From the NCBI GenBank assembly GCA_025057935.1, contig JANWUW010000078.1, forward strand, positions 1 to 64,000: a stretch of 64,000 nt of DNA. Reading direction: 5' to 3'. Below, piece after piece: positions 1 through 64,000 of the stretch. This DNA is from Thermoflexales bacterium. Lineage in GTDB: Bacteria > Chloroflexota > Anaerolineae > J036 > Brachytrichaceae. The notes under the pieces are model-generated. The model ran no database searches and was not told where the DNA came from. It saw only the letters and a list, made by a program, of their open reading frames with translations. Numbering within the stretch: position 1 is the first letter of the stretch; the number at the start of each line of letters is the position of its first letter. Both the position numbers and the translations under genes were made by a program.

Positions 1-2
1 CC

Positions 3-323
3 ACGCGCTGGCGCGAGTTGACCGAGCTGGCGTTGGATTCGGCGCAGCGTGACGAGCAAGACTCGCTGGAGCTGCGTATCACCGAGTACCTGCGCGAATG
101 CGGCGGGACTGCGAGCGTCTCCGAGCTACTGCGCAGATTCCACGTGAAAGCCGCGCGGCTGCACAGCGTGCTGGCTGAGCTAGTCGATCGCGGGTTGGTC
201 GAAGTGCGCGAGTATGCGCCGCAGGACGGCGTAGGGCGGCGCGCGCGGGTGGTGGTGCTGCTCGGCGGGGAGCACGAGGACGAAGCGAGCTGGGACGCGC
301 TCGTGGACGACGCTATCGCCTAG
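3..323 (+). CDS. 3' end of a protein with a C-terminal winged-helix domain (partial)
   Basis: The reading frame is open from the first bases of the window to TAG at 321-323, so the gene begins upstream and only about 106 residues are visible. They hold a basic, helical winged-helix-like domain: a helix starting LRITEYLRECG, a likely recognition helix around SVSELLRRFHVKAARL, and a wing ending RRARVVVLLGG, followed by an acidic tail. Such domains commonly close plasmid or phage helicase/primase-type proteins (DUF3987-like) and some regulators. That family assignment is inference, because no ATPase motif lies inside the window. The palindromic repeats start only about 20 bp downstream. Confidence 0.6.
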   Translation, partial: TRWRELTELALDSAQRDEQDSLELRITEYLRECGGTASVSELLRRFHVKAARLHSVLAELVDRGLVEVREYAPQDGVGRRARVVVLLGGEHEDEASWDALVDDAIA

Positions 324-342
324 GTTGGAGCGCAGCAGGGGT

Positions 343-398
343 AGGGAATTAATTCATTCTTTCACTTTTTTGCACAGGCGTGAAAGAATTCACCCCTA
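343..398 (-). repeat. palindromic repeat, copy 1 (inverted orientation)
   Basis: ATTCTTTCAC at 356-365 and GTGAAAGAAT at 380-389 are exact inverted 10-mers separated by 14 bases. The unit is flanked by GAATTAATT on the left. Read on the minus strand it matches copies 2 and 3 including the flanks, so it is the same element in opposite orientation. Confidence 0.85.
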
Positions 399-484
399 CC
401 CCTCTCTGTGCTGCTCGGCGCAAGGAGAGCGCGATGCTGCTGCAAGAGGGGCGACGTAGCGGCTAACCGACGCCGCGTCTAGGC

Positions 485-540
485 GCTGCAGGGGAGTTCT
501 TTCACCGCGATTGAAAGAAGTGAAAGAATGAATTAATCAC
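485..540 (+). repeat. palindromic repeat, copy 2
   Basis: GTTCTTTCAC at 496-505 and GTGAAAGAAT at 520-529 are again 14 bases apart. The unit is preceded by GCTGCAGGGGA and followed by GAATTAAT. The 14-base spacer contains an additional TTGAAAGAA half-site. Confidence 0.85.
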
Positions 541-774
541 CACAGTGCGCCCACGGCTTCGCCCGGCGGGGTAGGAGCGCCGACGTTGGCTGTGTATATG
601 CACGCTTGCGTCTTCTCGTCTGTGCTAGCTAGATCGACGGATCGACGCTTGCGCGGGTTGCTGCAGTGTGAAGGGTTGATCGCGCCGGCGCTGCGTCAGC
701 AAGCGCTCTTGCGTCAACCTTGCAGCGGATACCCCGAGCTATCACACAGGTCACCCTTGCTGCGATTCGGTGCT

Positions 775-829
775 GCAGGGGAATTCTTTCACCGTGATAG
801 AAAAAAGTGAAAGAATGAATTAATTCGCC
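775..829 (+). repeat. palindromic repeat, copy 3
   Basis: ATTCTTTCAC at 783-792 and GTGAAAGAAT at 807-816 are exact inverted 10-mers with a 14-base, A-rich spacer. The unit is preceded by GCTGCAGGGGA and followed by GAATTAATTCG, as in copy 2. The arms, spacer length and flanks are conserved in all three copies while the spacer sequence varies. That pattern suggests a protein-binding dyad. Confidence 0.85.
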
Positions 830-1020
830 GCCGCGGATGCACGTGCAACCGCGCTCCCGCCGAGCACTCCACACAGCCCGCGCCTTCGTGCGACTGACCC
901 AATCCGCCCACGCTGCTGGCGCAGGGGTAGAGCGATTAGCAGCGTAGCGCCGCGAAGCTAGCGCAGCGACGGCGCAACCACTTGCGCGCTAATCGCGCTG
1001 CGCGTACACTAGCGCAAAAG

Positions 1021-1042
1021 TGGCGTACTTGTGGCGTACTCG
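1021..1042 (+). repeat. tandem 11-bp repeat
   Basis: TGGCGTACTTG is followed directly by TGGCGTACTCG, which differs at one base. It lies about 95 bp upstream of the tRNA. Function unknown. Confidence 0.7.
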
Positions 1043-1135
1043 TATGCGGATTCTTAGAGTGGGTAAGCAGGCTCAGATTCGGGCTGATTTTGCGCCCGAA
1101 GTGGGGTGCGCAACCCAAAGTTTGGCTTTGTTGAG

Positions 1136-1208
1136 CGGCCTGTAGCTCAGCGGTCAGAGCAGCCGGCTCATAACCGGTTGGTCGCTGGTTCGAATCCAGC
1201 CGGGCCCA
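1136..1208 (+). tRNA. tRNA with CAT anticodon (Met or lysidine-type Ile2)
   Basis: The cloverleaf is complete. D-stem GCTC/GAGC, anticodon stem GCCGG/CCGGT around loop CTCATAA (anticodon CAT at 1169-1171), and T-stem GCTGG/CCAGC around TTCGAAT. CCA is not encoded. Acceptor positions 2-7 pair, but position 1 (C1136) faces C1207, so the first pair is a mismatch. The anticodon stem lacks the three G-C pairs of an initiator tRNA. The arm and variable-loop sequence resembles E. coli tRNA-Ile2 (ileX type), so an elongator Met or a TilS-modified Ile2 tRNA are both possible. Confidence 0.9.
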
Positions 1209-1305
1209 CTGCGTGCCGCAAGCTGTTCCACGCGCTGTGCGCTTCTTCGTTTCGCCTCCGACAGCAAGCTATACCGTCCAGACGCTTGCCATTCCTGCCG
1301 CGCCG

Positions 1306-2157
1306 ATGGAAATCCCAGACGAAGCCCTCGCGCAATTCTCGCTTTCGGTGCAGCAGGTCGCATCTTTGCGTTCAGCGGCGCAAGCGCCATGTGTGCCTGC
1401 GGATTGGCTTGTTCCGCGCGCGTGGACAGGAGCTGCCGCGGTCGTGATCTGCGGCGCCGGCGATACGCGCCGCTTGTTCAAGTGGGTGCTGTTTGAGCAG
1501 CTTCTGACGCAAGGGATCGCAGTGCTCACGTTTGATCCGCCAGGGCATGGCGAGTTCCAGAATGTCCCGATGAGTGTGGAGAACGCGCGTCGTGCTGCGC
1601 GAGCAGTTGTGGATTGGCTGTTCAACATGGCGGACGCGCGTGCGGTAGGTGCGATAGGCATCAGCCTTGGTGGCAATCAGGCGCTCGACGCGGCTGCGCG
1701 TGATGCGCGCATCGCGGCGGTGGTGGCGATCAGCACGCCTGTTGTGCTTCAGCCCATCACGCGCACGCTGATCGCGCGCGAGGTGCTGCGGTTGTTTCTG
1801 CCGCGCACGCTGGCGCTGTTGCGCTATCAGTCCGCGCGCGCGATGTTTGCCGAGTGGCGCATGGCGCGAGGCATCTGGTCTTTGGTGGACTTGCCGAGAC
1901 TTGTGGCGCAGTTCCACGCTCTGGCATGCGTGCGCGCCATCGGCACGCGACCAAAGCTATTCGTGCATGGCGTCTGCGATGCTGCTGTGCCGCCGCACAA
2001 CGCGCGCAAGCTCTACGAGGCTGCTCTGCCTGAGCGCAAGCTGTGGTGGGTGCGCCAAGGCTCACACCTCAACGTGGTGATGTTGTTACCCGAGATGCGC
2101 GCGTTGGCAACGTGGATGCGCATGCGGTTGGCGAGAGCGAGCAACGATGCGACTTGA
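1306..2157 (+). CDS. alpha/beta-hydrolase fold protein
   Basis: A 283-residue alpha/beta hydrolase. Visible landmarks are the strand-loop DPPGHGE, the nucleophile elbow GISLGG (Ser), the acid loop HGVCDAAVP (Asp) and the C-terminal GSHLNV (His), which together make a full Ser-Asp-His triad. No signal peptide or membrane segment is evident, so it is probably a cytosolic esterase or peptidase; the substrate cannot be told. A longer GTG start at 1213 stays in frame but begins five bases after the tRNA, so ATG 1306 is preferred. It is convergent with the Uma2 gene, with 5 bp between the stops. Confidence 0.82.
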   Translation: MEIPDEALAQFSLSVQQVASLRSAAQAPCVPADWLVPRAWTGAAAVVICGAGDTRRLFKWVLFEQLLTQGIAVLTFDPPGHGEFQNVPMSVENARRAARAVVDWLFNMADARAVGAIGISLGGNQALDAAARDARIAAVVAISTPVVLQPITRTLIAREVLRLFLPRTLALLRYQSARAMFAEWRMARGIWSLVDLPRLVAQFHALACVRAIGTRPKLFVHGVCDAAVPPHNARKLYEAALPERKLWWVRQGSHLNVVMLLPEMRALATWMRMRLARASNDAT

Positions 2158-2162
2158 GAGGG

Positions 2163-2960
2163 TTACGCCTCGGGATCAATGCCGGCTGCGCGCAGTTTGG
2201 CAGCAAGGCGCTCGGCGCGTGCGCGTTCAGCTTCGGCACGTTGGCGCTCTGCCTCAGCGCGCTGACGCTCCGTTTCAGCGCGCTCAACGCCTGTTGGGAT
2301 GAGAACGCCATCACGGTCGCACCAGCGCAGCCATGTGTCTTCACGCTCTTCGTATGTGCCGCGCCATAGCGTGACGCCAAGTTGCACCTCGTCGAACCAT
2401 GTCTCGTCGGTGCGGCGCAGTCGCCCCTGCATGAGGGTGTAGATCCGCAGCGGCTCCCTTCCCGTTTGCAGCGCTGGATCGTAGACGATATAGCGCACGA
2501 CGCCCATCTGGGCGTAAATGCGCAGCTTGCCATCTGGACGTTCCTCGTCACCTTCAGTGTTTGAGACGATCTCTACTACCACTTCGGGTGGCTTGCCGTA
2601 CTCCCAGATGAAGTATGAGCGATTGGTCTTCTTCCAAATGTCAGCAGGCAAAGTCACATCGAGGCTGAGGAACATGTCGGGAACGACGGGCGGTTGGCGC
2701 AGTGCGTAAAACACGCCCACGTTGGTGTCGGCGATGAAGCGACGCCCGAACTCTGGGTGTTGCCATGAAGTGTAAAGGGACTCGACCAGAAGGCGCGCCT
2801 GCTTCGCGGAGAAGATGTTGTCCACTGGGGTGTCGTCCTCCGTGACGATGGTTTGCACGAAGCGCTCGTATTCCTCGAGGTACTCCTGACTGATCTGCGG
2901 CAGGCAAGGGTGGGCAGGAGCGCTAGCGGGAGGTGACGCAGAACCAACTGAAGTAGTCAC
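2163..2960 (-). CDS. Uma2-family (DUF820) putative endonuclease with C-terminal coiled coil
   Basis: 265 residues. The central part has the PD-(D/E)XK-like pattern of Uma2/DUF820 proteins: VPDMF, PPEVVVEIVS and the K-x-RIYAQMGVVRYIVYDP block. Residues from about 225 form a repetitive basic/acidic helix in which ERQRAEA recurs, ending in a short AGIDPEA tail. Uma2 proteins are abundant in cyanobacteria and Chloroflexi and their biological role is unsettled. The gene starts at GTG 2960, seven bases downstream of a TAGAAT box and without a Shine-Dalgarno. Confidence 0.88.
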   Translation of the reverse strand: MTTSVGSASPPASAPAHPCLPQISQEYLEEYERFVQTIVTEDDTPVDNIFSAKQARLLVESLYTSWQHPEFGRRFIADTNVGVFYALRQPPVVPDMFLSLDVTLPADIWKKTNRSYFIWEYGKPPEVVVEIVSNTEGDEERPDGKLRIYAQMGVVRYIVYDPALQTGREPLRIYTLMQGRLRRTDETWFDEVQLGVTLWRGTYEEREDTWLRWCDRDGVLIPTGVERAETERQRAEAERQRAEAERARAERLAAKLRAAGIDPEA

Positions 2961-2967
2961 GACAGGG

Positions 2968-2973
2968 ATTCTA
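2968..2973 (-). promoter_or_regulatory. -10 box for the Uma2 gene (leaderless type)
   Basis: TAGAAT on the minus strand, seven bases before the GTG start at 2960. Transcription would begin at or next to the start codon. Confidence 0.5.
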
Positions 2974-2984
2974 ACATTGCGGCA

Positions 2985-4184
2985 TCAAGTGCGGTAGCGC
3001 CCGTTCACGGTCACGTAGTCGTGCGAGAGGTCGCAGGTCCAGATGGTAGCGCTGGCGTTGCCCAAGCCGAGGTCGAGGCGAAGCGTGATCTCGCGCGACT
3101 GCATCACGGCGCGCGCCTCATCCTCAGCGTAAGGCATTGGCGCGCCGTTCGCAAACACTTGCACAGATCCGAGCCACAGTGAGAGCCTGTTGGGGTCAAC
3201 AGGAGCGCTGCTGTAGCCCGCGGCAGCAAGGATGCGCCCCCAGTTGGCATCTTCACCGTAGAAGGCTGTCTTCACTAAGGGTGAGCGCGCGATGGTACGC
3301 CCTACGGTTTCCGCCATTGCTTCGTCTCGCGCGCCGACGATCTCGATTGTGATGAACTTTGTGGCGCCTTCACCGTCGCGCACGATCTGCTTGGCGAGGT
3401 CAGTGCACAGGCTAGTGAGCAAAATCTCGAACTCGAGCGGAGTGGGTTGCACGCCGCTCAAGCCATTCGCGAGCACTAGCACGGTGTCGTTGGTGCTGGT
3501 GTCACCGTCTACGCTGATGCGGTTGAAGGAACGGCGCACGGCGACCTCGAGGGCGCGCCGCAGCACCTCGGGTGGGACAACTGCGTCGGTGAGGACCACG
3601 GCGAGCATGGTAGCGAGATCGGGGTGGATCATGCCGGCGCCCTTGGCGATGCCAAGCATGCGCGCAGTGCGCAGATTGCCTTCGCCGTTCGTGGTTAGGC
3701 TGAGGTCGTCGCCAGCGATCTTGGTCGTGGTATCGGTGGTCAAAATCGCCTGTGCTGCTGCGAGGAGGTGAGCAGGCGTGTTGCCCAATGCGGCTGCCGC
3801 TCGTGGGATGCCGGCGCGCAGTTTGTCCATGGGCAGCGGCACGCCGATCACGCCAGTGGACATGACAAACACTTGCTCGGGCGCACAGCGGACGCTCTCC
3901 GCCACGAGCGCTGCGGTGGTTTCCACGTCGCGCAAGCCCTGGGGACCGGTGCAGGCGTTGGCGCAGCCGCTGTTGATCACGACGGCGCGGATCTTGTGCC
4001 CCGCGCTCATCAGTTGCTGGTCGTAGAGCACGGGCGCAGCCTTAACGCGGTTAGTGGTAAAGACCGCAGCCGCGTTGCAGTCCACCTCGCTTACGATGAG
4101 CGCGAGGTCGAGCGCGTTGTCCTTCTTGATCCCTGCGGCAACGCCAGCCGCGTGGAAGCCCTTTGGCAGGGTTGAGGTGCGCAT
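2985..4184 (-). CDS. argJ: arginine biosynthesis bifunctional protein ArgJ (ornithine/glutamate N-acetyltransferase)
   Basis: 399 residues, normal ArgJ length. The enzyme transfers acetyl from N-acetylornithine to glutamate and, in bifunctional forms, also makes N-acetylglutamate from acetyl-CoA. The self-cleavage region KGAGMIHPDLATML is present, with the Ala-Thr bond and Thr nucleophile that split the precursor into alpha and beta chains. The N-terminal GVAAGIKK and C-terminal DLSHDYVTVNGRYRT are typical. It stands alone, about 12 kb from the arg operon. TATGAT lies 11 nt upstream of the ATG with no Shine-Dalgarno. Whether it accepts acetyl-CoA cannot be read from sequence. Confidence 0.95.
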   Translation of the reverse strand: MRTSTLPKGFHAAGVAAGIKKDNALDLALIVSEVDCNAAAVFTTNRVKAAPVLYDQQLMSAGHKIRAVVINSGCANACTGPQGLRDVETTAALVAESVRCAPEQVFVMSTGVIGVPLPMDKLRAGIPRAAAALGNTPAHLLAAAQAILTTDTTTKIAGDDLSLTTNGEGNLRTARMLGIAKGAGMIHPDLATMLAVVLTDAVVPPEVLRRALEVAVRRSFNRISVDGDTSTNDTVLVLANGLSGVQPTPLEFEILLTSLCTDLAKQIVRDGEGATKFITIEIVGARDEAMAETVGRTIARSPLVKTAFYGEDANWGRILAAAGYSSAPVDPNRLSLWLGSVQVFANGAPMPYAEDEARAVMQSREITLRLDLGLGNASATIWTCDLSHDYVTVNGRYRT

Positions 4185-4195
4185 AACAGCGCCCG

Positions 4196-4201
4196 ATCAT
4201 A
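4196..4201 (-). promoter_or_regulatory. -10 box for argJ
   Basis: TATGAT on the minus strand, 11 nt from the argJ ATG; no Shine-Dalgarno between them. Confidence 0.5.
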
Positions 4202-4276
4202 GATGCACAAAAGCAAACTGCGCGCCTTGAGGCACGGCGCGCAGCGAATAATTCGAAGAAGATGCCGCGGGAAGGG

Positions 4277-4480
4277 TTAATCCTGGCGACGTGTGGAAAT
4301 CTTCAACGGGATGTAGAGAGGGCATGTGCCGATCAAGCTTGTGAGCAGAAACGCTGCTGCGGCAATGCCGAGGACGATCGCCAGCGTCCCGCTGATGTTC
4401 CCCGTAGCGATCAGCACTGCAATCACAACAGCAACCACAATGCGGATCGCGCGGTCAATCGAGCCCATGTTCTTCACCAT
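4277..4480 (-). CDS. DUF2892-type small membrane protein
   Basis: 67 residues with two hydrophobic segments (about residues 10-27 and 31-50) around a short turn, then [11 protein letters not shown]. That fits the DUF2892 family (YgaP transmembrane-like), whose function is unknown when it stands alone. A strong GGAGGTGAG ribosome site lies directly upstream of the ATG. It is divergent from trpB2. Confidence 0.8.
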
Positions 4481-4568
4481 CGCTGCTCACCTCCGAAACT
4501 CTATTGTGTTAGATTGCCTGCGGCGCCGCTACGTTACATCTGCGCAAATTGTGCTAAAACTCGAACTC

Positions 4569-5945
4569 ATGAGCGACCAAACTAAGTTCCTGCTCGACGA
4601 GCGCGACCTGCCTAAGGCGTGGTACAACATTCAGGCTGACCTGCCCTTTTCGCTTCCGCCAGTGCTTCACCCCGGCACAAAGCAACCTGTAGGTCCTGCC
4701 GATCTTGCGCCGCTGTTTCCCATGGCGCTGATTGAGCAGGAGGTCTCGAAGGAGCGATTCATCGAGATCCCTGATCCCGTGCGCGAGGTGTATAAGCTCT
4801 GGCGACCCACGCCGCTGTTCCGCGCGCATCGTCTTGAGCGCGCGCTGCAAACGCCCGCGAAGATTTTCTACAAGTATGAAGGCGTCAGCCCTGCTGGCAG
4901 CCACAAGCCCAACACCGCTGTGGCGCAGGCGTTCTACAACAAAGAAGCCGGCACGAAGCGGATCACGACCGAGACGGGCGCCGGGCAGTGGGGCAGCGCG
5001 CTGGCAATGGCGTGCCGCATGTTTGGCATCGAGCTGAAGGTGTACATGGTGCGCGTGAGCTATGACCAGAAACCCTATCGTCGCGCGCTGATGCAAACGT
5101 GGGGGGCGCAAGTTGTGCCCTCGCCCAGCCCCGACACCAACGCTGGGCGCGCTATCCTCGCGCGCGATCCCAACCATCCCGGCTCGCTTGGCATCGCCAT
5201 CAGCGAGGCGGTTGAAGACGCGGTGACCAATCCCGTGCCGACGAAGTATGCGCTTGGCTCAGTGCTCAATCACGTGCTGCTCCATCAAACGGTGATTGGG
5301 CTTGAAGCGAAACGCCAGTTTGAGCTTGCAAGCGTGTACCCTGACGTGCTGATCGGCGCCATCGGTGGCGGCAGCAATTTTGCTGGGTTCACTTTTCCCT
5401 TCATCGGCGACAAGCTCAGAGGAAACGCGCCGAATTTGCGCGTGATCGCAGTTGAGCCGGCAGCGGCGCCGTCGCTCACGCGCGGCGTGTACGCCTACGA
5501 CTACGGCGATACCAGCATGATGACACCTCTGCTCAAGATGTACACGCTAGGTCACAACTTTGTGCCTGCGCCGATCCACGCCGGCGGCTTGCGCTATCAC
5601 GGCATGGCGTCGTCGGTGTGTGAGCTGTATCGCCATGGCGTGATCGAGGCGCGCGCAGTGCAGCAGTTGGCGACGTTTGAGGCGGGCGTGTTGTTCGCGC
5701 GCACCGAGGGCATTGTCCCAGCGCCTGAGGCGGCTCACGCCATTCGCGTCGCAATCGACGAGGCGATCCGCTGCCGCGAGGAGGGCGTGAGCCGCGTGAT
5801 CGCGTTCAACCTATGCGGCCACGGCCACTTCGACATGGCGGCTTATGAGCGCTACCTCGCCGGCGAGCTGCAGGACTACGAGTTGCCTCAGGAGGAGATT
5901 GACCGCGCGCTCGCAGAGTTGCCACAGGTTGTCGAGCCAGCATGA
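4569..5945 (+). CDS. trpB: tryptophan synthase beta-like protein, TrpB2 type
   Basis: 458 residues, longer than ordinary TrpB (about 400) and matching the TrpB2 branch. The PLP lysine is in [13 protein letters not shown], the indole/serine loop is [12 protein letters not shown], and the phosphate-binding loop is [11 protein letters not shown]. TrpB2 enzymes condense indole and serine to tryptophan, usually without a tight TrpA partner; some lineages use them as indole salvage enzymes. No other trp gene is nearby. The ATG at 4569 ([15 protein letters not shown]) matches the family N-terminus. The stop overlaps the next gene's start (ATGA), so the two are probably co-translated. Confidence 0.92.
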
Positions 5946-6775
5946 CGCTTTACATTGGGTGTCCGGTGTGGGGAGCGAAGGCTTGGGTGGGCACGCTCTT
6001 CCCGCCGGGCACTCGTCCAGCGCAATTCCTCGCCGAATACGCGCGGCGCTTCAACGCTGTCGAGGGCAATACCACGTTCTACGCCCTTCCTTCGCGCGAG
6101 ACGCTTCTGCGTTGGCGCGAGCAAACCCCGCCGAGCTTTCGCTTCTGCTTGAAGGTGCCGCAGGAGATCAGCCACCGCAAGCGCCTGCGCGATTGCGATG
6201 CAGAAACCGAGGCGTTCGTGCAATGCTTGGAGGCGCTCGGCGAACGCGCTGGTCCAGCATTTCTTCAGCTTCCGCCCACGTTTAACGCAGCACAGTTGCG
6301 CGATCTTGATGCGTGGTTGGCGCGCTGGGCAAGCGCAATGCGCTTGGCAGTAGAGCCGCGACATCCTGACTTCTTCTCGCGCTACGAGACTGAATTTGAT
6401 GCCCTATTGCGGCGTTACAACGTAGCGCGCTGCGTGTTCGACACAGCGCCGCTGTTTAGCGCGCCTGCAAGCATGCCTCTGGTGCGCGGGGCACAGCGCA
6501 AAAAGCCGCGCGTGCCCACACGGCGCACGCGCACAGCGGACTTTGCGTTCGTGCGCTACGTTGGGCATCCTGATCTCGCTATGAACAATCGCTGGCTGCG
6601 CCCGTGGGCAGAGCATGTAAGCGCATGGCTGGCACGCGGGGATGACGTGTTCTTCTTCTGCCATCATCCCGATGACGCAGAAGCGCCGAAGCTCGTCGAG
6701 CGCACGCGCGCCCTGCTCGGCTTGACGCACGAAATCCCTCAGCGCCAACAACAGGTGCTGCCGGGATTCGATTGA
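5942..6775 (+). CDS. DUF72 domain protein (YecE-like)
   Basis: 277 residues. The family opening [20 protein letters not shown], the [16 protein letters not shown] block and [17 protein letters not shown] identify a DUF72 TIM-barrel-like protein. The C-terminal FVRYVGHPD and [17 protein letters not shown] complete the domain. Biochemical function of the family is not established. It overlaps the trpB2 stop by four bases, so it is the second gene of a two-gene operon. The downstream gene wecB is convergent. Confidence 0.88.
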
Positions 6776-6785
6776 GTGCTGCGCT

Positions 6786-7892
6786 TCAAAGACGCGCCAA
6801 GATGTCTGCGATGCGCTCAGCGGCGCGACCATCGCCGTAAGGATTCACGGCGTGCGCCATGCGCGCGTATGCCTCGGGGTCGGTGAGCAGGCGCGTTGTC
6901 TCAGCGACGATGCGCGCGCGGTCGGTGCCAACAAGGCGCGCGACGCCTGCTTCGACTACCTCTGGGCGCTCAGTGATCTCGCGCAGCACAAGCACGGGCT
7001 TGCCGAAAGTAGGTGCTTCTTCTTGAATGCCACCGCTGTCGGTGAGCACAAGCGTAGCGCGCCGCAAGAGGTGCGCCATGGTGGCGTAGTCCAGCGGATC
7101 GGTGAGTGTGACGTTCGGGATGTCGCGGAGCAGTCGGTATGCTGGAGCGCGCACGTTGGGGTTGAGGTGCACGGGGTAAACAAAGCGCACTTGGGGGAAC
7201 TGTTGGGCAAGTTCGCGCACTGCGAGGCAAATATCCTCCAAGCCGCGCCCGAAGTTCTCGCGCCGATGAGCCGTGATCAGCACCAATGGCTTCTCGTCGG
7301 CGAGCACGCCGTCGAGAAGCGGCGAAGCAGGCGGAGAGTGTTGCACGATCCAATGCAGCGCGTCCACAATGGTGTTGCCGGTTACGTGAATGGTGTGCGC
7401 GGGTATGCCTTCGCGCAGCAGGTTCTGGCGCGCGCGCTCTGTTGGTGCAAAGTGCAGGTCAGCGATCACCGAAGCGACGCGGCGGTTGATTTCCTCGGGG
7501 AAGGGCTGGTGCTTGTCATAGGTGCGCAGTCCAGCTTCGACGTGCGCTACACGCGCCTCGCAGTAAAACGCGGCAAGCGCCGCGGCAGCGACCGAGGTCG
7601 TGTCGCCTTGGATGATCACCCAATCTGGGCGCACTTGGCGCAACACTGGCTCGAGATGCTGGAGCACGCTCGATGCCGTATGGCAGAGCGACTGGTTCGG
7701 CTGCATGAGGTTGAGGTCATAGTCGGGCGTGATCGCGAACAAGTGCAGCACGCTGTCGAGCATCTGACGATGCTGCCCAGTGACGCACACGCGCACGCGG
7801 AATTCAGCGGAGCGCTGATGCAGCGCGCGGATCACTGGAGCGAGCTTGATCGCTTCCGGGCGCGTGCCAAAGACAACGAGGACAGTGACCAC
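6786..7892 (-). CDS. wecB: UDP-N-acetylglucosamine 2-epimerase (non-hydrolysing)
   Basis: Interconverts UDP-GlcNAc and UDP-ManNAc for cell-surface polysaccharide. Recognisable blocks are LVVFGTRPEAIKLAPVI at the N-terminus, VTGQHRQMLD, VIIQGDTTSVAAAALAAFY, HVEAGLRTYDKHQPFPEEINR, TAHRRENFG and LTDSGGIQEEAPTFGKPVLVLR, all typical of the family. With the GTG start at 7892 the protein has 368 residues; an ATG at 7934 would add 14 residues with no family similarity. GTG 7892 is favoured because a TACAAT box sits 11 nt upstream of it. No other polysaccharide gene is adjacent. Confidence 0.93.
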   Translation of the reverse strand: MVTVLVVFGTRPEAIKLAPVIRALHQRSAEFRVRVCVTGQHRQMLDSVLHLFAITPDYDLNLMQPNQSLCHTASSVLQHLEPVLRQVRPDWVIIQGDTTSVAAAALAAFYCEARVAHVEAGLRTYDKHQPFPEEINRRVASVIADLHFAPTERARQNLLREGIPAHTIHVTGNTIVDALHWIVQHSPPASPLLDGVLADEKPLVLITAHRRENFGRGLEDICLAVRELAQQFPQVRFVYPVHLNPNVRAPAYRLLRDIPNVTLTDPLDYATMAHLLRRATLVLTDSGGIQEEAPTFGKPVLVLREITERPEVVEAGVARLVGTDRARIVAETTRLLTDPEAYARMAHAVNPYGDGRAAERIADILARL

Positions 7893-7903
7893 AGCGTGGC
7901 GCA

Positions 7904-7909
7904 ATTGTA
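7904..7909 (-). promoter_or_regulatory. -10 box for wecB
   Basis: TACAAT on the minus strand, 11 nt upstream of GTG 7892. It lies inside the reading frame if the longer ATG start is assumed, which argues for the shorter protein. Confidence 0.45.
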
Positions 7910-7985
7910 GCGTCGGGATGCCGCGTGGAGGCATCAGCGCGCGAGCGGATGATTCGGCGATAAACTGGAAGGGAGAAGGAAGATC

Positions 7986-8930
7986 ATGGAAGGGGCGATT
8001 CGCTTCCTGCGCGGGCTGATCCGCATCTTGGGGTGTCTTGCGGTGCTGGCGGCGCTGGCAATGTTCCTGTGGTTGCCAACGCGCCCGTGGGCGATCTTGC
8101 GCATCAGCCTCTCGCCTGAGTTACCGATGATCGCACTGCCCATCAGCGGCTACGACGCGCTCGCCATCGTCCAGGGTTGGATCGGGGGTAGCGATCGCTT
8201 TGGCGCTTTAGTTCAGGAGCTCATTGCGCGCCCGGGAGGCGAACGCCTGCTCGCAGCATACGAGATCACCGAACGTCAGCAACAGACAATACTTGGCTGG
8301 GCAGCGCAGGCGCGTCCTCTGCGCTTCTATGCATTAGGAGTGGTGGGAGCTTGGTTTGGGCTGCCTGCGCTCACTGCGCTCGCTGCGCTCCTCTTGATGT
8401 TCAGCCAGTCCACGTTTTGGGTGCAGCTTGGGCGCGCGCTTCTCGTGCTGTTGCTCACGACGGCCACGAGCTTGTTTTTCGTTGGTGGTGGCGTGCTGGT
8501 CAGTGAGCGCCTTGACGCGATCATTGCTGCTTCGATAGCACAGAACGCGCAGGGCTTCCCTGGCTTGGGCGTGATCGTTGTGGATGCACTGCCGGCGCTG
8601 CGCGTAGGTCTGCAGAATGTGATGGACATGCAGACGTTGTTCATCACAGGGGGTGTGTCTTTGCTCGGTGCCTTGGTTGCTTTGGTCGGCGCGGCGCTGT
8701 CGGCGCGTCGACCTTCGATGATGGAACTCGGCTTGTTGACGGTCGGTGTGCAGAGCGCGGCAGTGGCGTCAACCACGCCGCCTACGATGCGCATGACGCC
8801 TGAACCTATCGCACAACCCAAAGCAGCGCCGCAGCCCGCTGTCGTAGAGCCGCGCGTTTGCCCAATGTGCGGCGCGATCGCGACGGGCAACGAGCGCTTC
8901 TGTCGTTCGTGTGGCGCGCGCCTAGCTTGA
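7986..8930 (+). CDS. membrane protein with C-terminal zinc ribbon
   Basis: 314 residues of unknown function. A membrane segment lies near the N-terminus (about residues 12-31), then a soluble stretch, then three or four further hydrophobic segments (about 114-240). A Pro/Ala-rich linker leads to a C-terminal zinc ribbon: CPMCG, then about ten residues, then CRSCG. Four Cys can bind one zinc. This arrangement, membrane helices with a cytosolic double-CxxC ribbon, is common in uncharacterised bacterial proteins. A good purine-rich ribosome site (GGGAGAAGGAAG) precedes the ATG. Divergent from wecB. Confidence 0.75.
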   Translation: MEGAIRFLRGLIRILGCLAVLAALAMFLWLPTRPWAILRISLSPELPMIALPISGYDALAIVQGWIGGSDRFGALVQELIARPGGERLLAAYEITERQQQTILGWAAQARPLRFYALGVVGAWFGLPALTALAALLLMFSQSTFWVQLGRALLVLLLTTATSLFFVGGGVLVSERLDAIIAASIAQNAQGFPGLGVIVVDALPALRVGLQNVMDMQTLFITGGVSLLGALVALVGAALSARRPSMMELGLLTVGVQSAAVASTTPPTMRMTPEPIAQPKAAPQPAVVEPRVCPMCGAIATGNERFCRSCGARLA

Positions 8931-8990
8931 AACGAATCATCTCATCACGGTGTTTCTACGATCACACACAATGAGAAAAGGAGAGGACCC

Positions 8991-9824
8991 ATGACTTACG
9001 TCGTCACAGATACGAATGCGGATCTCACCCTAGAGGCGGCGCGCGCTTTCGGCGTGGATGCCATGGCATCCACCTACGTGATCTTCGGCGAGCGCAGCTT
9101 CCGCGCCATTGACATGACGCCGGCGCAATTCCACGAGCTGCTCAAGACCGACCCGAACTTTCCTAAAACCTCGCAGCCCTCCGTGGGCGATTTCGAGGAG
9201 ATTTACGCTCGCTTCAAAGGCGGGCAAGTGCTCTCCATTCACATTTCGCGCGAACTCAGCGGCACCATTGCCAGCGCAGAGTCTGCGGCGATGATGATGG
9301 GCGGTGATCCGCAGATCACCATCGTGGACACGCGGCAAGTAAGCGCGGGCATGGCGCTGCTGGTGATCGAGGGCACGCGCTTGGCGAAGCAAGGCATGCC
9401 GCCTGCTGAGGTCAAGGCGCACATCGAATCACTGATCCCGCGCACGCGCATGCACTTCGTGTTGGAGACGTTGGAGAATCTACGGCGCGGCGGCCGCATC
9501 GGTGGCGCGCAGGCGCTGCTCGGCAATTTGTTGCAGATGAAGCCCATCCTCACCATCCAAGGCGGGCGCGTCGAGCCGCTGGAGCGCGTGCGCACCTACA
9601 GCAAGGCTGTGGCGCGCTTGCGCGAGATCGTGGTGAACGATCTTCAGCGCGCAAGCGAGCCGAAGGTGATCGTGATGCACTCAGCAGCGCCAGAGCTGGC
9701 GCAAGAGACCGCTGCTGAAATCAGCACCAAGCTGGGTATCCCCTTGCCGATGATCCTCGAAGCTGGTCCAACGATCGCGACGCATGCAGGACCAGGAGCG
9801 GTGGGCGTCGGCTATATCGTTTGA
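8991..9824 (+). CDS. DegV family fatty-acid-binding protein
   Basis: 277 residues. N-terminal YVVTDTNADL, the TSQPSVGDF segment, LSIHISRELSGT, the VDTRQVSAGMALLV block and RRGGRIGGAQALLGNLLQMKPIL are the standard DegV landmarks. Members bind a fatty acid and, as FakB in Firmicutes, present it to the kinase FakA; no fakA is in this window. Shine-Dalgarno GGAGAGG precedes the ATG. The stop is one base from the convergent moaD-like stop, with no terminator visible between them. Confidence 0.92.
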   Translation: MTYVVTDTNADLTLEAARAFGVDAMASTYVIFGERSFRAIDMTPAQFHELLKTDPNFPKTSQPSVGDFEEIYARFKGGQVLSIHISRELSGTIASAESAAMMMGGDPQITIVDTRQVSAGMALLVIEGTRLAKQGMPPAEVKAHIESLIPRTRMHFVLETLENLRRGGRIGGAQALLGNLLQMKPILTIQGGRVEPLERVRTYSKAVARLREIVVNDLQRASEPKVIVMHSAAPELAQETAAEISTKLGIPLPMILEAGPTIATHAGPGAVGVGYIV

Positions 9825-9825
9825 G

Positions 9826-10104
9826 TTACCCGCCTCCTACTGGTGGGAAGATGTCAATCGTGTCGCCAGGGCGAATGAGCGTGTCGTGCCCGTTGGTGTA
9901 GTGCACATCGCGCCCATTGACAAAGAAGTGAATGTGACCGTATAGATTGCCGTTCTCGTCCACAAGCTGAGGGCGCAGCACAGGGTAGTGCTCCAGCAGC
10001 ACTCGTAGCACTTCGCCTGCGGTGGTCTCGCCCTCAATCGGCAGTTCCACCGTCTTCCGACCGACAGCGGCGCGTAACATGGCGAACAGGTTGACCTTCA
10101 GCAT
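9826..10104 (-). CDS. MoaD/ThiS-type ubiquitin-like sulfur carrier
   Basis: 92 residues. Beta-grasp protein ending in PPVGGG, so a C-terminal Gly-Gly is available for adenylation and thiocarboxylation. The body (MLKVNLFAMLRAAVGRK, DTIDIFPPVGG) fits MoaD, the small subunit of molybdopterin synthase. It could equally be a MoaD-like carrier for another pathway or a SAMP-type modifier. The ATG at 10104 has a GAGGAGAG ribosome site; the in-frame extension upstream has no family similarity. It is the third gene behind two moeA genes, which favours molybdenum cofactor synthesis. Confidence 0.85.
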   Translation of the reverse strand: MLKVNLFAMLRAAVGRKTVELPIEGETTAGEVLRVLLEHYPVLRPQLVDENGNLYGHIHFFVNGRDVHYTNGHDTLIRPGDTIDIFPPVGGG

Positions 10105-10188
10105 CGCTCTCCTCTCGTCGTGGGTTAGAGTCTCGGCATGCTCAATTGTGCTTGAATTTCTTTGAATCGTGCGCACGCTTGGGGCAGA

Positions 10189-12153
10189 TCATGGGTGCAA
10201 GAGCTGCACGGTGCCCATCGCGCGCACGTCGTAGCCAGGCAAAGCTGCAGCTTGGGCGCGGAACGCGGCGTCGTGCAACACGTCGAAGAGCGGCGCAAGC
10301 AGCGCTGACTCAGCAAATGCGCGCGGGATGACCAAGTCATAGCGCTCTTGGAACAGCGGCACGAAGTCTAACCCCAGTGCCTGCGCAGCCGCTGGGATGC
10401 CCAAGCCGCAATCGGCGCGACCTGAGGCAACAGCCGCAGCAACTGCCAGATGAGTGTACTCCTCGCGGTCGTAGCCCGCGATCTGCGCAGAGTCAAGGTT
10501 GTGTTGCTGCAAGGCGTAGTCCAGCAGGATGCGGGTGCCCGAGCCGCGCTGCCGATTGACGAAGCGCACGCCGGAGCGCAACAAGTCTGTGAGACCGTGA
10601 ATGCCTTTCGGGTTGCCCCGCGCCACGATCAATCCTTGCTCGCGGTGGGCGAGCGTCACCAGCGCGACCTCAGTGTCGGGCAAGTAACGGCGCACGTAGG
10701 CAACGTTGTACTCACCGCTCTCGGGATCGAGCAAGTGACAGCCAGCGAGATGCGCGTGGCGTTGCTTGAGCGCCACCAAGCCGCCAATGCTGCCGACGTT
10801 GGCTGAGCTGAGCCGCCGATTGCGGCGCGCGAGATGTTGGGCGAGGAGGTCGAGCAGCACATCATGGGAGCCAATTGCCACGATGGTGCGCTCCAGCGCG
10901 GCCAGTGGCGTGTAGAGCTGCACGTTCACCTCGGCGTCTGCCTCGTAGCCTTGCAGTCCGCGCGGCACGATGAGGATGCCGTCGGCACGCACGAGCGAGG
11001 TGATCACGCCAGCGCCACGCGAAAGCGGCGCCGCCACCCAGCGCTCGCCCACCTTGCCGAGCGTGACGCGCACGTAGTCGTCGTCGCCTGCGGGCGAAGC
11101 AAGTTTGCGCGTGAGGTGTGCCTTGAGCGTGGGCGGCTCGGGCGCGCTCGTGCCAAGCCACCGTGCCAGCAGGGGCTGCACGAAGATCTCGCCCGTGAGC
11201 GCCGCAGAGACAGGATAGCCGGGCACGCCGATGATCGGCACATGTCGACCGTGGACGTGCAGCATTCCAAGGATCACTGGATGACCGGGGCGCACCGCAA
11301 TGCCGTGCACGAGCAGGTCGCCGAGTTGCTGCACCACGCGCGCTGAGTAGTCCTCGCTGCCAGCGGAGGATCCAGCGTTCAGCAGCACGAGATCATGATC
11401 ACGCGCGGCTTCGCGCACGCGCGCAGTGATTTGCTCGAGATCATCAGGCGTGATGGGAAAGCGAGTGGGTTCGCCGCCCCATTGCTTCACCTGAGCAGCG
11501 AGCACCACTGAGTTGAACTCAATGATGTCGCCGCGCTTCGGCGCGTGACCGATTGGCACCAACTCGCTGCCAGTAGGGAGAATGGCGACGCGTGGCTTGC
11601 GCGCGACGGGCACCGTGCTGTGCCCGCAAGCGGCGATAGCGCCGAGGTCGGCAGGGCGCAAGGTGTGACCTGCAGGCAACACTAGCTCGGTCGCTACGAT
11701 GTCCTCGCCCATAGGGCGCACGGCTTGCCATGGGCGCGCAGCCGCGCGAATGCGAATCGCGTGCGGGCGGCGCGGATCTGGGGCGGGGTTGCCCTGCGCA
11801 TCGAGCGGCTCGGTGTTCTCGATAGCGATCACCGCATCGGCCCAGTCGGGGAGCGGGTCGCCTGTGTCCACCCACGCGACGTGATCGCCGAGAAGCAGCG
11901 TGCGCGGCGCGGTTGGGCTTGCGCCTTCGGTGTCGGCGGCGCGCACAGCGAAGCCGTCCATCGCCGAGGCGTGGTAATGAGGTGAAGAAATGCGCGCCCA
12001 GATCGGCTCGGCGAGCACGCGCCCGAGGGCGTGCTCATCGAGCGGAATGTGCTCTACACCAAGCACGCCGTTCAGGCGGGCTTCCGCAAGCGCAGCCTCG
12101 AAGCGCTGCTTGGCTTCGTCCAACGGTATGTCGCGCAGATAGACACCCATCAA
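10189..12153 (-). CDS. MoeA molybdenumtransferase fused to a periplasmic-binding-protein-like domain
   Basis: 654 residues. Residues about 1-420 are MoeA: PLDEHALGRVLAEPI, SAMDGFAVRA, VPIGHAPKRGDIIEFNS, NAGSSAGSEDYSA and AVRPGHPVILG, the last two forming the molybdate/MPT-adenylate site. MoeA inserts molybdate (or tungstate) into molybdopterin. Residues about 440-640 form a PBP-like (LysR-substrate-like, COG1910) domain with SIGGLVALKQRHAH, GIHGLTDLLRSGVRFVNRQRGSGTR and ASGRADCGLGIPAAA. This fusion is known from other bacteria and archaea; the PBP part may bind an oxyanion or pterin, which is inference. The gene starts four bases after the upstream moeA stop. Confidence 0.9.
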   Translation of the reverse strand: MMGVYLRDIPLDEAKQRFEAALAEARLNGVLGVEHIPLDEHALGRVLAEPIWARISSPHYHASAMDGFAVRAADTEGASPTAPRTLLLGDHVAWVDTGDPLPDWADAVIAIENTEPLDAQGNPAPDPRRPHAIRIRAAARPWQAVRPMGEDIVATELVLPAGHTLRPADLGAIAACGHSTVPVARKPRVAILPTGSELVPIGHAPKRGDIIEFNSVVLAAQVKQWGGEPTRFPITPDDLEQITARVREAARDHDLVLLNAGSSAGSEDYSARVVQQLGDLLVHGIAVRPGHPVILGMLHVHGRHVPIIGVPGYPVSAALTGEIFVQPLLARWLGTSAPEPPTLKAHLTRKLASPAGDDDYVRVTLGKVGERWVAAPLSRGAGVITSLVRADGILIVPRGLQGYEADAEVNVQLYTPLAALERTIVAIGSHDVLLDLLAQHLARRNRRLSSANVGSIGGLVALKQRHAHLAGCHLLDPESGEYNVAYVRRYLPDTEVALVTLAHREQGLIVARGNPKGIHGLTDLLRSGVRFVNRQRGSGTRILLDYALQQHNLDSAQIAGYDREEYTHLAVAAAVASGRADCGLGIPAAAQALGLDFVPLFQERYDLVIPRAFAESALLAPLFDVLHDAAFRAQAAALPGYDVRAMGTVQLLHP

Positions 12154-12157
12154 GCGT

Positions 12158-13393
12158 TCACTCCCACACCATCACCTCAGCGATCGCGCCGGCTTCTAAG
12201 CCCGTCGCCTCAGCGGGCACTCTCAGCAGTCCATCAGCTTCGGCAAGCTTGAAGATCAGGTTGCTCTTGTAGTGCAGTGGCTCGGCCTCCCACTCGTTGG
12301 CGACGCGGTGCAAGCGCACAGGCCACCAGTCCTCGCGCCCTGCTTCGGAGGCAAGATTGGTGCGCAGCCGCGCGCGGGTCAGCGGCGCTGGGCGCGGATG
12401 GTCAAGCCCCTGCAGTTGCTCCAGTGCCGGCTTCACGAAGAGCCAGGCGTTGATTAACGCGCTCACAGGGTTGCCCGGCAAGCCAGCGATGGGTTTGCCG
12501 CGCACCACGCCGAGGATGGTGGGTCGCCCCGGCTTGGTGTTCACGCCGTGCACGAGCACCCCAGGCGCACCAAGGCTGTTGATCGCCTCGGTGGTCATGT
12601 CGCGTGTGCTCGCGGAGGAGCCAGCAGTGATCACCACCATGTCGCACGCCTCGAGCGCGTCGAGCAGCCGTCGGCGGAGCGCCTCGAGATCGTCGGGCAC
12701 AATGCCGTAGCGCAGCGGCTCGCCGCCGAACTGCTGCACGGCGGCGGCGATGGTGTAGCTGTTCACGTCGCGCACCTGCCCGGGTTCTGGGTTCCGCTCG
12801 GGCGGCACGATCTCGTCTCCAGTGGAGAGAATGCCGACCAAAGGCTTGCGCGCCACGCGCACTTCGGTGATGCCCAGCGCCATGAGCGCGCCAATCTCCG
12901 AAGCGCGCAAGCGCATGCCCGCAGGCACGACAACTTGACCCTTCTCCATGTCCTCACCAGCAAGGATCAATCCCTCGCCGACTGAAACGGGGCGCAGGAT
13001 TTCCACCTCGCTTTCGCTGATGCGCTGGGTGTATTCCAGCATCACTACAGCGTTCGCGCCCATCGGCACCATGCCGCCAGTGTGGATCAGCGCGGCTTGC
13101 CCTGGCAGCACATGGAAGAGTGGCGCTTTGCCCATTGGCACTTCGGCGATCACGCGCAGGTAGACTGGCAGCCCTTCGCTCGCAGCATAGGTGTCGCTGG
13201 CGCGCACAGCGTAACCATCAACCTCCGCGCGGTTGAATGACGGCACGGCGTGAGGGGAGAGCACGGCTTCGGCAGTGACGCGGTGCAACGCTTGTGCGGT
13301 GGCGATGCGTTCCGCATTGGTCTGGTGCTCAAACGCGCTCAACCAGCGTCGGCGCGCTTCATCGGGCGGTAGTAAATTCAGAAACTCAGCCAT
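12158..13393 (-). CDS. moeA: molybdopterin molybdenumtransferase MoeA (second copy)
   Basis: 411 residues, normal MoeA length. Landmarks are SFNRAEVDGYAVRA, LIHTGGMVPMGANAVVMLEY, VGILSTGDEIV, TAGSSASTRDMTT and TKPGRPTILGVVRGKPI. It is the first gene of a three-gene cofactor operon (moeA, moeA-PBP, moaD-like). Having two MoeA paralogues is common and may separate molybdenum from tungsten use, or insertion from adenylate hydrolysis; which does what cannot be told here. The ATG (MAEFLNLLPPDEARRRW) overlaps the ATG of the divergent GT39 gene within one CATG. A longer frame from 13483 has no family similarity. Confidence 0.93.
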   Translation of the reverse strand: MAEFLNLLPPDEARRRWLSAFEHQTNAERIATAQALHRVTAEAVLSPHAVPSFNRAEVDGYAVRASDTYAASEGLPVYLRVIAEVPMGKAPLFHVLPGQAALIHTGGMVPMGANAVVMLEYTQRISESEVEILRPVSVGEGLILAGEDMEKGQVVVPAGMRLRASEIGALMALGITEVRVARKPLVGILSTGDEIVPPERNPEPGQVRDVNSYTIAAAVQQFGGEPLRYGIVPDDLEALRRRLLDALEACDMVVITAGSSASTRDMTTEAINSLGAPGVLVHGVNTKPGRPTILGVVRGKPIAGLPGNPVSALINAWLFVKPALEQLQGLDHPRPAPLTRARLRTNLASEAGREDWWPVRLHRVANEWEAEPLHYKSNLIFKLAEADGLLRVPAEATGLEAGAIAEVMVWE

Positions 13394-15182
13394 GCGTGTT
13401 CCGCAGACTTCGTGGCGTGCTGTGGGGCTGATCGTATCGCTATCGGCAGCAGGGCTGGCGTTTGCTGAATCGAGCGACAACACCTTCCGCCCGCTTGGCG
13501 TGGCAGCGTGGGGGATCAGCGTGATCGCCTTCGCAGTTGCGCTGCTCGATCGCCCTGTGCATTGGCGACCTGCGCTTGCGCGTGGTGAATGGTTGGTGCT
13601 GCTGGCGGTGTTGCTGATCGGCGCTTGGTTTCGCTTCTACCAACTCGACGTGAATCCGCGCGAGATGAACAGCGACCACGCGGAGAAGCTCTTGGACGTG
13701 CACGACGTGCTTGAGGGCAGGACTGCGATCTTTTTCGAGCGCAACACAGGGCGCGAGCCATTTCAGTTCTACTGGACGGCGGCGTTGATCCACGTGAGTC
13801 GGCTGCTTCCCAGTGCGTGGTCGCTTGCGCCGGACTTCATGGCGCTCAAAATCGGCACGGCAGTGTGGGGGCTGCTTTCGCTGCCAGCGGTGTACGGCTT
13901 GGCGCGCATGCTGTTTGGCGCGCGCGCAGCGATGTTTGCGGCGCTGTTTGCGGCTGTAGCAAGCTGGGGTGTGTTGGCGCAGCGTTTCGGGTTGCGTGCC
14001 GGCATCCATACCACGATGGCGGCATGGGTGCTGTTCTGGCTAGTGCGCGCAGTGCGCACTAACAAGCGCAATGACTTTCTCGCGTTGGGGCTGTCGCTGG
14101 GTCTTGCGCTGCTGGGCTACATCCCCGCGCGTGTGTTGCCGCTGGTGATCGCGCTCTTCATTGGGGCGCGCGCTGCGCAGCTCTGGGTGCAACGCAGCAG
14201 CGAGCTTGCACAGCGACTGCTGATGAACGCTGGCGTGAGCCTTTGGCTTGCGGGGCTAGTGGTCTTGCCGCTGGCGCGTTATACGTTAGAGCGCCCGCAC
14301 ATGGTGTTCTATCGCGTAGCGACGCGCCTCGCGGAAGCCGAAAAGCCCATCGAGGGCAACCCGTTGCTCATTTTCGCCGACAACATGTGGCGCGCGCTGC
14401 TGATGTTTCACATCACGCGTGACGAGACGTGGGTCACCAACTTGCCCGATCGCCCTGTGCTCGATCCCTTGCTTGGAGCATTGCTCGTGCTTGGGCTTGT
14501 GCTTGTGATTGGGTCGAGCAAGTGGAGGCGCATGGGTGTGCTGGTTGTGTTGGCGATCGCGATCTTGCTGCTGCCCTCAGCGCTTAGTCTTGCATTTCCC
14601 CGTGAGAACCCCAGCGCCATTCGCACACTAGGCGCGCTGCCGTTTGTGATGACGCTCTGCGCTGTGCCGCTGGGCTGGGGTCTAGAGCTTACGCAGCGAT
14701 GGCGCGTGGCGCACCTTGCGGCGTGGTTGGTCGTGCTCGGCATAAGCGCCGCCGTGATCGCCTTGAACGCGCAGCGCGTGTTCGTGGACTACCCAGCGCA
14801 GTACTGCCCGCGCGCTCAAAATGCCAGCGATATTGCGCAGGTGATGCGTGAAGCGCTGGGGCGGGGTGTGCCGCGGCAGAATGTTTGGCTCGTGGGTTAT
14901 CCCCACTGGGTGGATCACCGCGCTGTAGGAGTATGGCTGGGCGACATCCGCTTCAACAATGTTGCTGGCGCAAGCGTGGGGTTAACGGATGCCGCGCTGG
15001 TGCCGCTGGCGCCGGGCAGGGCGGTCTTCGTGCTTCATCCAGCTGATGCTGGATCGTTGAGCAACTTGTTGGCGCGCTTCCCGCAGGGTCGCTACCGCCT
15101 CTTCGAGGGCAGCCAGTGCGATGGGCGCGAGTTCCTCGTTTTCGAAGTGAGCGCTGATGAAACAGCAGCACAACCCCATTGA
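13392..15182 (+). CDS. polytopic membrane glycosyltransferase-like protein (GT39/ArnT-PMT type)
   Basis: 596 residues, very hydrophobic, with roughly 11-13 membrane helices. The first extracytoplasmic loop carries FRFYQLDVNPREMNSDHAEK followed by REPFQFYW, matching the acidic loop-1 active site of GT-C enzymes that use polyprenyl-phosphate sugars. A soluble C-terminal part of about 100 residues follows the last helix. Acceptor and sugar are unknown. Its start codon lies in the same CATG as the start of the divergent moeA, so any promoter is inside the other gene; TAAATT at 13373-13378 is a possible -10 box. Confidence 0.8.
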   Translation: MRVPQTSWRAVGLIVSLSAAGLAFAESSDNTFRPLGVAAWGISVIAFAVALLDRPVHWRPALARGEWLVLLAVLLIGAWFRFYQLDVNPREMNSDHAEKLLDVHDVLEGRTAIFFERNTGREPFQFYWTAALIHVSRLLPSAWSLAPDFMALKIGTAVWGLLSLPAVYGLARMLFGARAAMFAALFAAVASWGVLAQRFGLRAGIHTTMAAWVLFWLVRAVRTNKRNDFLALGLSLGLALLGYIPARVLPLVIALFIGARAAQLWVQRSSELAQRLLMNAGVSLWLAGLVVLPLARYTLERPHMVFYRVATRLAEAEKPIEGNPLLIFADNMWRALLMFHITRDETWVTNLPDRPVLDPLLGALLVLGLVLVIGSSKWRRMGVLVVLAIAILLLPSALSLAFPRENPSAIRTLGALPFVMTLCAVPLGWGLELTQRWRVAHLAAWLVVLGISAAVIALNAQRVFVDYPAQYCPRAQNASDIAQVMREALGRGVPRQNVWLVGYPHWVDHRAVGVWLGDIRFNNVAGASVGLTDAALVPLAPGRAVFVLHPADAGSLSNLLARFPQGRYRLFEGSQCDGREFLVFEVSADETAAQPH

Positions 15183-15183
15183 G

Positions 15184-15217
15184 CGCAGCGTGTGGTCGCC
15201 GCTTACGCGACGCTGCG
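15184..15217. terminator. hairpin between convergent genes, possible bidirectional terminator
   Basis: CGCAGCGT (15184-15191) pairs exactly with ACGCTGCG (15210-15217) around an 18-base loop. No T-tract follows on either side, so a role in termination is uncertain. Confidence 0.3.
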
Positions 15218-15250
15218 ATTGAGAAGGGCTGCGCGCATGCGCACGAACGG

Positions 15251-15874
15251 TCACACCAGCTTGTGCTTCACTGCGAGCGCCACTGCCTCGGTGCGGTTGC
15301 TTACCGCGAGCTTGGAGAGGATGCTGCTCACGTGGAACTTCACCGTGGATTGGCTGACAAACAGACGCTTAGCGATATCCTGATTGCTCAGCCCTTCCAC
15401 CATCAGCGCTAAAACTTCGCGCTCGCGCTCGGTGAGTTCATTGCCGGGGAAGGGTGGGTGATGAGCGGCGTTGATCAGCGCTTGGGCTGCTTCGGGTGCA
15501 AGCGTGGCTTTGCCAGCGTGCGTGGCGCGGATGGCACGCGCAAGCTCATCAGCCGTGACGTTTTTCAGCAAGTAGCCAGTTGCGCCCGCTTTCAGCGCAT
15601 TTTGCACCAGCTCTTCTTCTTTGAAGCTGGTGAGCACCAGCACGTGGATGTTAGGGTTTTGCTCGCGGATCAAGCGCGTGGCGGTGGCGCCGTCCATTTC
15701 AGGCATGACGAGGTCCATGAGCACCACGTCGGGCTTCAACTCAGCACACAGGCGCACTGCTTCAGCGCCGTTGGCTGCCTCGCCCACCAGCTCTAGGTCG
15801 TCGTACACCGAGAGCAGGGCGCTCAGGCCGCTGCGCACCATGGGATGATCATCCACCACCAGTATGCGGATCAT
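15251..15874 (-). CDS. NarL/FixJ-family response regulator (orphan)
   Basis: 207 residues. Receiver domain residues about 1-120: [16 protein letters not shown] with the acidic pair, phosphorylatable Asp in [14 protein letters not shown], and Lys in [12 protein letters not shown]. The LuxR-type helix-turn-helix ([43 protein letters not shown]) follows at about 140-200. No histidine kinase is adjacent, so the partner is elsewhere or is the kinase at 51211. Start at ATG 15874 (MIRILVVDD); TAGAAT lies 10 nt upstream. It follows the arg operon in the same direction after 82 bp but has its own promoter. Confidence 0.93.
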
Positions 15875-15884
15875 GGCGCTAATA

Positions 15885-15890
15885 ATTCTA
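15885..15890 (-). promoter_or_regulatory. -10 box for the orphan response regulator
   Basis: TAGAAT on the minus strand, ten bases from ATG 15874, no Shine-Dalgarno between. Confidence 0.5.
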
Positions 15891-15956
15891 GCGAGGGGCG
15901 GAAAAACACACAAGACGAGTGCGCTGGGCGTAACGTGTGCGTGAGCGGCGCGCAAG

Positions 15957-17837
15957 TCACTCGCGTCCACTTCCCGGCGTCATGGGCGGCGGCGGCTTGT
16001 GCTGCGCGCGGCGTTGGTCGAGTTGCGCCTTCACGCGCATCGGCAGCCCAAATAGCCGAATGAAGCCATCGGCGCTGCGCTGGTCGTATGCCTCATCGTT
16101 ATTGAAGGTAGCAAGGTCTTCGCGGTAGAGCGAGTAAGTTGCTTTGCGCTGCACGACCATGACGTTGCCCTTGAACAGTCGCACGCGCACGCTGCCGGTG
16201 ACGTCGCGCTGCGTCACTGTGATGAAGGCTTGGAGCGCGTCGCGCAGCGGCGTGAACCACTGACCGTTGTAAACCAAATCGGCGAACTTGAGCGCGACGA
16301 TCTGCTTGAAGTGCATCGTCTCGCGGTCGAGCGTGATTTCCTCCAACCCTTGGTGCGCGGCGCGCAAGATGGTAGCTGCAGGCGCTTCGTCCAGCGCGCG
16401 CGACTTGATGCCTACCAAGCGGTTCTCCACGATGTCCACGCGCCCCACGCCGTGCAAGGCGCCGATCTCGTTTAGGCGCTCGATGAGCTGTGCGCCGCTG
16501 AGCGCTTCTCCGTTGAGGCGCTTAGGGATGCCGTTGAGGAACTCGATCTCGACGTACTCAGGAGCGTCTGGTGTTTCCTCAACAGCGTTGGTCCATTTCC
16601 AAAGGTGCTCCTCGGGCTCATACTCGAGGTCCTCGAGCTTTCCGCCTTCGTGGTTGAAGTGCCACAGGTTTTCGTCGAGCGTGTAGAGGTCATCGTTAAA
16701 GTCGCCGAGGGGCACGCCGCGCGAGCGCGCATACTCGTAGACGTCGCGTCGCCCTTTGAAGTGCCACTCGCGCCAGGGCGCGATCACGCGCAAGTTTGGG
16801 TTGAGCGCCATGTAGCTGAGCTCGAAGCGCACCTGGTCGTTGCCTTTGCCGGTCGAGCCATGCGCCACGGCGTCGGCGCCTTCCTGCATGGCTACATCCA
16901 CTTGGTGCTTGGCGATCAGCGGGCGCGAGATCGACGAGCCGAGCAGATACTTGTGCTCGTAGATTGCGCCGCTTTGGATCAACGGGAAGAGGTACTCATT
17001 TGCGAACTCCTCGCGCAAGTCGCGGATGATGACCCTGCTGGCGCCGATGCGCAGCGCCTTTTGCCGCAGCGCCTCGAAGTCCTCGCGCTGTCCGATGTCC
17101 GCGAGAAAGCAGATCACTTCGCAGCCATAGTGCTCGATAAGCCAAGGAATGCACGCTGAGGAATCCAAGCCGCCGGTGTAGGCAAGCACGACCTTGCGCA
17201 CTTCGCGCGGCGCTGCGCGATCGGCGTGGGCAGCGGGGGCGGCGCTGAGGCGCGTGACAGTCTCCAGCGGGATGCGGTTCTCGCGGCTAACGGCGCGGCG
17301 CGCAATGCGCCCGGCGCGCACCGCGGCGAGCACCTCATTGCGCACTTGCGCGTTGATGATCGGCGCTTGTTCAGGCTGCAGAGGCATCATCACGGCGACC
17401 TCGTCGCAGTTCTCGAGCATCGGACACTGCACGCAGTCGCTCCACACCTTTTCGGGGAAGAACTCCTTGGGTGCAACTGAGAAGCCGCATTTCTCGAAGA
17501 AGCGCACGGCGCGCGTCAATGCGAAGATTGTGCCGAATTGCCGGCGCCGTGCTTCTTCTACAAGCGCTGCAACCAGTTTCTGCCCTACGCCCCCGCCGCG
17601 CGCGGACTCGTCCACAGCCAGCGAGCGCAGCTCGACCAGTGTCGTGTTCATTGGCAGCAGCGAACCGCAGCCCACCACGCGCCCTGTGTTGTCCTCCGCG
17701 ACGAGGAAATTGCCGAGATGTGCGCGGATGTTTGCTTCGCTGCGCGGCAGCAAGCCGCCCTTGCGCGCGTTGTGCGCGATCAGCGCAGCAATCGCGGGCA
17801 CGTCATCGTGGACGGCAGGGCGAATCCGAACAGACAT
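15957..17837 (-). CDS. fusion of NAGS-like GNAT acetyltransferase and argininosuccinate synthase-like domain
   Basis: 626 residues. Residues 1-155 are a GNAT of the short N-acetylglutamate synthase type: acetyl-CoA loop [11 protein letters not shown] (79-89), FFEKCGF, and the cysteine motif [16 protein letters not shown] (131-146). Residues 156-212 are a linker. Residues 213-612 are an argininosuccinate synthase of the Thermus/eukaryote-like type. The aspartate-side motif [12 protein letters not shown] (327-338) is intact. The ATP-loop reads AYTGGLDSS (219-227) where the family signature is SGGLDT, and the usual SRGVYETPG reads SRALDEAPA (479-487), losing a Tyr known to face citrulline. A Pro-rich tail ends it. 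It follows the canonical argG by 14 bp. The GNAT role in arginine synthesis is likely; the synthase-like half may use another substrate. Confidence 0.85.
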
Positions 17838-17851
17838 GCGACAGTGCGACG

Positions 17852-19255
<1,404 letters not shown>

Positions 19256-19288
19256 TCAACTCCTTGGACGGTGAGCGAAGCAAAAGTT

Positions 19289-20047
19289 TTACACGCTTTC
19301 AAAGGTCGTGCCTAGATCGCGGGTGAGACCGATCACGTTCGTAATGCGGGCACGCGCGACGCCGAACGCAAGCGCCTCCAGCGCGGCGCGCACTTTGGGG
19401 ATCATGCCACCGCGAATCACGCCTTGCGCAATGAGCGCCTCTGCTTGTTCACGGGTGAGGCGCGGCAGTAAGACGCCACCACTGTCCAGAACGCCGGCGA
19501 CGTTGGTCACGAAGGTGAGCAAGTCGGCGCTGAGCGCGGCTGCGATTGCGCTTGCGACGTGATCGGCGTTCACGTTGTAGATAGCGCCGTCCTCGCCAAG
19601 CGACACAGGCGCGATCACGGGCAGCCAGCCCTGTGCGAGAAGGGCACGCAGTCTCTCGGTGCGCACCTGGGTGGGCTTTCCGACGAACATCAGCGCCTCG
19701 TTGATCGGTGCGGCGCGCACAAGCGCGCCATCAATGCCGCTCACGCCGAGCGCGTCGAGCGCGTGCGCTTGTAGCGCAGCGACCAGCCGCTTGTTGGTCA
19801 AGCCGCTCAGCACCATCAACGCAGCGTCGCGCGTGGGCGCGTCGGTGACGCGCAAACCGTCCACAAAGCGCGTGGGTATGTTGAGCGCGTTGAGCAAGTC
19901 TGTGAGCGCTTTGCCGCCCCCATGCACGATGACTACTTGCTCGTTGCGCTGATGCAGCGTTGCCACCGCTGCAGCGAATGTCTCGACGAATGACGCATCG
20001 TCGAGTTCGTTGCCGCCGACCTTTACTACGTGCATGCGCGCGCTCAT
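19289..20047 (-). CDS. argB: acetylglutamate kinase
   Basis: 252 residues, on the short side for the family. Phosphorylates N-acetylglutamate, the second step of the acetylated arginine pathway. Visible motifs are the N-terminal VVKVGGNEL, HGGGKALTDLLNALNIPTRFVDGLRVTD (substrate loop), and the C-terminal IRGGMIPKVRAALEAL with the catalytic Lys. The ATG at 20047 overlaps the argC stop (ATGA), so it is translationally coupled to argC. A longer frame from 20155 runs inside argC and is not used. No N-terminal helix of the arginine-feedback-sensitive hexameric type is visible, so allosteric inhibition by arginine is doubtful. Confidence 0.93.
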   Translation of the reverse strand: MSARMHVVKVGGNELDDASFVETFAAAVATLHQRNEQVVIVHGGGKALTDLLNALNIPTRFVDGLRVTDAPTRDAALMVLSGLTNKRLVAALQAHALDALGVSGIDGALVRAAPINEALMFVGKPTQVRTERLRALLAQGWLPVIAPVSLGEDGAIYNVNADHVASAIAAALSADLLTFVTNVAGVLDSGGVLLPRLTREQAEALIAQGVIRGGMIPKVRAALEALAFGVARARITNVIGLTRDLGTTFESV

Positions 20048-21072
20048 TGCAAGCCCTCCGTTTCGTCGAAGCCGAACATCAGATTCATGTTTTGGATCGC
20101 TTGTCCGCTTGCACCTTTCACGAGGTTGTCGATGCATGAGACGATCTGCAGACAACCCGGCAGGTCGGCGACGTGGTGCACAGAGATCACCGCGTAGTTG
20201 GTGTGCGCAGCGTGGGCAATGGTGCTGATCTGCCCTTGCGGCAACACGCGCACAAAGGGCTCTTCAGCGTAGCGCTGGGCATAGCGCTGCTGCCAATGGT
20301 CGCACGACGCTTCGGGCGTGAGGCGCACATAGATCATGCTCAGCATCCCGCGCGAGATCGGCAGCAGGTGAGGACTGAACCACACCTTCACTGCTGAACC
20401 ACAGACAGCGCTCAGCTCTTGTTCGATCTCTGGCACGTGGCGATGCACGTGACCTATGTTGTACGGCGCGAGTGACTCGTTGACCTCAACAAAGTGCGTG
20501 CTGAGTGTGGGCTTGCGCCCAGCGCCGCTCACACCGCTCTTGCTGTCGGCGATCACCAGCGGCTCTGCAAGCGCCTCGGCTTCTAGGAGCGGCAGCACGC
20601 CGAGGACGATGCTGGTTGGGTAGCAGCCTGGGTTGGCAACCAAGCGCGCATTGCGGATGCGCGTGCGATAGCGTTCTGGCAGACCATACACTGCTTCAGC
20701 GAGCAAGTGGGGCGCGGGGTGCTCGTGAGCATACCACTGCGCATAGGCACTCGTGCTGCGCAGCCGGAAGTCAGCGGAAAGATCAATCACGCGCGCGCCA
20801 GCTTCGAGCGCGCGCTGGCACATGCTTGCGCTTGCGCCGTGAGGCAAACACGAGAACACGACGTCCACCTTGTGGAGAGGCGCGTCGTCAGCGGCGACGA
20901 GCGGCAGATCGAAGGGCACAGGGAGCACGTCGCTGAGCTTGGCGCCAGCGTTGCTTTCACTGTGTGCGAAGACGATGTGCGCGCGGCGATGACGTGCTAA
21001 CCAACGCACTAGCTCGGCGCCCGTGTAGCCAGTGGCACCGAAGATGCCAATGTGGATTACGGAGTCGTTCAT
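20044..21072 (-). CDS. argC: N-acetyl-gamma-glutamyl-phosphate reductase
   Basis: 342 residues, normal length. Reduces N-acetylglutamyl-phosphate with NADPH. The Rossmann start IGIFGATGYTGAELVRWLARH, the catalytic cysteine in VANPGCYPTS, SGVSGAGRKPTLSTHF and the HRHVPEIEQEL segment with the catalytic His are present. It is the first structural gene of the arg operon. Its ATG lies 12 nt downstream of a terminator's T-tract, and its own ribosome site (GAGGTG) is between the two. This placement makes expression depend on reading through the terminator. Confidence 0.96.
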   Translation of the reverse strand: MNDSVIHIGIFGATGYTGAELVRWLARHRRAHIVFAHSESNAGAKLSDVLPVPFDLPLVAADDAPLHKVDVVFSCLPHGASASMCQRALEAGARVIDLSADFRLRSTSAYAQWYAHEHPAPHLLAEAVYGLPERYRTRIRNARLVANPGCYPTSIVLGVLPLLEAEALAEPLVIADSKSGVSGAGRKPTLSTHFVEVNESLAPYNIGHVHRHVPEIEQELSAVCGSAVKVWFSPHLLPISRGMLSMIYVRLTPEASCDHWQQRYAQRYAEEPFVRVLPQGQISTIAHAAHTNYAVISVHHVADLPGCLQIVSCIDNLVKGASGQAIQNMNLMFGFDETEGLQ

Positions 21073-21083
21073 AGCACCTCAAC

Positions 21084-21115
21084 AAAAAAGCCCCCGACAC
21101 GTGTGTGTCGGGGGC
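21084..21115 (-). terminator. intrinsic terminator/attenuator in front of argC
   Basis: On the minus strand an exact 11-bp stem (GCCCCCGACAC, loop ACAC, GTGTCGGGGGC) is followed at once by six T. It lies 20 nt after the leader-peptide stop and 12 nt before the argC start. A terminator here can only act on transcripts destined for the arg operon, which marks it as an attenuator. An upstream segment, GTGTGCCGGG at 21179-21170, can pair with CCCGACAC of its ascending arm if two bases bulge, a possible antiterminator. Confidence 0.88.
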
Positions 21116-21135
21116 GTAGATGTCGCCATCGCTGC

Positions 21136-21222
21136 TCACGCGACCTTAGCGCGTGTCGGCTCGATCGCACCCGGCACACACGCAGGTGCTCTACGACGAC
21201 GGTCGCGCACTGGTCGCTGCAT
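21136..21222 (-). CDS. arginine-rich leader peptide of the arg operon
   Basis: A 28-codon ORF starting MQRPVRDRRRRAPA and ending TRAKVA. Seven codons are Arg, four of them consecutive (CGT CGT CGT AGA, codons 8-11), with others at codons 3, 6 and 24. The ATG is 10 nt downstream of TATAAT, so the mRNA would start at or beside it. The stop (21138-21136) lies just upstream of the terminator in front of argC. The features match classical leader peptides (his, trp, ilv) whose ribosome stalls when the cognate charged tRNA is scarce. The peptide itself probably has no function after translation. Confidence 0.82.
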   Translation of the reverse strand: MQRPVRDRRRRAPACVPGAIEPTRAKVA

Positions 21223-21232
21223 CGCAACGATG

Positions 21233-21238
21233 ATTATA
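21233..21238 (-). promoter_or_regulatory. -10 box of the arg operon promoter
   Basis: TATAAT on the minus strand, 10 nt before the leader-peptide ATG and about 166 nt before argC. No clear -35 hexamer is seen at the usual distance. Confidence 0.65.
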
Positions 21239-21364
21239 GCGCTACTTGGGAGCGCGGGAAGCGGCGAGGAAGGGAGCAGCGATGCCGGCGCCGATCTTCT
21301 CGACGATGCAGGCGTTGACGTGGCGCTTAACTCCAAGCTTATGCACAATAGGAGGGCAAAGCAT

Positions 21365-22441
21365 ATGGTGCTCCTGGATTCACTCCGCCGTTACTTCACG
21401 GAGTCCTTGCATTGGGACACAGCGAGAAACAGTGCGCCGCTCACATTTAGTTTGGGCGAGCATCGAATTGAAGCGCATCCTCTTGCACAGGCAGGCTGGG
21501 TCATCGCGTATGGAGTGATTGGTGATCAGCTCACTCTTAGCCGTCCTCTTCGCCGAAAGGTCCACGTGGCTATCGCGCGCCGCACCCTCTCTCATCCTTT
21601 GCTGGTGTTCATCAGCACTAAAGACGACGAGAAAGCCATCTGGCGCTGGAGGACGAGCGAGCATCGCTCAAAGCTGCCTCCTCTAACGCACAACGACGCT
21701 TGGCTGGCTGAGCTCGCGCTCCCCTTACACTCGACTCCTAGCCCAGACGAGGTCATCCAAAGGCTCGATAAGGCGCTGCTCCGCAGGCAATCGCCATCGA
21801 CAAGCGAGGGTAAGCCGAAGCCGTTGCTGCTGGCTGCGCTGGATCAGCTTTTGCACGCGGTGGAGACGACGATTGGCGATGCCTCGGAGATTGCTAAACA
21901 GGCGTTCACTGGTGCGTCCGAGGTGAGCTTTGACGAGGTTGTGCGCTTGCGAGAGAGTTTGCAGGCGTTTAAAGAGAAAGCGAACACGCTGCGTAACGAG
22001 GCGCAAGTGTTGGTGCAAGAGTTTCCAATGCTTGCCCACCGCCGAGAGGACGGGACGTTACTGCTTGCTGCGCGCAAAGTGGTGCCACGAGGGAAGCGAA
22101 CTCCTCAGTCGGCGTATCGCTGCCCCATTCTGCGTGCGCTCGTTCAGCTGGGTGGCAAGGGCACTGTCCGCCAAGTGCTCGATGTGGTGTATTCGCAGAT
22201 AAGTAACCGCTTGTCCACATACGACTTTGCCCCTGTGTCCAGCGGTCGCGATCTCGTGTGGAAAGTGGCTGCAAAGTGGGAACGCAGCAAGATGAAGCAA
22301 GAAGGATTGCTGCGCAGCGACTCACCCGCAGGCATATGGGAGATCACCGAGGCAGGACGTCGCTACTACCAGGAGCGCTGTAGCGATGATGGTGGTTCGC
22401 GGAGCGCACAGTCCAGCCAGAGTATGCGCCTGCCCGAGTAG
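21365..22441 (+). CDS. protein with C-terminal Mrr-N-like winged helix, possible restriction-system relative
   Basis: 358 residues. The N-terminal half (LLDSLRRYFTESLHWDT, HPLLVFISTKDDEKAIWRWRT) resembles the domain that opens many Eco57I-like or DISARM-type methylase proteins. A charged helical middle follows (about 180-240). The last 90 residues (CPILRALVQLGGKGTVRQVLDVVY to GIWEITEAGRRYYQERC) look like the winged-helix N-terminal domain of Mrr-type restriction proteins, here at the C-terminus. No nuclease or methylase motif is visible. The start is set by AGGAGG at 21350-21355, nine bases before ATG 21365. It is divergent from the arg operon and stands alone. Function unknown; the defence link is inference. 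Confidence 0.7.
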   Translation: MVLLDSLRRYFTESLHWDTARNSAPLTFSLGEHRIEAHPLAQAGWVIAYGVIGDQLTLSRPLRRKVHVAIARRTLSHPLLVFISTKDDEKAIWRWRTSEHRSKLPPLTHNDAWLAELALPLHSTPSPDEVIQRLDKALLRRQSPSTSEGKPKPLLLAALDQLLHAVETTIGDASEIAKQAFTGASEVSFDEVVRLRESLQAFKEKANTLRNEAQVLVQEFPMLAHRREDGTLLLAARKVVPRGKRTPQSAYRCPILRALVQLGGKGTVRQVLDVVYSQISNRLSTYDFAPVSSGRDLVWKVAAKWERSKMKQEGLLRSDSPAGIWEITEAGRRYYQERCSDDGGSRSAQSSQSMRLPE

Positions 22442-22523
22442 TGGGTGTCGCTGCTCTCCGAGTGACGGGTGCGCTGCGGGTGCACAGCATGCTATTCTGG
22501 AGCGCAAGACTTGCGCTATCCCG

Positions 22524-22529
22524 TACAAT
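22524..22529 (+). promoter_or_regulatory. candidate -10 box for ppdK
   Basis: TACAAT, 69 nt upstream of the ppdK ATG; no strong -35 box. This would give ppdK a leader of about 60 nt, unlike the leaderless genes. Confidence 0.35.
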
Positions 22530-22598
22530 CAAGCTTCGAGAAACGACGCAACGACGCTTGCGCAGCACGTGTGCGCGCACGTTCTTAGGGAGTCAACC

Positions 22599-25463
22599 AT
22601 GGTCACAAAAACAGTTGCAACCCGCAAGCCTGCATCGCGCCCTGCCGCAAAGGACGGCAAGGCGACTAACGGCAAAGCGACCACTGCGAAGAAGCAGTGG
22701 GTGTTCCTCTTCAGTGATGAGAAGGGCGTGAGCAAGGTCGCTAAGACGTGGCAAGAATTGCGCGAGCTGCTCGGCGGCAAGGGCGCCGGCTTGTTCGACA
22801 TGACGCGCGCCGGCTTGCCTGTGCCGCCCGGCTTCACCATCAGCACTGAAGCCTGCGATGCCTTCGTCAAAGCCGGCAACAAGATCCCCGATGAGATCTG
22901 GCAGCAAGCGCTGGCGGCGATGAAGGTGATCGAGAAACAGACCGGCAAGGTCTTCGGCGGCGGCGCGAAAGGCAAGATGCCGCTGCTGGTCTCCGTGCGC
23001 TCAGGCGCCAGAGAGTCCATGCCCGGCATGATGGAAACCGTGCTCAACGTCGGCTTGAACGACAAGACAGTGGAGGAGCTTGCGGCAGCCTCGCGCAACC
23101 CGCGCTTCGCTTGGGATAGCTATCGCCGCCTGCTGATGATGTTCGGCAGCACTGTGCTCGGCATCCCCGACGAGAAGTTCGATGAACCGATGGAGCACAT
23201 GAAAGCCGAGCGCGGTTACAAATACGACACCGACCTCACTACTGAAGACCTCAAGGAGTTGGTCTCGATCTTCAAGCAAGTGATCAAAGAGGAGACGGGG
23301 CGCGAGTTTCCGCAAGACGTCTACCAGCAGCTCAAAGAATGCGCCGCAGCCGTCTTCCGCAGCGCCACTGGTCACAAAGCGCGCACCTACGCCAAGCAGA
23401 TGGGCTGGAAGAGCACCCTGCCCACGGCGGTCAACGTGGTGACCATGGTCTTCGGCAATATGGGCGAGGACAGCGCCACCGGTGTTGCCTTCACGCGCGA
23501 TCCTGCGACGGGTGAGAAGCGCCTCTATGGCGAATACCTCGTCAACGCACAGGGCGAGGATGTGGTTGCAGGCATCCGCACACCGAAGCCGATCGAACAG
23601 ATGGCGGAGGAGATGCCGAAGACCTACAAGCAGTTCGTCAAGATCTGTGAGAAGCTCGAAAAGCACTACCGCAACATGCAGGATATCGAGTTCACCATCG
23701 AGCGTGGCAAGCTCTACATCTTGCAGACGCGCAACGGCAAGCGCACCGCTAAGGCCGCGATCAAGATCGCCGTGGACATGGCGAAGGAAAAGCTCATCAC
23801 CAAAGAAGAAGCGGTGCTGCGCGTCTCCACCGCCGATGTGGACTTCGTGCTGCATCCACAGTTCGATGAGAAAGCCGTCGAGGCTGCCAAGAACGAGGGG
23901 CGCTTCCTTGCCAAAGGCGTGAATGCCTCGCCGGGCGCTGCAGTGGGCATGCTGGTGTTCGACGCCGATACTGCTGAGCGTTGGGCACACGAAGGCAAAG
24001 ACGTGATCCTGATCCGCCCTGAGACAAAGCCCGACGACGTGCACGGCATGGTGGTGGCGAAGGGCATCCTCACCGCGCGCGGAGGTGCTACTTCGCATGC
24101 GGCAGTAGTGGCACGCCAATTTGGCATCCCCGCCGTGGTCGGCGCCGACGCGTTGCAGATCGACCTCACCGAGCGCACCGTCAGCGCCAATGGTCACTTG
24201 CTGCGCGAAGGCGATTGGGTCTCGCTCGACGGCGGCAAAGGTGAAACCTACATCGGTCAACTGCCCACTGTCAGCCCTTCGTTTGAAGAGCAAGAGGATC
24301 TCGTGACGCTGCTGAAGTGGGCAGACGAGATCAGCGCGCGCAAGACGCGCCTCGGCAGCGACGGCAAGCCCACGCGCGGCTTGATGGTGTGGGCAAACGC
24401 CGACTACCCGAAGGATGCCGAGCGGGCGCGGGCGTATGGGGCGCAGGGCATTGGCTTGTGCCGCACCGAGCACATGTTCTTCGAGACCGATCGCCTGCCC
24501 ATCGTGCAGCGCATGATCCTCGCCAAGACGCCCGAGGAGCAGCAGCAGGCGCTCGATGAGCTGCTGCCGTTCCAGCGCAGCGACTTCGAGGGGCTGTTCC
24601 GCGTGATGAGCGGCTTGCCCGTAGTGATCCGCCTCATTGACCCGCCGCTGCACGAGTTCCTGCCCTCGATGGAAGAGCTCCTGCGTGATGTGACGCGCTT
24701 GGAGACCAAGCAGCAGTATGAGCCGCTGAGCGACGCAGAGCGCGCCGAGTACGAGCACAAGCGCGCGCTGCTCGATGCTGTGCGCCAGATGCACGAGCAA
24801 AATCCGATGATGGGGTTGCGTGGCATTCGCCTGGGCATCACCATCCCTGGCTTGATCGCGATGCAGGTGCGCGCGATCTTCGAGGCGGCCTGCAACGTCA
24901 AGCAGGAAGGCTATGAGCCCATCCCCGAGGTGATGATCCCGCTCACTGGGCACGTGAATGAGCTCAAGCGCGTGCAGCCAGAACTGGAAAAGGTCGCAAA
25001 GGAGGTCATGGACGCGCGCGGCGTGAAAATCAAGTACAAGTTCGGCACGATGATCGAAATCCCGCGCGCTGCGGTGACCGCCGGGGAGATCGCGCAGATG
25101 GCGGAGTTCTTCTCGTTCGGCACCAACGACCTCACCCAGATGACGTTCGGCTACAGCCGCGATGACGCTGAGCGCTCCTTCCTGCTGAAGTATGTCGAAG
25201 AGGGCATCCTGCCGTTCAACCCGTTCCAGACCATTGACAAGGACGGCGTGGGTCGTCTGATGAAGATGGCGGTTGAGGAGGGGCGCAAGACACGCCCGAC
25301 GCTAGAAGTGGGCATCTGCGGCGAGCATGGCGGCGACCCCGCAACCATCGAGTTCTGCTACCAAATTGGGCAAAACTATGTGAGCTGTTCGCCATTCCGC
25401 GTGCCGATCGCGCGGCTGGCGGCAGCGCACGCAGCGCTGAAGCACGGTGTCATCAAAGCGTGA
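22599..25463 (+). CDS. ppdK: pyruvate, phosphate dikinase
   Basis: 954 residues; the family is usually 870-900, and the excess is a Lys/Ala/Thr-rich N-terminal stretch of about 35 residues. Interconverts pyruvate + ATP + Pi with PEP + AMP + PPi. N-terminal ATP-grasp part: GGKGAGLFDMTRAGLPVPPGFTI and VSVRSGARESMPGMMETVLN. Central swivelling phosphohistidine domain: RGGATSHAAVVARQFGIPAVVG, His near residue 500. C-terminal TIM-barrel: RTEHMFFE and VGICGEHGGDP with the catalytic Cys. The ATG at 22599 lacks a clear Shine-Dalgarno. A strong terminator follows. Confidence 0.96.
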   Translation: MVTKTVATRKPASRPAAKDGKATNGKATTAKKQWVFLFSDEKGVSKVAKTWQELRELLGGKGAGLFDMTRAGLPVPPGFTISTEACDAFVKAGNKIPDEIWQQALAAMKVIEKQTGKVFGGGAKGKMPLLVSVRSGARESMPGMMETVLNVGLNDKTVEELAAASRNPRFAWDSYRRLLMMFGSTVLGIPDEKFDEPMEHMKAERGYKYDTDLTTEDLKELVSIFKQVIKEETGREFPQDVYQQLKECAAAVFRSATGHKARTYAKQMGWKSTLPTAVNVVTMVFGNMGEDSATGVAFTRDPATGEKRLYGEYLVNAQGEDVVAGIRTPKPIEQMAEEMPKTYKQFVKICEKLEKHYRNMQDIEFTIERGKLYILQTRNGKRTAKAAIKIAVDMAKEKLITKEEAVLRVSTADVDFVLHPQFDEKAVEAAKNEGRFLAKGVNASPGAAVGMLVFDADTAERWAHEGKDVILIRPETKPDDVHGMVVAKGILTARGGATSHAAVVARQFGIPAVVGADALQIDLTERTVSANGHLLREGDWVSLDGGKGETYIGQLPTVSPSFEEQEDLVTLLKWADEISARKTRLGSDGKPTRGLMVWANADYPKDAERARAYGAQGIGLCRTEHMFFETDRLPIVQRMILAKTPEEQQQALDELLPFQRSDFEGLFRVMSGLPVVIRLIDPPLHEFLPSMEELLRDVTRLETKQQYEPLSDAERAEYEHKRALLDAVRQMHEQNPMMGLRGIRLGITIPGLIAMQVRAIFEAACNVKQEGYEPIPEVMIPLTGHVNELKRVQPELEKVAKEVMDARGVKIKYKFGTMIEIPRAAVTAGEIAQMAEFFSFGTNDLTQMTFGYSRDDAERSFLLKYVEEGILPFNPFQTIDKDGVGRLMKMAVEEGRKTRPTLEVGICGEHGGDPATIEFCYQIGQNYVSCSPFRVPIARLAAAHAALKHGVIKA

Positions 25464-25495
25464 CCGCGAAGCCCACGACGACGCGCGGACACATC

Positions 25496-25530
25496 GTTGG
25501 GATTGCCCATGAGGCAATCCCAACTTTTTT
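25496..25530 (+). terminator. intrinsic terminator between ppdK and cysE
   Basis: Perfect 12-bp stem GTTGGGATTGCC (25496-25507) and GGCAATCCCAAC (25513-25524) around a 5-base loop, followed by six T. The T-tract is immediately followed by the cysE ribosome site GGAGGTG at 25531. It ends ppdK transcription, and by its position could also limit cysE expression. Confidence 0.92.
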
Positions 25531-25545
25531 GGAGGTGAAGCGGAG

Positions 25546-26406
25546 GTGGAGTTAGCTACGTTGGCGCAAGCGCTTGCAGCAGAGCGACGCGTGAATTGTG
25601 GCGCGCTACCCGATCGCGTTCAAGCTGAGCGTTTCCTCGATGAGACCCTGCGCGCTATTTTTCCCAACATCGTTGGCTACGCTGAGTCGTGCACTGCAGA
25701 GGACGCGCGCTGCCACCTCGAGGCTGCTTCAGATGCGCTTCATCATGCACTGCGCCCGCTGCAGCGCGATGGACAAGCCGATCCCGCCGCGCTTGCCGCG
25801 CAGTTCTTCGACGCGCCGTTGGTACGAATTGCGCGTCTGCTCTGGCTCGACGCGCAGGCGATCTACGAAGGCGATCCTGCTGCGCGCAGCCTCGAGGAGG
25901 TGATCGCCACCTACCCCGGCTTGTGCGCGATCGCTGCCCATCGCATCGCGCACTGGTTCTTCGAGCGCCAAGTGCCGATCTTCCCGCGCATGCTGAGCGA
26001 GATCGCGCATCAGCGCACAGGCATTGATATTCACCCAGGCGCGAAGATCGGTCACTCGTTTTGCATTGACCACGGCACTGGCGTTGTGATCGGCGAGACG
26101 ACGGTGATCGGCAATCGCGTGAAGCTGTACCAGGGCGTGACGTTAGGCGCGCTCAGCGTGAGCAAGGCGCTCGCGCGCAGCAAGCGTCACCCCACCATCG
26201 AGGACGATGTGGTGATCTACGCCAACGCCACTATCCTCGGTGGCGAGACGGTGATCGGTCACCACAGCATCATCGGCGGTAACGTGTGGCTGACCGAAAG
26301 CGTGCCGCCCTACTCCGTGGTGTATCACCGCGCCGAGGTGCAAGTCAAGCCGCGCGAAGATGCCGACACCGACGAAGCTTTTCTGCGCTGGTATCCCAGC
26401 ATTTGA
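25546..26406 (+). CDS. cysE: serine O-acetyltransferase
   Basis: 286 residues. Acetylates serine with acetyl-CoA to give O-acetylserine. The N-terminal alpha-helical domain is followed by the left-handed beta-helix: [34 protein letters not shown] with the catalytic Asp-His, then [31 protein letters not shown] start, with GGAGGTG eight bases upstream. Fifteen bases separate it from cysK, which uses its product. The C-terminal tail ends in WYPSI, and a terminal Ile is what CysE normally inserts into CysK to form the cysteine synthase complex. Confidence 0.95.
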
Positions 26407-26421
26407 GTTGAAGGAGCCACC

Positions 26422-27333
26422 ATGCGTGTCAACACCATCCTTGAGACTATCGGCAACACACCTCATGTGCGCCTTAATCGCTTGTTCGGTAATACGCATG
26501 AAGTCTGGATGAAGCTCGAGCGCGCCAACCCCGGCGGCAGCATCAAAGATCGCATTGCGCTTTCGATGATCGAGGACGCTGAGCGTCGTGGTGTGATCAA
26601 CAAAGACACGGTGATCATCGAGCCGACCAGCGGCAACACCGGCATCGGCCTGGCGATGGTGTGCGCGGTGAAAGGCTATCGCCTCATCCTCGTCATGCCG
26701 GAATCCATGAGCGTTGAGCGCAGAAAGCTCATGGCTGCGTATGGCGCGACGTTTGAGTTGACGCCGCGTGAGAAGGGCATGAAAGGCGCCATTGCGCGCG
26801 CCTACGAGCTGCTGCGCGAGATCCCCAACGCCTGGATGCCGCAACAGTTCGAAAACCCTGCCAACGTCGCAGTCCACCGCGAGACAACCGCCCACGAGAT
26901 CCTGCGCGACTTCCCCGAGGGGATCGACGTGTTGATCACCGGCGTTGGCACAGGCGGGCATATCAGCGGTGTGGGCGAAGTGCTTAAGGCGCATTGGCCA
27001 CAGCTCAAGGTGTTCGCGGTTGAGCCGGCAGCTTCGCCGGTGATCAGCGGTGGGCAGCCCGGTCCGCATCCGATTCAAGGCATTGGCGCCGGCTTTATCC
27101 CGAAAAACCTCAACCTTGCTGTGCTCGATGGAGTGGTCACGGTGACGAAAGAGGAAGCCTATGAAATGGCGGCACGCTGCGCGCGCGAAGAGGGCATCTT
27201 TGTGGGCATCTCGTCAGGCGCTTCGCTGGCTGCCGTGCGCAAAAAGCTCTTGGAGCTCCCCAGCGGTCAGCGCGTGCTCACCTTTTGCTACGATACCGGT
27301 GAGCGTTACTTGTCAGTGGAGGGGCTGTTCTGA
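26422..27333 (+). CDS. cysK: cysteine synthase (O-acetylserine sulfhydrylase)
   Basis: 303 residues. PLP enzyme making cysteine from O-acetylserine and sulfide. PLP lysine in GGSIKDRIA, substrate loop [11 protein letters not shown], phosphate loop [10 protein letters not shown] and PESMSVERR are present. The C-terminus [15 protein letters not shown] is a slight variant of the usual ending. Shine-Dalgarno AGGAG precedes ATG 26422. It forms an operon with cysE, and its stop overlaps the next start (TGATG). Confidence 0.95.
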
Positions 27334-28076
27334 TGACGCTGCGTTCGAACATGTCCATGCGCCTCGACCACGTAGTTGTGCTTGTCGCTGACCTCGAAAG
27401 CGCAGAGAATGAGTGGGCAGCGCACGGCTTCACGGTGACGCCGGGCGGCATACACGCAGATGGTCAGACGCACAACGCGCTGATCGGTTTCGCCGACGGA
27501 AGCTACGTCGAGTTGATCGCTTTCCGCGTCCCCAACCCGTCGCATCGTTGGGCGCGATACCGCAACTTCTGGGGGCTGATCGATATATGCTTCTGCGCCT
27601 CGCCGCTTCTGCACACGGTGCAACAACTGCGCGCGTTGGGTGTTGCTTTCACCGAACCCACTGAAGGCGGGCGCATGCGCCCAGATGGCGTCGTCTTGCG
27701 CTGGAGAGCCTCGTTCCCTGAGCGCGGTGACCTCGGCTTGCCGTTCCTCATCGAAGACCTCACGCCGCGGGAGCTACGCGTGCCGCATGGCAACGGCGCG
27801 CTTCACGCGAATGCCGCACGCGGCATCGCTCAGGTGCGAATCGGTGTGCTTGATCTCCATGCAGCGCAGCCTGCCTTCGATGTGCTCCTCGGCAAGCCAG
27901 AGGAGCTACCCAATGCGCGCGTGTATCACCTCGCGGGATGCAGCGTGTGGTTGCATCAGCCCAGCGCTGGCTCTCCAGACGCCGACTGGCTTGCTCGGCG
28001 TGGCGCAGGACCACTGGCGATCACATTCGCCGCGCCGACACCCCTAGTGTTTGCTGCAGGCAGCGGCTTCAAGTAG
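27333..28076 (+). CDS. VOC superfamily (glyoxalase_3-like) protein
   Basis: 247 residues. The N-terminus LDHVVVLVADLESAENEWAAHGFTVTPGG and then FADGSYVELIAF match the glyoxalase-3-like VOC fold; a second, weaker repeat lies at about 165-245 (AQVRIGVLDLHAAQPAFDVLLG). Such proteins use a divalent metal in varied isomerase, dioxygenase or lyase reactions, so no specific activity can be assigned. Its ATG overlaps the cysK stop by one base, suggesting co-translation; an internal ATG at 27351 is also possible. Convergent with the HAD gene. Confidence 0.82.
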   Translation: MTLRSNMSMRLDHVVVLVADLESAENEWAAHGFTVTPGGIHADGQTHNALIGFADGSYVELIAFRVPNPSHRWARYRNFWGLIDICFCASPLLHTVQQLRALGVAFTEPTEGGRMRPDGVVLRWRASFPERGDLGLPFLIEDLTPRELRVPHGNGALHANAARGIAQVRIGVLDLHAAQPAFDVLLGKPEELPNARVYHLAGCSVWLHQPSAGSPDADWLARRGAGPLAITFAAPTPLVFAAGSGFK

Positions 28077-28082
28077 CACCCA

Positions 28083-28751
28083 CTATGCGTCGAGGATGCG
28101 CCAGCCGCGCGCGAGGGCTACACGCCTCAACACCCGATCGGGACACACGGCTACTGGTTGCTCACTGAGGCTGAGCAAAGGAATGTCGCCCTCCGTATCG
28201 CCGTAAGCGGCAAGGATGCGCGCCCCGTCGATCCGCTCCTGCACGCGCCTTACCTTCGCCGCGCCAGTCATAACCTCGCCGACGAGATGCCCAGTGGCGC
28301 AGCCGGAGCTGTCGAACTCTAGCAAGCTGCCGACGCCCTCGCCGCCCAAGTGCTGCGCGAAGCCGTCGGCGATGAGCTGGTAGGCGCCAGAAGCGATGAT
28401 CAACCGCGCGCCGCGTTGGCGATGTGCTTCCAGCTCTCGCACGACTGCCTCGCGACGGTTTGCCCACATGCTTTCAACCACGCGCTCGACCAAATCGCCG
28501 ATGGCGGACTGGTCCAGACCTGCCAACAAGCGCGTCATGCGCACGAACCACTGCTCACGCACTCGCTGACTGTTGACCAACCCAAGGCGCGAAAGCGCAA
28601 TGAGCGGGAAGCCTGCATACACCAACCTTCGATACGCGCTGCCACGTCCGTGTTCCTCGAGAAATGTGCCGATCACGCGCCACGTCTCACCACTCGTCAA
28701 CGTGCCTTCTAGGTCGGACACCACAACACCTATGGCACTCATCGCGCTCAT
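28083..28751 (-). CDS. HAD-superfamily phosphatase, SerB-like, with altered motif I
   Basis: 222 residues. HAD class IB layout: motif I VVSDLEGTLT (about 9-18), helical cap, motif II IIASGAYQLI, Lys in AAKVRRV and motif IV YGDTEGDIPLL. The nucleophile Asp is kept, but the second acidic residue of the usual DxD is Glu (D-L-E). That residue is the general acid/base in most HAD phosphatases; a Glu there occurs in some natural subgroups. Substrate unknown. Strong AGGAGG ribosome site five bases before ATG 28751. Confidence 0.85.
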   Translation of the reverse strand: MSAMSAIGVVVSDLEGTLTSGETWRVIGTFLEEHGRGSAYRRLVYAGFPLIALSRLGLVNSQRVREQWFVRMTRLLAGLDQSAIGDLVERVVESMWANRREAVVRELEAHRQRGARLIIASGAYQLIADGFAQHLGGEGVGSLLEFDSSGCATGHLVGEVMTGAAKVRRVQERIDGARILAAYGDTEGDIPLLSLSEQPVAVCPDRVLRRVALARGWRILDA

Positions 28752-28791
28752 TGTTGCCTCCTGAGGTTATGCAGAGCTTAAATGCGTGCGG

Positions 28792-29523
28792 CTAGGGTTT
28801 CGTGATGAATGCGAGGAACTCTTGGTTCCCATCTGCGCCGAGGATCGGCGAGGGGATCACCGCTTGCATGTGCCAACCGTGTCGCGCGACGAACGCGCGC
28901 AGCGCCTCGATCACCGCGTGGTGCACTTGGGGATCGCGCACCACGCCGCCCTTGCCTACCTGCTCGCGACCTGCTTCGAACTGGGGCTTGATCAATGCGA
29001 TCACGCGCCCGCTGGGCTCGCGCAGCCACTTGAACACTTGAGGCAGGATCAGCGTGAGCGAGATGAAAGAGACGTCCACTGTGGCAAGGTCGATGGGCTC
29101 GGGTAGAGCATCGAGGTAGCGTGCGTTGGTGCGCTCCATCAGCACCACGCGCGGATTGTTGCGCAAACGCCAATGGAGCTGATGCGTGCCTGCGTCAATG
29201 GCATACACGCGCGCTGCGCCGTGCTGTAGAAGGCAATCGGTGAACCCACCTGTGCTGCTGCCCACGTCAGCGCACACCAAACCGCTCGGGTTCACCCCAA
29301 AGTGCGCAAGCGCCGCCTCGAGCTTGTAGCCACCGCGCGAGACGTATTTCGGCGGCTGCTCGATCTCAAGCTGTGCATCAGTGTCCACGCGCTGAGCTGG
29401 CTGCAACACAACCTGACCGTTGACGCGCACTTCGCCAGCGCGGATGAGGCGCTGCGCCCACTCGCGGCTCTCTGCCAAACCGCGCGCCACCAACAACATG
29501 TCGAGCCGCATCTTGTCCGCCAT
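28792..29523 (-). CDS. tlyA: TlyA-family rRNA 2'-O-methyltransferase (hemolysin-A-like)
   Basis: 243 residues. N-terminal S4 RNA-binding domain (MRLDMLLVARGLAESREWAQRLI, VRVNGQVVLQPAQ), then an FtsJ-like methyltransferase: YVSRGGYKLEAAL with the catalytic Lys, ADVGSSTGGFTDCLLQHGA (SAM site), VDVSFISLTLILPQ, and LIKPQFE with the second Lys. TlyA proteins methylate 16S and/or 23S rRNA. ATG 29523 (MADKMRLD) is preferred; an upstream TTG at 29544 overlaps the stop of the preceding gene. It is the last gene of a run with the phosphoesterase. Confidence 0.92.
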   Translation of the reverse strand: MADKMRLDMLLVARGLAESREWAQRLIRAGEVRVNGQVVLQPAQRVDTDAQLEIEQPPKYVSRGGYKLEAALAHFGVNPSGLVCADVGSSTGGFTDCLLQHGAARVYAIDAGTHQLHWRLRNNPRVVLMERTNARYLDALPEPIDLATVDVSFISLTLILPQVFKWLREPSGRVIALIKPQFEAGREQVGKGGVVRDPQVHHAVIEALRAFVARHGWHMQAVIPSPILGADGNQEFLAFITKP

Positions 29524-29540
29524 GTTGAAGGCGTTGCGCT

Positions 29541-30293
29541 TCAACGTCCAAGCTGCAAACGCACGATCAGGGGTTCTGCAAAGCCAAGCGCGCGCATCTT
29601 CGCCTGCGTGTGTTGCACGGGGTACTCTGTGCGGTATAGCGTCCAGGTGCGCGCCTCGGTGTCCAGCACTGCGTAAGCGGCACGCGGGTCTTGATCGCGC
29701 GGCTGACCGACGCTGCCGGGATTCAGGATGTATTGCAGCCCGGATCGCAGAAAGATGGAAGTGTTGGGCGAAACAAGGAAAGCGCGCGGTCTTTCCTTGG
29801 GCTGCGCAGGGTTGGTGACGAAAAGCAGAGGTAGGTGCGAGTGACCGACTAGAGCATACGGAGTGCCCATGACGGCGAAGTTGGCGAGGGCGGTTGCGGG
29901 GTCGAGCACATACTCCCAGACCGGCTCGCGCGGGCTGGCGTGCACGAGCAGAAAATCGTCAACCGTAGCTTGGGTTGGGCGATCTTGGAGATAGGCGCGG
30001 TTCTCCGCGGTGAGCACCTCGCGCGTCCAATTCACCACATCCGCGGCAAGATCGTGAAACGCAGCCACGTCTATCTTCCCAAGCACTGCCCAATCGTGAT
30101 TGCCAGCAAGTGACACCGCTGGCGCGAGCGCGCGCATTTGTTCCACGCATTCGTTCGGCTCAGGTCCGTAGCCGACTAGGTCGCCGAGGAACCAGATCGC
30201 ATCGTATCCAACGTGGCGATGCTTCACGTCGCGCAGCACTGCCTCGAAGGCGGCGAGATTTGCATGAATGTCGGAGAGGACGAGGTAACGCAT
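29541..30293 (-). CDS. calcineurin-like metallophosphoesterase
   Basis: 250 residues, about the size of MJ0936/YfcE-like phosphodiesterases plus a tail. Metal-binding motifs in order: VLSDIHANLAAF, LGDLVGYGPEP, LAGNHDWA, VHASPREPVWEY, VGHSHLPLLF and LNPGSVGQPRDQDPRAAY. All dinuclear-site residues are present, so it should be active; the natural substrate is unknown. Its stop is beside the tlyA start, and sufU ends 13 bp upstream, so all may be co-transcribed. Confidence 0.92.
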   Translation of the reverse strand: MRYLVLSDIHANLAAFEAVLRDVKHRHVGYDAIWFLGDLVGYGPEPNECVEQMRALAPAVSLAGNHDWAVLGKIDVAAFHDLAADVVNWTREVLTAENRAYLQDRPTQATVDDFLLVHASPREPVWEYVLDPATALANFAVMGTPYALVGHSHLPLLFVTNPAQPKERPRAFLVSPNTSIFLRSGLQYILNPGSVGQPRDQDPRAAYAVLDTEARTWTLYRTEYPVQHTQAKMRALGFAEPLIVRLQLGR

Positions 30294-30306
30294 CGAGCTG
30301 AATGGG

Positions 30307-30705
30307 TCAGCGCGATCTATGGGCCCGTTCGAGCTTCCACAGCTTGATGCCGGTTTTGAGCACCTTCAGCCCGAGCAGAGCGCACTTCACGCGATTCGCC
30401 GTGAGCGGCACGCCAATCAGCGAGAGCACGTGCTGCGGGTCAAGCTGCTCCACATCGTCAACGCGCCAGCCCATCACGCTCTCCAGCAGCATCGAGGTTG
30501 CAGCCTGGCTAATGATGCAGCCGTCGCCGCTGAACGCTGCATCTGCGATGCGCGTCTTGTCCTCGCTGAGCTTCACATCAATGCGCACGCGATCGCCGCA
30601 GAGTGGGTTGCTCTCTTCATGCGAGAAGTCGGCATCGGCGAGCGTGCCGTGGTGACGCGGGTTCTCGTAGTGATCGAGGATGTGCTCGCGGTAGAAGTCG
30701 GACAT
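30307..30705 (-). CDS. sufU: SufU-type iron-sulfur cluster assembly protein
   Basis: 132 residues, the usual size. It accepts sulfur from SufS (as a zinc-dependent sulfurtransferase) for Fe-S cluster building. The opening YREHILDHYENPRHHGTL and three conserved cysteines are seen: NPLCGD, GDGCIISQA and NRVKCALLG. The SufU-specific Asp follows the first Cys. It lies 41 bp downstream of sufS on the same strand, its usual partner. No sufBCD genes are in the window. Confidence 0.93.
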   Translation of the reverse strand: MSDFYREHILDHYENPRHHGTLADADFSHEESNPLCGDRVRIDVKLSEDKTRIADAAFSGDGCIISQAATSMLLESVMGWRVDDVEQLDPQHVLSLIGVPLTANRVKCALLGLKVLKTGIKLWKLERAHRSR

Positions 30706-30746
30706 GGCTTTGCGCTTCGTGTTTTAGCTGTAGGCGAGCGCGCTGC

Positions 30747-32009
30747 TCACGATACGCGCAGCACGCGCTTAGCGTGCTCGATGCCTTCTACAAGCGCGTC
30801 GATCTCCTCGGTTTCGGTGTAGATGTAGAAGCTTGCACGCGCTGTGGCACTGACGCCGAGCCGTTGATGAAGCGGTTGAGCACAGTGATGCCCAGCGCGA
30901 ATGGCGATCCCTTGCTGGTCAAGCAGCGAAGCAAGGTCGTGCGGATGAATGCGGTCAACAGTGAACGTGACCACGCCCCCGCGGCGGCGTGGATCTTCAG
31001 GCCCAAACACACGCACGCCGCTTACTTCGCTCAAGCGCTCCAGCGCATAGGCGGTGACGTGTTGCTCGTGGGCGCGCACTGCCTCCATGCTCAGCGCGCT
31101 GAGGTAGTCCACGGCTGCGCCAAGGCCGATGGCTTCGACGAACGCCGGCGTGCCTGCTTCAAACTTAAGCGGCACGTCGTTCCAGCGCACCGTGTCGAAG
31201 CCCACGTAGCTGATCATGTCGCCGCCCGTGAGGAAAGGCGGCATTGCTTCAAGCAGCTCGCGCTTGCCATAGAGCACGCCAATCCCAGTTGGGCCGAGCA
31301 TCTTGTGACCGGAGAAGACGAAGAAGTCGCAATCCATCGCCTGCACGTTCACTGGCATGTGCGGCGCAGACTGCGATCCATCCACGATCACCACAGCACC
31401 GACGGCGCGGGCGCGCGCGATGATCGGCGCTGGATCGGTGATCGTGCCGAGCACATTGGAGACATGCGCAAAGCTCACGATGCGCGTGCGCTCAGTGAGC
31501 AAGCGCTCGAAGGCGTCGAGATCGAGCAGCCCCTCAGGCGTGATGGGGATGAACTTAAGCGTCACATTGCGCTCGCGCGCCAGCACCATCCAAGGCACAA
31601 AGTTGGCGTGGTGCTCCAACTCGGTGATGATGATCTCGTCTCCTTCGCGAAGGAATGCGCGCGCGTAGGCGTAGGCTAGCAGGTTGAGCGCCTCGGTCGC
31701 GTTGCGCGTGAAGACGATCTGCTCGGCAGAGGGCGCGCCGATGAAGCGCGCGATCTTTGCGCGTGCCTCGTCGTAGGCAGCCGTTGCTGCCTCGCTGAAG
31801 GTGTACACGCCACGGTGCACATTTGCGTATGCCTCGCGGTAGACGCGCTCCATGGCTTCCAGCACTTGCAGCGGCTTTTGCGAAGACGCTGCGCTGTCGA
31901 GGAACACGACTGGTTTGCCATTCACGCGTTGTTGCAAGATCGGAAAGTCGCGCCGTATTGCGCGCACGTTAAACAAATCAAGCTGAACGCCCATGCCTAT
32001 GCTCCGCAT
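30747..32009 (-). CDS. sufS: cysteine desulfurase SufS
   Basis: 420 residues. PLP enzyme that takes sulfur from cysteine and passes it to SufU. Landmarks are FLDSAASSQKP, the anchor lysine in FSGHKMLGPTG, HHANFVPWM and the catalytic Cys in RAGHHCAQPLHQRLG, typical of group II (SufS) enzymes. The ATG at 32009 overlaps the stop of the upstream gene (TAATG), suggesting coupling; an internal ATG at 31994 (MGVQLDLFNV) is an alternative. Together with cysE/cysK it supports Fe-S cluster formation. Confidence 0.95.
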   Translation of the reverse strand: MRSIGMGVQLDLFNVRAIRRDFPILQQRVNGKPVVFLDSAASSQKPLQVLEAMERVYREAYANVHRGVYTFSEAATAAYDEARAKIARFIGAPSAEQIVFTRNATEALNLLAYAYARAFLREGDEIIITELEHHANFVPWMVLARERNVTLKFIPITPEGLLDLDAFERLLTERTRIVSFAHVSNVLGTITDPAPIIARARAVGAVVIVDGSQSAPHMPVNVQAMDCDFFVFSGHKMLGPTGIGVLYGKRELLEAMPPFLTGGDMISYVGFDTVRWNDVPLKFEAGTPAFVEAIGLGAAVDYLSALSMEAVRAHEQHVTAYALERLSEVSGVRVFGPEDPRRRGGVVTFTVDRIHPHDLASLLDQQGIAIRAGHHCAQPLHQRLGVSATARASFYIYTETEEIDALVEGIEHAKRVLRVS

Positions 32010-32731
32010 TACCGACTCACGGTGATTATTGCCACTGCTTCACCTGCTGATTCACACTGCACGCGCACCGTCAGGCTGCCGGCTGGCTGATCGGCTGGGA
32101 TTGCCCAAATCCACGCTACGCTGCCGTCACTACCGGCGCGTCGCGTCGCACCAGGCACCTCGAGCGCGCGACCTGTCTGATTATCGCGCGCCTCAAGTGT
32201 GCACACTGTGTTTGGTCGCGTGCGCACAGCCAAGGACGCAGCTCCACCTGCGTAAGCTGTCCGCGAGAGCGCCGTGAGCACGATCCCGTCGGCAACTGGC
32301 GTGGGCGAAAGTGAAACGGCTCCGCCAGCGCCAATGCGCCGTGCACTTGGGCGCGGAGTCGGTGTGGGGGGATAGGTAGGGGTTGCTGCCAGCGCAGTGA
32401 TGGTCGCGATCACCGCCTCAGAAGTGGCGCGCGTGTTCGGCTCTCCTGTGGAAGTGGGCGTGAAGGTCGCGCTCAGCGGCGGGGTGGTTGTGGGCGATGG
32501 CGTTGGACTGATAGTAGGGGTTGGTGTTGGGAGCGGGGACGGAGTTGGGCTAGCGGTAGGGATTAGCGTCGGTGGTAGGGATGGAGTTGGGGTCGGCAGC
32601 ACAGGCGAGTCGATGGGTGATTGCAAAGGTTCGCTTCCTGTTCCCATTGGATCGAAGATCTGCCACACAAGTAGAGTTACTATCGCAGCGACGGAGCCGG
32701 CGCCCAACACACGGCGCGCGCTTGGATTCAT
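32009..32731 (-). CDS. membrane-anchored protein with Pro-Thr-Ser-rich linker
   Basis: 240 residues, function unknown. A short basic N-terminus and one hydrophobic segment (about 8-24) act as a signal anchor. Residues about 38-130 are a low-complexity linker of PTP/SPTP repeats interrupted by an Ala/Thr-rich stretch, typical of exported Chloroflexota proteins. The C-terminal about 100 residues form a beta-rich Ig-like module (TRPNTVCTLEARDNQTGRAL, SVAWIWAIPADQPAGSLTVRVQCE). Probably displayed outside the membrane. TACACT lies seven bases before the ATG. It heads an apparent operon with sufS, which is an odd partnership. Confidence 0.72.
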   Translation of the reverse strand: MNPSARRVLGAGSVAAIVTLLVWQIFDPMGTGSEPLQSPIDSPVLPTPTPSLPPTLIPTASPTPSPLPTPTPTISPTPSPTTTPPLSATFTPTSTGEPNTRATSEAVIATITALAATPTYPPTPTPRPSARRIGAGGAVSLSPTPVADGIVLTALSRTAYAGGAASLAVRTRPNTVCTLEARDNQTGRALEVPGATRRAGSDGSVAWIWAIPADQPAGSLTVRVQCESAGEAVAIITVSR

Positions 32732-32738
32732 GCCTCTT

Positions 32739-32744
32739 AGTGTA
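32739..32744 (-). promoter_or_regulatory. -10 box for the PTP-rich protein gene
   Basis: TACACT on the minus strand, seven bases from ATG 32731. A TTGTGG 18 bp upstream could serve as -35. Confidence 0.5.
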
Positions 32745-32769
32745 ATCCCTTCGAAAGCAGCCCCACAAC

Positions 32770-32775
32770 TATAAT
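32770..32775 (+). promoter_or_regulatory. -10 box for alaS
   Basis: TATAAT, ten bases before the alaS ATG, without a Shine-Dalgarno. The divergent -10 box at 32739-32744 is only 25 bp away, so the two promoters share this 54-bp gap. Confidence 0.6.
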
Positions 32776-32785
32776 CCTAGTCCCA

Positions 32786-35524
32786 ATGCTCAGCAAGCAG
32801 GTGCGTCAGATCTTCGTGGATTACTTCGTTCGTCAGGGGCATCGGCATGTGCCCTCTTCATCGCTGATCCCCTACGGTGACAACACGCTGCTCTTTACCA
32901 ACGCCGGCATGAATCAGTTCAAAAACGTCTTCCTCGGCTTGGAGCAGCGGGACTACACGCGCGCCGTCACTGTGCAGAAAGTGATGCGCGTCAGCGGCAA
33001 GCACAACGACCTCGAGAACATCGGCTACACCCGTCGCCATCACACCTTCTTCGAAATGCTGGGCAATTTCTCGTTCGGCGACTACTTCAAGGAAGAAGCT
33101 ATGGCGTTCGCGCTAGAGCTGTTGGAAAAGGAATATGGCTTTCCGCGCGAGCGCATGTGGTTCACTATCTACGAGGACGATGACGAGTCCTTCGAGCTTT
33201 GGAAGAAACACGGCATCAGCCCCTCGCGCATCCTGCGCTTTGGCGAGAAGGACAACTTCTGGGCGATGGGTCCGACGGGTCCTTGCGGACCAAACAGCGA
33301 GATTCACATCTACACTGGCGACCTGCGCGACAACGACGCAAAGTGGGTGAACAACGACAACGATCCCGAGGAGCGCACTTCCGAGGTGTGGAATCTCGTC
33401 TTCATGCAATTCAACCGCGAAGAAGATGGCACGCTCACGCCGCTGCCACGCAAAGGCGTGGACACTGGCATGGGGCTAGAGCGCCTCGTGCGTTTGCTGC
33501 AGGGTGTGGAGAGCAACTTTGACACAGACTTGTTCACCGATTTGTTTGACCGCGTGCAGGCGCTTGCTGGTCATACCGACGCGCAGCGTCGTGAGCATGT
33601 TGTGCCATACCGCGTGATTGCCGATCACGCGCGCGCAGCAACGTTTTTGATCGGCGATGGCGTGCTGCCAGGTCCAGAGGGGCGCGGCTACGTGCTGCGC
33701 ATGATCATGCGCCGCGCCATGCGCTTCGGTCGCAAGATCGGTCTCAACGAACCGTTCCTGTACGCCGTCGCCGAGGCAGTCATTGACAAGATGGGCGACT
33801 ACTACACGGAGCTGCCGCAGCACCGTGAGCACATCGTGCACACGATTTACCGCGAAGAAGAGCATTTCGCACGCACGCTCGACGCTGGGCTTGAGCGGTT
33901 GAACGCGATGCTCGCAGATGGCAGCGCCTTCCGCGCCGGTGATCCCAACACCATCGCTGGCGAGGCTGCATTCAAGCTCTACGACACCTACGGCTTGCCG
34001 TTCGAGATTGTGCGCGATGAGGCGCGCGAGCGAGGCTTGCATGTGGACGAGGCAGGCTTCAACGCTGCGCGCGAACGCGCGAAGGTATTGGCGCGGGCAG
34101 CCTCACAGAGCAAGTTCGAAGGCGATTATGCGCGCTTAGCTGCCTATCGCGACGTACTTGCTGCATTGAAATCGGAGGGATTGCTGCCTGAGGAAGGCGT
34201 TCGTCATGATCCCTACACGGCGCTGCACCTTGAGACGCAGCTCGTGGGTTTGCTGCGCGACGGCGAGCGTACTAGCCGAGTGGTCAAGGGCGAGACAGTA
34301 GAAGTGATCTTGCGCGAGACGCCGTTCTACGTTGAGAGCGGCGGGCAGGTGAGCGACACCGGCTTGATCTGTGCGCGCACCCAGGCTGCGACGGACGCAG
34401 AGGCAGCATGGTGCATCGCTGTAAAAGATGTGCGCAAGCCAGCCGCTGGCTTGGTGGTCCATGTTGGAGTGGTGGAGTGGGGTGAACCTGTGGTCGGCGA
34501 TCGCTGTGTCGCGCAAGTGGACGAAGCACGCCGCCACGCTATCATGCGGAATCACACTGCCACGCACCTGCTGCAAGCCGCTTTGCGCGCTGTGCTCGGC
34601 ACGCACGTGCAGCAGCAGGGCTCGCTGGTAGCCCCAGATCGCCTGCGCTTTGACTTCTCACACGACAGCGCTCTGACACCCGACGAGATGCGCCAAGTGA
34701 GCGATCTGCTCAACGATGCTATTTTGCGCGACCTACCAGTTTCCGTGAGCTACATGCCCTACGAAGCAGCGATCCGCGCCGGCGCGTTGGCGTTCTTTAC
34801 CGAGAAGTACGGCGATGTGGTGCGTGTTGTGAGCATTGGTCAAGCAGGGCGTCAGCCATTCAGCATGGAGCTGTGCGGTGGTACGCACGTTGCGCGTACT
34901 GGCGAGATCGGCGCTGCGATCATCATGAGCGAGAGCGCACTTAGTGCTGGCGTGCGCCGCATCGAGGTTGTCACGGGGCACAGCGCGTTGGCGTTTGTGC
35001 AACATCAGATGCGCGTCTTGGCAGAGACCGCGCGCGCGATGAACACCAACCCCGAGCGCCTTGTCGAGCAAGCGCAGCGCGTGATGCAGCAGCTCGGCGA
35101 GACGCAACGCGCACTCCAACAGGCGCGGCGCGAGCTGGCTCGGCTGCGCTTCACAGAGGTCGCCCAGCGCGCGCAACGCGTTGACGGCGCCATGATGCTG
35201 GTGGCGCAAGTAGAAGTGGAATCGCTGGAGCTGTTGCGCGAAATGAGCGATTGGTTCCGCGCGCAACATCCAACCAGCGCGCTTGCGCTCGGTGCTGTTA
35301 TCGACGGCAAACCAGCCTTGGTCGTGGCATGTTCACAAGATCTCGCCAACAAAGGGCTGGACGCCACGCGGCTGATCCGCGAGATCGCAACGATAGTGGG
35401 TGGCGGCGGCGGCGGCAAGGCGACGCTTGCCCAGGGAAGTGGGCGCGACGCTTCGCGCCTGCCGGACGCGCTTAACAAAGCGCGTCAACTGCTCCACGCG
35501 GCTCTGAGCCGCGCAAGTGCGTAA
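32786..35524 (+). CDS. alaS: alanyl-tRNA synthetase
   Basis: 912 residues, full length. Class II aminoacylation domain (PYGDNTLLFTNAGMNQFKN, RHHTFFEMLGNFSFGDYFK, GPTGPCGPNSEIH), tRNA-recognition helices, then the editing domain with zinc ligands in MRNHTATHLLQAALR and LCGGTHVARTGEIG, and the C-terminal oligomerisation/C-Ala part with GGGGGGKATLAQGSG. Nothing appears missing. The start follows a -10 box by ten bases. Its stop overlaps the next start (TAATG), opening a run alaS, baseplate-J-like, ruvX, mltG with overlaps at every junction. Confidence 0.97.
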   Translation: MLSKQVRQIFVDYFVRQGHRHVPSSSLIPYGDNTLLFTNAGMNQFKNVFLGLEQRDYTRAVTVQKVMRVSGKHNDLENIGYTRRHHTFFEMLGNFSFGDYFKEEAMAFALELLEKEYGFPRERMWFTIYEDDDESFELWKKHGISPSRILRFGEKDNFWAMGPTGPCGPNSEIHIYTGDLRDNDAKWVNNDNDPEERTSEVWNLVFMQFNREEDGTLTPLPRKGVDTGMGLERLVRLLQGVESNFDTDLFTDLFDRVQALAGHTDAQRREHVVPYRVIADHARAATFLIGDGVLPGPEGRGYVLRMIMRRAMRFGRKIGLNEPFLYAVAEAVIDKMGDYYTELPQHREHIVHTIYREEEHFARTLDAGLERLNAMLADGSAFRAGDPNTIAGEAAFKLYDTYGLPFEIVRDEARERGLHVDEAGFNAARERAKVLARAASQSKFEGDYARLAAYRDVLAALKSEGLLPEEGVRHDPYTALHLETQLVGLLRDGERTSRVVKGETVEVILRETPFYVESGGQVSDTGLICARTQAATDAEAAWCIAVKDVRKPAAGLVVHVGVVEWGEPVVGDRCVAQVDEARRHAIMRNHTATHLLQAALRAVLGTHVQQQGSLVAPDRLRFDFSHDSALTPDEMRQVSDLLNDAILRDLPVSVSYMPYEAAIRAGALAFFTEKYGDVVRVVSIGQAGRQPFSMELCGGTHVARTGEIGAAIIMSESALSAGVRRIEVVTGHSALAFVQHQMRVLAETARAMNTNPERLVEQAQRVMQQLGETQRALQQARRELARLRFTEVAQRAQRVDGAMMLVAQVEVESLELLREMSDWFRAQHPTSALALGAVIDGKPALVVACSQDLANKGLDATRLIREIATIVGGGGGGKATLAQGSGRDASRLPDALNKARQLLHAALSRASA

Positions 35525-37038
35525 TGGAAGGGCGGGTCATCTACCTCGACCCCGCTGAATCGCCGGCAGGCGCGTGTGATCGCCTTGAGTGGGCGCGTGC
35601 AGCGCGCGTCATCCTTGTTTTCCCCGAGTCGCTGCGCTGGGATGAGCTTGCGTTTGCTCAGGTGCAGCGCGCAGCAGAGCGCGTCGGTGTGCTTGCTGCC
35701 GTTGTTCATCCATCGCATGAACAGCGCGCCATTGCCAACGAGGTGGGATTGCCTGCTTTTGAGAACGTCGAATCTGCGAAGGCGTTGCCGTGGCGGCAGC
35801 CCGATCATGTCTCACCGCTGCAACGCCAAGCGCCGCCGCGCCGTTTTGCGCCGAATTCTCTGCATCGCTTCTTCCCACCGCCTATCGGTCGAGCGCGTGT
35901 CCTTGCGCGCGCGGCGCTTGCGGGGATCGCGCTTGTTGCTGTTGGTGCGCTCCTGCTTGCTTGGCTACCCTCCGCGCGCATCACGCTGAACGCCTCGAGC
36001 CAGCTTGTGCATGTCATTGTGCCCGTCACGTTGGATATACGCGCCGCGCAAGTGGATTTCGATTCAAGCGTGGTCCCTGCTCAACGGATAGACGTGATCG
36101 TCGAAGAGCAGATGAGTACGGAGGCCACAGGGCGCAAGGATGTGCCGCGCTTCAAGGCGACGGGTAAAGTGGTGTTTTTCAATTTGTTAACGATTCCGTA
36201 TGTGGTGCCAACAAACACAGTGGTGCGCACCACTGCCACAAATGTGCCAATCCGCTTCCTAGTCACACAAGCGGTCGAGGTGCCGCCTGCGGGTCGTGCC
36301 GAGGCGCCCATCGAGGCGCTTGAGCCCGGAACGCAAGGCAACGTGGGCGCTGGGCTGATCAACCGCGTAGAGGGTGTGGCGGCGCTGGCAGTCACCGTCA
36401 GCAACCCTGAACCGACGCAAGGTGGCGGCAACGTCACCGTGCGCTCTGTGACCGAGGCAGACATGAACCGCCTGCGTGCTGCTCTGCGGCGTCGCCTGCT
36501 CGAACGTGCCGAGGCGGCAATGCGCGAGCAACCTGAGGTGATCAACAGTGGCTTGATCATTTTGCCTGAGACGTTGTTCATCGCCGATGTGCAAGATGAA
36601 ACCTTCGATCGCTTTCTCACCGAGCAAGCCGATCAACTCACGCTGAACATGCGCCTGCAAGTCGCAGGACTCGCTGTGGATCCGAGAGACTTGAACGCGA
36701 TCGCGCGTCGCGCGCTGGAGCGCAAGGTTCCCCAAGGGTTCATGCTGCTTGATGTAATTGCGGTAGACGCTGCGGTTGCTGAGGAAGGAACCGGGGCGCT
36801 GACTCAGCTTTTCGTGGACGCTCAAGGCTTGGCAGGCGCTAACATCGACGCGAACGAGGTGCGCCGTTTGGTGCGAGGTCTCACTCTGGCTGAAGCGCAG
36901 GTGACGCTGCTTCGTCGCTTTTCGCTCACGCGCAGCCCGCAAATAGAGGTTCAGCCCTCTTGGTTTGTGCGGCTCACTAACCGACTGCCATGGATCGTGA
37001 CGCGCATTGAAGCGCGCGTTTTGCGGGAGGTGCAATGA
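35524..37038 (+). CDS. baseplate J/gp47-like membrane protein
   Basis: 504 residues. A cytosolic N-terminal part (about 1-125) looks like a small alpha/beta domain (ARVILVFPESLRWDELAFAQVQRAAERVG). One membrane helix follows (about 128-149), then an external region with baseplate-J-like pieces: VVPTNTVVRTT, EALEPGTQGNVGAGLINRVEG and VTEADMNRLRAALRRRL. Proteins of this layout are annotated as baseplate J/gp47 family in Chloroflexota; no phage gene is nearby, so it is unlikely to be a phage part. Function unknown. It overlaps alaS by one base and ruvX by four. Confidence 0.7.
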   Translation: MEGRVIYLDPAESPAGACDRLEWARAARVILVFPESLRWDELAFAQVQRAAERVGVLAAVVHPSHEQRAIANEVGLPAFENVESAKALPWRQPDHVSPLQRQAPPRRFAPNSLHRFFPPPIGRARVLARAALAGIALVAVGALLLAWLPSARITLNASSQLVHVIVPVTLDIRAAQVDFDSSVVPAQRIDVIVEEQMSTEATGRKDVPRFKATGKVVFFNLLTIPYVVPTNTVVRTTATNVPIRFLVTQAVEVPPAGRAEAPIEALEPGTQGNVGAGLINRVEGVAALAVTVSNPEPTQGGGNVTVRSVTEADMNRLRAALRRRLLERAEAAMREQPEVINSGLIILPETLFIADVQDETFDRFLTEQADQLTLNMRLQVAGLAVDPRDLNAIARRALERKVPQGFMLLDVIAVDAAVAEEGTGALTQLFVDAQGLAGANIDANEVRRLVRGLTLAEAQVTLLRRFSLTRSPQIEVQPSWFVRLTNRLPWIVTRIEARVLREVQ

Positions 37039-37451
37039 TGGGGCGGCTGCTTGCGCTCGATGTCGGCGATCGACGCCTCGGTGTCGCTGTATGTGATCCT
37101 CTGCGCATTGTCGCGCGCCCGCTGTGCATCATTGACCGCCAGCGCGAGGACGCGGCGTCACGCATTGCCGCGCTAGTGCGCGAGTACGAAGTAGATGCTG
37201 TGTTAATAGGCTATCCCTACCACGCCGACGGACGCGAGAGCGCTCAAGCTGAGCGCGTGCGCGCGTTTGCTGAGTCGCTGCGTGCTCGCGTGAGTGTGCC
37301 TTTACATTTCGTGGATGAGCGTTACACCTCGCAAGAAGCGCAGCTGATTTTGCGCGAGCGTCGCAGACGCCGTGAGCTGGAGCGCGATGACGCAATCGCG
37401 GCTGCGGTGTTGCTGCAGCGTGCGCTTGACGAGGGCATCTCTCTAACATGA
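37035..37451 (+). CDS. ruvX: Holliday-junction resolvase-like protein RuvX/YqgF
   Basis: 138 residues, normal length. RNase H-like fold with acidic motif LALDVGDRRLGVAVCDP, VLIGYPYHADG, FVDERYTSQEAQ, and DDAIAAAVLLQ with the final Asp pair. Members act in 16S rRNA 5' processing in E. coli and may resolve recombination intermediates in others. The start overlaps the preceding stop (ATGATG); ATG 37038 is equally possible. Its end overlaps mltG by four bases, a common ruvX-mltG pairing. Confidence 0.93.
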   Translation: MMGRLLALDVGDRRLGVAVCDPLRIVARPLCIIDRQREDAASRIAALVREYEVDAVLIGYPYHADGRESAQAERVRAFAESLRARVSVPLHFVDERYTSQEAQLILRERRRRRELERDDAIAAAVLLQRALDEGISLT

Positions 37452-38578
37452 AGCGAAGACACCCACCTATTCAGCGCTACGCGCTGTTTGCTATCACGCT
37501 GCTCGTGCTAGTTACTGCGCTAGTCATTTGGGTGCAGCGCGTGCGCGGCGCTGCTTCGCCAGAAGGTCAGCGCATGAGTGATTTTGACCGCTGGCTGATC
37601 GGCACTTACATTGACTTGCTCCGCGCTTCGGACGTCTCCCGTCCAGTGAGCAACGACTCCATGCCGCGCGTGTTTGTCGTTGCGCCCAACGAGTCGGTAA
37701 GCGAGATCGCCGAGCGCCTGCAACGACAAGGGTTGATCCGCGACGCGAACTTGTTTCGGCTCTATGTGCGTCTGCGCGGTCTCGACACAACGATCCGTGC
37801 AGGCACCTTCATTCTGCGACCCAGTATGAGCATGGAGCAGATCGCGCTCGCTTTGCAGCGCAGCACAGCCAACGAAGTGCAAGTGACCATCCCTGAGGGA
37901 TTGCGACGTGAAGAGATCGCGGATCGTCTGGAAGCGGAAATCGGTTTAAGCGCCGATGCCTTCCGCGCCGCCACAAGTCGCGCCAGCGCCTACAGCTATC
38001 CCTTTTTGCAAGGTTTGCCAGCCGATGCTACTCTGGAAGGATTCCTTTTCCCGGACACGTATCGCCTTCCGGAAAATCCCACCGCACAAGATGTGGTGCT
38101 GCGCATGCTGGACAACTTTGCAGTAAAGGCTGCGCCGCTGCTAGAGCAGGCGCGTGCGGAGGGCAAAGATCCTTACGCAGTGTTGATTGTCGCTTCAATC
38201 GTCGAGCGTGAGGCGGTGATTCCTGCGGAGCGTCCACTCATTGCCAGTGTGTACTGGAATCGCCTGCGCGTAGGTCAGCCGTTGCAAGCAGACCCGACCA
38301 CGCAGTATGCGCTCGGCTACCAGCCTGACCAAGGCACTTGGTGGAAGCGCAATCTCACCCTTGAGGACCTGCGCTACGCTGACCCAGCAGGTTACAACAC
38401 CTACGTCAATCCCTCTCTGCCTCCTGGTCCAATTTCTAACCCAGGACGTGCCTCCATCGAAGCAGCCCTTCGACCTGCGCAGACGGACTTCTTCTACTTT
38501 GTTGCCTCCTGCAGCGGGGATGGAAGCCACCAATTCTCGGTGACCTTCGCTGAGCATCAGAGTAAGTTGTGCCGCTAG
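37448..38578 (+). CDS. mltG: endolytic transglycosylase MltG (YceG-like)
   Basis: 376 residues. One N-terminal membrane helix (about 11-30), then an external LysM-like segment (VVAPNESVSEIAERLQRQGLI) and the YceG catalytic domain with IVASIVEREAVIPAERPLIASVYWNRL, which holds the catalytic Glu, and NPGRASIEAALRP. It cleaves nascent glycan strands, so the organism makes peptidoglycan or at least keeps this enzyme. Last gene of the alaS run; the next gene has its own promoter 36 bp downstream of the stop. Confidence 0.94.
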   Translation: MKRRHPPIQRYALFAITLLVLVTALVIWVQRVRGAASPEGQRMSDFDRWLIGTYIDLLRASDVSRPVSNDSMPRVFVVAPNESVSEIAERLQRQGLIRDANLFRLYVRLRGLDTTIRAGTFILRPSMSMEQIALALQRSTANEVQVTIPEGLRREEIADRLEAEIGLSADAFRAATSRASAYSYPFLQGLPADATLEGFLFPDTYRLPENPTAQDVVLRMLDNFAVKAAPLLEQARAEGKDPYAVLIVASIVEREAVIPAERPLIASVYWNRLRVGQPLQADPTTQYALGYQPDQGTWWKRNLTLEDLRYADPAGYNTYVNPSLPPGPISNPGRASIEAALRPAQTDFFYFVASCSGDGSHQFSVTFAEHQSKLCR

Positions 38579-38613
38579 GCGAACTGGTTACGAGAGCGCG
38601 CTTGCGCGATACC

Positions 38614-38619
38614 TATAAT
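38614..38619 (+). promoter_or_regulatory. -10 box for the DUF2298 giant
   Basis: TATAAT, nine bases before ATG 38629, no Shine-Dalgarno. Confidence 0.6.
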
Positions 38620-38628
38620 CTCGCGCCG

Positions 38629-41600
38629 ATGCTTTCGCGTTCTTGCATCAAGCGTGTATTGCGCCGGGGTGTACGCATCGGCACGCTGATTGCAATCCTC
38701 GTCCTTGCCTTCGCGCTGCGCACCTACGACATTAACTGGGACCAAAATCGCAACCTGCACCCCGACGAGCGCTACATCGCTGTGCTGGGTGGAATGTTGC
38801 AACCGCCTCGCACGCTAACTGAGTATTTCGACGCCGCGCGATCACCCCTTAACCCCTTCAACACTGAGTGGGGGAGAAACTACGTGTATGGCACGCTTCC
38901 GCTTTTCCTCGGGCGCTACCTAGGTGAGTTTTTTGATCTGGGATGCGCAGAGAAGCCGGTGTTTTTGTCTCTCGCGCTGGCGCGTTTGATCTTCGGTGAC
39001 GCCGCCGATGGGTGTCGTCCAGGGCACTTCACTGGCTACGGCATGCTTACGCTGGTCGGGCGTTTCATGTCAGCCCTCGCTGATACGCTCACCGTGCTTG
39101 TGGTTTTTGCGATAGGGCTGCAAGCGTTTGGCTGGCGTGTTGGACTACTTGCCGCAGCGTTCAGTGCGTTTACTGTCTTGCACATCCAGCAAGCCCATTT
39201 CTTCACAGTCGATGCAACGGCGACCTTCTTTGTCACGCTCAGCGTATGGCTAAGCGTGCGTATTGCTGGGCTGCGACTCGGCGACGGGCTGCGAATGCGC
39301 TTATTCCTAGCCCAAATGTTGCTCGCAGGGGCGACAGGTGGCTTAGCCTTGGCTTCAAAAATAAGCATGTGGCCCGTTGCGCTGCTTATCGCATTAGCGG
39401 TGAGCATCGCGCTAGCGCGGGCGCGAAAAATCACACCTCGGATTCTACTAGTGGTCAGCTCAGGCGCCCTGCTTGCTGGAACGGCGATGTTCGCCGCATT
39501 TCGTGTAGCGCAGCCGTATGCCTTCATCGGCGCCAGCGAGCAGGAGCATCAGCAAACGCTGCTGCTTTGCAGCCCACATGCAGAGTCGCTTCTCAGTCGC
39601 GCCTGTGCTGTAGGTGCGCAATTGCCCGAACCGCTGCGCATGCTGTTTGCGCCCTCTGGTCGCTGGATCCAGCAGGTGCATCTTGCTCAAGCACTAGTCA
39701 ATGGCACAATTGACGCCCCATTTGGTATCCAGTGGGCAGACCGCTTGCCTATTGTGTTCCCCTTAATTAATCTTGTGTTTTGGGGAATGGGCTTGCCGCT
39801 TGGCGTTGCCGCGCTGGCAGGCGTGGCTGACGCAATGCGGCATATATGGTCAGGGCGGCGCTGGTGGGCGCACGTACTGCTGCTTGCATGGGCACTTGGG
39901 TACTTTCTTTACCAGGGCACACAATGGACGAAATCAATTCGTTACTTACTGCCGATATATCCTGCGCTCAGTGTTTTGGCGGCACAAGTGTTAATACGGT
40001 GCTGGCGCGCATTGCCCAGCGGATATCTTGCCTCGCATCGGAGCTTGCTGCTGCGGGTGATCGCAGTTGCTCCATTGGTGTTGACCCTCTCGGGTACAGT
40101 TGTGTGGGCGCGAGCTTTCATGCACATCTACGATGGTGAAATCACGCGTGTTCAAGCCTCACGCTGGGTATATGACAACGTGCCCACTGCGGTGACGCTT
40201 GAGTGGGAGCATGATGGCAAAGCTCAACGCTTGCAGTTGCCCGTGCGCGAAATTTTCCTTACAGATGACAATCTGCCGTTCTCTTTCCTGCTTCGTCTCA
40301 GTCAACAAGCAGGCAAACCAGACCATCAGATTCGAGCGCCGCGCTTGCGGCTTAATTACTTAGAGGGCAGGGGAGTAGTTGATGTCGAGATTTTTGACGT
40401 TCTGACTAATAAATTGATTGCGCGTGCTAGGGCAATTATAGACTCGGAGCAGCCTGTTTTGAACCTGGCAGATGCCAGCTTGCATCCAAGCCACGATTAC
40501 TTGGTTAGCCTTCGGCTTGTTGAGGGAGGCCCGCTTTCGGCGCGCACCAGCGTGATTGCGAATGAGCACTGGGATGATGCTGTGCCACAACCGCTCGACG
40601 GCCGCAACCCGTATAGTGATTACTACCGCGGTTTGAGCACCAGCAGTGACGGCCAGATGCAGAATTACAACGACGACACTCCTGAGAAACTTGCCCAGTT
40701 GCTGGATTGGCTGGATGAGGCTGACTATCTCGTCCTATCTAGCAATCGCCTCTACGCTTCAATCCCCCGTTTGCCGTGGCGCTATCCGATGACCGTGCGT
40801 TATTACCGAGCGCTCATGAGTGGCGAACTGGGATTTGAGCTTGTGGCTGATTTTCATGCTTTCCCGCGACTAGGCCCCTTTGTTTTCAATGACCAAGAGA
40901 TGCCTCAAGTGCTAGTCCGATCTCCCAGGGTGCAAGGGACTCCCTTGGGTGTCGAAGTGCCTTATCCTCCTGCAGAAGAAGCCTTCTCCGTTTACGACCA
41001 TCCACGCGTACTTATTTTTCGCAAATCAGAAAATTACACCCGCGCCAACGCGGAGCACATCCTTGGTGCTGCTGACTTCGCCTTGTTCATGCGCCGCTCG
41101 CCATTGGAATCGGTGAATGCACCGAATGGGTTGCTGCTGGATGACAAGACATGGCAAGCTCAGCAAAAAGGGGGCACATGGCGCGAACTATTCCCGCCGG
41201 GTTTGCTGTTGAATCACTCACCCGTGCTAGCGGTGCTGGCCTGGCTGGCGCTTGTGCAAGTGCTAGGGGCAGCAGGGTTCATGCTGCTCTTTTCGTCTTT
41301 TCGCATAGGCAGTGATTCTTGTGCTGCAATTGGGGTGGCAGCCTACTCGCTCGGCAAAGTTTTTGGTCTTCTGCTACCAGCTTGGATTGTGTGGTTGCTC
41401 GCTAGCTTGCGCATCGCGCCGTTCACCACTCATGTAGTTTGGGGCGTCATGCTCAGCTTTGTGGCGCTTGGGTTCGCCGTAGGGCATCTCCGACGAGTGG
41501 CAATTCTCACCTCTATCCGCACTCATTGGCCGTTGCTGCTAGCAGGCGAGGGGATGTATCTTGCAGCGTTTGTCTTCTTTCTTGCGATTCGCATAGGCAA

Positions 41601-43569
41601 TCCTGATCTGTGGCATCCGTACATGGGCGGTGAGAAGCCCATGGACTTTGCATACCTCAATGCCGTACTCAAGTCAACGTGGTTTCCACCATACGACCCT
41701 TGGTTCGCAGGAGGATACATCAACTATTACTACTTCGGGTGGGTGATAATAGGAGCAGTAATTAAAGCTCTCGGCATCGAACCAGCGCAAGCATACAACC
41801 TCGCCATCCCCCTGTTGTTCGCTCTCACTGCAAGCGGGGCATTCGCTGCTGGAGCAACAGCATTTACTACGCTGCGGCGCTCTGTGCCTGCATGGCAAAC
41901 GCTAGTCATGGCTGGAGTTACTTCAGCAGTTTTTGCCGTCTTTCTGGGCAACTGGGGTGAGTGGGACGTTCTCGCCGAGGCATGGAAACGCCTAGGGGGC
42001 GCGGATAGAGGAACGCCGGAACTGATTGCAATCGCTGTTGGGGCACTACGCTGGCTTAGCGGCATGCCGCTCCCGATATACCCCAACTGGCCCTACTGGA
42101 ACCCAACACGTCCTTCACCTGAGGTGTGGATAGCCGAGTTCCCGCTCTTTACTTTCCTCTACGCCGACTTGCACGCGCACATGATGGCTATGCCCCTCGT
42201 GTATCTGGCGGTAACTCTTGCGTTGACTTATGCCGCAGGCTTGGGCACTTGGTTCAGTCTACTTCTGGGCGCGATCAATGTAGGGGCATTGTGGGCAACA
42301 AACTCCTGGGATTACCCCACCTTCCTGCTACTTTCATTGGCAGGGCTGCTGCTTGGCAAGATGCAAGACCCGCAAGCAGGCAAGCACAGCGCTGTGCACG
42401 CCCTTGCGCGCGCCCTACCGTTAATGGCTGCATTCGTCGCACTTACGCGACTTGCAGTCCTGCCCTACGTCGCTCACTATGGATCGGCTTACAACGCGAT
42501 TGACCGGTGGGAAGGTGAACGCACACATATAAGAACTTTCATCACCATATACGGCTTGTTCCTCGTTCCTCTCGCTTTCCTTGGCTTAAGGTTGCTCCTA
42601 CGATGGGATTCGCGCTGGACATGGTGGATCCTAGGCATCGGTGCGTTAGTGGGCGCGCTCTCTGCTGTGATTGGTGCTACCCCCATCGCCGCCATTGCTG
42701 TTCCTATGCTGTCGATAGGAGTAGCGCAGTTCCTCGACGCGCGCACAGGCGGCGCACGCCTCCTGTGGACGATGGCGATGGGGGCGTGGCTGCTTACCCT
42801 TCTCGTTGAACAATTTGTGCTCAGAGGCGACATCGCGCGTATGAACACAGTGTTCAAGCTCTACATTCAGGCTTGGCTGCTGCTCGCCGTAGTCAGTGGA
42901 GTGGCAACGACGTGGCTCGTGCTTGCATGGTTGCGGCGTCGCCTCGTGAAGCCAGTGCTGCGCATCGGCTTCGTCGGCGCGCTCGCCGTTGCTTTAGGCT
43001 TAGCTGCCCTTTATCCACTCTTTGCCATCCCAGCGAAGATCAACGACCGCTACACCCACGAAGCACCAACAGGTCTGGACGGCATGGCCTTCATGCGCCA
43101 CGCACAACGTGTCGAAGTAGTCGGCGAAGAAGCGGTTTCGTTCCCCCTGCGCCACGACTACGAAGCCATTCGCTGGATGCAAATGAACGTTGATGGCTCA
43201 CCTACGATCCTCGAGGGCACGACAGGTGGCGATCTCTACCGCTGGGGAAACCGCTACTCCATCTACACTGGCCTGCCGGCTGTAATCGGCTGGCAATGGC
43301 ACCAGCGCCAACAGCGCGCTGCATTGCAGAACGACCGCGTTATCTACCGACGTGACGACGACGTGCGGCTGTTCTACAGCTCGCCTGATGCTGCGTTCGC
43401 AAAGCAAGTGTTGGAACGCTATCGCCCCGCCTACGTGATCGTTGGACCGCTGGAGCGCGCCTACTATGGCGATAATGGGCTCGCCAAGTTTGAGCAGCTC
43501 GTTGCCGAGGGCGTTCTCTCACCTGTTTATCGCAACGAGGGTGTCACGATCTATCGCACACGTTACTGA
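38629..43569 (+). CDS. giant polytopic membrane protein, GT39-like plus DUF2298 (Chlor_Arch_YYY)
   Basis: 1646 residues, mostly hydrophobic, with well over 20 membrane helices. The N-terminal half (about 1-490) is a GT39/PMT-like GT-C module: FALRTYDINWDQNRNLHPDERYIAVLGG has the acidic loop-1 signature. An extracytoplasmic beta-rich region lies at about 500-860. The second half is the DUF2298 module: NPDLWHPYMGGEKPMDFAYLNAVLKS, the DPWFAGGYINYYYFGW loop and YADLHAHMMAMPL. A soluble C-terminal domain ends the protein. Known from Chloroflexi and archaea; probably a glycosyltransferase using lipid-linked sugar, unproven. ATG 38629 is chosen from the -10 box nine bases upstream. A GT4 gene follows after 11 bp. 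Confidence 0.88.
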   Translation: MLSRSCIKRVLRRGVRIGTLIAILVLAFALRTYDINWDQNRNLHPDERYIAVLGGMLQPPRTLTEYFDAARSPLNPFNTEWGRNYVYGTLPLFLGRYLGEFFDLGCAEKPVFLSLALARLIFGDAADGCRPGHFTGYGMLTLVGRFMSALADTLTVLVVFAIGLQAFGWRVGLLAAAFSAFTVLHIQQAHFFTVDATATFFVTLSVWLSVRIAGLRLGDGLRMRLFLAQMLLAGATGGLALASKISMWPVALLIALAVSIALARARKITPRILLVVSSGALLAGTAMFAAFRVAQPYAFIGASEQEHQQTLLLCSPHAESLLSRACAVGAQLPEPLRMLFAPSGRWIQQVHLAQALVNGTIDAPFGIQWADRLPIVFPLINLVFWGMGLPLGVAALAGVADAMRHIWSGRRWWAHVLLLAWALGYFLYQGTQWTKSIRYLLPIYPALSVLAAQVLIRCWRALPSGYLASHRSLLLRVIAVAPLVLTLSGTVVWARAFMHIYDGEITRVQASRWVYDNVPTAVTLEWEHDGKAQRLQLPVREIFLTDDNLPFSFLLRLSQQAGKPDHQIRAPRLRLNYLEGRGVVDVEIFDVLTNKLIARARAIIDSEQPVLNLADASLHPSHDYLVSLRLVEGGPLSARTSVIANEHWDDAVPQPLDGRNPYSDYYRGLSTSSDGQMQNYNDDTPEKLAQLLDWLDEADYLVLSSNRLYASIPRLPWRYPMTVRYYRALMSGELGFELVADFHAFPRLGPFVFNDQEMPQVLVRSPRVQGTPLGVEVPYPPAEEAFSVYDHPRVLIFRKSENYTRANAEHILGAADFALFMRRSPLESVNAPNGLLLDDKTWQAQQKGGTWRELFPPGLLLNHSPVLAVLAWLALVQVLGAAGFMLLFSSFRIGSDSCAAIGVAAYSLGKVFGLLLPAWIVWLLASLRIAPFTTHVVWGVMLSFVALGFAVGHLRRVAILTSIRTHWPLLLAGEGMYLAAFVFFLAIRIGNPDLWHPYMGGEKPMDFAYLNAVLKSTWFPPYDPWFAGGYINYYYFGWVIIGAVIKALGIEPAQAYNLAIPLLFALTASGAFAAGATAFTTLRRSVPAWQTLVMAGVTSAVFAVFLGNWGEWDVLAEAWKRLGGADRGTPELIAIAVGALRWLSGMPLPIYPNWPYWNPTRPSPEVWIAEFPLFTFLYADLHAHMMAMPLVYLAVTLALTYAAGLGTWFSLLLGAINVGALWATNSWDYPTFLLLSLAGLLLGKMQDPQAGKHSAVHALARALPLMAAFVALTRLAVLPYVAHYGSAYNAIDRWEGERTHIRTFITIYGLFLVPLAFLGLRLLLRWDSRWTWWILGIGALVGALSAVIGATPIAAIAVPMLSIGVAQFLDARTGGARLLWTMAMGAWLLTLLVEQFVLRGDIARMNTVFKLYIQAWLLLAVVSGVATTWLVLAWLRRRLVKPVLRIGFVGALAVALGLAALYPLFAIPAKINDRYTHEAPTGLDGMAFMRHAQRVEVVGEEAVSFPLRHDYEAIRWMQMNVDGSPTILEGTTGGDLYRWGNRYSIYTGLPAVIGWQWHQRQQRAALQNDRVIYRRDDDVRLFYSSPDAAFAKQVLERYRPAYVIVGPLERAYYGDNGLAKFEQLVAEGVLSPVYRNEGVTIYRTRY

Positions 43570-43580
43570 GCGGTGCGCCC

Positions 43581-44750
43581 ATGACGGCAAAGAGTCAATC
43601 CGTCTCCCGCCCTCGTGTCGCCTTCAACGCGCTCTTGCTCTCTGGCGACCCCTCCTACCGCAGCGCCGGCGTCCACCAGTACACCTACCACCTGCTTGCC
43701 CATCTAGCGCGAGAAACATGCGAAGTGACTGCATTCGTCAGCCCCAACATGCGGCTGCAGAATGAGATCATCAATGTCGTACGCAGCCGCATGCCTACGC
43801 ATCGCCCTGTCATTCGCATCTTGTGGGAGCAGCTCTTCATGCCGCTGCTTCTGCAACGTATAGGTGCGGACATCGTCCACGGTCCCGTGAACGTCCTGCC
43901 GCTAGGCACGAACGTCCCGGGCGTGGTCACCGTGCTCGATCTTAGCTTCTTGCGCTTCCCCCACTTCTTCCGACCGGCAAACCGTTCCTACTTGGCCCTG
44001 TTCACGCGCTGGTCCGTTCATCGCGCTCGGCGCATCATTGCCATCTCGGAATACACTGCGTCGGAAGTTGTGCAACTCCTCGGCGTGAAGCGCAGCAAAA
44101 TCCGGGTGATCTATCCGGGTGTGCGCGCTGAGTTCCGCCCTTTGCCCGCTTCGGAAGTTGAAGCTTTCCGCATTCGGAAGAACCTCCCTGACCGATTTCT
44201 GCTCTACGTGGGCACCCTCGAGCCGCGCAAGAATCTCGTGCGTCTGCTCCGCGCACTCGCTGACTTCCCCGCGCATGAACGCCCAACGCTTGTGCTAATT
44301 GGGGCGCGCGGCTGGTATGACGAAGCCATATTTGCGCTCATCGAGCAGTTGGGCTTGAGGGAGAGCGTTTCTTTTAAAGGCTACGTGCCTGATGACGAAT
44401 TGCCTCTCTGGTACAACGCAGCACGCGCCTTTGTTTACCCCTCACTCTACGAAGGATTCGGCATGCCGGTTCTTGAGTCGCTAGCATGCGGCACGCCAGT
44501 GCTGACTTCAACGACGAGCGCGCTCCCCGAAGCAGCAGGCGGAGGCGCTCTGCTGGTCAACCCTGAGGACGTGGAGGCAATAGCGGAGGGGCTGCGTCGG
44601 CTGCTGACCGACGACGATCTTCGTGAGGCACTGCGTGCGCGTGGACTCGTCCACGCAGCGCAGTTCTCGTGGGCTCGAGCTGCAGCGGAAACCGCAGCGC
44701 TCTACCGCGACGTCTATGCGCGCGCAAGACGCCGACTGATCGAACCCTGA
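43581..44750 (+). CDS. family 4 glycosyltransferase (GT-B)
   Basis: 389 residues. Nucleotide-sugar-dependent GT-B enzyme: N-terminal acceptor domain with AGVHQYTYHLLAHL, linker VLDLSFLRFP and IIAISEYTASEV, then the donor domain with LLYVGTLEPRKNLVRLL and the EX7E motif in YPSLYEGFGMPVLESLACGTPVLTS. Donor and acceptor unknown. Immediately downstream of the DUF2298 gene, so the two probably act on the same cell-surface glycan. Confidence 0.92.
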   Translation: MTAKSQSVSRPRVAFNALLLSGDPSYRSAGVHQYTYHLLAHLARETCEVTAFVSPNMRLQNEIINVVRSRMPTHRPVIRILWEQLFMPLLLQRIGADIVHGPVNVLPLGTNVPGVVTVLDLSFLRFPHFFRPANRSYLALFTRWSVHRARRIIAISEYTASEVVQLLGVKRSKIRVIYPGVRAEFRPLPASEVEAFRIRKNLPDRFLLYVGTLEPRKNLVRLLRALADFPAHERPTLVLIGARGWYDEAIFALIEQLGLRESVSFKGYVPDDELPLWYNAARAFVYPSLYEGFGMPVLESLACGTPVLTSTTSALPEAAGGGALLVNPEDVEAIAEGLRRLLTDDDLREALRARGLVHAAQFSWARAAAETAALYRDVYARARRRLIEP

Positions 44751-44780
44751 GCTGGCGCAGTGCTGAAACTCACAGACCGC

Positions 44781-44786
44781 GACAAT
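44781..44786 (+). promoter_or_regulatory. candidate -10 box for the pterin dehydratase
   Basis: GACAAT six bases before ATG 44793; leaderless-type spacing. Confidence 0.4.
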
Positions 44787-44792
44787 TGCACC

Positions 44793-45074
44793 ATGCTAAG
44801 CCAGAGTGAGATTCAACATCGCTTGAGCCAGCTCAGTGGCTGGACACTCAACGAAGCAAATGAGATCACCAAGACATTCACTTTCAGCGGCTTCCCCCAA
44901 GCGCTCATGTTCGCCACGGCTGTGGGCGTGCTCGCCGAGGCGGCGCAGCACCATCCAGACATCCTGATACGATGGAATCGCGTCACACTCTCGCTTACCA
45001 CCCACGATGCTGGCGGGCTCACAGAGAAAGACTTCGCGCTCGCTCAACAAATTGACACGCTGCCGCTGCTGTGA
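44793..45074 (+). CDS. 4a-hydroxytetrahydrobiopterin dehydratase (PCD/DCoH-like)
   Basis: 93 residues, normal size for the family. Dehydrates pterin-4a-carbinolamine; in bacteria often linked to phenylalanine hydroxylase or to molybdopterin metabolism. Landmarks are LSGWTLNEANEITKTFTFSGFPQAL and the catalytic motif AEAAQHHPDILIRWNRVTLSLTTHDAGGLTEKDF. The ATG at 44793 fits the family N-terminus; a frame from 44760 adds 11 unrelated residues. No phenylalanine hydroxylase is in the window. Convergent with dnaA. Confidence 0.92.
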   Translation: MLSQSEIQHRLSQLSGWTLNEANEITKTFTFSGFPQALMFATAVGVLAEAAQHHPDILIRWNRVTLSLTTHDAGGLTEKDFALAQQIDTLPLL

Positions 45075-45095
45075 TCTCGGGTCAAGAACGACCAG

Positions 45096-46436
45096 CTAAG
45101 AGGCTCGCAAGTACAGCCGCTCACGGATGTGCATGATGTCGCGGCGGAGCTGCTCCTCGACCTCAAGGCGCGCGCGAATGCGGTCCACGCCGTGGAGCAC
45201 AGTGGTATGGTCGCGCCCGCCCAGAAGCGCGCCGATCTCCGGCAGAGAGGCATCCGTCTCCTGGCGCAACAAGTACATCGCTACTTGGCGCGGCTGCACC
45301 AGCTCTTTGTTTCGCGAAGGCGAGACCATCTCAGCAACAGAGATGTTGTAGTACGCCGCTACGGCTTCAATGACCTGTGAGGGCGTGATGTCGACGCGAC
45401 GCCCTGTGAGGTCTGAAAGCGCATCGCGCGCCAACTGCACACTAATTGGGCGCCCGGTGATCTCGGCGGTCGCAAGGAGGCGAGTGAGCGCGCCTTCCAG
45501 CTCGCGCACATTGCTTTGGACTTGCCGCGCCACGAACTCCACCACCTCCATCGGCAACTCGCGCCCCATCTGCGCTGCTTTGTGCTGGAGGATCGCCATG
45601 CGCGTCTCTAGGTCGGGGGGAGAAATGTCTGCCATCAAGCCCCACTCAAAGCGGCTGCGCAGCCGTTCCTCAAGCGTCACCATCATTCGCGGTGCGCGGT
45701 CGCTGGTGAGCACGATCTGTTTGTTGGCGCTGTGAAGCGTGTTAAAGGTGTGGAAGAGCTCCTCCTGAATGAACTCCTTGCCAGCGATGAACTGAACGTC
45801 ATCGAGCAGCAGCACATCGACAAGGCGATACTTGCTGCGGAAGGCTTCCTGCGACTGTGTGCGTATTGCTGCGATCAGCTCATTGCTGAACGTCTCCGAG
45901 TTGACGTAGCGGCACACCAAGCCGCGCTGTTTTACGAAGTTGCCGATGGCATGCAGAAGGTGCGTCTTGCCCAAGCCCGAGCCACCGTACAGGAAGAGAG
46001 GGTTGTAGGACTGCCCTGGTCGGTCCGCGACGCTGCGCGCTGCAGCATAAGCCACCTGGTTCCCCGGACCGACCACGAACGCCTCAAACGTGTAGCGAGG
46101 AAGGAGACCATCAGAGGCGACGGATGACGCTGCAGCTTGACCGGAGGGGATGAGAGGTGATGGCGTTTGCGTGTGCGCTGCGGTCGCGTTGCTCGCCATC
46201 ACTACCAGCTTGACGTCCACAGTCCGTCCCATGCGTGCGCTCAGCATGCGCCTGATCTCTGCCAGCTTGCGCTGCTCGATCCATTGCTTGGCATAGCCGT
46301 TGGGGACGGCGACAATGAACTGGCCGTCCTCATACGCGAGCAGACGAGCGGAACGCAGCCACGTCAGAAAGCTGCCGCGCTCCATGCTAAGCTCTAGCTC
46401 GCCTAGGACAGACTCCCAAGCCTCGTCGGGTCTCAT
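45096..46436 (-). CDS. dnaA: chromosomal replication initiator DnaA
   Basis: 446 residues, normal length. Domain I about 1-85 (WESVLGELELSMERGSFLTWL), a Ser/Pro-rich linker to about 112, AAA+ domain with Walker A GGSGLGKTHLL (151-161) and Walker B LLLDDVQF, sensor regions, then domain IV with the DnaA signature GGRDHTTVLHGVDRI for DnaA-box binding. It binds origin boxes and melts the duplex. A promoter lies about 100 bp upstream. The 313-bp gap to the divergent DUF177 gene is the best candidate for oriC here. dnaN and gyrB are not adjacent. Confidence 0.97.
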   Translation of the reverse strand: MRPDEAWESVLGELELSMERGSFLTWLRSARLLAYEDGQFIVAVPNGYAKQWIEQRKLAEIRRMLSARMGRTVDVKLVVMASNATAAHTQTPSPLIPSGQAAASSVASDGLLPRYTFEAFVVGPGNQVAYAAARSVADRPGQSYNPLFLYGGSGLGKTHLLHAIGNFVKQRGLVCRYVNSETFSNELIAAIRTQSQEAFRSKYRLVDVLLLDDVQFIAGKEFIQEELFHTFNTLHSANKQIVLTSDRAPRMMVTLEERLRSRFEWGLMADISPPDLETRMAILQHKAAQMGRELPMEVVEFVARQVQSNVRELEGALTRLLATAEITGRPISVQLARDALSDLTGRRVDITPSQVIEAVAAYYNISVAEMVSPSRNKELVQPRQVAMYLLRQETDASLPEIGALLGGRDHTTVLHGVDRIRARLEVEEQLRRDIMHIRERLYLRAS

Positions 46437-46533
46437 CTACGCACGACCTCGCTCAATGCACGCTCAGGCTCTGCTATCCGCAAGGGCGCTTCGTCCCATC
46501 AGGGGAATGCTAACTAGTAAGGCTAGCCCGTTA

Positions 46534-46561
46534 ATTCTAGCCACTCAGGCCGCTGGATCAA
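46534..46561 (-). promoter_or_regulatory. dnaA promoter
   Basis: Minus strand: TTGATC (46561-46556), 16-bp spacer, TAGAAT (46539-46534). The start point would be near 46527, giving a leader of about 90 nt before dnaA. Confidence 0.55.
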
Positions 46562-46710
46562 GTGTGGGAAGCCTCCGACAGTCTTAAAACCGTGCGCGCG
46601 TTATCTTCCACAGGAACATAGGCAGGGTGAAGAAGGGCAGAGTTTGTGAGCAGAGGCACAAGCTCGCCCGCAGGTTATACAAACTGTGTGCCAATCTTTA
46701 GATAACCCCG
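46560..46710. other. candidate origin region (oriC) with degenerate DnaA boxes
   Basis: The gap between dnaA and the divergent DUF177 gene has several partial matches to TTATCCACA: TTATACAAA at 46674-46682, TTATCTAAA reading leftwards near 46697-46705, and TCTTCCACA near 46603-46611. None is perfect and no strongly AT-rich unwinding block is evident. Position beside dnaA is the main support. Confidence 0.3.
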
Positions 46711-46739
46711 TTGACACGCAGCCATGAAATTGTTACCAT
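46711..46739 (+). promoter_or_regulatory. promoter of the DUF177-sigA operon
   Basis: TTGACA (46711-46716), 17-bp spacer, TACCAT (46734-46739), then ten bases to ATG 46750. A near-consensus sigma-70-type promoter with a leaderless start. Confidence 0.75.
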
Positions 46740-46749
46740 CTTGCGTGTT

Positions 46750-47235
46750 ATGCGATACCGACTGCACAAACTGCTCCATGGGTCGGTAGGCAGCACGCAA
46801 CACGAAGCACTCGCTGAGGGCTCAACGAAGTTCGACGATTCGCTCCAAGTCCCTTTCCTACGCGGCACCTTCACCTTCACCCGCCTGCGTGACTCCATCA
46901 TGATGCGCGGTTACTTCGAGACCGCTGTCCAATTGCAATGCGTGCGTTCCCTCGAAATGTTCGAGATGCCTCTGCGCATTGCGGTTGAGGACGTGATGTT
47001 CGCACTGCCGAACCTCCCCGCGGAAGAGCCAGACCGTGTTGTGAGTGATGACGGGTGGGTGGATATCACCGAGGTACTGCGCGAGGAGATCATCATGGCG
47101 ATCCCCATCAACCCAGTCCACCCGCGCTTCGCCGACGCCGATCCGGCGACGCTGCTCAGCGAGCTTGGCGCTGAGGAAGAGAGCGACTGGCTAAGCATTC
47201 GGCTAGCGAACCACCCGAACCAGACCGAGAGGTGA
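46750..47235 (+). CDS. DUF177 (YceD-like) protein
   Basis: 161 residues. The family pattern is an N-terminal beta-rich half ([39 protein letters not shown]) and an acidic C-terminal part ([21 protein letters not shown]). The usual cysteine pair that ends many members is not present here. YceD proteins act in ribosome or 23S rRNA homeostasis in E. coli and plants and usually precede rpmF; here sigA follows instead. The start is fixed by the promoter ten bases upstream. The sigA ATG is four bases after its stop. Confidence 0.82.
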
Positions 47236-47239
47236 TGGC

Positions 47240-48427
47240 ATGACCCAGCATTACTTCGATGAGGATCAAGTGGTCGCAGCCCTGCTGATCAAAGCTGAGA
47301 CGCAGGGCTATGTTGTTCTCGAGGACGTGTTTGAGTTGGTTCCTGAGGGGGAGAACAACTACGAGCTGGTCGAGCAGGTGATCCGATCGCTTGAAGAGGC
47401 AGGGGTCACCGTGCAAGACGCCCTCGCAGAGGAGGACGAGGAGACATTCGACGATGACGAGGAAGAAGATGAAGATGAAGGCACAGTGAGCACGGCTGAT
47501 GACGACCTCGCCGGAATCAGCGTAGACGACAGCATTGGGTTGTACCTGCGCGAGATGACGCGCGTGCCCTTGCTCACCAACGAAGAAGAGGTCAGGCTGG
47601 CGCGCGCTATTGCAAACGGTCGTGCGGCGGAGGCGAAGCTAAAAGCTCGCGGCGAGCGCCTCTCCGAGAAGACGCGCCAGCGTTACGAAGCGTTGGTGGA
47701 AGAAGGTCGCCGCGCCCGCGAGCACCTCATCCGCGCGAACACGCGCTTGGTGGTCAGCATCGCAAAGCGCTACATGAATCGCGGTGTGCCCTTCCTCGAC
47801 CTAATCCAGGAAGGGAACCTCGGCTTGATGAAGGCCGTTGAGAAGTTCAACTACAAGCTCGGGTTTCGCTTCAGCACTTACGCCACTTGGTGGATTCGCC
47901 AAACCATTACCCGAGCCATCGCCGACCAGAGCCGCACCATCCGCGTTCCCATCCACATGAACGATCGCATTCGCCGCTTGTATCGCGTGGCGCGCGAGCT
48001 CGAGCAAGCGCTCGGTCGCCAGCCCACCCCGGTGGAGATCGCGCAGGAAATGGGTTTGGAGGTGAACCAGGTGGAGTGGCTGCTGAAGGTGTCCTGGCGC
48101 CCCCTCTCCTTGGAGCAGCCAGTGGGTGAAGACGAGGACAACGAGATCGGCGCGTTCGTCGAGGATGAGAGCACGCCATCGCCCTCGCAGGCCGTGTATG
48201 AGGAGCTGCTGCGCAAAAAGATCGATGAAGTGCTCAGCACACTCACGCCGCGCGAGCAGCGCATCTTGCGCCTGCGCTTTGGATTGGTGAATGGCAGATG
48301 CTACACCCTCGAAGAGGTCGGGCGCAAGTTCGGACTCACGCGCGAGCGCATTCGCCAAATCGAGACGCGCGCCTTGCGCCGCTTGCGACACCCGCTTCGC
48401 AGTCGACACCTGAAAGACTACTTGTAA
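47240..48427 (+). CDS. sigA: RNA polymerase primary sigma factor (SigA/RpoD)
   Basis: 395 residues. Region 1.1-like N-terminus, then a strongly acidic stretch (about 65-82), region 1.2 ([25 protein letters not shown]), region 2 with the -10 recognition helix ([32 protein letters not shown]), region 3, and region 4 ([44 protein letters not shown]) for the -35 box. It directs housekeeping transcription, which fits the TTGACA and TATAAT-like boxes in this window. Purine-rich GAGAGGTGATGG precedes the ATG. Co-transcribed with DUF177. Confidence 0.96.
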
Positions 48428-48461
48428 AGCTGGGTTGCTCAGCTGGGGCAGCCCCAATCCT

Positions 48462-48496
48462 GCACAAAGCCGCGCCTCCGCTGCCGCGCTTTGTGC
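48462..48496 (+). terminator. hairpin downstream of sigA, weak terminator candidate
   Basis: GCACAAAGC (48462-48470) pairs with GCTTTGTGC (48488-48496) around a GC-rich 17-base loop. It lies 35 bp after the sigA stop, but no T-tract follows. The rest of the 269-bp gap to the next gene shows nothing recognisable except a TACACT box at 48674-48679. Confidence 0.35.
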
Positions 48497-48696
48497 TTGG
48501 CTCAGCGCTGTGCTCCAGCACTTGACCCTAACTAGAGACGCCTCCACTTCCCGAAGGTCGTGCAGTCTCAAAGCGCCGGAGGGTTTGCAGAGTTCGAGCA
48601 TCTCTGCTTCTGGTTTCAGCGCGTCCTAGCTCCGGCTCGCCGCGCGAAAGAGTGGTGCTGTGTTCCCTTGTGATACACTGCGTCTGACACGAAACA

Positions 48697-49392
48697 GTGC
48701 GCACCTTCCGCCTCCTGGATTTCGTGCTTGGCGCGTTTGTCGCCGTGCTGATCGTAAGCAACCTCGCCTCATCGGCGAAGATCGTGGCGCTCGGACCGCT
48801 GACGTTCGACGGCGGCACGCTCCTGTTCCCCGTCAGCTACATCTTTGGCGACGTGCTCACCGAGGTGTATGGCTACGCCACGGCGCGCCGCGTCATCTGG
48901 ACTGGCTTCGGCGCCTCAGCCCTGTTCAGCCTCACTGTCTGGATCGTGGGTTTGCTGCCGCCGGAAGCCGAGTGGAGCCAGAGAGTGGGCATGGAGGCAT
49001 ACAACGCGGTGCTTGGCAGCACAGCGCGCGTCGTGCTTGCATCGCTCATCGCGTATTGGTGCGGCTCGTTTGCCAACGCCTTCGTGCTGGCAAAACTCAA
49101 ACTGCGCACGGGAGGGCGCTGGCTGTGGACACGCACCATTGGCTCGACGCTGGTCGGCGAGCTTGTGGACACAGCTCTGTTCGTGTCAATCGCCTTCGCC
49201 GGCGAGATGAGCGGAGCGGTGCTGTGGCAGGTGTTCGCCTCAAACTACATGTTCAAGGTTGGCGTCGAGGTGCTCTTCACACCGCTCACCTATCTCGTTG
49301 TGGGAGCGCTCAAGCGCGTCGAGGGTATTGATGCTTTCGACACAAGCACTGATTTCAATCCGTTCGCGCTGCGTGTAGCGCGATCAATGTAG
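48697..49392 (+). CDS. queuosine precursor transporter (YhhQ/QPTR family)
   Basis: 231 residues with six membrane helices. Family landmarks are VLIVSNLASSAKIVALGPLTFDGGTLLFPVSYIFGDVLTEVYGYATARRVIW and the later GSTLVGELVDTALFVSIAFAG. YhhQ proteins import queuosine precursors (preQ0/preQ1) for tRNA modification. No que or tgt gene is in the window and no preQ1 riboswitch is visible upstream. GTG start; a TACACT box lies 17 bp before it. The 3' end overlaps convergent coaE by nine bases. Confidence 0.92.
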   Translation: MRTFRLLDFVLGAFVAVLIVSNLASSAKIVALGPLTFDGGTLLFPVSYIFGDVLTEVYGYATARRVIWTGFGASALFSLTVWIVGLLPPEAEWSQRVGMEAYNAVLGSTARVVLASLIAYWCGSFANAFVLAKLKLRTGGRWLWTRTIGSTLVGELVDTALFVSIAFAGEMSGAVLWQVFASNYMFKVGVEVLFTPLTYLVVGALKRVEGIDAFDTSTDFNPFALRVARSM

Positions 49393-50007
49393 CCCACTCC
49401 GCTTGGCGGCGACCTTTTGCAAGAAGCTGCGCCAAGCATGCTCCACTTGGCGGCGCGTTTCCTCAAGGCTGCCGCCTGTGTCGATCACCACATCGGCACG
49501 GGCGATCTTCTCCGAAGGCGATGACTGAATGCGAATGCGCTGCTCTGCTTCATCAGCGCTAAAGCCACGCTCGCGGATCAGGCGCGCGCGTTGCTGTTCC
49601 TCAGAGCAGTGAGTGACCCACACCGCGTCGCATAGCGCATCTAGACCGCTCTCAAAGAGTCGGATCACTTCCAGCACGACGATGGAGTTATGCGGCGCGC
49701 TGGCGAGGCGCTCGCGGATCATCGCCCGCACGGGCGGGTGCACGATGCTCTCAAGCTCGCGCAAACGCGACTGATCGGCGAAGACAATCCTGCCCAGCGC
49801 GCGCCGGTCGAGGAAGCCGTCAGGCTGCACCACTGATGGACCAAAGCGCTGCACGATCGCCGCAAATGCAGGCGTGCCAGGCACGACGACCTCGCGCGCG
49901 ATCTGGTCAGCGTTGATCACCGTCGCCCCCAGCTCCTGCAGCATTGCCGCTACCGTGCTCTTGCCGGTGGCGATGTTGCCCGTCAGCCCAATGACCCCAA
50001 GCGGCAT
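49384..50007 (-). CDS. coaE: dephospho-CoA kinase
   Basis: 207 residues. Last step of CoA synthesis: phosphorylates the ribose 3'-OH of dephospho-CoA. P-loop GLTGNIATGKSTVAAML, NADQIAREVVVPG, ESIVHPPVRAMI, LEVIRLFESGLDALCDAVWVTHC and RIRIQSSPSEKIARADVVIDTGGSLEETR are typical. It has Glu-Val where many members have D-x-P-L-L-F-E. Eight bases separate it from the upstream ilvE stop, so the two are likely co-transcribed. Confidence 0.94.
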   Translation of the reverse strand: MPLGVIGLTGNIATGKSTVAAMLQELGATVINADQIAREVVVPGTPAFAAIVQRFGPSVVQPDGFLDRRALGRIVFADQSRLRELESIVHPPVRAMIRERLASAPHNSIVVLEVIRLFESGLDALCDAVWVTHCSEEQQRARLIRERGFSADEAEQRIRIQSSPSEKIARADVVIDTGGSLEETRRQVEHAWRSFLQKVAAKRSGLH

Positions 50008-50015
50008 GGGTGCGC

Positions 50016-51089
50016 CTATTGTGGCACCTCAATCTTCAGCGTCCAGTTGAAAGGATCAGGTGCGCGCCCGTACTGGATGTCGGTGAGCGTCTTGAACAGA
50101 TGTTGCGCAACTGGGCCAGGCGCCTCGCGCACGAAGTAGTCCTTGCCTTGATAGCCAAGCCGATCCACTGGCGCGATGACCGCAGCCGTGCCCATGCCGA
50201 ACACCTCTGTGATCTCCCCGCGCTCAATGTCGCGCAACACGTCGTGGATGTCGAGGCGCGTTTCCTCGGCTTCGTAGCCGAGAGTGGGCGCGAGCTTGAG
50301 CACGGAGTCGCGCGTGACGCCCTCAAGGATGCTGCCACTTAGCGCAGGCGTAACGATGCGCCTGCCGTTGTAGACGAAGGCGATGTTCATCGCGCCAACT
50401 TCCTCCACGTAGCGGCGCTCCACGGCGTCGAGCCACAGCACTTGCTGATAGCCCAACGGCTTCACCCGTTCGCTTTCAAGCAGGCTAGCGGCGTAGTTGC
50501 CCCCAGTTTTCGCGGCGCCCGTCCCGCCGCGCACCGCGCGCACGTAATCCGTGCTCACGTATACGCTCACCGGCTTGAACCCGCTGCCAAAGTATGGACC
50601 TGCTGGGCTTAGGATGATGTAGTGGAGGTACGTCTTGCTTGCGTAAACGCCGAGGCCGATGTCGGTCGCGATGAGGGTGGGGCGGATGTAAAGCGACTCG
50701 AATTCGCCGCGCGGCACCCACTCGTGCTCCAAGCGCACGAGCGTGACGATAGCCTCGAGGTGAGACTCAGGGTCCAGTTCTGCCATCGCCATGCGGCGCG
50801 CGCTGCGGTTCATGCGCGCTACGTTCTCCCATGGACGGAACAAGTTGATGTGACCATCTGGGCGGCGATATGCCTTGGTGCCCTCGAACACCTCTTGCGC
50901 ATAGTGCAGCACAACGGTCGCCGGGTCAAGGACAAGAGGACGGTAAGGTCCGATGCGCGCGTCGTGCCAACCCAGCTCCGGGGAATACTTCTGGGAGAAC
51001 ATGCGATTGGTGAAGGTTTTGCCGAAGGTGAAAGGCTCAGCAAGCGGTTTTCGAGCATCTGGACCGAGGGGCTCAATCGTGATCTGCAT
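50016..51089 (-). CDS. ilvE: branched-chain amino acid aminotransferase
   Basis: 357 residues, the length of the longer (mammalian/Bacillus-type) branch. PLP fold class IV: HYAQEVFEGTKAYRRPDGHINLFRPWENVARMNRSARRM, LYIRPTLIATD, PLP lysine in GAAKTGGNYAASLLE, and GSILEGVTRDSVLKLA. Transfers amino groups between glutamate and Leu/Ile/Val keto acids. TACAAT lies 11 nt before ATG 51089 and there is no Shine-Dalgarno. Operon partner is coaE. Confidence 0.94.
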   Translation of the reverse strand: MQITIEPLGPDARKPLAEPFTFGKTFTNRMFSQKYSPELGWHDARIGPYRPLVLDPATVVLHYAQEVFEGTKAYRRPDGHINLFRPWENVARMNRSARRMAMAELDPESHLEAIVTLVRLEHEWVPRGEFESLYIRPTLIATDIGLGVYASKTYLHYIILSPAGPYFGSGFKPVSVYVSTDYVRAVRGGTGAAKTGGNYAASLLESERVKPLGYQQVLWLDAVERRYVEEVGAMNIAFVYNGRRIVTPALSGSILEGVTRDSVLKLAPTLGYEAEETRLDIHDVLRDIERGEITEVFGMGTAAVIAPVDRLGYQGKDYFVREAPGPVAQHLFKTLTDIQYGRAPDPFNWTLKIEVPQ

Positions 51090-51100
51090 GGCTGCTCAGG

Positions 51101-51106
51101 ATTGTA
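51101..51106 (-). promoter_or_regulatory. -10 box for ilvE
   Basis: TACAAT on the minus strand, 11 nt before ATG 51089. Confidence 0.5.
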
Positions 51107-51210
51107 GCGCGCGCTCGCCATGTTTCGCCTCGCCCAAGCCGAGTAAGAGCAAACTGAAAGCCGCGCGCCGCGCGCTGTGAGCTGGTGATATTTTAAGATT
51201 GCTCACCAAC

Positions 51211-52671
51211 ATGGTGGAAGCCCTGCGCATGTTCTTCACGACCAACGAACTGATCGTTCAGTTCGTGCACGGGCAAGTGTTTTTCTTGCTCGGCGTGATG
51301 ATGGGGGTGCAGTGGGTGGTGCAACGGAGCCGCTTGGAGCTCGTGCGCGCGCTGCCATGGCTAGCAGCCTTCGGCGTGCTGGAAGCTGTTGCCACATGGG
51401 GCAACACGTTCATCCCCGTGCAGGCGCAGATCCTTCCGCCCGAGATCATCCAGAACCTGCGCTTCACGCAGCTGGTGATTTATTTGCTCAACTTCGCGAC
51501 GCTGCTCGGTTTCGGTCTGCGGCTGATTGAGCCTAAGGTGCCTGCTTGGGCGGCGGTTTACGTGCCGCTGGTGATCGTGATGGTTGGCGTGGCTGCACTA
51601 GCCACCACGCGGGCGCTGGTCAGCGCGCGCGACGTGATCACCAACGCGACCATCGAGGCGTTGATGCGTTACACTTTGTGTTTGCCCTCTGCCGCGCTCG
51701 TGTCCTACGGATTGCAAGTCCAAGCAAGCCGTTTGGTCGGCCCGCTGAAGAATGAGCGCCTCATCAATGTGCTGCGCATTGCCGGCTACGGCTTCATCTT
51801 CTACGCGCTCGTCGAGGGGGTGCTTGTCCCGCAAGCGCCGTTCGTGCCGGCGAGCGTGCTCAACACCGAAATGCTTTTCGCGCAGACCGGCATCCCCGTG
51901 GGCATTTACCGCAGCATGGCAGGCGGCGTGCTGGCATGGTTCCTCTTTCGCTCGCTGGAAGCCTTCCGCATCGAGGCGGAGCGCCAGAACGAGTTGCTCC
52001 AGCGGCAACAATCGCTGATCGCGGAGCGCGAGCGCATCAGCCGCGACCTGCACGACGGCACCATTCAGTCCATCTACGCTGCAGGTCTCGTGCTGGATGA
52101 TGCTCGTCACGCTCTGGCGCGGTTGCAGCTCAGTGACGGCGCCCAGGCAGCGCTGGAACGCGCGCGCGCGCAAATCGAGACCGTCATGCAGATGCTCAGC
52201 AAGACCAACGCTGAAATCCGCAACTACATCTATGACCTGCGCGCCTCAACAGCAGGCGATGCAGACTTAGCGCGCGGCTTGCTCGATATCGTTGCCGAGT
52301 TTCGCATGCGCGTCGCTTTTCCGGTCGAGTGGCGCGCGGAGGGATGCACAGGTCTGCGTCTTTCGCCAGAGCAACGCCAGCACATCTATCAAATCGCGCG
52401 CGAAGCCCTTAGCAACATCGCGCGCCACGCGAACGCAACGCGCGCCACGGTCACACTCGCATGCAGCAATCGCGACGGCGCTCACCTGCTCAAGCTCGAG
52501 ATTAGCGATAATGGCAAGGGCATCGGAAGCTCAGTGTCGCAAGAAGGACGAGGGCTGTCGAACATGCGGGAGCGCGCAGCGCTGCTCGGCGCGCGCTTGG
52601 ATGTTGAAAGCGCGCTGGGCGAAGGCACACGCGTTGTGTTGACTCTCGCGCTAACGCCCGAATCCGTGTGA
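51211..52671 (+). CDS. sensor histidine kinase (NarL-type, HisKA_3) with membrane sensor
   Basis: 486 residues. Residues about 1-250 contain seven or so hydrophobic segments with no soluble sensor domain, resembling an integral-membrane sensor. A short coiled coil follows ([21 protein letters not shown]). The phospho-acceptor is in [23 protein letters not shown], and the ATPase has [33 protein letters not shown] and [21 protein letters not shown] 51211 is preferred over TTG 51199; a TAAGAT box lies 11 nt upstream. The response regulator starts 31 bp downstream. Confidence 0.92.
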
Positions 52672-52702
52672 GAGTGGGCGACAAGAGAGAGGAGAGAAAA
52701 AC

Positions 52703-53356
52703 ATGGCCAAGCTGCGTCTGCTTCTGGTTGACGACCACGAGGTCGTGCGCATCGGGTTGCGCGCGCTGTTGGCGCGCAATCCAGACTTCGAGATCGTGGA
52801 TGAAGCCGCGACAGGGCAGGAGGCGGTGCGCAAGGCGCTGTTGCACCGCCCCGACGTAGTTGTGATGGACATTCGGCTTGGCGGCATGAGCGGCATTGAG
52901 GCTTGTCGTGAGATCACGCGCGCCGCGCCTAACGTGAAGGTGATCATGCTCACCTCCTACAGCGACGACGACACGCTGTTCGAGGCAGTCGCTGCTGGCG
53001 CTTCAGGCTATGTCCTCAAGCAGATTGGCAGTGATGACCTCATCCGAGCCATTGAGGCAGTGGGGCGCGGGGAGTCCTCCCTCGACCCGGCGACCACTGC
53101 GCGCATGTTCGCCCGCATGCGCGAGATGGCGCGCCGTCGCGAGGAGAGCGCTTTCTCCCAGCTCACCGAGCAGGAGCTGCGTGTCTTGGCGCACCTCGCC
53201 GAAGGGCGGACCAACCGCGAGATCGCCGAGCTGCTGATGTTGAGCGAGGGCACAGTGCGCAACTACGTCAGCAGCATCCTCTCCAAGCTCCATGTGAATA
53301 ACCGTGCCGAGGCTGCTGCATACGCAGCCGCGCATAACATCCGCGATTACCTGTGA
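52703..53356 (+). CDS. NarL-family response regulator
   Basis: 217 residues. Receiver: [18 protein letters not shown], phosphorylation site [14 protein letters not shown], switch Thr in [10 protein letters not shown], and Lys in [11 protein letters not shown]. LuxR-type DNA-binding domain: [45 protein letters not shown]. Ribosome site GAGAGGAGAG. It is the cognate partner of the kinase just upstream. The following aldehyde dehydrogenase begins inside its stop codon (GTGA) and may be part of the regulated unit. Confidence 0.95.
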
Positions 53357-54825
53357 ACCTACCCATGAAAGCCCATTACATCAACGGACAATTCACATTC
53401 GGCCGCGCAACCGCAACCATCCGCGTTGATGACCCAGCAACGTGCGAGATACTGGACGAGGTGCCGCTCGGCACAGCGCAAGACGTGGACGACGCCGTGC
53501 AAGCAGCCAAGCGCGCCTTCGAAAGCTGGAAGCGCATCAGCGCCAGCGAGCGCGCTGAGCTGCTGCATGAGGTAAGCCGCCGCATCCGCGCTCACAAAGA
53601 GGAGCTCGTGGAGTTGCTTACGCGCGAGGAGGGCAAGCCGCTTCCTGAGAACGAGGAAGAGGTGGTTTGGACTTACAACACCTTCGACTACTACGCCGAG
53701 CTAGGGCGCCACCTGCGCGGACGCGTGATCCCAAGCACGGAAGACGGTGTGCTCAACTTCGTGATAAAGGAGCCGTATGGCGTGGTCGGGTGCATTGTGC
53801 CGTGGAATTACCCCTTGCTGCTGCTCGCTTGGAAAGTTGCTCCGGCGCTAGCAGCAGGCAACACGGTGGTGATCAAGCCCAGCGAAATGACGCCGCTCAC
53901 AACGCTCCAGCTATGCGAGATCGCTTTTGGTCACCTGCCGCCGGGCGTGGTAAACGTCGTCACTGGCGACGGCACAACGGGCGAAGCGCTGGTGCGTCAC
54001 CCCGATGTGCCGATGATCGCCTTCACGGGATCGCTGAGCACTGGGCAAAAGATCGCAAGCATCGCGGCGCCCATGATGAAGAAGACGCACTTCGAACTAG
54101 GCGGCAAGGATGCGTTCGTGGTGTGCGACGACGCCGATCCCGAGCTGGCGGCGCGCGTAGTGGCTTACGCGGCGTTGATCAACGCGGGACAAGTTTGCAC
54201 CAGCACTGAGCGCGTGTATGTGCCGCAGACAATGGCGCACCGCTTTACCGACGCAGTGGTGGACTTCGTGCGCTCGCTCAACCTAGGTCACGGGCTTGAT
54301 CCCAACACCGACATGGGACCGATGATCGGTGATCGCTATCGCCAGAAAGTGGTGGATCATGTTCGCGATGCCCTCGCGCGCGGCGCACGCGTGCTGACTG
54401 GCGGCAACATCCCCAACCGCCCCGGCTACTTCTATGAGCCCACTGTGCTTGTGGACGTCAATCACAGCATGAAGGTAATGACCGAGGAGACCTTCGGTCC
54501 TGTCATCCCCATCATGACCTATCGCGATTTCGACGAAGCCATTCGCCTCACAAACGACAGCATCTACGGCCTGGGCGCTTGCTTGTACACCAGCGACGCG
54601 AAGAAAGTGCGCCGCTTCTTCGAGGACGTGAAGGCAGGCACGATCTGGATCAACGACCCGCTCACGGATAACTACGCTGGCCCCTTTGGCGGCATGAAGT
54701 ACACAGGCGGTGGGCGCGAGCTGGGTGAGGAAGGACTGGAGGAGTTCCGCGAGACCAAGCACGTGCACTGGGATATCGAAGCGCGTCCGAAGCCTTGGTG
54801 GCTGCCTTACCACAAGAATGCGTAG
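53353..54825 (+). CDS. aldehyde dehydrogenase family protein
   Basis: 490 residues, NAD(P)-dependent. Landmarks are [41 protein letters not shown], catalytic Glu in [13 protein letters not shown], catalytic Cys in [15 protein letters not shown], and [10 protein letters not shown]. It resembles betaine-aldehyde or lactaldehyde-type dehydrogenases, but the substrate cannot be decided. The GTG start overlaps the regulator stop (GTGA); ATG 53365 ([10 protein letters not shown]) is an alternative. About 235 bp without a gene follow it. Confidence 0.92.
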
Positions 54826-55047
54826 CGCTCTGGATTGGCTCTGGGAGCATGCCTTACATGCGCCATGTGCGGCTCGTGCACAGCACGGGGAGAACGGCTT
54901 GCGTATCCCGCGTGGCAAGCAGGCACGCTTGCGCTCGCTTGATGTGCATCAGGGCGGCGTAGCCTGACTCGCCCTTAACAGGCAAGCCCATGAAATAGGC
55001 TTTGCAGCGCGTTCCTGACGTGCTCTAAGCCAGCGACGCAAGGCAGC

Positions 55048-55053
55048 TATCAT
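55048..55053 (+). promoter_or_regulatory. -10 box for the molybdo-oxidoreductase
   Basis: TATCAT, seven bases before GTG 55061, no Shine-Dalgarno. Confidence 0.45.
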
Positions 55054-55060
55054 CTCGCCT

Positions 55061-56125
55061 GTGCGCCCACGGTTAGTGGATTGGACGCTGTTGACGCTCT
55101 CGCTTGGCGCAGCGTTAGGCGGCTTTGCCACGTGGCTGATGCACGATGAACAAGTCGTGCCCTTTGTCGCGTTGCACGTTGCGCTCGGCACGGCAGCGCT
55201 CCTGCCGCTAGCCTGGAAGCTGCGTCGCGTTTCTCCTCGCCTCGCGCGCGCCCGCGCATGGGACTGGAAGACCCCAATCTCCGTTCTGACAGCCGTGGCG
55301 GCAATCGGCGCGCTCGCCACAGGCGCGGTGTGGACGCGCTTCCAGGTGCCGACGGGCTACCCGAATGGGATGCACCTGCACATCGCGTTCGGCATTGCGC
55401 TGATCGCGCTCGCAGTTGTGCATATGGCGCTGCGCTTCAAGCTGCCTACGCGCCACGACTGGCGCGACCGACGCAGCATACTGCGGTGGTTGGGTCTGGC
55501 TGCTTTCGGCGCAGTCGCCGTGCCTGTGCAGAAGGCGCTTGACCATCATTTGAACCTGCCCGGCGCGCGGCGCCGATTCACCGGCTCGCGACCTGCAGGC
55601 GACGACACCGCCACGGCGATGCCAGTCACCAACTGGATGTTCGACCACCCAGCGCCAGTGGACACAGCGCTCTGGCATCTGTCCGTCGAGGGCGCAGTTG
55701 CGCGAACGCTTAAGCTCAGTTACACCGACTTACTCGCGCTTCCTCAATCCACAGTGCGGGCAACCCTAGATTGCACAGGGGGTTGGCATAGCACGCAGAC
55801 ATGGCGCGGCGTGCGCGTCGGCGATCTGCTTGACCGCGCTGGGGTCAGCCCGTCCGCGCGCTACATCAGCTTCGTCTCCGTCACAGGATATCGCTGGTCG
55901 CTGCCTATCTCAGAGGCGCGCGAAGCGCTGCTCGCAGTTGGCTATGGCGACGACCTGCTCACGCATTGGCACGGCGCGCCATTGCGCTTGGTCGCACCCG
56001 GGCGGCGTGGCTTCATGTGGGTGAAGTGGGTGACGCAGGTTCGTGCCCTGACACATCCCGATCTTGGGCAATGGCTGAAGATATTCACCAGCGGACTGGA
56101 GAGTGCGAATCGCTTCGCCGCGTGA
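55061..56125 (+). CDS. membrane-anchored molybdopterin oxidoreductase (sulfite-oxidase/YedY-like)
   Basis: 354 residues. Residues about 1-165 carry four membrane helices with His residues (LMHDEQVV, ALHVALG, MHLHIAFGIAL, VVHMALR) that resemble a small b-type cytochrome like YedZ/MsrQ. Residues about 195-340 form the oxidoreductase molybdopterin-binding domain: LWHLSVEGAVARTLKLSYTDLLALP and the Mo-ligand Cys in ATLDCTGGWHSTQTWRGVRVGDLLD, then GRRGFMWVKWVTQV. In E. coli these are separate MsrP and MsrQ proteins; here haem and Mo parts are on one chain. Substrate unknown (sulfoxide or sulfite are candidates). GTG start. The next gene overlaps its end. Confidence 0.85.
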   Translation: MRPRLVDWTLLTLSLGAALGGFATWLMHDEQVVPFVALHVALGTAALLPLAWKLRRVSPRLARARAWDWKTPISVLTAVAAIGALATGAVWTRFQVPTGYPNGMHLHIAFGIALIALAVVHMALRFKLPTRHDWRDRRSILRWLGLAAFGAVAVPVQKALDHHLNLPGARRRFTGSRPAGDDTATAMPVTNWMFDHPAPVDTALWHLSVEGAVARTLKLSYTDLLALPQSTVRATLDCTGGWHSTQTWRGVRVGDLLDRAGVSPSARYISFVSVTGYRWSLPISEAREALLAVGYGDDLLTHWHGAPLRLVAPGRRGFMWVKWVTQVRALTHPDLGQWLKIFTSGLESANRFAA

Positions 56126-56364
56126 TCCTGCGCCTGCTGCACGAGCGCGGCGTGGGCAAGACCATCTGCCCGTCAGAGGCTGCGCGTGCTTGGTCTCCGC
56201 AGGATTGGCGGAAGCACATGGACACCGTGCGCCGTGTGTGCTTTGAGCTCGCTGAGGAGGGCGCGGTTGTGATCACCCAACGCGGCAAAGTCGTAAGTGG
56301 GCGCCCAGCGCGCGGGCCGATTCGCGTCGCACTGGCACGACCGCGAGAACTCGATGCGGCGTGA
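56071..56364 (+). CDS. DUF3253 protein (small helix-turn-helix-like)
   Basis: 97 residues. LRRVILRLLHERGVGKTICPSEAARAWSPQDWRKHMDTVRRVCFELAEEGAVVITQRGKVV is characteristic of DUF3253, a small protein with a winged-helix look whose function is unknown. It starts inside the preceding gene and overlaps its last 55 bases in another frame, a long overlap for this genome. The frame upstream of ATG 56071 only shadows the oxidoreductase. Confidence 0.8.
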   Translation: MAEDIHQRTGECESLRRVILRLLHERGVGKTICPSEAARAWSPQDWRKHMDTVRRVCFELAEEGAVVITQRGKVVSGRPARGPIRVALARPRELDAA

Positions 56365-56384
56365 CCCATCGTTAAGACATGGCT

Positions 56385-57173
56385 CTAGGAGCTAGCGCTG
56401 GTGTAGGTGCGCAGGGCGCGCCGCCAAAGCCAGCGACTGGAGCCCACGGCTAGTGCAGCAACGCCCGCCGCGGCTGCGAGAAAGGGCGGCTCGGCGATCC
56501 CAATGAGCGCCTGTGCAGGCACTGTGGTTAGAAAGGCGATGGGCAGGACGAAGGTAAGCAGGAAGCGAAGCACGGTGCTGTATGCGCTGATGGGAAAGCG
56601 GGCGGTCTCGAAAATGGATTGAAACAGATCGCTTAGGTTTTCTATCTTGACAAACCAGAACGCCAACGCTGCCATAGCCGCCCAGATGCCGTAAAGCGTG
56701 AGCAAGCCCGCAAGGGCAGCGCCGAAAAACGCAGCGAGCGCGCTCCAAGAGGGCTTGTAATCCATCTGCTGCAGCGCTTGGGCGATCACCAAGACGCCAG
56801 CAGTCAAGTCGGCAACCGAAGCATACCGTGCGAAGCGCAGCGTTGCGAGGAACTGCGCATCTGCCGGCTTGATCAGAACGAAATCCATTGTGCCTTCGCG
56901 CACCATCTCGACAACGCGCTGAAGGTTCGGGGAGAGCACAGCGCTGATCACGCTTTGCATTACGATGAACAACCCGAGCACAACTAGCGCCTGTGCGTAA
57001 TCCCATCCGCCGACTGTCTCTGTGTGCAGATAGAACACAGCGACGCTGACGAAGCTCACTCCTGCCCAAAATACTCCAAGCGCAGCGCCTGCAATGAGAT
57101 TAGCGCGGTATTCAAGCTCAAGCAGCAGATTCGCTTTCAAGAAGGTGAGCCACAAACTCAGGTAACGTCTCAT
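56385..57173 (-). CDS. ABC-2 family transporter permease (second subunit)
   Basis: 262 residues with six membrane helices, of the ABC2_membrane_6 type (DUF990 relatives): LELEYRANLIAGAALGVFWAGVSFVSVAVFYL, MVREGTMDFVLIKPADAQFLATLR and FPISAYSTVLRFLLTFVLPIAFLTTVPAQALIG. Its ATG overlaps the stop of the other permease by four bases, so the two form a heterodimer of co-translated subunits. The likely ATPase partner is at 59178. Substrate unknown. Confidence 0.88.
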   Translation of the reverse strand: MRRYLSLWLTFLKANLLLELEYRANLIAGAALGVFWAGVSFVSVAVFYLHTETVGGWDYAQALVVLGLFIVMQSVISAVLSPNLQRVVEMVREGTMDFVLIKPADAQFLATLRFARYASVADLTAGVLVIAQALQQMDYKPSWSALAAFFGAALAGLLTLYGIWAAMAALAFWFVKIENLSDLFQSIFETARFPISAYSTVLRFLLTFVLPIAFLTTVPAQALIGIAEPPFLAAAAGVAALAVGSSRWLWRRALRTYTSASS

Positions 57174-57967
57174 GCTCCTACCGCTGTGTAGCTCCGCAGC
57201 GCGATTTTCCACATGACGAACGCCGCTGCTGTGCCGACCAACGCCCAAAACCCCTGCATTGCAAAACCAAAAACCAGCGCTTCGCCGTAGACGCGCCCAA
57301 TGGCGATCTCAGTCGGAAAGCTCAGCATGTAAGGAAAGGGCGACCATTGCAGCGCGCTTTGGATTGTCTCGGGAAACATGCTCAACGGCGCAATCGCCCC
57401 GGTGAGCACGAGCGTCAAGCCGTAGAACACTTCGAAGAAGGCGCTTGCTTGTGAAATCCAGAAGGCAAGCATACCCAGCAGAAAGTCAATCATGAATTTA
57501 ATCAGCCAAGCTAAAAACACTGAAACTGAGAAAGCAAACAACGTGAAAAGATCGAGCCTCAACGGAGCGTCTGGCGTGAGCCAAAACACAAGAGCGGCAA
57601 TGGGCAAAACGATGAGCGCGCGCAGCCCTTTCTCTGCCAAGTGGATGGCGATGTCGTGGTGAATGGGGTGGAGAGGGCGCAAAAGCATGGGCGAGAGCCG
57701 CCCTTCGCGAATGCGGTAATCAAGTTCCCAAGAAGCCCAAACCGCTGTGAGGTTGCGAACCACCCAGCCGACTATGAAGTAGGCGATGAAGTCAGCGCTG
57801 CTGAAACCATTGACTGCACCGCTGCTGCTCACGCCAAGCCACACAAGCATCATCGTGACCATCAACAGACTGTTGGTCATCCAGATCACGATCTGAGCGC
57901 GATATTCCAGCACGCTTGACCATCCCATGTGCAGCAAGGCGCGATAGACACAAAGCCAGCGTCGCAT
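57170..57967 (-). CDS. ABC-2 family transporter permease (first subunit)
   Basis: 265 residues, six membrane helices, paralogous to the neighbouring permease: SSVLEYRAQIVIWMTNSLLMVTMMLVWLG, YRIREGRLSPMLLRPLHPIHHDIAIHLAEKGLRALIVLP and FPYMLSFPTEIAIGRVYGEAL. TATAGT lies ten bases upstream of the ATG, and this box overlaps the divergent MFS promoter. The first gene of a two-gene operon. Confidence 0.88.
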   Translation of the reverse strand: MRRWLCVYRALLHMGWSSVLEYRAQIVIWMTNSLLMVTMMLVWLGVSSSGAVNGFSSADFIAYFIVGWVVRNLTAVWASWELDYRIREGRLSPMLLRPLHPIHHDIAIHLAEKGLRALIVLPIAALVFWLTPDAPLRLDLFTLFAFSVSVFLAWLIKFMIDFLLGMLAFWISQASAFFEVFYGLTLVLTGAIAPLSMFPETIQSALQWSPFPYMLSFPTEIAIGRVYGEALVFGFAMQGFWALVGTAAAFVMWKIALRSYTAVGA

Positions 57968-57977
57968 GGCGCGCGCA

Positions 57978-57985
57978 ACTATACT
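57978..57985. promoter_or_regulatory. overlapping divergent -10 boxes (ABC permeases and MFS gene)
   Basis: ACTATACT reads as TATAGT on the minus strand (57983-57978, ten bases from ATG 57967) and as TATACT on the plus strand (57980-57985, six bases from GTG 57992). The two boxes share four bases, so RNA polymerase can open only one direction at a time. Confidence 0.65.
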
Positions 57986-57991
57986 CGGCGC

Positions 57992-59269
57992 GTGCGATTG
58001 CAGCTCGAGCTCTCGCCGACAGCAAAGTTCTACGCTGTGTGGTTGGCGATCTTCTCATTCACAATGAGTTTCGCTACCACGCTCGTCAACTTTTACCTCG
58101 ATGCGCGCGGGTTGGATAAGGCGGCGATAGGCGTTTTCCATGCCGCTAGCCAAGTTGGCGGTTTGATTGTGCTGCTGCCCGCGCTGTTGCTGTTCAGGCG
58201 GCTTGGCAGGCGAGGTGCCCTAGTGTTCGGCGCAGCTTGGGCAGCGCTCATGCGCATCATCACCGTGCTGCCCCTCCCTCTGCCGCTTGTCCTCCTCGCA
58301 GAAGGCGCAAGTGGGCTGGGGTCAGTGCTCTATGGACTAGCAGGGGTGTCGCTGCTTGCTGACGCCACGACGAGGCGCAATCGCGCGCGCGTGTTTGGCG
58401 CTGTTGAGGGCATACGCACGGTGCTGATGTTCGTCGGCAGCGTGATGGCTGGGATTGGGCCTGAGATCGCAAGCGCAGTGATGCGCCTAGACGCGCGCAG
58501 CGCAGAGAGCTATCGCGCAGTGCTGCTGTTCGCATTCGGCGTGCGTCTAGCTGGCACTGTGGCGTTGCTGCGTCTGGTCCGCGCGCCTGATAACGCAACT
58601 GCCCTCCCAGAAGTAAACCCAATGCGCTACATGAACCTACGCGTGCTCCTCGCACAACGGCGGGGCTTGTATGCGCTCGCAGCGCCCTTCGCTGCTTTGT
58701 GGCTCGCAGAATCGCTCTTCGTCACGTTCGTCACCTTGTTTCTACGCGAGCAGCTTGGGCTGAGCGATGCTGCCGTTGGCGGGGTCGTTGGTGGAGGAAC
58801 GCTGCTCGGCGCACTTGGCGCGTTGCTCATCCCTTGGCTGGCGCAGCGTTGGGGCGAGCAGCGCGTCTTGCGCGCCCTAATGCTCGCGGCTGCGCTGGCG
58901 CTGGCGGCGCTGGCCCACAGCAGCGCGCCTCTGCTCGGCAGCGGGCTGGTGCTGGCGTTCTCGGCGACGTTTCAAGGGATTGCCGTGTCGTATCGAGCGT
59001 TGGCGACGAACCTCGCGCGGCGCGATGAGCACTTCATCCTAAGCGTGATCTTGGCAGCAGCAGGAAACCTCGGACCAACATTCGGACCACTGCTCGGCGG
59101 CTGGGTGTTAGCGCACTACAGCTTCGGCGCGTTGTTCACCCTCGCGGCTGGTCTCATGCTCGCCGCGCTGCTTCTGCTCACGGCGGCGTTGCCGCTGCTT
59201 CGCTCGCCGGCACCGCTGCAGCATTCAACGCTTCTGCCGGCACAGCGCCCGCAAATACAGCGCGAATGA
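57992..59269 (+). CDS. MFS transporter
   Basis: 425 residues, about 12 membrane helices in two halves. First half FYAVWLAIFSFTMSFATTLVNFYLDARGLDKAAIGVFHAASQVGGLIVLLPALLLFRRLGRRGALVFG carries the loop 2-3 motif of the family; the second half opens at LAAPFAALWLAESLFVTFVTLFLREQLG. Substrate unknown, probably an exporter. GTG 57992 is chosen from the -10 box six bases upstream. It separates the ABC-2 permease genes from their likely ATPase and reads the other way. Its last 92 bases overlap the 3' end of that ATPase gene. Confidence 0.85.
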   Translation: MRLQLELSPTAKFYAVWLAIFSFTMSFATTLVNFYLDARGLDKAAIGVFHAASQVGGLIVLLPALLLFRRLGRRGALVFGAAWAALMRIITVLPLPLPLVLLAEGASGLGSVLYGLAGVSLLADATTRRNRARVFGAVEGIRTVLMFVGSVMAGIGPEIASAVMRLDARSAESYRAVLLFAFGVRLAGTVALLRLVRAPDNATALPEVNPMRYMNLRVLLAQRRGLYALAAPFAALWLAESLFVTFVTLFLREQLGLSDAAVGGVVGGGTLLGALGALLIPWLAQRWGEQRVLRALMLAAALALAALAHSSAPLLGSGLVLAFSATFQGIAVSYRALATNLARRDEHFILSVILAAAGNLGPTFGPLLGGWVLAHYSFGALFTLAAGLMLAALLLLTAALPLLRSPAPLQHSTLLPAQRPQIQRE

Positions 59270-60215
59270 TGTCCTCAACAGGCGGGTCCTCAAAGGTGAT
59301 GTCGTCGGGCTGCAATTCCGCCAGCAAGCGCATGGCGATCTCGGTCGCTTGTGCGCGCGGCACACGCAGCGTCGCCGTGAACCCGTCGCTCTCCTCAACT
59401 GTGCCGAATGCTTGAAGCCGATCGGCAGCGATGGATTGCTCGAAGCGTAGGCGCACGATCTTGTAAGGCGCGACGCGCTCGATGAGGGCGCGGAAGTCGC
59501 CGTCGTAGAGCAGCTTGCCTTTGTCAATCACGATGATGCGCTCGCACAGCGCTGTGACGTCTGCCATGTAGTGGCTGGTGAGCAGCACTGTAGCCCCGTG
59601 ACGGCGGTTGTACTCCGCTATGAACTCGCGGATGCGCGCCTGCATGGTCACATCGAGCCCGATGGTCGGCTCGTCGAGGAAGAGGATCTTCGGGCGATGC
59701 AGCAGCGCCGCAGCCAGCTCGCACTTCATGCGCTCACCGAGGGAGAGTTTGCGCACTTGCTTCTTCAGCAGTGGACCAAGCTCGAGAAGCTCATCGAGCT
59801 CGCGCAGCGTTGCGCGGAACTCTGTTTCTGGGATTTCGTAGATCGCTTGGTTGACGAGAAAGGTCTCGATGGGCGGCAGGTCCCACATGAGCTGTTGCTT
59901 CTGTCCCATCACCAGCGTGAATTGGCGCAGGTAGGCGTACTCGCGCTTGAACGGCTCGAAGCCCAGCACGCGCACCTCGCCGCTGGTGGGGTAGAGCAGC
60001 CCGGCAAGCACCTTGAGGGTCGTCGTCTTGCCTGCTCCGTTTGGGCCGAGGAAGCCCACGATCTCGCCAGCCTCGATCTCGAACGAGATGTCGTCCACGG
60101 CCTTGACGGTGCGATACTTGCGCGCGAAGAAGGCGCGCAGGCTGCCGAGCAACCCTGGCTCCTTCTCGTGCACTTGGTAGTACTTGCGCAAGTGCGCGAC
60201 GTGAATCTGCGCCAT
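59178..60215 (-). CDS. ABC transporter ATP-binding protein
   Basis: 345 residues. Nucleotide-binding domain to about 250: Walker A GFLGPNGAGKTTTLKVLAGLLYP, Q-loop LVMGQKQQLMWDLP, signature LSLGERMKCELAAALLHRP, Walker B KILFLDEPTIGLDV, and H-loop LLTSHYMAD. A C-terminal domain (about 255-325, DUF4162-like) and an Ala-rich tail follow. It belongs to the ABC-2 exporter class, so it should power the two permeases at 56385-57967 although an MFS gene lies between. The tail overlaps the MFS gene by 92 bases. Confidence 0.93.
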   Translation of the reverse strand: MAQIHVAHLRKYYQVHEKEPGLLGSLRAFFARKYRTVKAVDDISFEIEAGEIVGFLGPNGAGKTTTLKVLAGLLYPTSGEVRVLGFEPFKREYAYLRQFTLVMGQKQQLMWDLPPIETFLVNQAIYEIPETEFRATLRELDELLELGPLLKKQVRKLSLGERMKCELAAALLHRPKILFLDEPTIGLDVTMQARIREFIAEYNRRHGATVLLTSHYMADVTALCERIIVIDKGKLLYDGDFRALIERVAPYKIVRLRFEQSIAADRLQAFGTVEESDGFTATLRVPRAQATEIAMRLLAELQPDDITFEDPPVEDIIRAVFAGAVPAEALNAAAVPASEAAATPP

Positions 60216-60228
60216 AGCCTACAAAGTG

Positions 60229-60260
60229 ACAGGGGCGCTGGCAAACCTCAGCGCCCCTGT
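60229..60260 (-). terminator. hairpin directly downstream of tRNA-Arg
   Basis: A perfect 12-bp stem (60229-60240 with 60249-60260) around an 8-base loop starts two bases after the tRNA 3' end on the minus strand. Only a short CACTTTG follows, so it may be a weak terminator or a processing signal. Confidence 0.5.
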
Positions 60261-60262
60261 TG

Positions 60263-60337
60263 TGCCCCAAGAGAGATTTGAACTCCCGACCTTTTGCTCC
60301 GCAAGCAAACGCTCTATCCGGGCTGAGCTATTGGGGC
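60263..60337 (-). tRNA. tRNA-Arg (GCG anticodon)
   Basis: A full cloverleaf on the minus strand: acceptor GCCCCAA/TTGGGGC, D-stem GCTC/GAGC, anticodon stem TTTGC/GCAAA around loop TTGCGGA (anticodon GCG), T-stem GGGAG/CTCTC (one G-T pair). CCA is not encoded. It reads CGC and CGU codons. Most bacteria read these with an ACG anticodon edited to inosine, so a GCG tRNA is less usual. It has a near-consensus promoter. Confidence 0.92.
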
Positions 60338-60348
60338 AAGCGCCTCTA

Positions 60349-60376
60349 ATTGTAGCACCCCAGCTCGCGGTGTCAA
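60349..60376 (-). promoter_or_regulatory. promoter of tRNA-Arg
   Basis: Minus strand: TTGACA (60376-60371), 16-bp spacer, TACAAT (60354-60349), 11 nt before the mature tRNA 5' end. Confidence 0.75.
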
Positions 60377-60429
60377 GGTCTCTTGTGCTTGATCAGCGAA
60401 GTCGTGAGAGAACGCGCGCACTGCGCCTA

Positions 60430-60435
60430 TATAAT
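60430..60435 (+). promoter_or_regulatory. -10 box for the alpha-oxoamine synthase gene
   Basis: TATAAT, 35 nt before ATG 60471. The leader of about 28 nt holds a weak AAGGA. Confidence 0.45.
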
Positions 60436-60470
60436 CGCGTCGAACTTTCTGCCAAGGATTCAGACGCACA

Positions 60471-61673
60471 ATGGCTGATGTCTTTGACAAAATCGCAAAG
60501 GACCCCGTGCTGAAAGCCGCGCGCATGGGGCGCGAGATGGGGATTTACCCTTACTTCCGTCCCCTCTCAGAGACCGAGGGCACAGAGGTTGTGGTGGACG
60601 GCAAGCGGCTGATCATGATCGGCTCGAACAACTACCTTGGGCTGACCACGCACCCGCGCGTGCGCCGAGCAGCCATCGAGGCAATCGAGCGCTACGGCAC
60701 CTCTTGCACTGGCAGCCGCTTCCTCAATGGCACTCTGGAGCTGCACAAAGAGCTGGAACGGCGCCTGGCGCGCTTCCTCGGCAAAGAGGCTGCGCTGATC
60801 TTCGGCACCGGCTACCAAACCAACCTTGGCGCGATCACCGCCCTGATGGACAAGGATGATGTCGCGATCTGCGACAAAGAAGTGCACGCTTGCATCGTGG
60901 ACGGCATCAAGATGGCAGGCGTGCCTATGAAGCGTTTCCGCCACAACGACATGGAGGATCTTGAGCGCGTCCTCAAAGAGACCGGCGATAAGCCGAAGAT
61001 GGTGTTTGTGGACGGCGTGTATTCGATGGGAGGCGATCTTGCGCCACTGCCGGACTTGGTCTACTTGTGCAAGAAATACGGCGCCCGGCTGTTTGTGGAT
61101 GACGCGCATGGGTTGGGTGTGATGGGCGAAGGCGGGCGCGGCACGCACTTCCACTTTAACGTCGTCGAGGATGTAGATCTGATCATGGGCACGTTCAGCA
61201 AGTCGTTCGCCTCACTGGGGGGCGTGGTTGCTGGCGACCGTGATGTGATCGACTACATCCAGCACCATGCGCGCTCATTCATCTTTAGCGCTTCCATGCC
61301 GCCCGCAAATGTTGCCACTGTGCTGGCGTGCCTCGACATCATCGAAGAAGATCCCAGCTATGTGGAGCGTGTGCATCGCAACGCAGCGAAAGTGCGCGAC
61401 GGGCTGCGCGCGATGGGCTACAACTGCGGCGAGAGCGTCACGCCCATCGTGCCGGTAATCATCGGCAACGAGATGCACACTGTGTTCATGTGGCAGGCGC
61501 TTTTCGAGAACGGCGTCTACACCAACCCGGTGCTGCCGCCCGCCGTGCCGCCCACGAAGAGTTTGCTGCGCACCAGCTACATGGCGACGCACACCGAGGA
61601 GCAACTCGACACCGTGCTCAAGGTATTCGCGAAAGTGGGCGAGGAGACCGGATTCTTGTTGCAACCCGCGTAA
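60471..61673 (+). CDS. alpha-oxoamine synthase family PLP enzyme (KBL/BioF/SPT-like)
   Basis: 400 residues. Condenses an amino acid with an acyl-CoA and releases CO2. Landmarks are IGSNNYLGLTTHPRVRRAAIEAIERYGTSCTGSRFLNGTLELHKELERRLARFLGKE, the VFVDGVYSMGGDLAPLPDL block, DDAHGLGVMGEGGRG, and the PLP lysine in MGTFSKSFASLGG. The family includes 8-amino-7-oxononanoate synthase, 2-amino-3-ketobutyrate CoA ligase and serine palmitoyltransferase; the sequence alone does not settle which. No biotin or threonine dehydrogenase gene is adjacent, and the FxxPLSxTEG N-terminus would suit a serine palmitoyltransferase-like member. Confidence 0.88.
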   Translation: MADVFDKIAKDPVLKAARMGREMGIYPYFRPLSETEGTEVVVDGKRLIMIGSNNYLGLTTHPRVRRAAIEAIERYGTSCTGSRFLNGTLELHKELERRLARFLGKEAALIFGTGYQTNLGAITALMDKDDVAICDKEVHACIVDGIKMAGVPMKRFRHNDMEDLERVLKETGDKPKMVFVDGVYSMGGDLAPLPDLVYLCKKYGARLFVDDAHGLGVMGEGGRGTHFHFNVVEDVDLIMGTFSKSFASLGGVVAGDRDVIDYIQHHARSFIFSASMPPANVATVLACLDIIEEDPSYVERVHRNAAKVRDGLRAMGYNCGESVTPIVPVIIGNEMHTVFMWQALFENGVYTNPVLPPAVPPTKSLLRTSYMATHTEEQLDTVLKVFAKVGEETGFLLQPA

Positions 61674-61764
61674 ACGTACGTGCTTGACCGCTCTTGAACG
61701 GCATGTTACCGCCTGCTGCGTTGGAGTAGCGCGCAAAAACGAGCAACCCCCTCTGAGGGCATGA

Positions 61765-61770
61765 TATAAA
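61765..61770 (+). promoter_or_regulatory. -10 box for the TPR protein gene
   Basis: TATAAA, nine bases before ATG 61780, no Shine-Dalgarno. Confidence 0.5.
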
Positions 61771-61779
61771 CCCGACTGC

Positions 61780-62949
61780 ATGCGCAGCCGTGCTTACCGC
61801 CGCGGGCGCAGCGGGCTTGGGTGCCTTTCGACGCTGTTCCTGCTTGGCGCTGCGTTGACCGTGGGCGGCTATGTGCTTGTGCAAGTGCGTTTGGGCAACG
61901 TGCCTCAGCTCGGTCGCGGCATGCGCACACCGACGCCTGTGATCACGCCCACGCCGACGTTGAGCTTGGAGACGTTCATCCAACGCGCCGAAGAAGCCGA
62001 GCAACAAGGCGACTACCGCACTGCCGTCGAATACTACGACCGCGCCAGCCGTCGCCGCCCTAACGATCCTGACCTGCACCGTCGCGCTGCGCGCTTGCTT
62101 GTGTTTCTCGGTCAGCCGCAGAAAGCAGAGCAGCGCGCACGCCGCGCGCTGGAGATCGATCCGAACCACTTGCCCTCGAAAGCGGTGCTGTGTATGGCGC
62201 TGGATTGGCAAAAGCGCGTCGCCGAAGCCATCGCGCTTTGTCGCAGTGTAGTGGAAGCCGACCCTAATAGCGCCAGAGGACATGCCTATCTTGCAGAAGC
62301 GCTTGCTGATGCGGGCGATTTCGAGGCGGCTCGGCGTGCTGCACAAAGGGCGGTGGAGCTTGCACCGACCGATGTAGATGTGCTGCGCAATCTGGGCTAC
62401 GTGTATGAGATGTTCGGGCGCTATGACATCGCGCTCTACCACTACCGGCGCGCGCTGGAACAAAACCCGAATCTGCCTCATGTGCTTAACGCGATTGGGC
62501 GCATTCACTTCGCGCAGGGGCGCAGCGCTGATGCCGTGAGCACGTTCCGCCGCGTGCTCACGATCGACCCGCAGAACGCGGAGGCATATTACCGCCTCGG
62601 CGTCGTTTACCAGACGATAGGCGAATTTGGTCAAGCGCGCACTGCCCTTGACAAAGCCATCGAACTCAACCCCACCTTCGTGCGGGCACTGGCGCAGCGC
62701 GGCTCGCTTAACCTCCAGCGCAACAACTTCTTCGGCTCAGTCGAGGACTACGAGCGCGCCATCCAGGCTGCGCGGCTCACAGGCGAGAAGCTCTCCGCCA
62801 TTGACTACGTGAACCTTGGCTTTGCTTACCGCTGGACTCAGCGATGTGACAAGGCGATCAGCGCATGGGACACCGCGAGCGCATTGGCACCGAGTGACGA
62901 GACCATACAGCGCTTCGTGCGCATCGGTTACCAGCAGTGCAGCCGCTAA
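61780..62949 (+). CDS. TPR-repeat protein with N-terminal membrane anchor
   Basis: 389 residues. A basic N-terminus and one hydrophobic segment (about 14-33) anchor it in the membrane, then a Pro/Thr-rich spacer (TPTPVITPTPTL). From about residue 65 to the end run eight or nine tetratricopeptide repeats, for example AEEAEQQGDYRTAVEYYDRA, AYLAEALADAGDFEAARRAAQRA, NLGYVYEMFGRYDIALYHYRRA and AYYRLGVVYQTIGEFGQARTALDKA. It should be a protein-binding scaffold outside the membrane; partner unknown. It is convergent with the TauE/SafE gene, overlapping by four bases. Confidence 0.88.
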   Translation: MRSRAYRRGRSGLGCLSTLFLLGAALTVGGYVLVQVRLGNVPQLGRGMRTPTPVITPTPTLSLETFIQRAEEAEQQGDYRTAVEYYDRASRRRPNDPDLHRRAARLLVFLGQPQKAEQRARRALEIDPNHLPSKAVLCMALDWQKRVAEAIALCRSVVEADPNSARGHAYLAEALADAGDFEAARRAAQRAVELAPTDVDVLRNLGYVYEMFGRYDIALYHYRRALEQNPNLPHVLNAIGRIHFAQGRSADAVSTFRRVLTIDPQNAEAYYRLGVVYQTIGEFGQARTALDKAIELNPTFVRALAQRGSLNLQRNNFFGSVEDYERAIQAARLTGEKLSAIDYVNLGFAYRWTQRCDKAISAWDTASALAPSDETIQRFVRIGYQQCSR

Positions 62950-63746
62950 GCGGCACGCGCTGCAGCATGCCTCAGCAATCGCAGCGCGGAGATGAGGAGC
63001 ACACCGCCTAGGACCACGTAGAGCAGCTCGCTCGATACAAAGCGCGCTAGCACGCTCCCCGTCAAAGCGCCAAGCACCGACCCCGCGGACATTCGTGTCA
63101 CTAGCGCGCGCGTCGAGGATGTCGCCACTGCAGCGCCGTGGCGGCGCGCGTAGCGCACCAGCCCCATCAACATGGTTGGCGCGCTCACCGCAAGGCTCAG
63201 CGAGCCAGCGAGCTTGATGTCTGCGCCGAAGATGAGCACGATGGCTGGGATGAGCAGTTCACCGCCTGCCACACCTAGCAGGCTGCTGACGATCCCGACC
63301 CCTAGGCCGGCGCTCATCCCAACCGCCGCTTGCAGCACGGGCGCAACGCGCAAATGCACAAGGCTCAATACCCACTCATGCGCGAAGAGCACGCCACTGA
63401 GGAGAAGCAGCAAGCTCGCAACGGCCAACGTGAGCGCGCGCTCATTCACGTGCATTGCAACGTGTGCGCCAAGATAGGCGCCGGCCAGCGACCCTGCCAG
63501 CAAGTTAATCACTATGCCGAAGTGATGGAGGATTGCGCTCCAACCTCCTAGCCCTGCGCGAAAGATCAACGAGAAGACGACCGTGACGAGGCTAACGATG
63601 AGGTTGACCATCACCGCGTGCAGCACGCGCTGCTTGAAAACCTCGACCAGCACGGGCAACCGAAATTCGGCACCCCCTAAGCCGATCAGGCCGCCGAGGA
63701 CAGCGATCAGCCAACCGAAGAGGAAAGCGGAGAAGGCGGACTGCAC
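62946..63746 (-). CDS. TauE/SafE family sulfite exporter-like membrane protein
   Basis: 266 residues, about eight membrane helices. The duplicated glycine-rich motif is visible in both halves: LGGLIGLGGAEFRLPVLVEVF and VSSLLGVAGGELLIPAIVLIFG. Family members export sulfite or organosulfonates or are of unknown function. It might work with the molybdo-enzyme at 55061, but it sits behind a dnaJ-type gene and no direct link is seen. Confidence 0.88.
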   Translation of the reverse strand: MQSAFSAFLFGWLIAVLGGLIGLGGAEFRLPVLVEVFKQRVLHAVMVNLIVSLVTVVFSLIFRAGLGGWSAILHHFGIVINLLAGSLAGAYLGAHVAMHVNERALTLAVASLLLLLSGVLFAHEWVLSLVHLRVAPVLQAAVGMSAGLGVGIVSSLLGVAGGELLIPAIVLIFGADIKLAGSLSLAVSAPTMLMGLVRYARRHGAAVATSSTRALVTRMSAGSVLGALTGSVLARFVSSELLYVVLGGVLLISALRLLRHAAARAA

Positions 63747-63762
63747 TGACGATCTCCAGTGC

Positions 63763-63999
63763 TCAGCGCAGCCCGCGCCGCCGCGCCATTTGCTCCAGTT
63801 GTTGTTTCTCTTCGCTCGTGAGGTCAGTCGGCACGGTTACCATGACGCGCAGGTAAAGGTCGCCATAGCTGTCGCTGTCCAACTTGGGCATGCCGCGACC
63901 GCGCACGCGGATGAGCTTGCCCGAAGAAGTGCCTGGCGGCACCTTCACCATGATGCGCCCGCCCAATGTGTCAACAGGCACTTCGCCGCCGAGCATCGC
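63763..63999 (-). CDS. dnaJ: DnaJ/CbpA-type chaperone, C-terminal end (partial)
   Basis: Only the last 78 residues lie in the window; the gene continues beyond 64000. AMLGGEVPVDTLGGRIMVKVPPGTSSGKLIRVRGRGMPKLDSDSYGDLYLRVMVTVP is the second beta-domain of the DnaJ C-terminal substrate-binding region, and the end EEKQQLEQMARRRGLR is short, as in CbpA-like DnaJ proteins. The J-domain is outside the window, so whether it is a full DnaJ or a CbpA type is open. TauE/SafE follows after 16 bp on the same strand. Confidence 0.9.
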   Translation of the reverse strand, partial: AMLGGEVPVDTLGGRIMVKVPPGTSSGKLIRVRGRGMPKLDSDSYGDLYLRVMVTVPTDLTSEEKQQLEQMARRRGLR

Positions 64000-64000
64000 G

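Follow-up and report, generated by a model that had tools for sequence, protein, structure and literature searches.

Attenuation of transcription through a leader peptide is well known for tryptophan and histidine, and the textbook control of arginine genes is exerted by ArgR or, in some Firmicutes, by T-boxes. In fungi, a conserved peptide encoded upstream of arg-2/CPA1 stalls the ribosome together with free Arg and blocks translation. The leader peptide of the carAB operon of Pseudomonas aeruginosa reportedly contains Arg codons, according to the primary paper on that operon. Leader-peptide attenuators have been described for the trp, his, leu, ilv, phe and thr genes of Proteobacteria, for his also in some Firmicutes, and for trp, cys and branched-chain genes in Actinobacteria (PMC9413887, PMC1262725), and the groups that a broad survey of terminators names for leader-peptide systems are limited to Proteobacteria, Actinobacteria and, as a new addition, Firmicutes (PMC2965389). 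No conserved RNA structures were reported before the arginine operons of Actinobacteria, and arginine is given there only under the T-boxes of other bacteria (PMC1262725). As for carAB of P. aeruginosa, attenuation was ascribed to pyrimidines and arginine acts at the transcriptional level, the peptide being absent from P. syringae (PMC4997734).

No description of a leader-peptide attenuator of an arginine biosynthesis operon was found in the open-access literature, although subscription papers may hold such a prediction. This agrees with an earlier note on the DNA studied here, which knew of no leader-peptide control of arg genes in Chloroflexota. Arginine is a notable gap among the amino acids sensed by this kind of attenuation. 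Here we analyse the region upstream of argC in a member of this phylum which, to judge from the comparison of sequences, almost certainly holds a conserved Arg leader and a switchable terminator.

Organization of the argC leader region

The window, that is, the whole stretch of 64,000 nucleotides that was analysed, lies on contig C58 of a metagenome-derived genome of 2.27 Mb which is 97% complete. The features of the leader and of the operon that follows it are listed in Table 1. The ATG of argB overlaps the stop codon of argC (ATGA). The operon also holds two adjacent argininosuccinate synthases of differing type, one PRK05370-type and one common-type, and the GNAT domain in front of the latter resembles N-acetylglutamate synthase.

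Table 1. Features of the argC leader region and operon in the window (all on the minus strand).
Feature	Position	Strand	Evidence or remarks
−10 box, TATAAT	21233..21238	−	Read from the sequence
Leader peptide ORF, 28 codons, MQRPVRDRRRRAPACVPGAIEPTRAKVA	21136..21222	−	ATG 21222; stop TGA 21138-21136
Control codons 8-11, CGT CGT CGT AGA (four Arg)	21190..21201	−	Sequence; Arg enriched in class leaders
Segment 1, GCACCTG, directly 3' of the Arg codons	21183..21189	−	MFE fold of the window RNA
Segment 2, antiterminator strand, GTGTGTGCCGGGTGC	21167..21181	−	Pairs with segment 3; permutation support
Segment 3, GCCCCCGACACACAC, ascending terminator arm and loop, antiterminator partner of segment 2	21101..21115	−	
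Intrinsic terminator	21084..21115	−	Stem 21115-21105/21100-21090, loop ACAC 21104-21101, T6 21089-21084
argC, N-acetyl-gamma-glutamyl-phosphate reductase, first structural gene	20044..21072	−	TIGR01850, 381.9 bits (cut-off 233.6)
argB, acetylglutamate kinase	19289..20047	−	TIGR00761, above cut-off
argG, long type (PRK05370 argininosuccinate synthase)	17852..19249	−	NF003779, 822.8 bits
GNAT N-acetyltransferase fused to a second, common-type ArgG	15957..17837	−	NF001770, Acetyltransf_1

The minus strand carries the TATAAT box, the ORF of 28 codons with four consecutive Arg and seven in all, and the stop codon, just as the earlier note had read them, the Arg residues being those of codons 3, 6, 8-11 and 24. 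Ten bases separate the TATAAT box from the leader ATG, and transcription is expected to start at about 21227-21225, 3-5 nt 5' of this ATG, which would give a near-leaderless mRNA. No recognisable −35 consensus was identified before the leader in the window sequence. The terminator hairpin, GCCCCCGACAC-ACAC-GTGTCGGGGGC (21115-21090), has 11 bp and a predicted energy of −23.8 kcal/mol, and begins 20 nt after the leader stop. This gap, the 11 bp and the six T had been described correctly in that note; the distance from the end of the T6 to the argC ATG (21072) is 11 nt, not the 12 nt given there.

An Arg run in a short ORF is not in itself a signal in this GC-rich window, in which RRRR is present in five of the ATG ORFs of 15-60 codons, 5.7 being expected by simulation. 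The ORF alone is thus unremarkable and the claim of an attenuator depends on comparison, since it is the combination of the elements and, above all, their conservation that exceed chance. In addition, a long plus-strand ORF (21032-22441) that encodes an Mrr_N domain towards its C-terminal end overlaps mechanically with the attenuator. The gene itself probably starts further downstream, because this neighbour is not conserved in relatives.

Conservation of the leader among Chloroflexota

Loci of argC were collected by ArgC searches in 298 genomes of the class (Anaerolineae) and 350 of the phylum, and their upstream regions were then compared. In all 21 usable members of the family, argC is preceded by an Arg-rich leader ORF with a U-tract terminator after it (for instance MVAIEIRFRRPRSMGRVSG... 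with GTGTGTCCGG, and CCCCTGACACAC...GTGTTAGGGGCTTT, at locus L008). The sequence beyond the leader on its upstream side is unrelated among close family relatives, so that the conserved block is the leader itself; at L003, a tRNA gene seems, by eye, to lie there on the opposite strand. Arg codons, terminator and antiterminator are kept and the rest of the peptide drifts, which is the pattern of conservation that the earlier note had anticipated for an attenuator. In the class, a terminator was found 5' of argC at 85 of 98 loci by a mechanical rule which missed two further terminators and several of whose negatives stop at a contig edge. About one tenth of the class loci have no detectable leader.

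Outside the class, the same arrangement of leader and terminator is present in Roseiflexus and its kin (family f108) and in family f81, for which Herpetosiphon is our probable guess, and it was absent from the other loci of the phylum that were examined. One genome of family f110 has no leader before argC, which is directly preceded by an apparent argH and an acetyltransferase gene. The 73 named argC loci from other phyla yielded 20 terminators and no convincing Arg leader. Arg-rich matches before argC in those phyla were rejected as leaders, most of them apparently being the C-terminal coding end of an upstream gene that looks like that of ribosomal protein S9.

A promoter of the form TTGACA/TAnnnT lies just before the leader at 73 of 95 loci, for an expectation of 1.8 from shuffled sequences. 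Between the −10 box and the first in-frame start codon the median distance is 10 nt (7-11 nt in many relatives), so that the 5' end of many leader mRNAs should coincide with the start codon or precede it by a few bases. At L013, L015, L018, L022, L153 and L161 the start codon comes about 7 nt past the −10 box and the mRNA would be leaderless. At L234 (family f93), a TTGACA/TATTCT promoter is followed by an ORF with several Arg codons that ends just before argC with no clear terminator, and this may possibly be a translational variant.

Arginine specificity of the leader peptide

With ORFs picked blind to their amino acids, stretches of eight codons holding four or more Arg were found at 60% of the class loci and in 12.5% of dinucleotide shuffles. 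Arg alone was enriched, the fractions in class leaders and in shuffles being close for all other amino acids. At least three Arg codons are present within 60 nt 5' of segment 2 at 83 of 95 loci, a biased count because these leaders were picked by Arg content. The clusters comprise 3-8 codons, drawn from the full set of six codons for Arg (CGT 149, CGC 126, AGG 59, CGA 35, CGG 20 and AGA 9), so it is the residue that is kept and not the DNA. In several families (L123, L129, L137, L182 and others) the cluster is written in AGG codons (AGGAGG...) and resembles a Shine-Dalgarno sequence.

No conserved peptide was identified across families beyond the density of Arg and the adjacent Pro, since length, position of the Arg run and flanking residues all vary. 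Pro stands beside Arg in the leaders more often than expected (57 times versus 33.7 ± 4.9 in residue shuffles; 0 of 2000), possibly as a means of slowing the ribosome further or because of constraints on RNA pairing. Because the peptide may in this way add to pausing, we considered nascent-peptide arrest, in which, as with the fungal arginine attenuator peptide, the ribosome would be stalled by the Arg-rich peptide itself, the ligand being free arginine or some other small molecule, and the stall would set the terminator. We regard this explanation as improbable, given that the peptide varies as described, that the geometry places the stall at the Arg codons and that a biosynthetic operon fits the logic of starvation.

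The upstream regions of argF, argJ and argH in the same family contained no Arg leader, and terminators were found at 4 of these 71 loci. A shared arg regulon of Arg leaders was accordingly rejected.

Other arginine controls in the phylum

ArgR (PF02863) was found neither in the own genome (0 of 1) nor in the class (0 of 199 genomes), the positive controls being detected in 8 of 14 reference genomes, and control of the operon of the window by ArgR was rejected for this reason. Within the phylum ArgR is present in 84 of 350 genomes, all of them of families f64, f67, f74, f75, f77, f79, f88, f90, f99 and f102, and in the sampled genomes these families do not overlap with those showing an Arg leader or a T-box. 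The window gave no match to the T-box (Rfam RF00230), and the same method finds it 5' of argC at L224, L237 and L243, and weakly at L218, in family f76, which is probably Ktedonobacteria. These f76 matches score 62.6-69 bits, under the Rfam gathering score of 93, with E values from 1e-12 to 1e-14. As far as sampled, three arginine sensors (ArgR protein, T-box RNA and leader peptide) split the phylum by family.

The absence of ArgR also bears on whether the leader could be a general attenuator of translation stress, sensing antibiotics or slow ribosomes as the Arg-Leu-Arg resistance leaders do and not specific for arginine. Arg-containing motifs are indeed known in antibiotic-sensing leaders (PMC8632094). 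However, the leader precedes argC throughout and never argF, argJ or argH, and its clusters follow no fixed RLR motif, so that together with the lack of ArgR we hold this explanation to be very unlikely.

Alternative pairings in the leader RNA

In the window, the duplex between segments 2 and 3 has a predicted energy of −22.1 kcal/mol. To examine covariation, the ascending arm of each terminator was matched in turn to the leader of the same locus and to those of all other loci. Segments 2 and 3 of one locus paired more strongly than those of different loci, since the sum observed for 92 loci was reached in none of 20000 permutations, and the result held with one sequence per family (31 families; 0 of 50000 permutations). 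Examples of these pairs are GTGTGTC/GACACAC in family f1 and GGTCTGG/CCAGACC in many others; TGTGTCTGG/CCAGACACA is found at L125, TGAGGTTCG/CGAACCTCA at L175 and GTCTGGAGGG/CCCTTCGGAC at L188, and the pair GAGGTTCGG/CCGAACCTC of L196 differs from GTGGTTCAG/CTGAACCGT of L195. Both strands change, between families and within them. A 1:2 hairpin is also frequent, in which GTCTGG pairs with the stretch that directly follows the Arg codons (as a rule CCAGAC or CCGGAC), and its average support by permutation (16 of 20000) is weaker than the 2:3 signal.

The antiterminator pairing that the earlier note had drawn with the ascending arm of the terminator finds support in the duplex, in the covariation and in the folding described below. 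Its candidate for the competitor of segment 2, CCGACAC (21159-21153), did not hold: in the predicted ribosome-free fold of the window this sequence is part of an outer stem, and the predicted main competitor is GCACCTG (21189-21183), which pairs with CCGGGTGC (21174-21167) inside that stem.

A structured leader with alternative pairings might also be expected if a riboswitch or an RNA-binding protein sensed the ligand directly and drove the terminator, the ORF being incidental. We give this possibility hardly any weight, because the leader had no Rfam match above threshold, no aptamer-like conserved core was apparent beyond the 2:3:4 pairings, and the enrichment in Arg and the promoter just before the ORF would be left unexplained. 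Finally, a constitutive terminator of upstream transcription joined to a fortuitous Arg-rich ORF, a plausible reading of the window by itself given how common RRRR ORFs are there by chance, is ruled out for practical purposes by the conservation, the covariation, the dedicated promoter before the leader and the unrelated sequence farther upstream in close relatives.

Folding with a ribosome on the leader

For folding, the RNA was taken as far as the terminator loop, at a point where the descending arm has yet to be made, and the footprint of the ribosome was kept single-stranded. In the window, the probability of the 2:3 pairing was 0.02 when no ribosome was present and 0.00 when one covered segment 2. 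Of the two ribosome positions that the earlier note had proposed to compare, the Arg codons behaved as an attenuator would have it, the probability rising to 0.99-1.00 at codons 8-11, and the stop codon did not, since a ribosome there, 36 nt beyond the contiguous 2:3 core and too far downstream for the masking of segment 2 in the textbook scheme, left segment 2 free (1.00). Across 80 loci, the probability was below 0.5 without a ribosome at 60 and above 0.5 with a stalled one at 66, a figure that uses the best Arg codon of each locus and, as masking any codon there acts alike, tests geometry and not codon identity. With the ribosome at the stop it was below 0.5 at 55 of the 80 loci, as the textbook model predicts.

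The stop lies directly 3' of segment 2 in many families (L035, L125, L131 and L150), which is the classical arrangement. In most members of the family of the window it is found 16-36 nt past segment 2, so that the terminator must there be favoured by passage and release of the ribosome and not by its waiting at the stop codon. When the full RNA is folded at equilibrium the terminator wins nearly always, also in the window, and from this we infer that antitermination must be kinetic.

Proposed mechanism

The computation itself gives the parts of the leader, their conservation, the specificity for Arg, the 2:3 covariation and the change in folding that a stalled ribosome is predicted to cause. 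These make it very likely that the argC-argB-argG operon is subject to ribosome-mediated transcription attenuation with charged tRNA-Arg as the signal, and the leader-peptide attenuator proposed in the earlier note gains support both from conservation in relatives and from the folding with a stalled ribosome. The start of transcription, the translation of the ORF, the kinetic competition and the response to arginine would be as follows. Transcription would begin a few bases 5' of the leader ATG, with the ribosome trailing the polymerase. When charged tRNA-Arg is scarce, the ribosome would stall at codons 8-11 and cover segment 1; segment 2, thus freed, would pair with the emerging ascending arm, the polymerase would pass before any terminator could form, and argC would be transcribed. 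When arginine is plentiful, the ribosome would run over segment 2 and then be released, segment 2 would be either covered or paired again with segment 1 and so unavailable, and the 3:4 terminator would form, ending transcription 11 nt before argC.

A more far-reaching version, which we put forward as a speculation that is rather unlikely to hold as a whole, is that in Anaerolineae and some Chloroflexia the leader would be an arginine sensor of ancient, perhaps ancestral, origin that takes the place of ArgR. In this version the 70S ribosome would enter a leaderless transcript, and pausing of the Pro-Arg nascent chain would be joined to the sensing of codons, charging and peptide having a combined effect.

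An entire class that lacks ArgR appears to control arginine synthesis through a leader peptide, and Chloroflexota are a good setting for asking how one arginine sensor replaces another. Two predictions can be made, namely that for many uncultured Chloroflexota the arginine status should be readable from RNA 3' ends and that translation of a leader can start almost without a 5' UTR.

Comparison with known systems

The T-boxes of arginine genes resemble this leader in sensing the charging of tRNA-Arg and in placing a terminator before arg genes, but they bind the tRNA directly and need no leader peptide. The fungal arginine attenuator peptide (arg-2/CPA1) also couples an upstream peptide to arginine biosynthesis; here, in contrast, there is no conserved peptide and the output is a transcription terminator. 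The orf34-speF leader of Salmonella likewise senses arginine by pausing of the ribosome on consecutive Arg codons of an upstream ORF, although it has two such codons, serves ornithine decarboxylase (polyamines) and acts through Rho, RNase G and the structure of the speF RBS (PMC6386406). The leader of P. aeruginosa carAB is similar in that a leader peptide precedes an operon serving arginine (and pyrimidine) synthesis and attenuation was proposed (PMC4997734), but gene and phylum are different. For arginine, the speF and carAB leaders were the nearest systems found. The closest design is that of the trp/his-type attenuators, with a short ORF in which the codons of the end product are clustered, mutually exclusive 1:2, 2:3 and 3:4 pairings and a terminator before the first gene, from which the present leader differs by its amino acid, arginine, by its occurrence in Chloroflexota and by its near-leaderless ORF. 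The mechanism would therefore be a known one, and its specificity for arginine and its phylum appear to be new as far as we could find.
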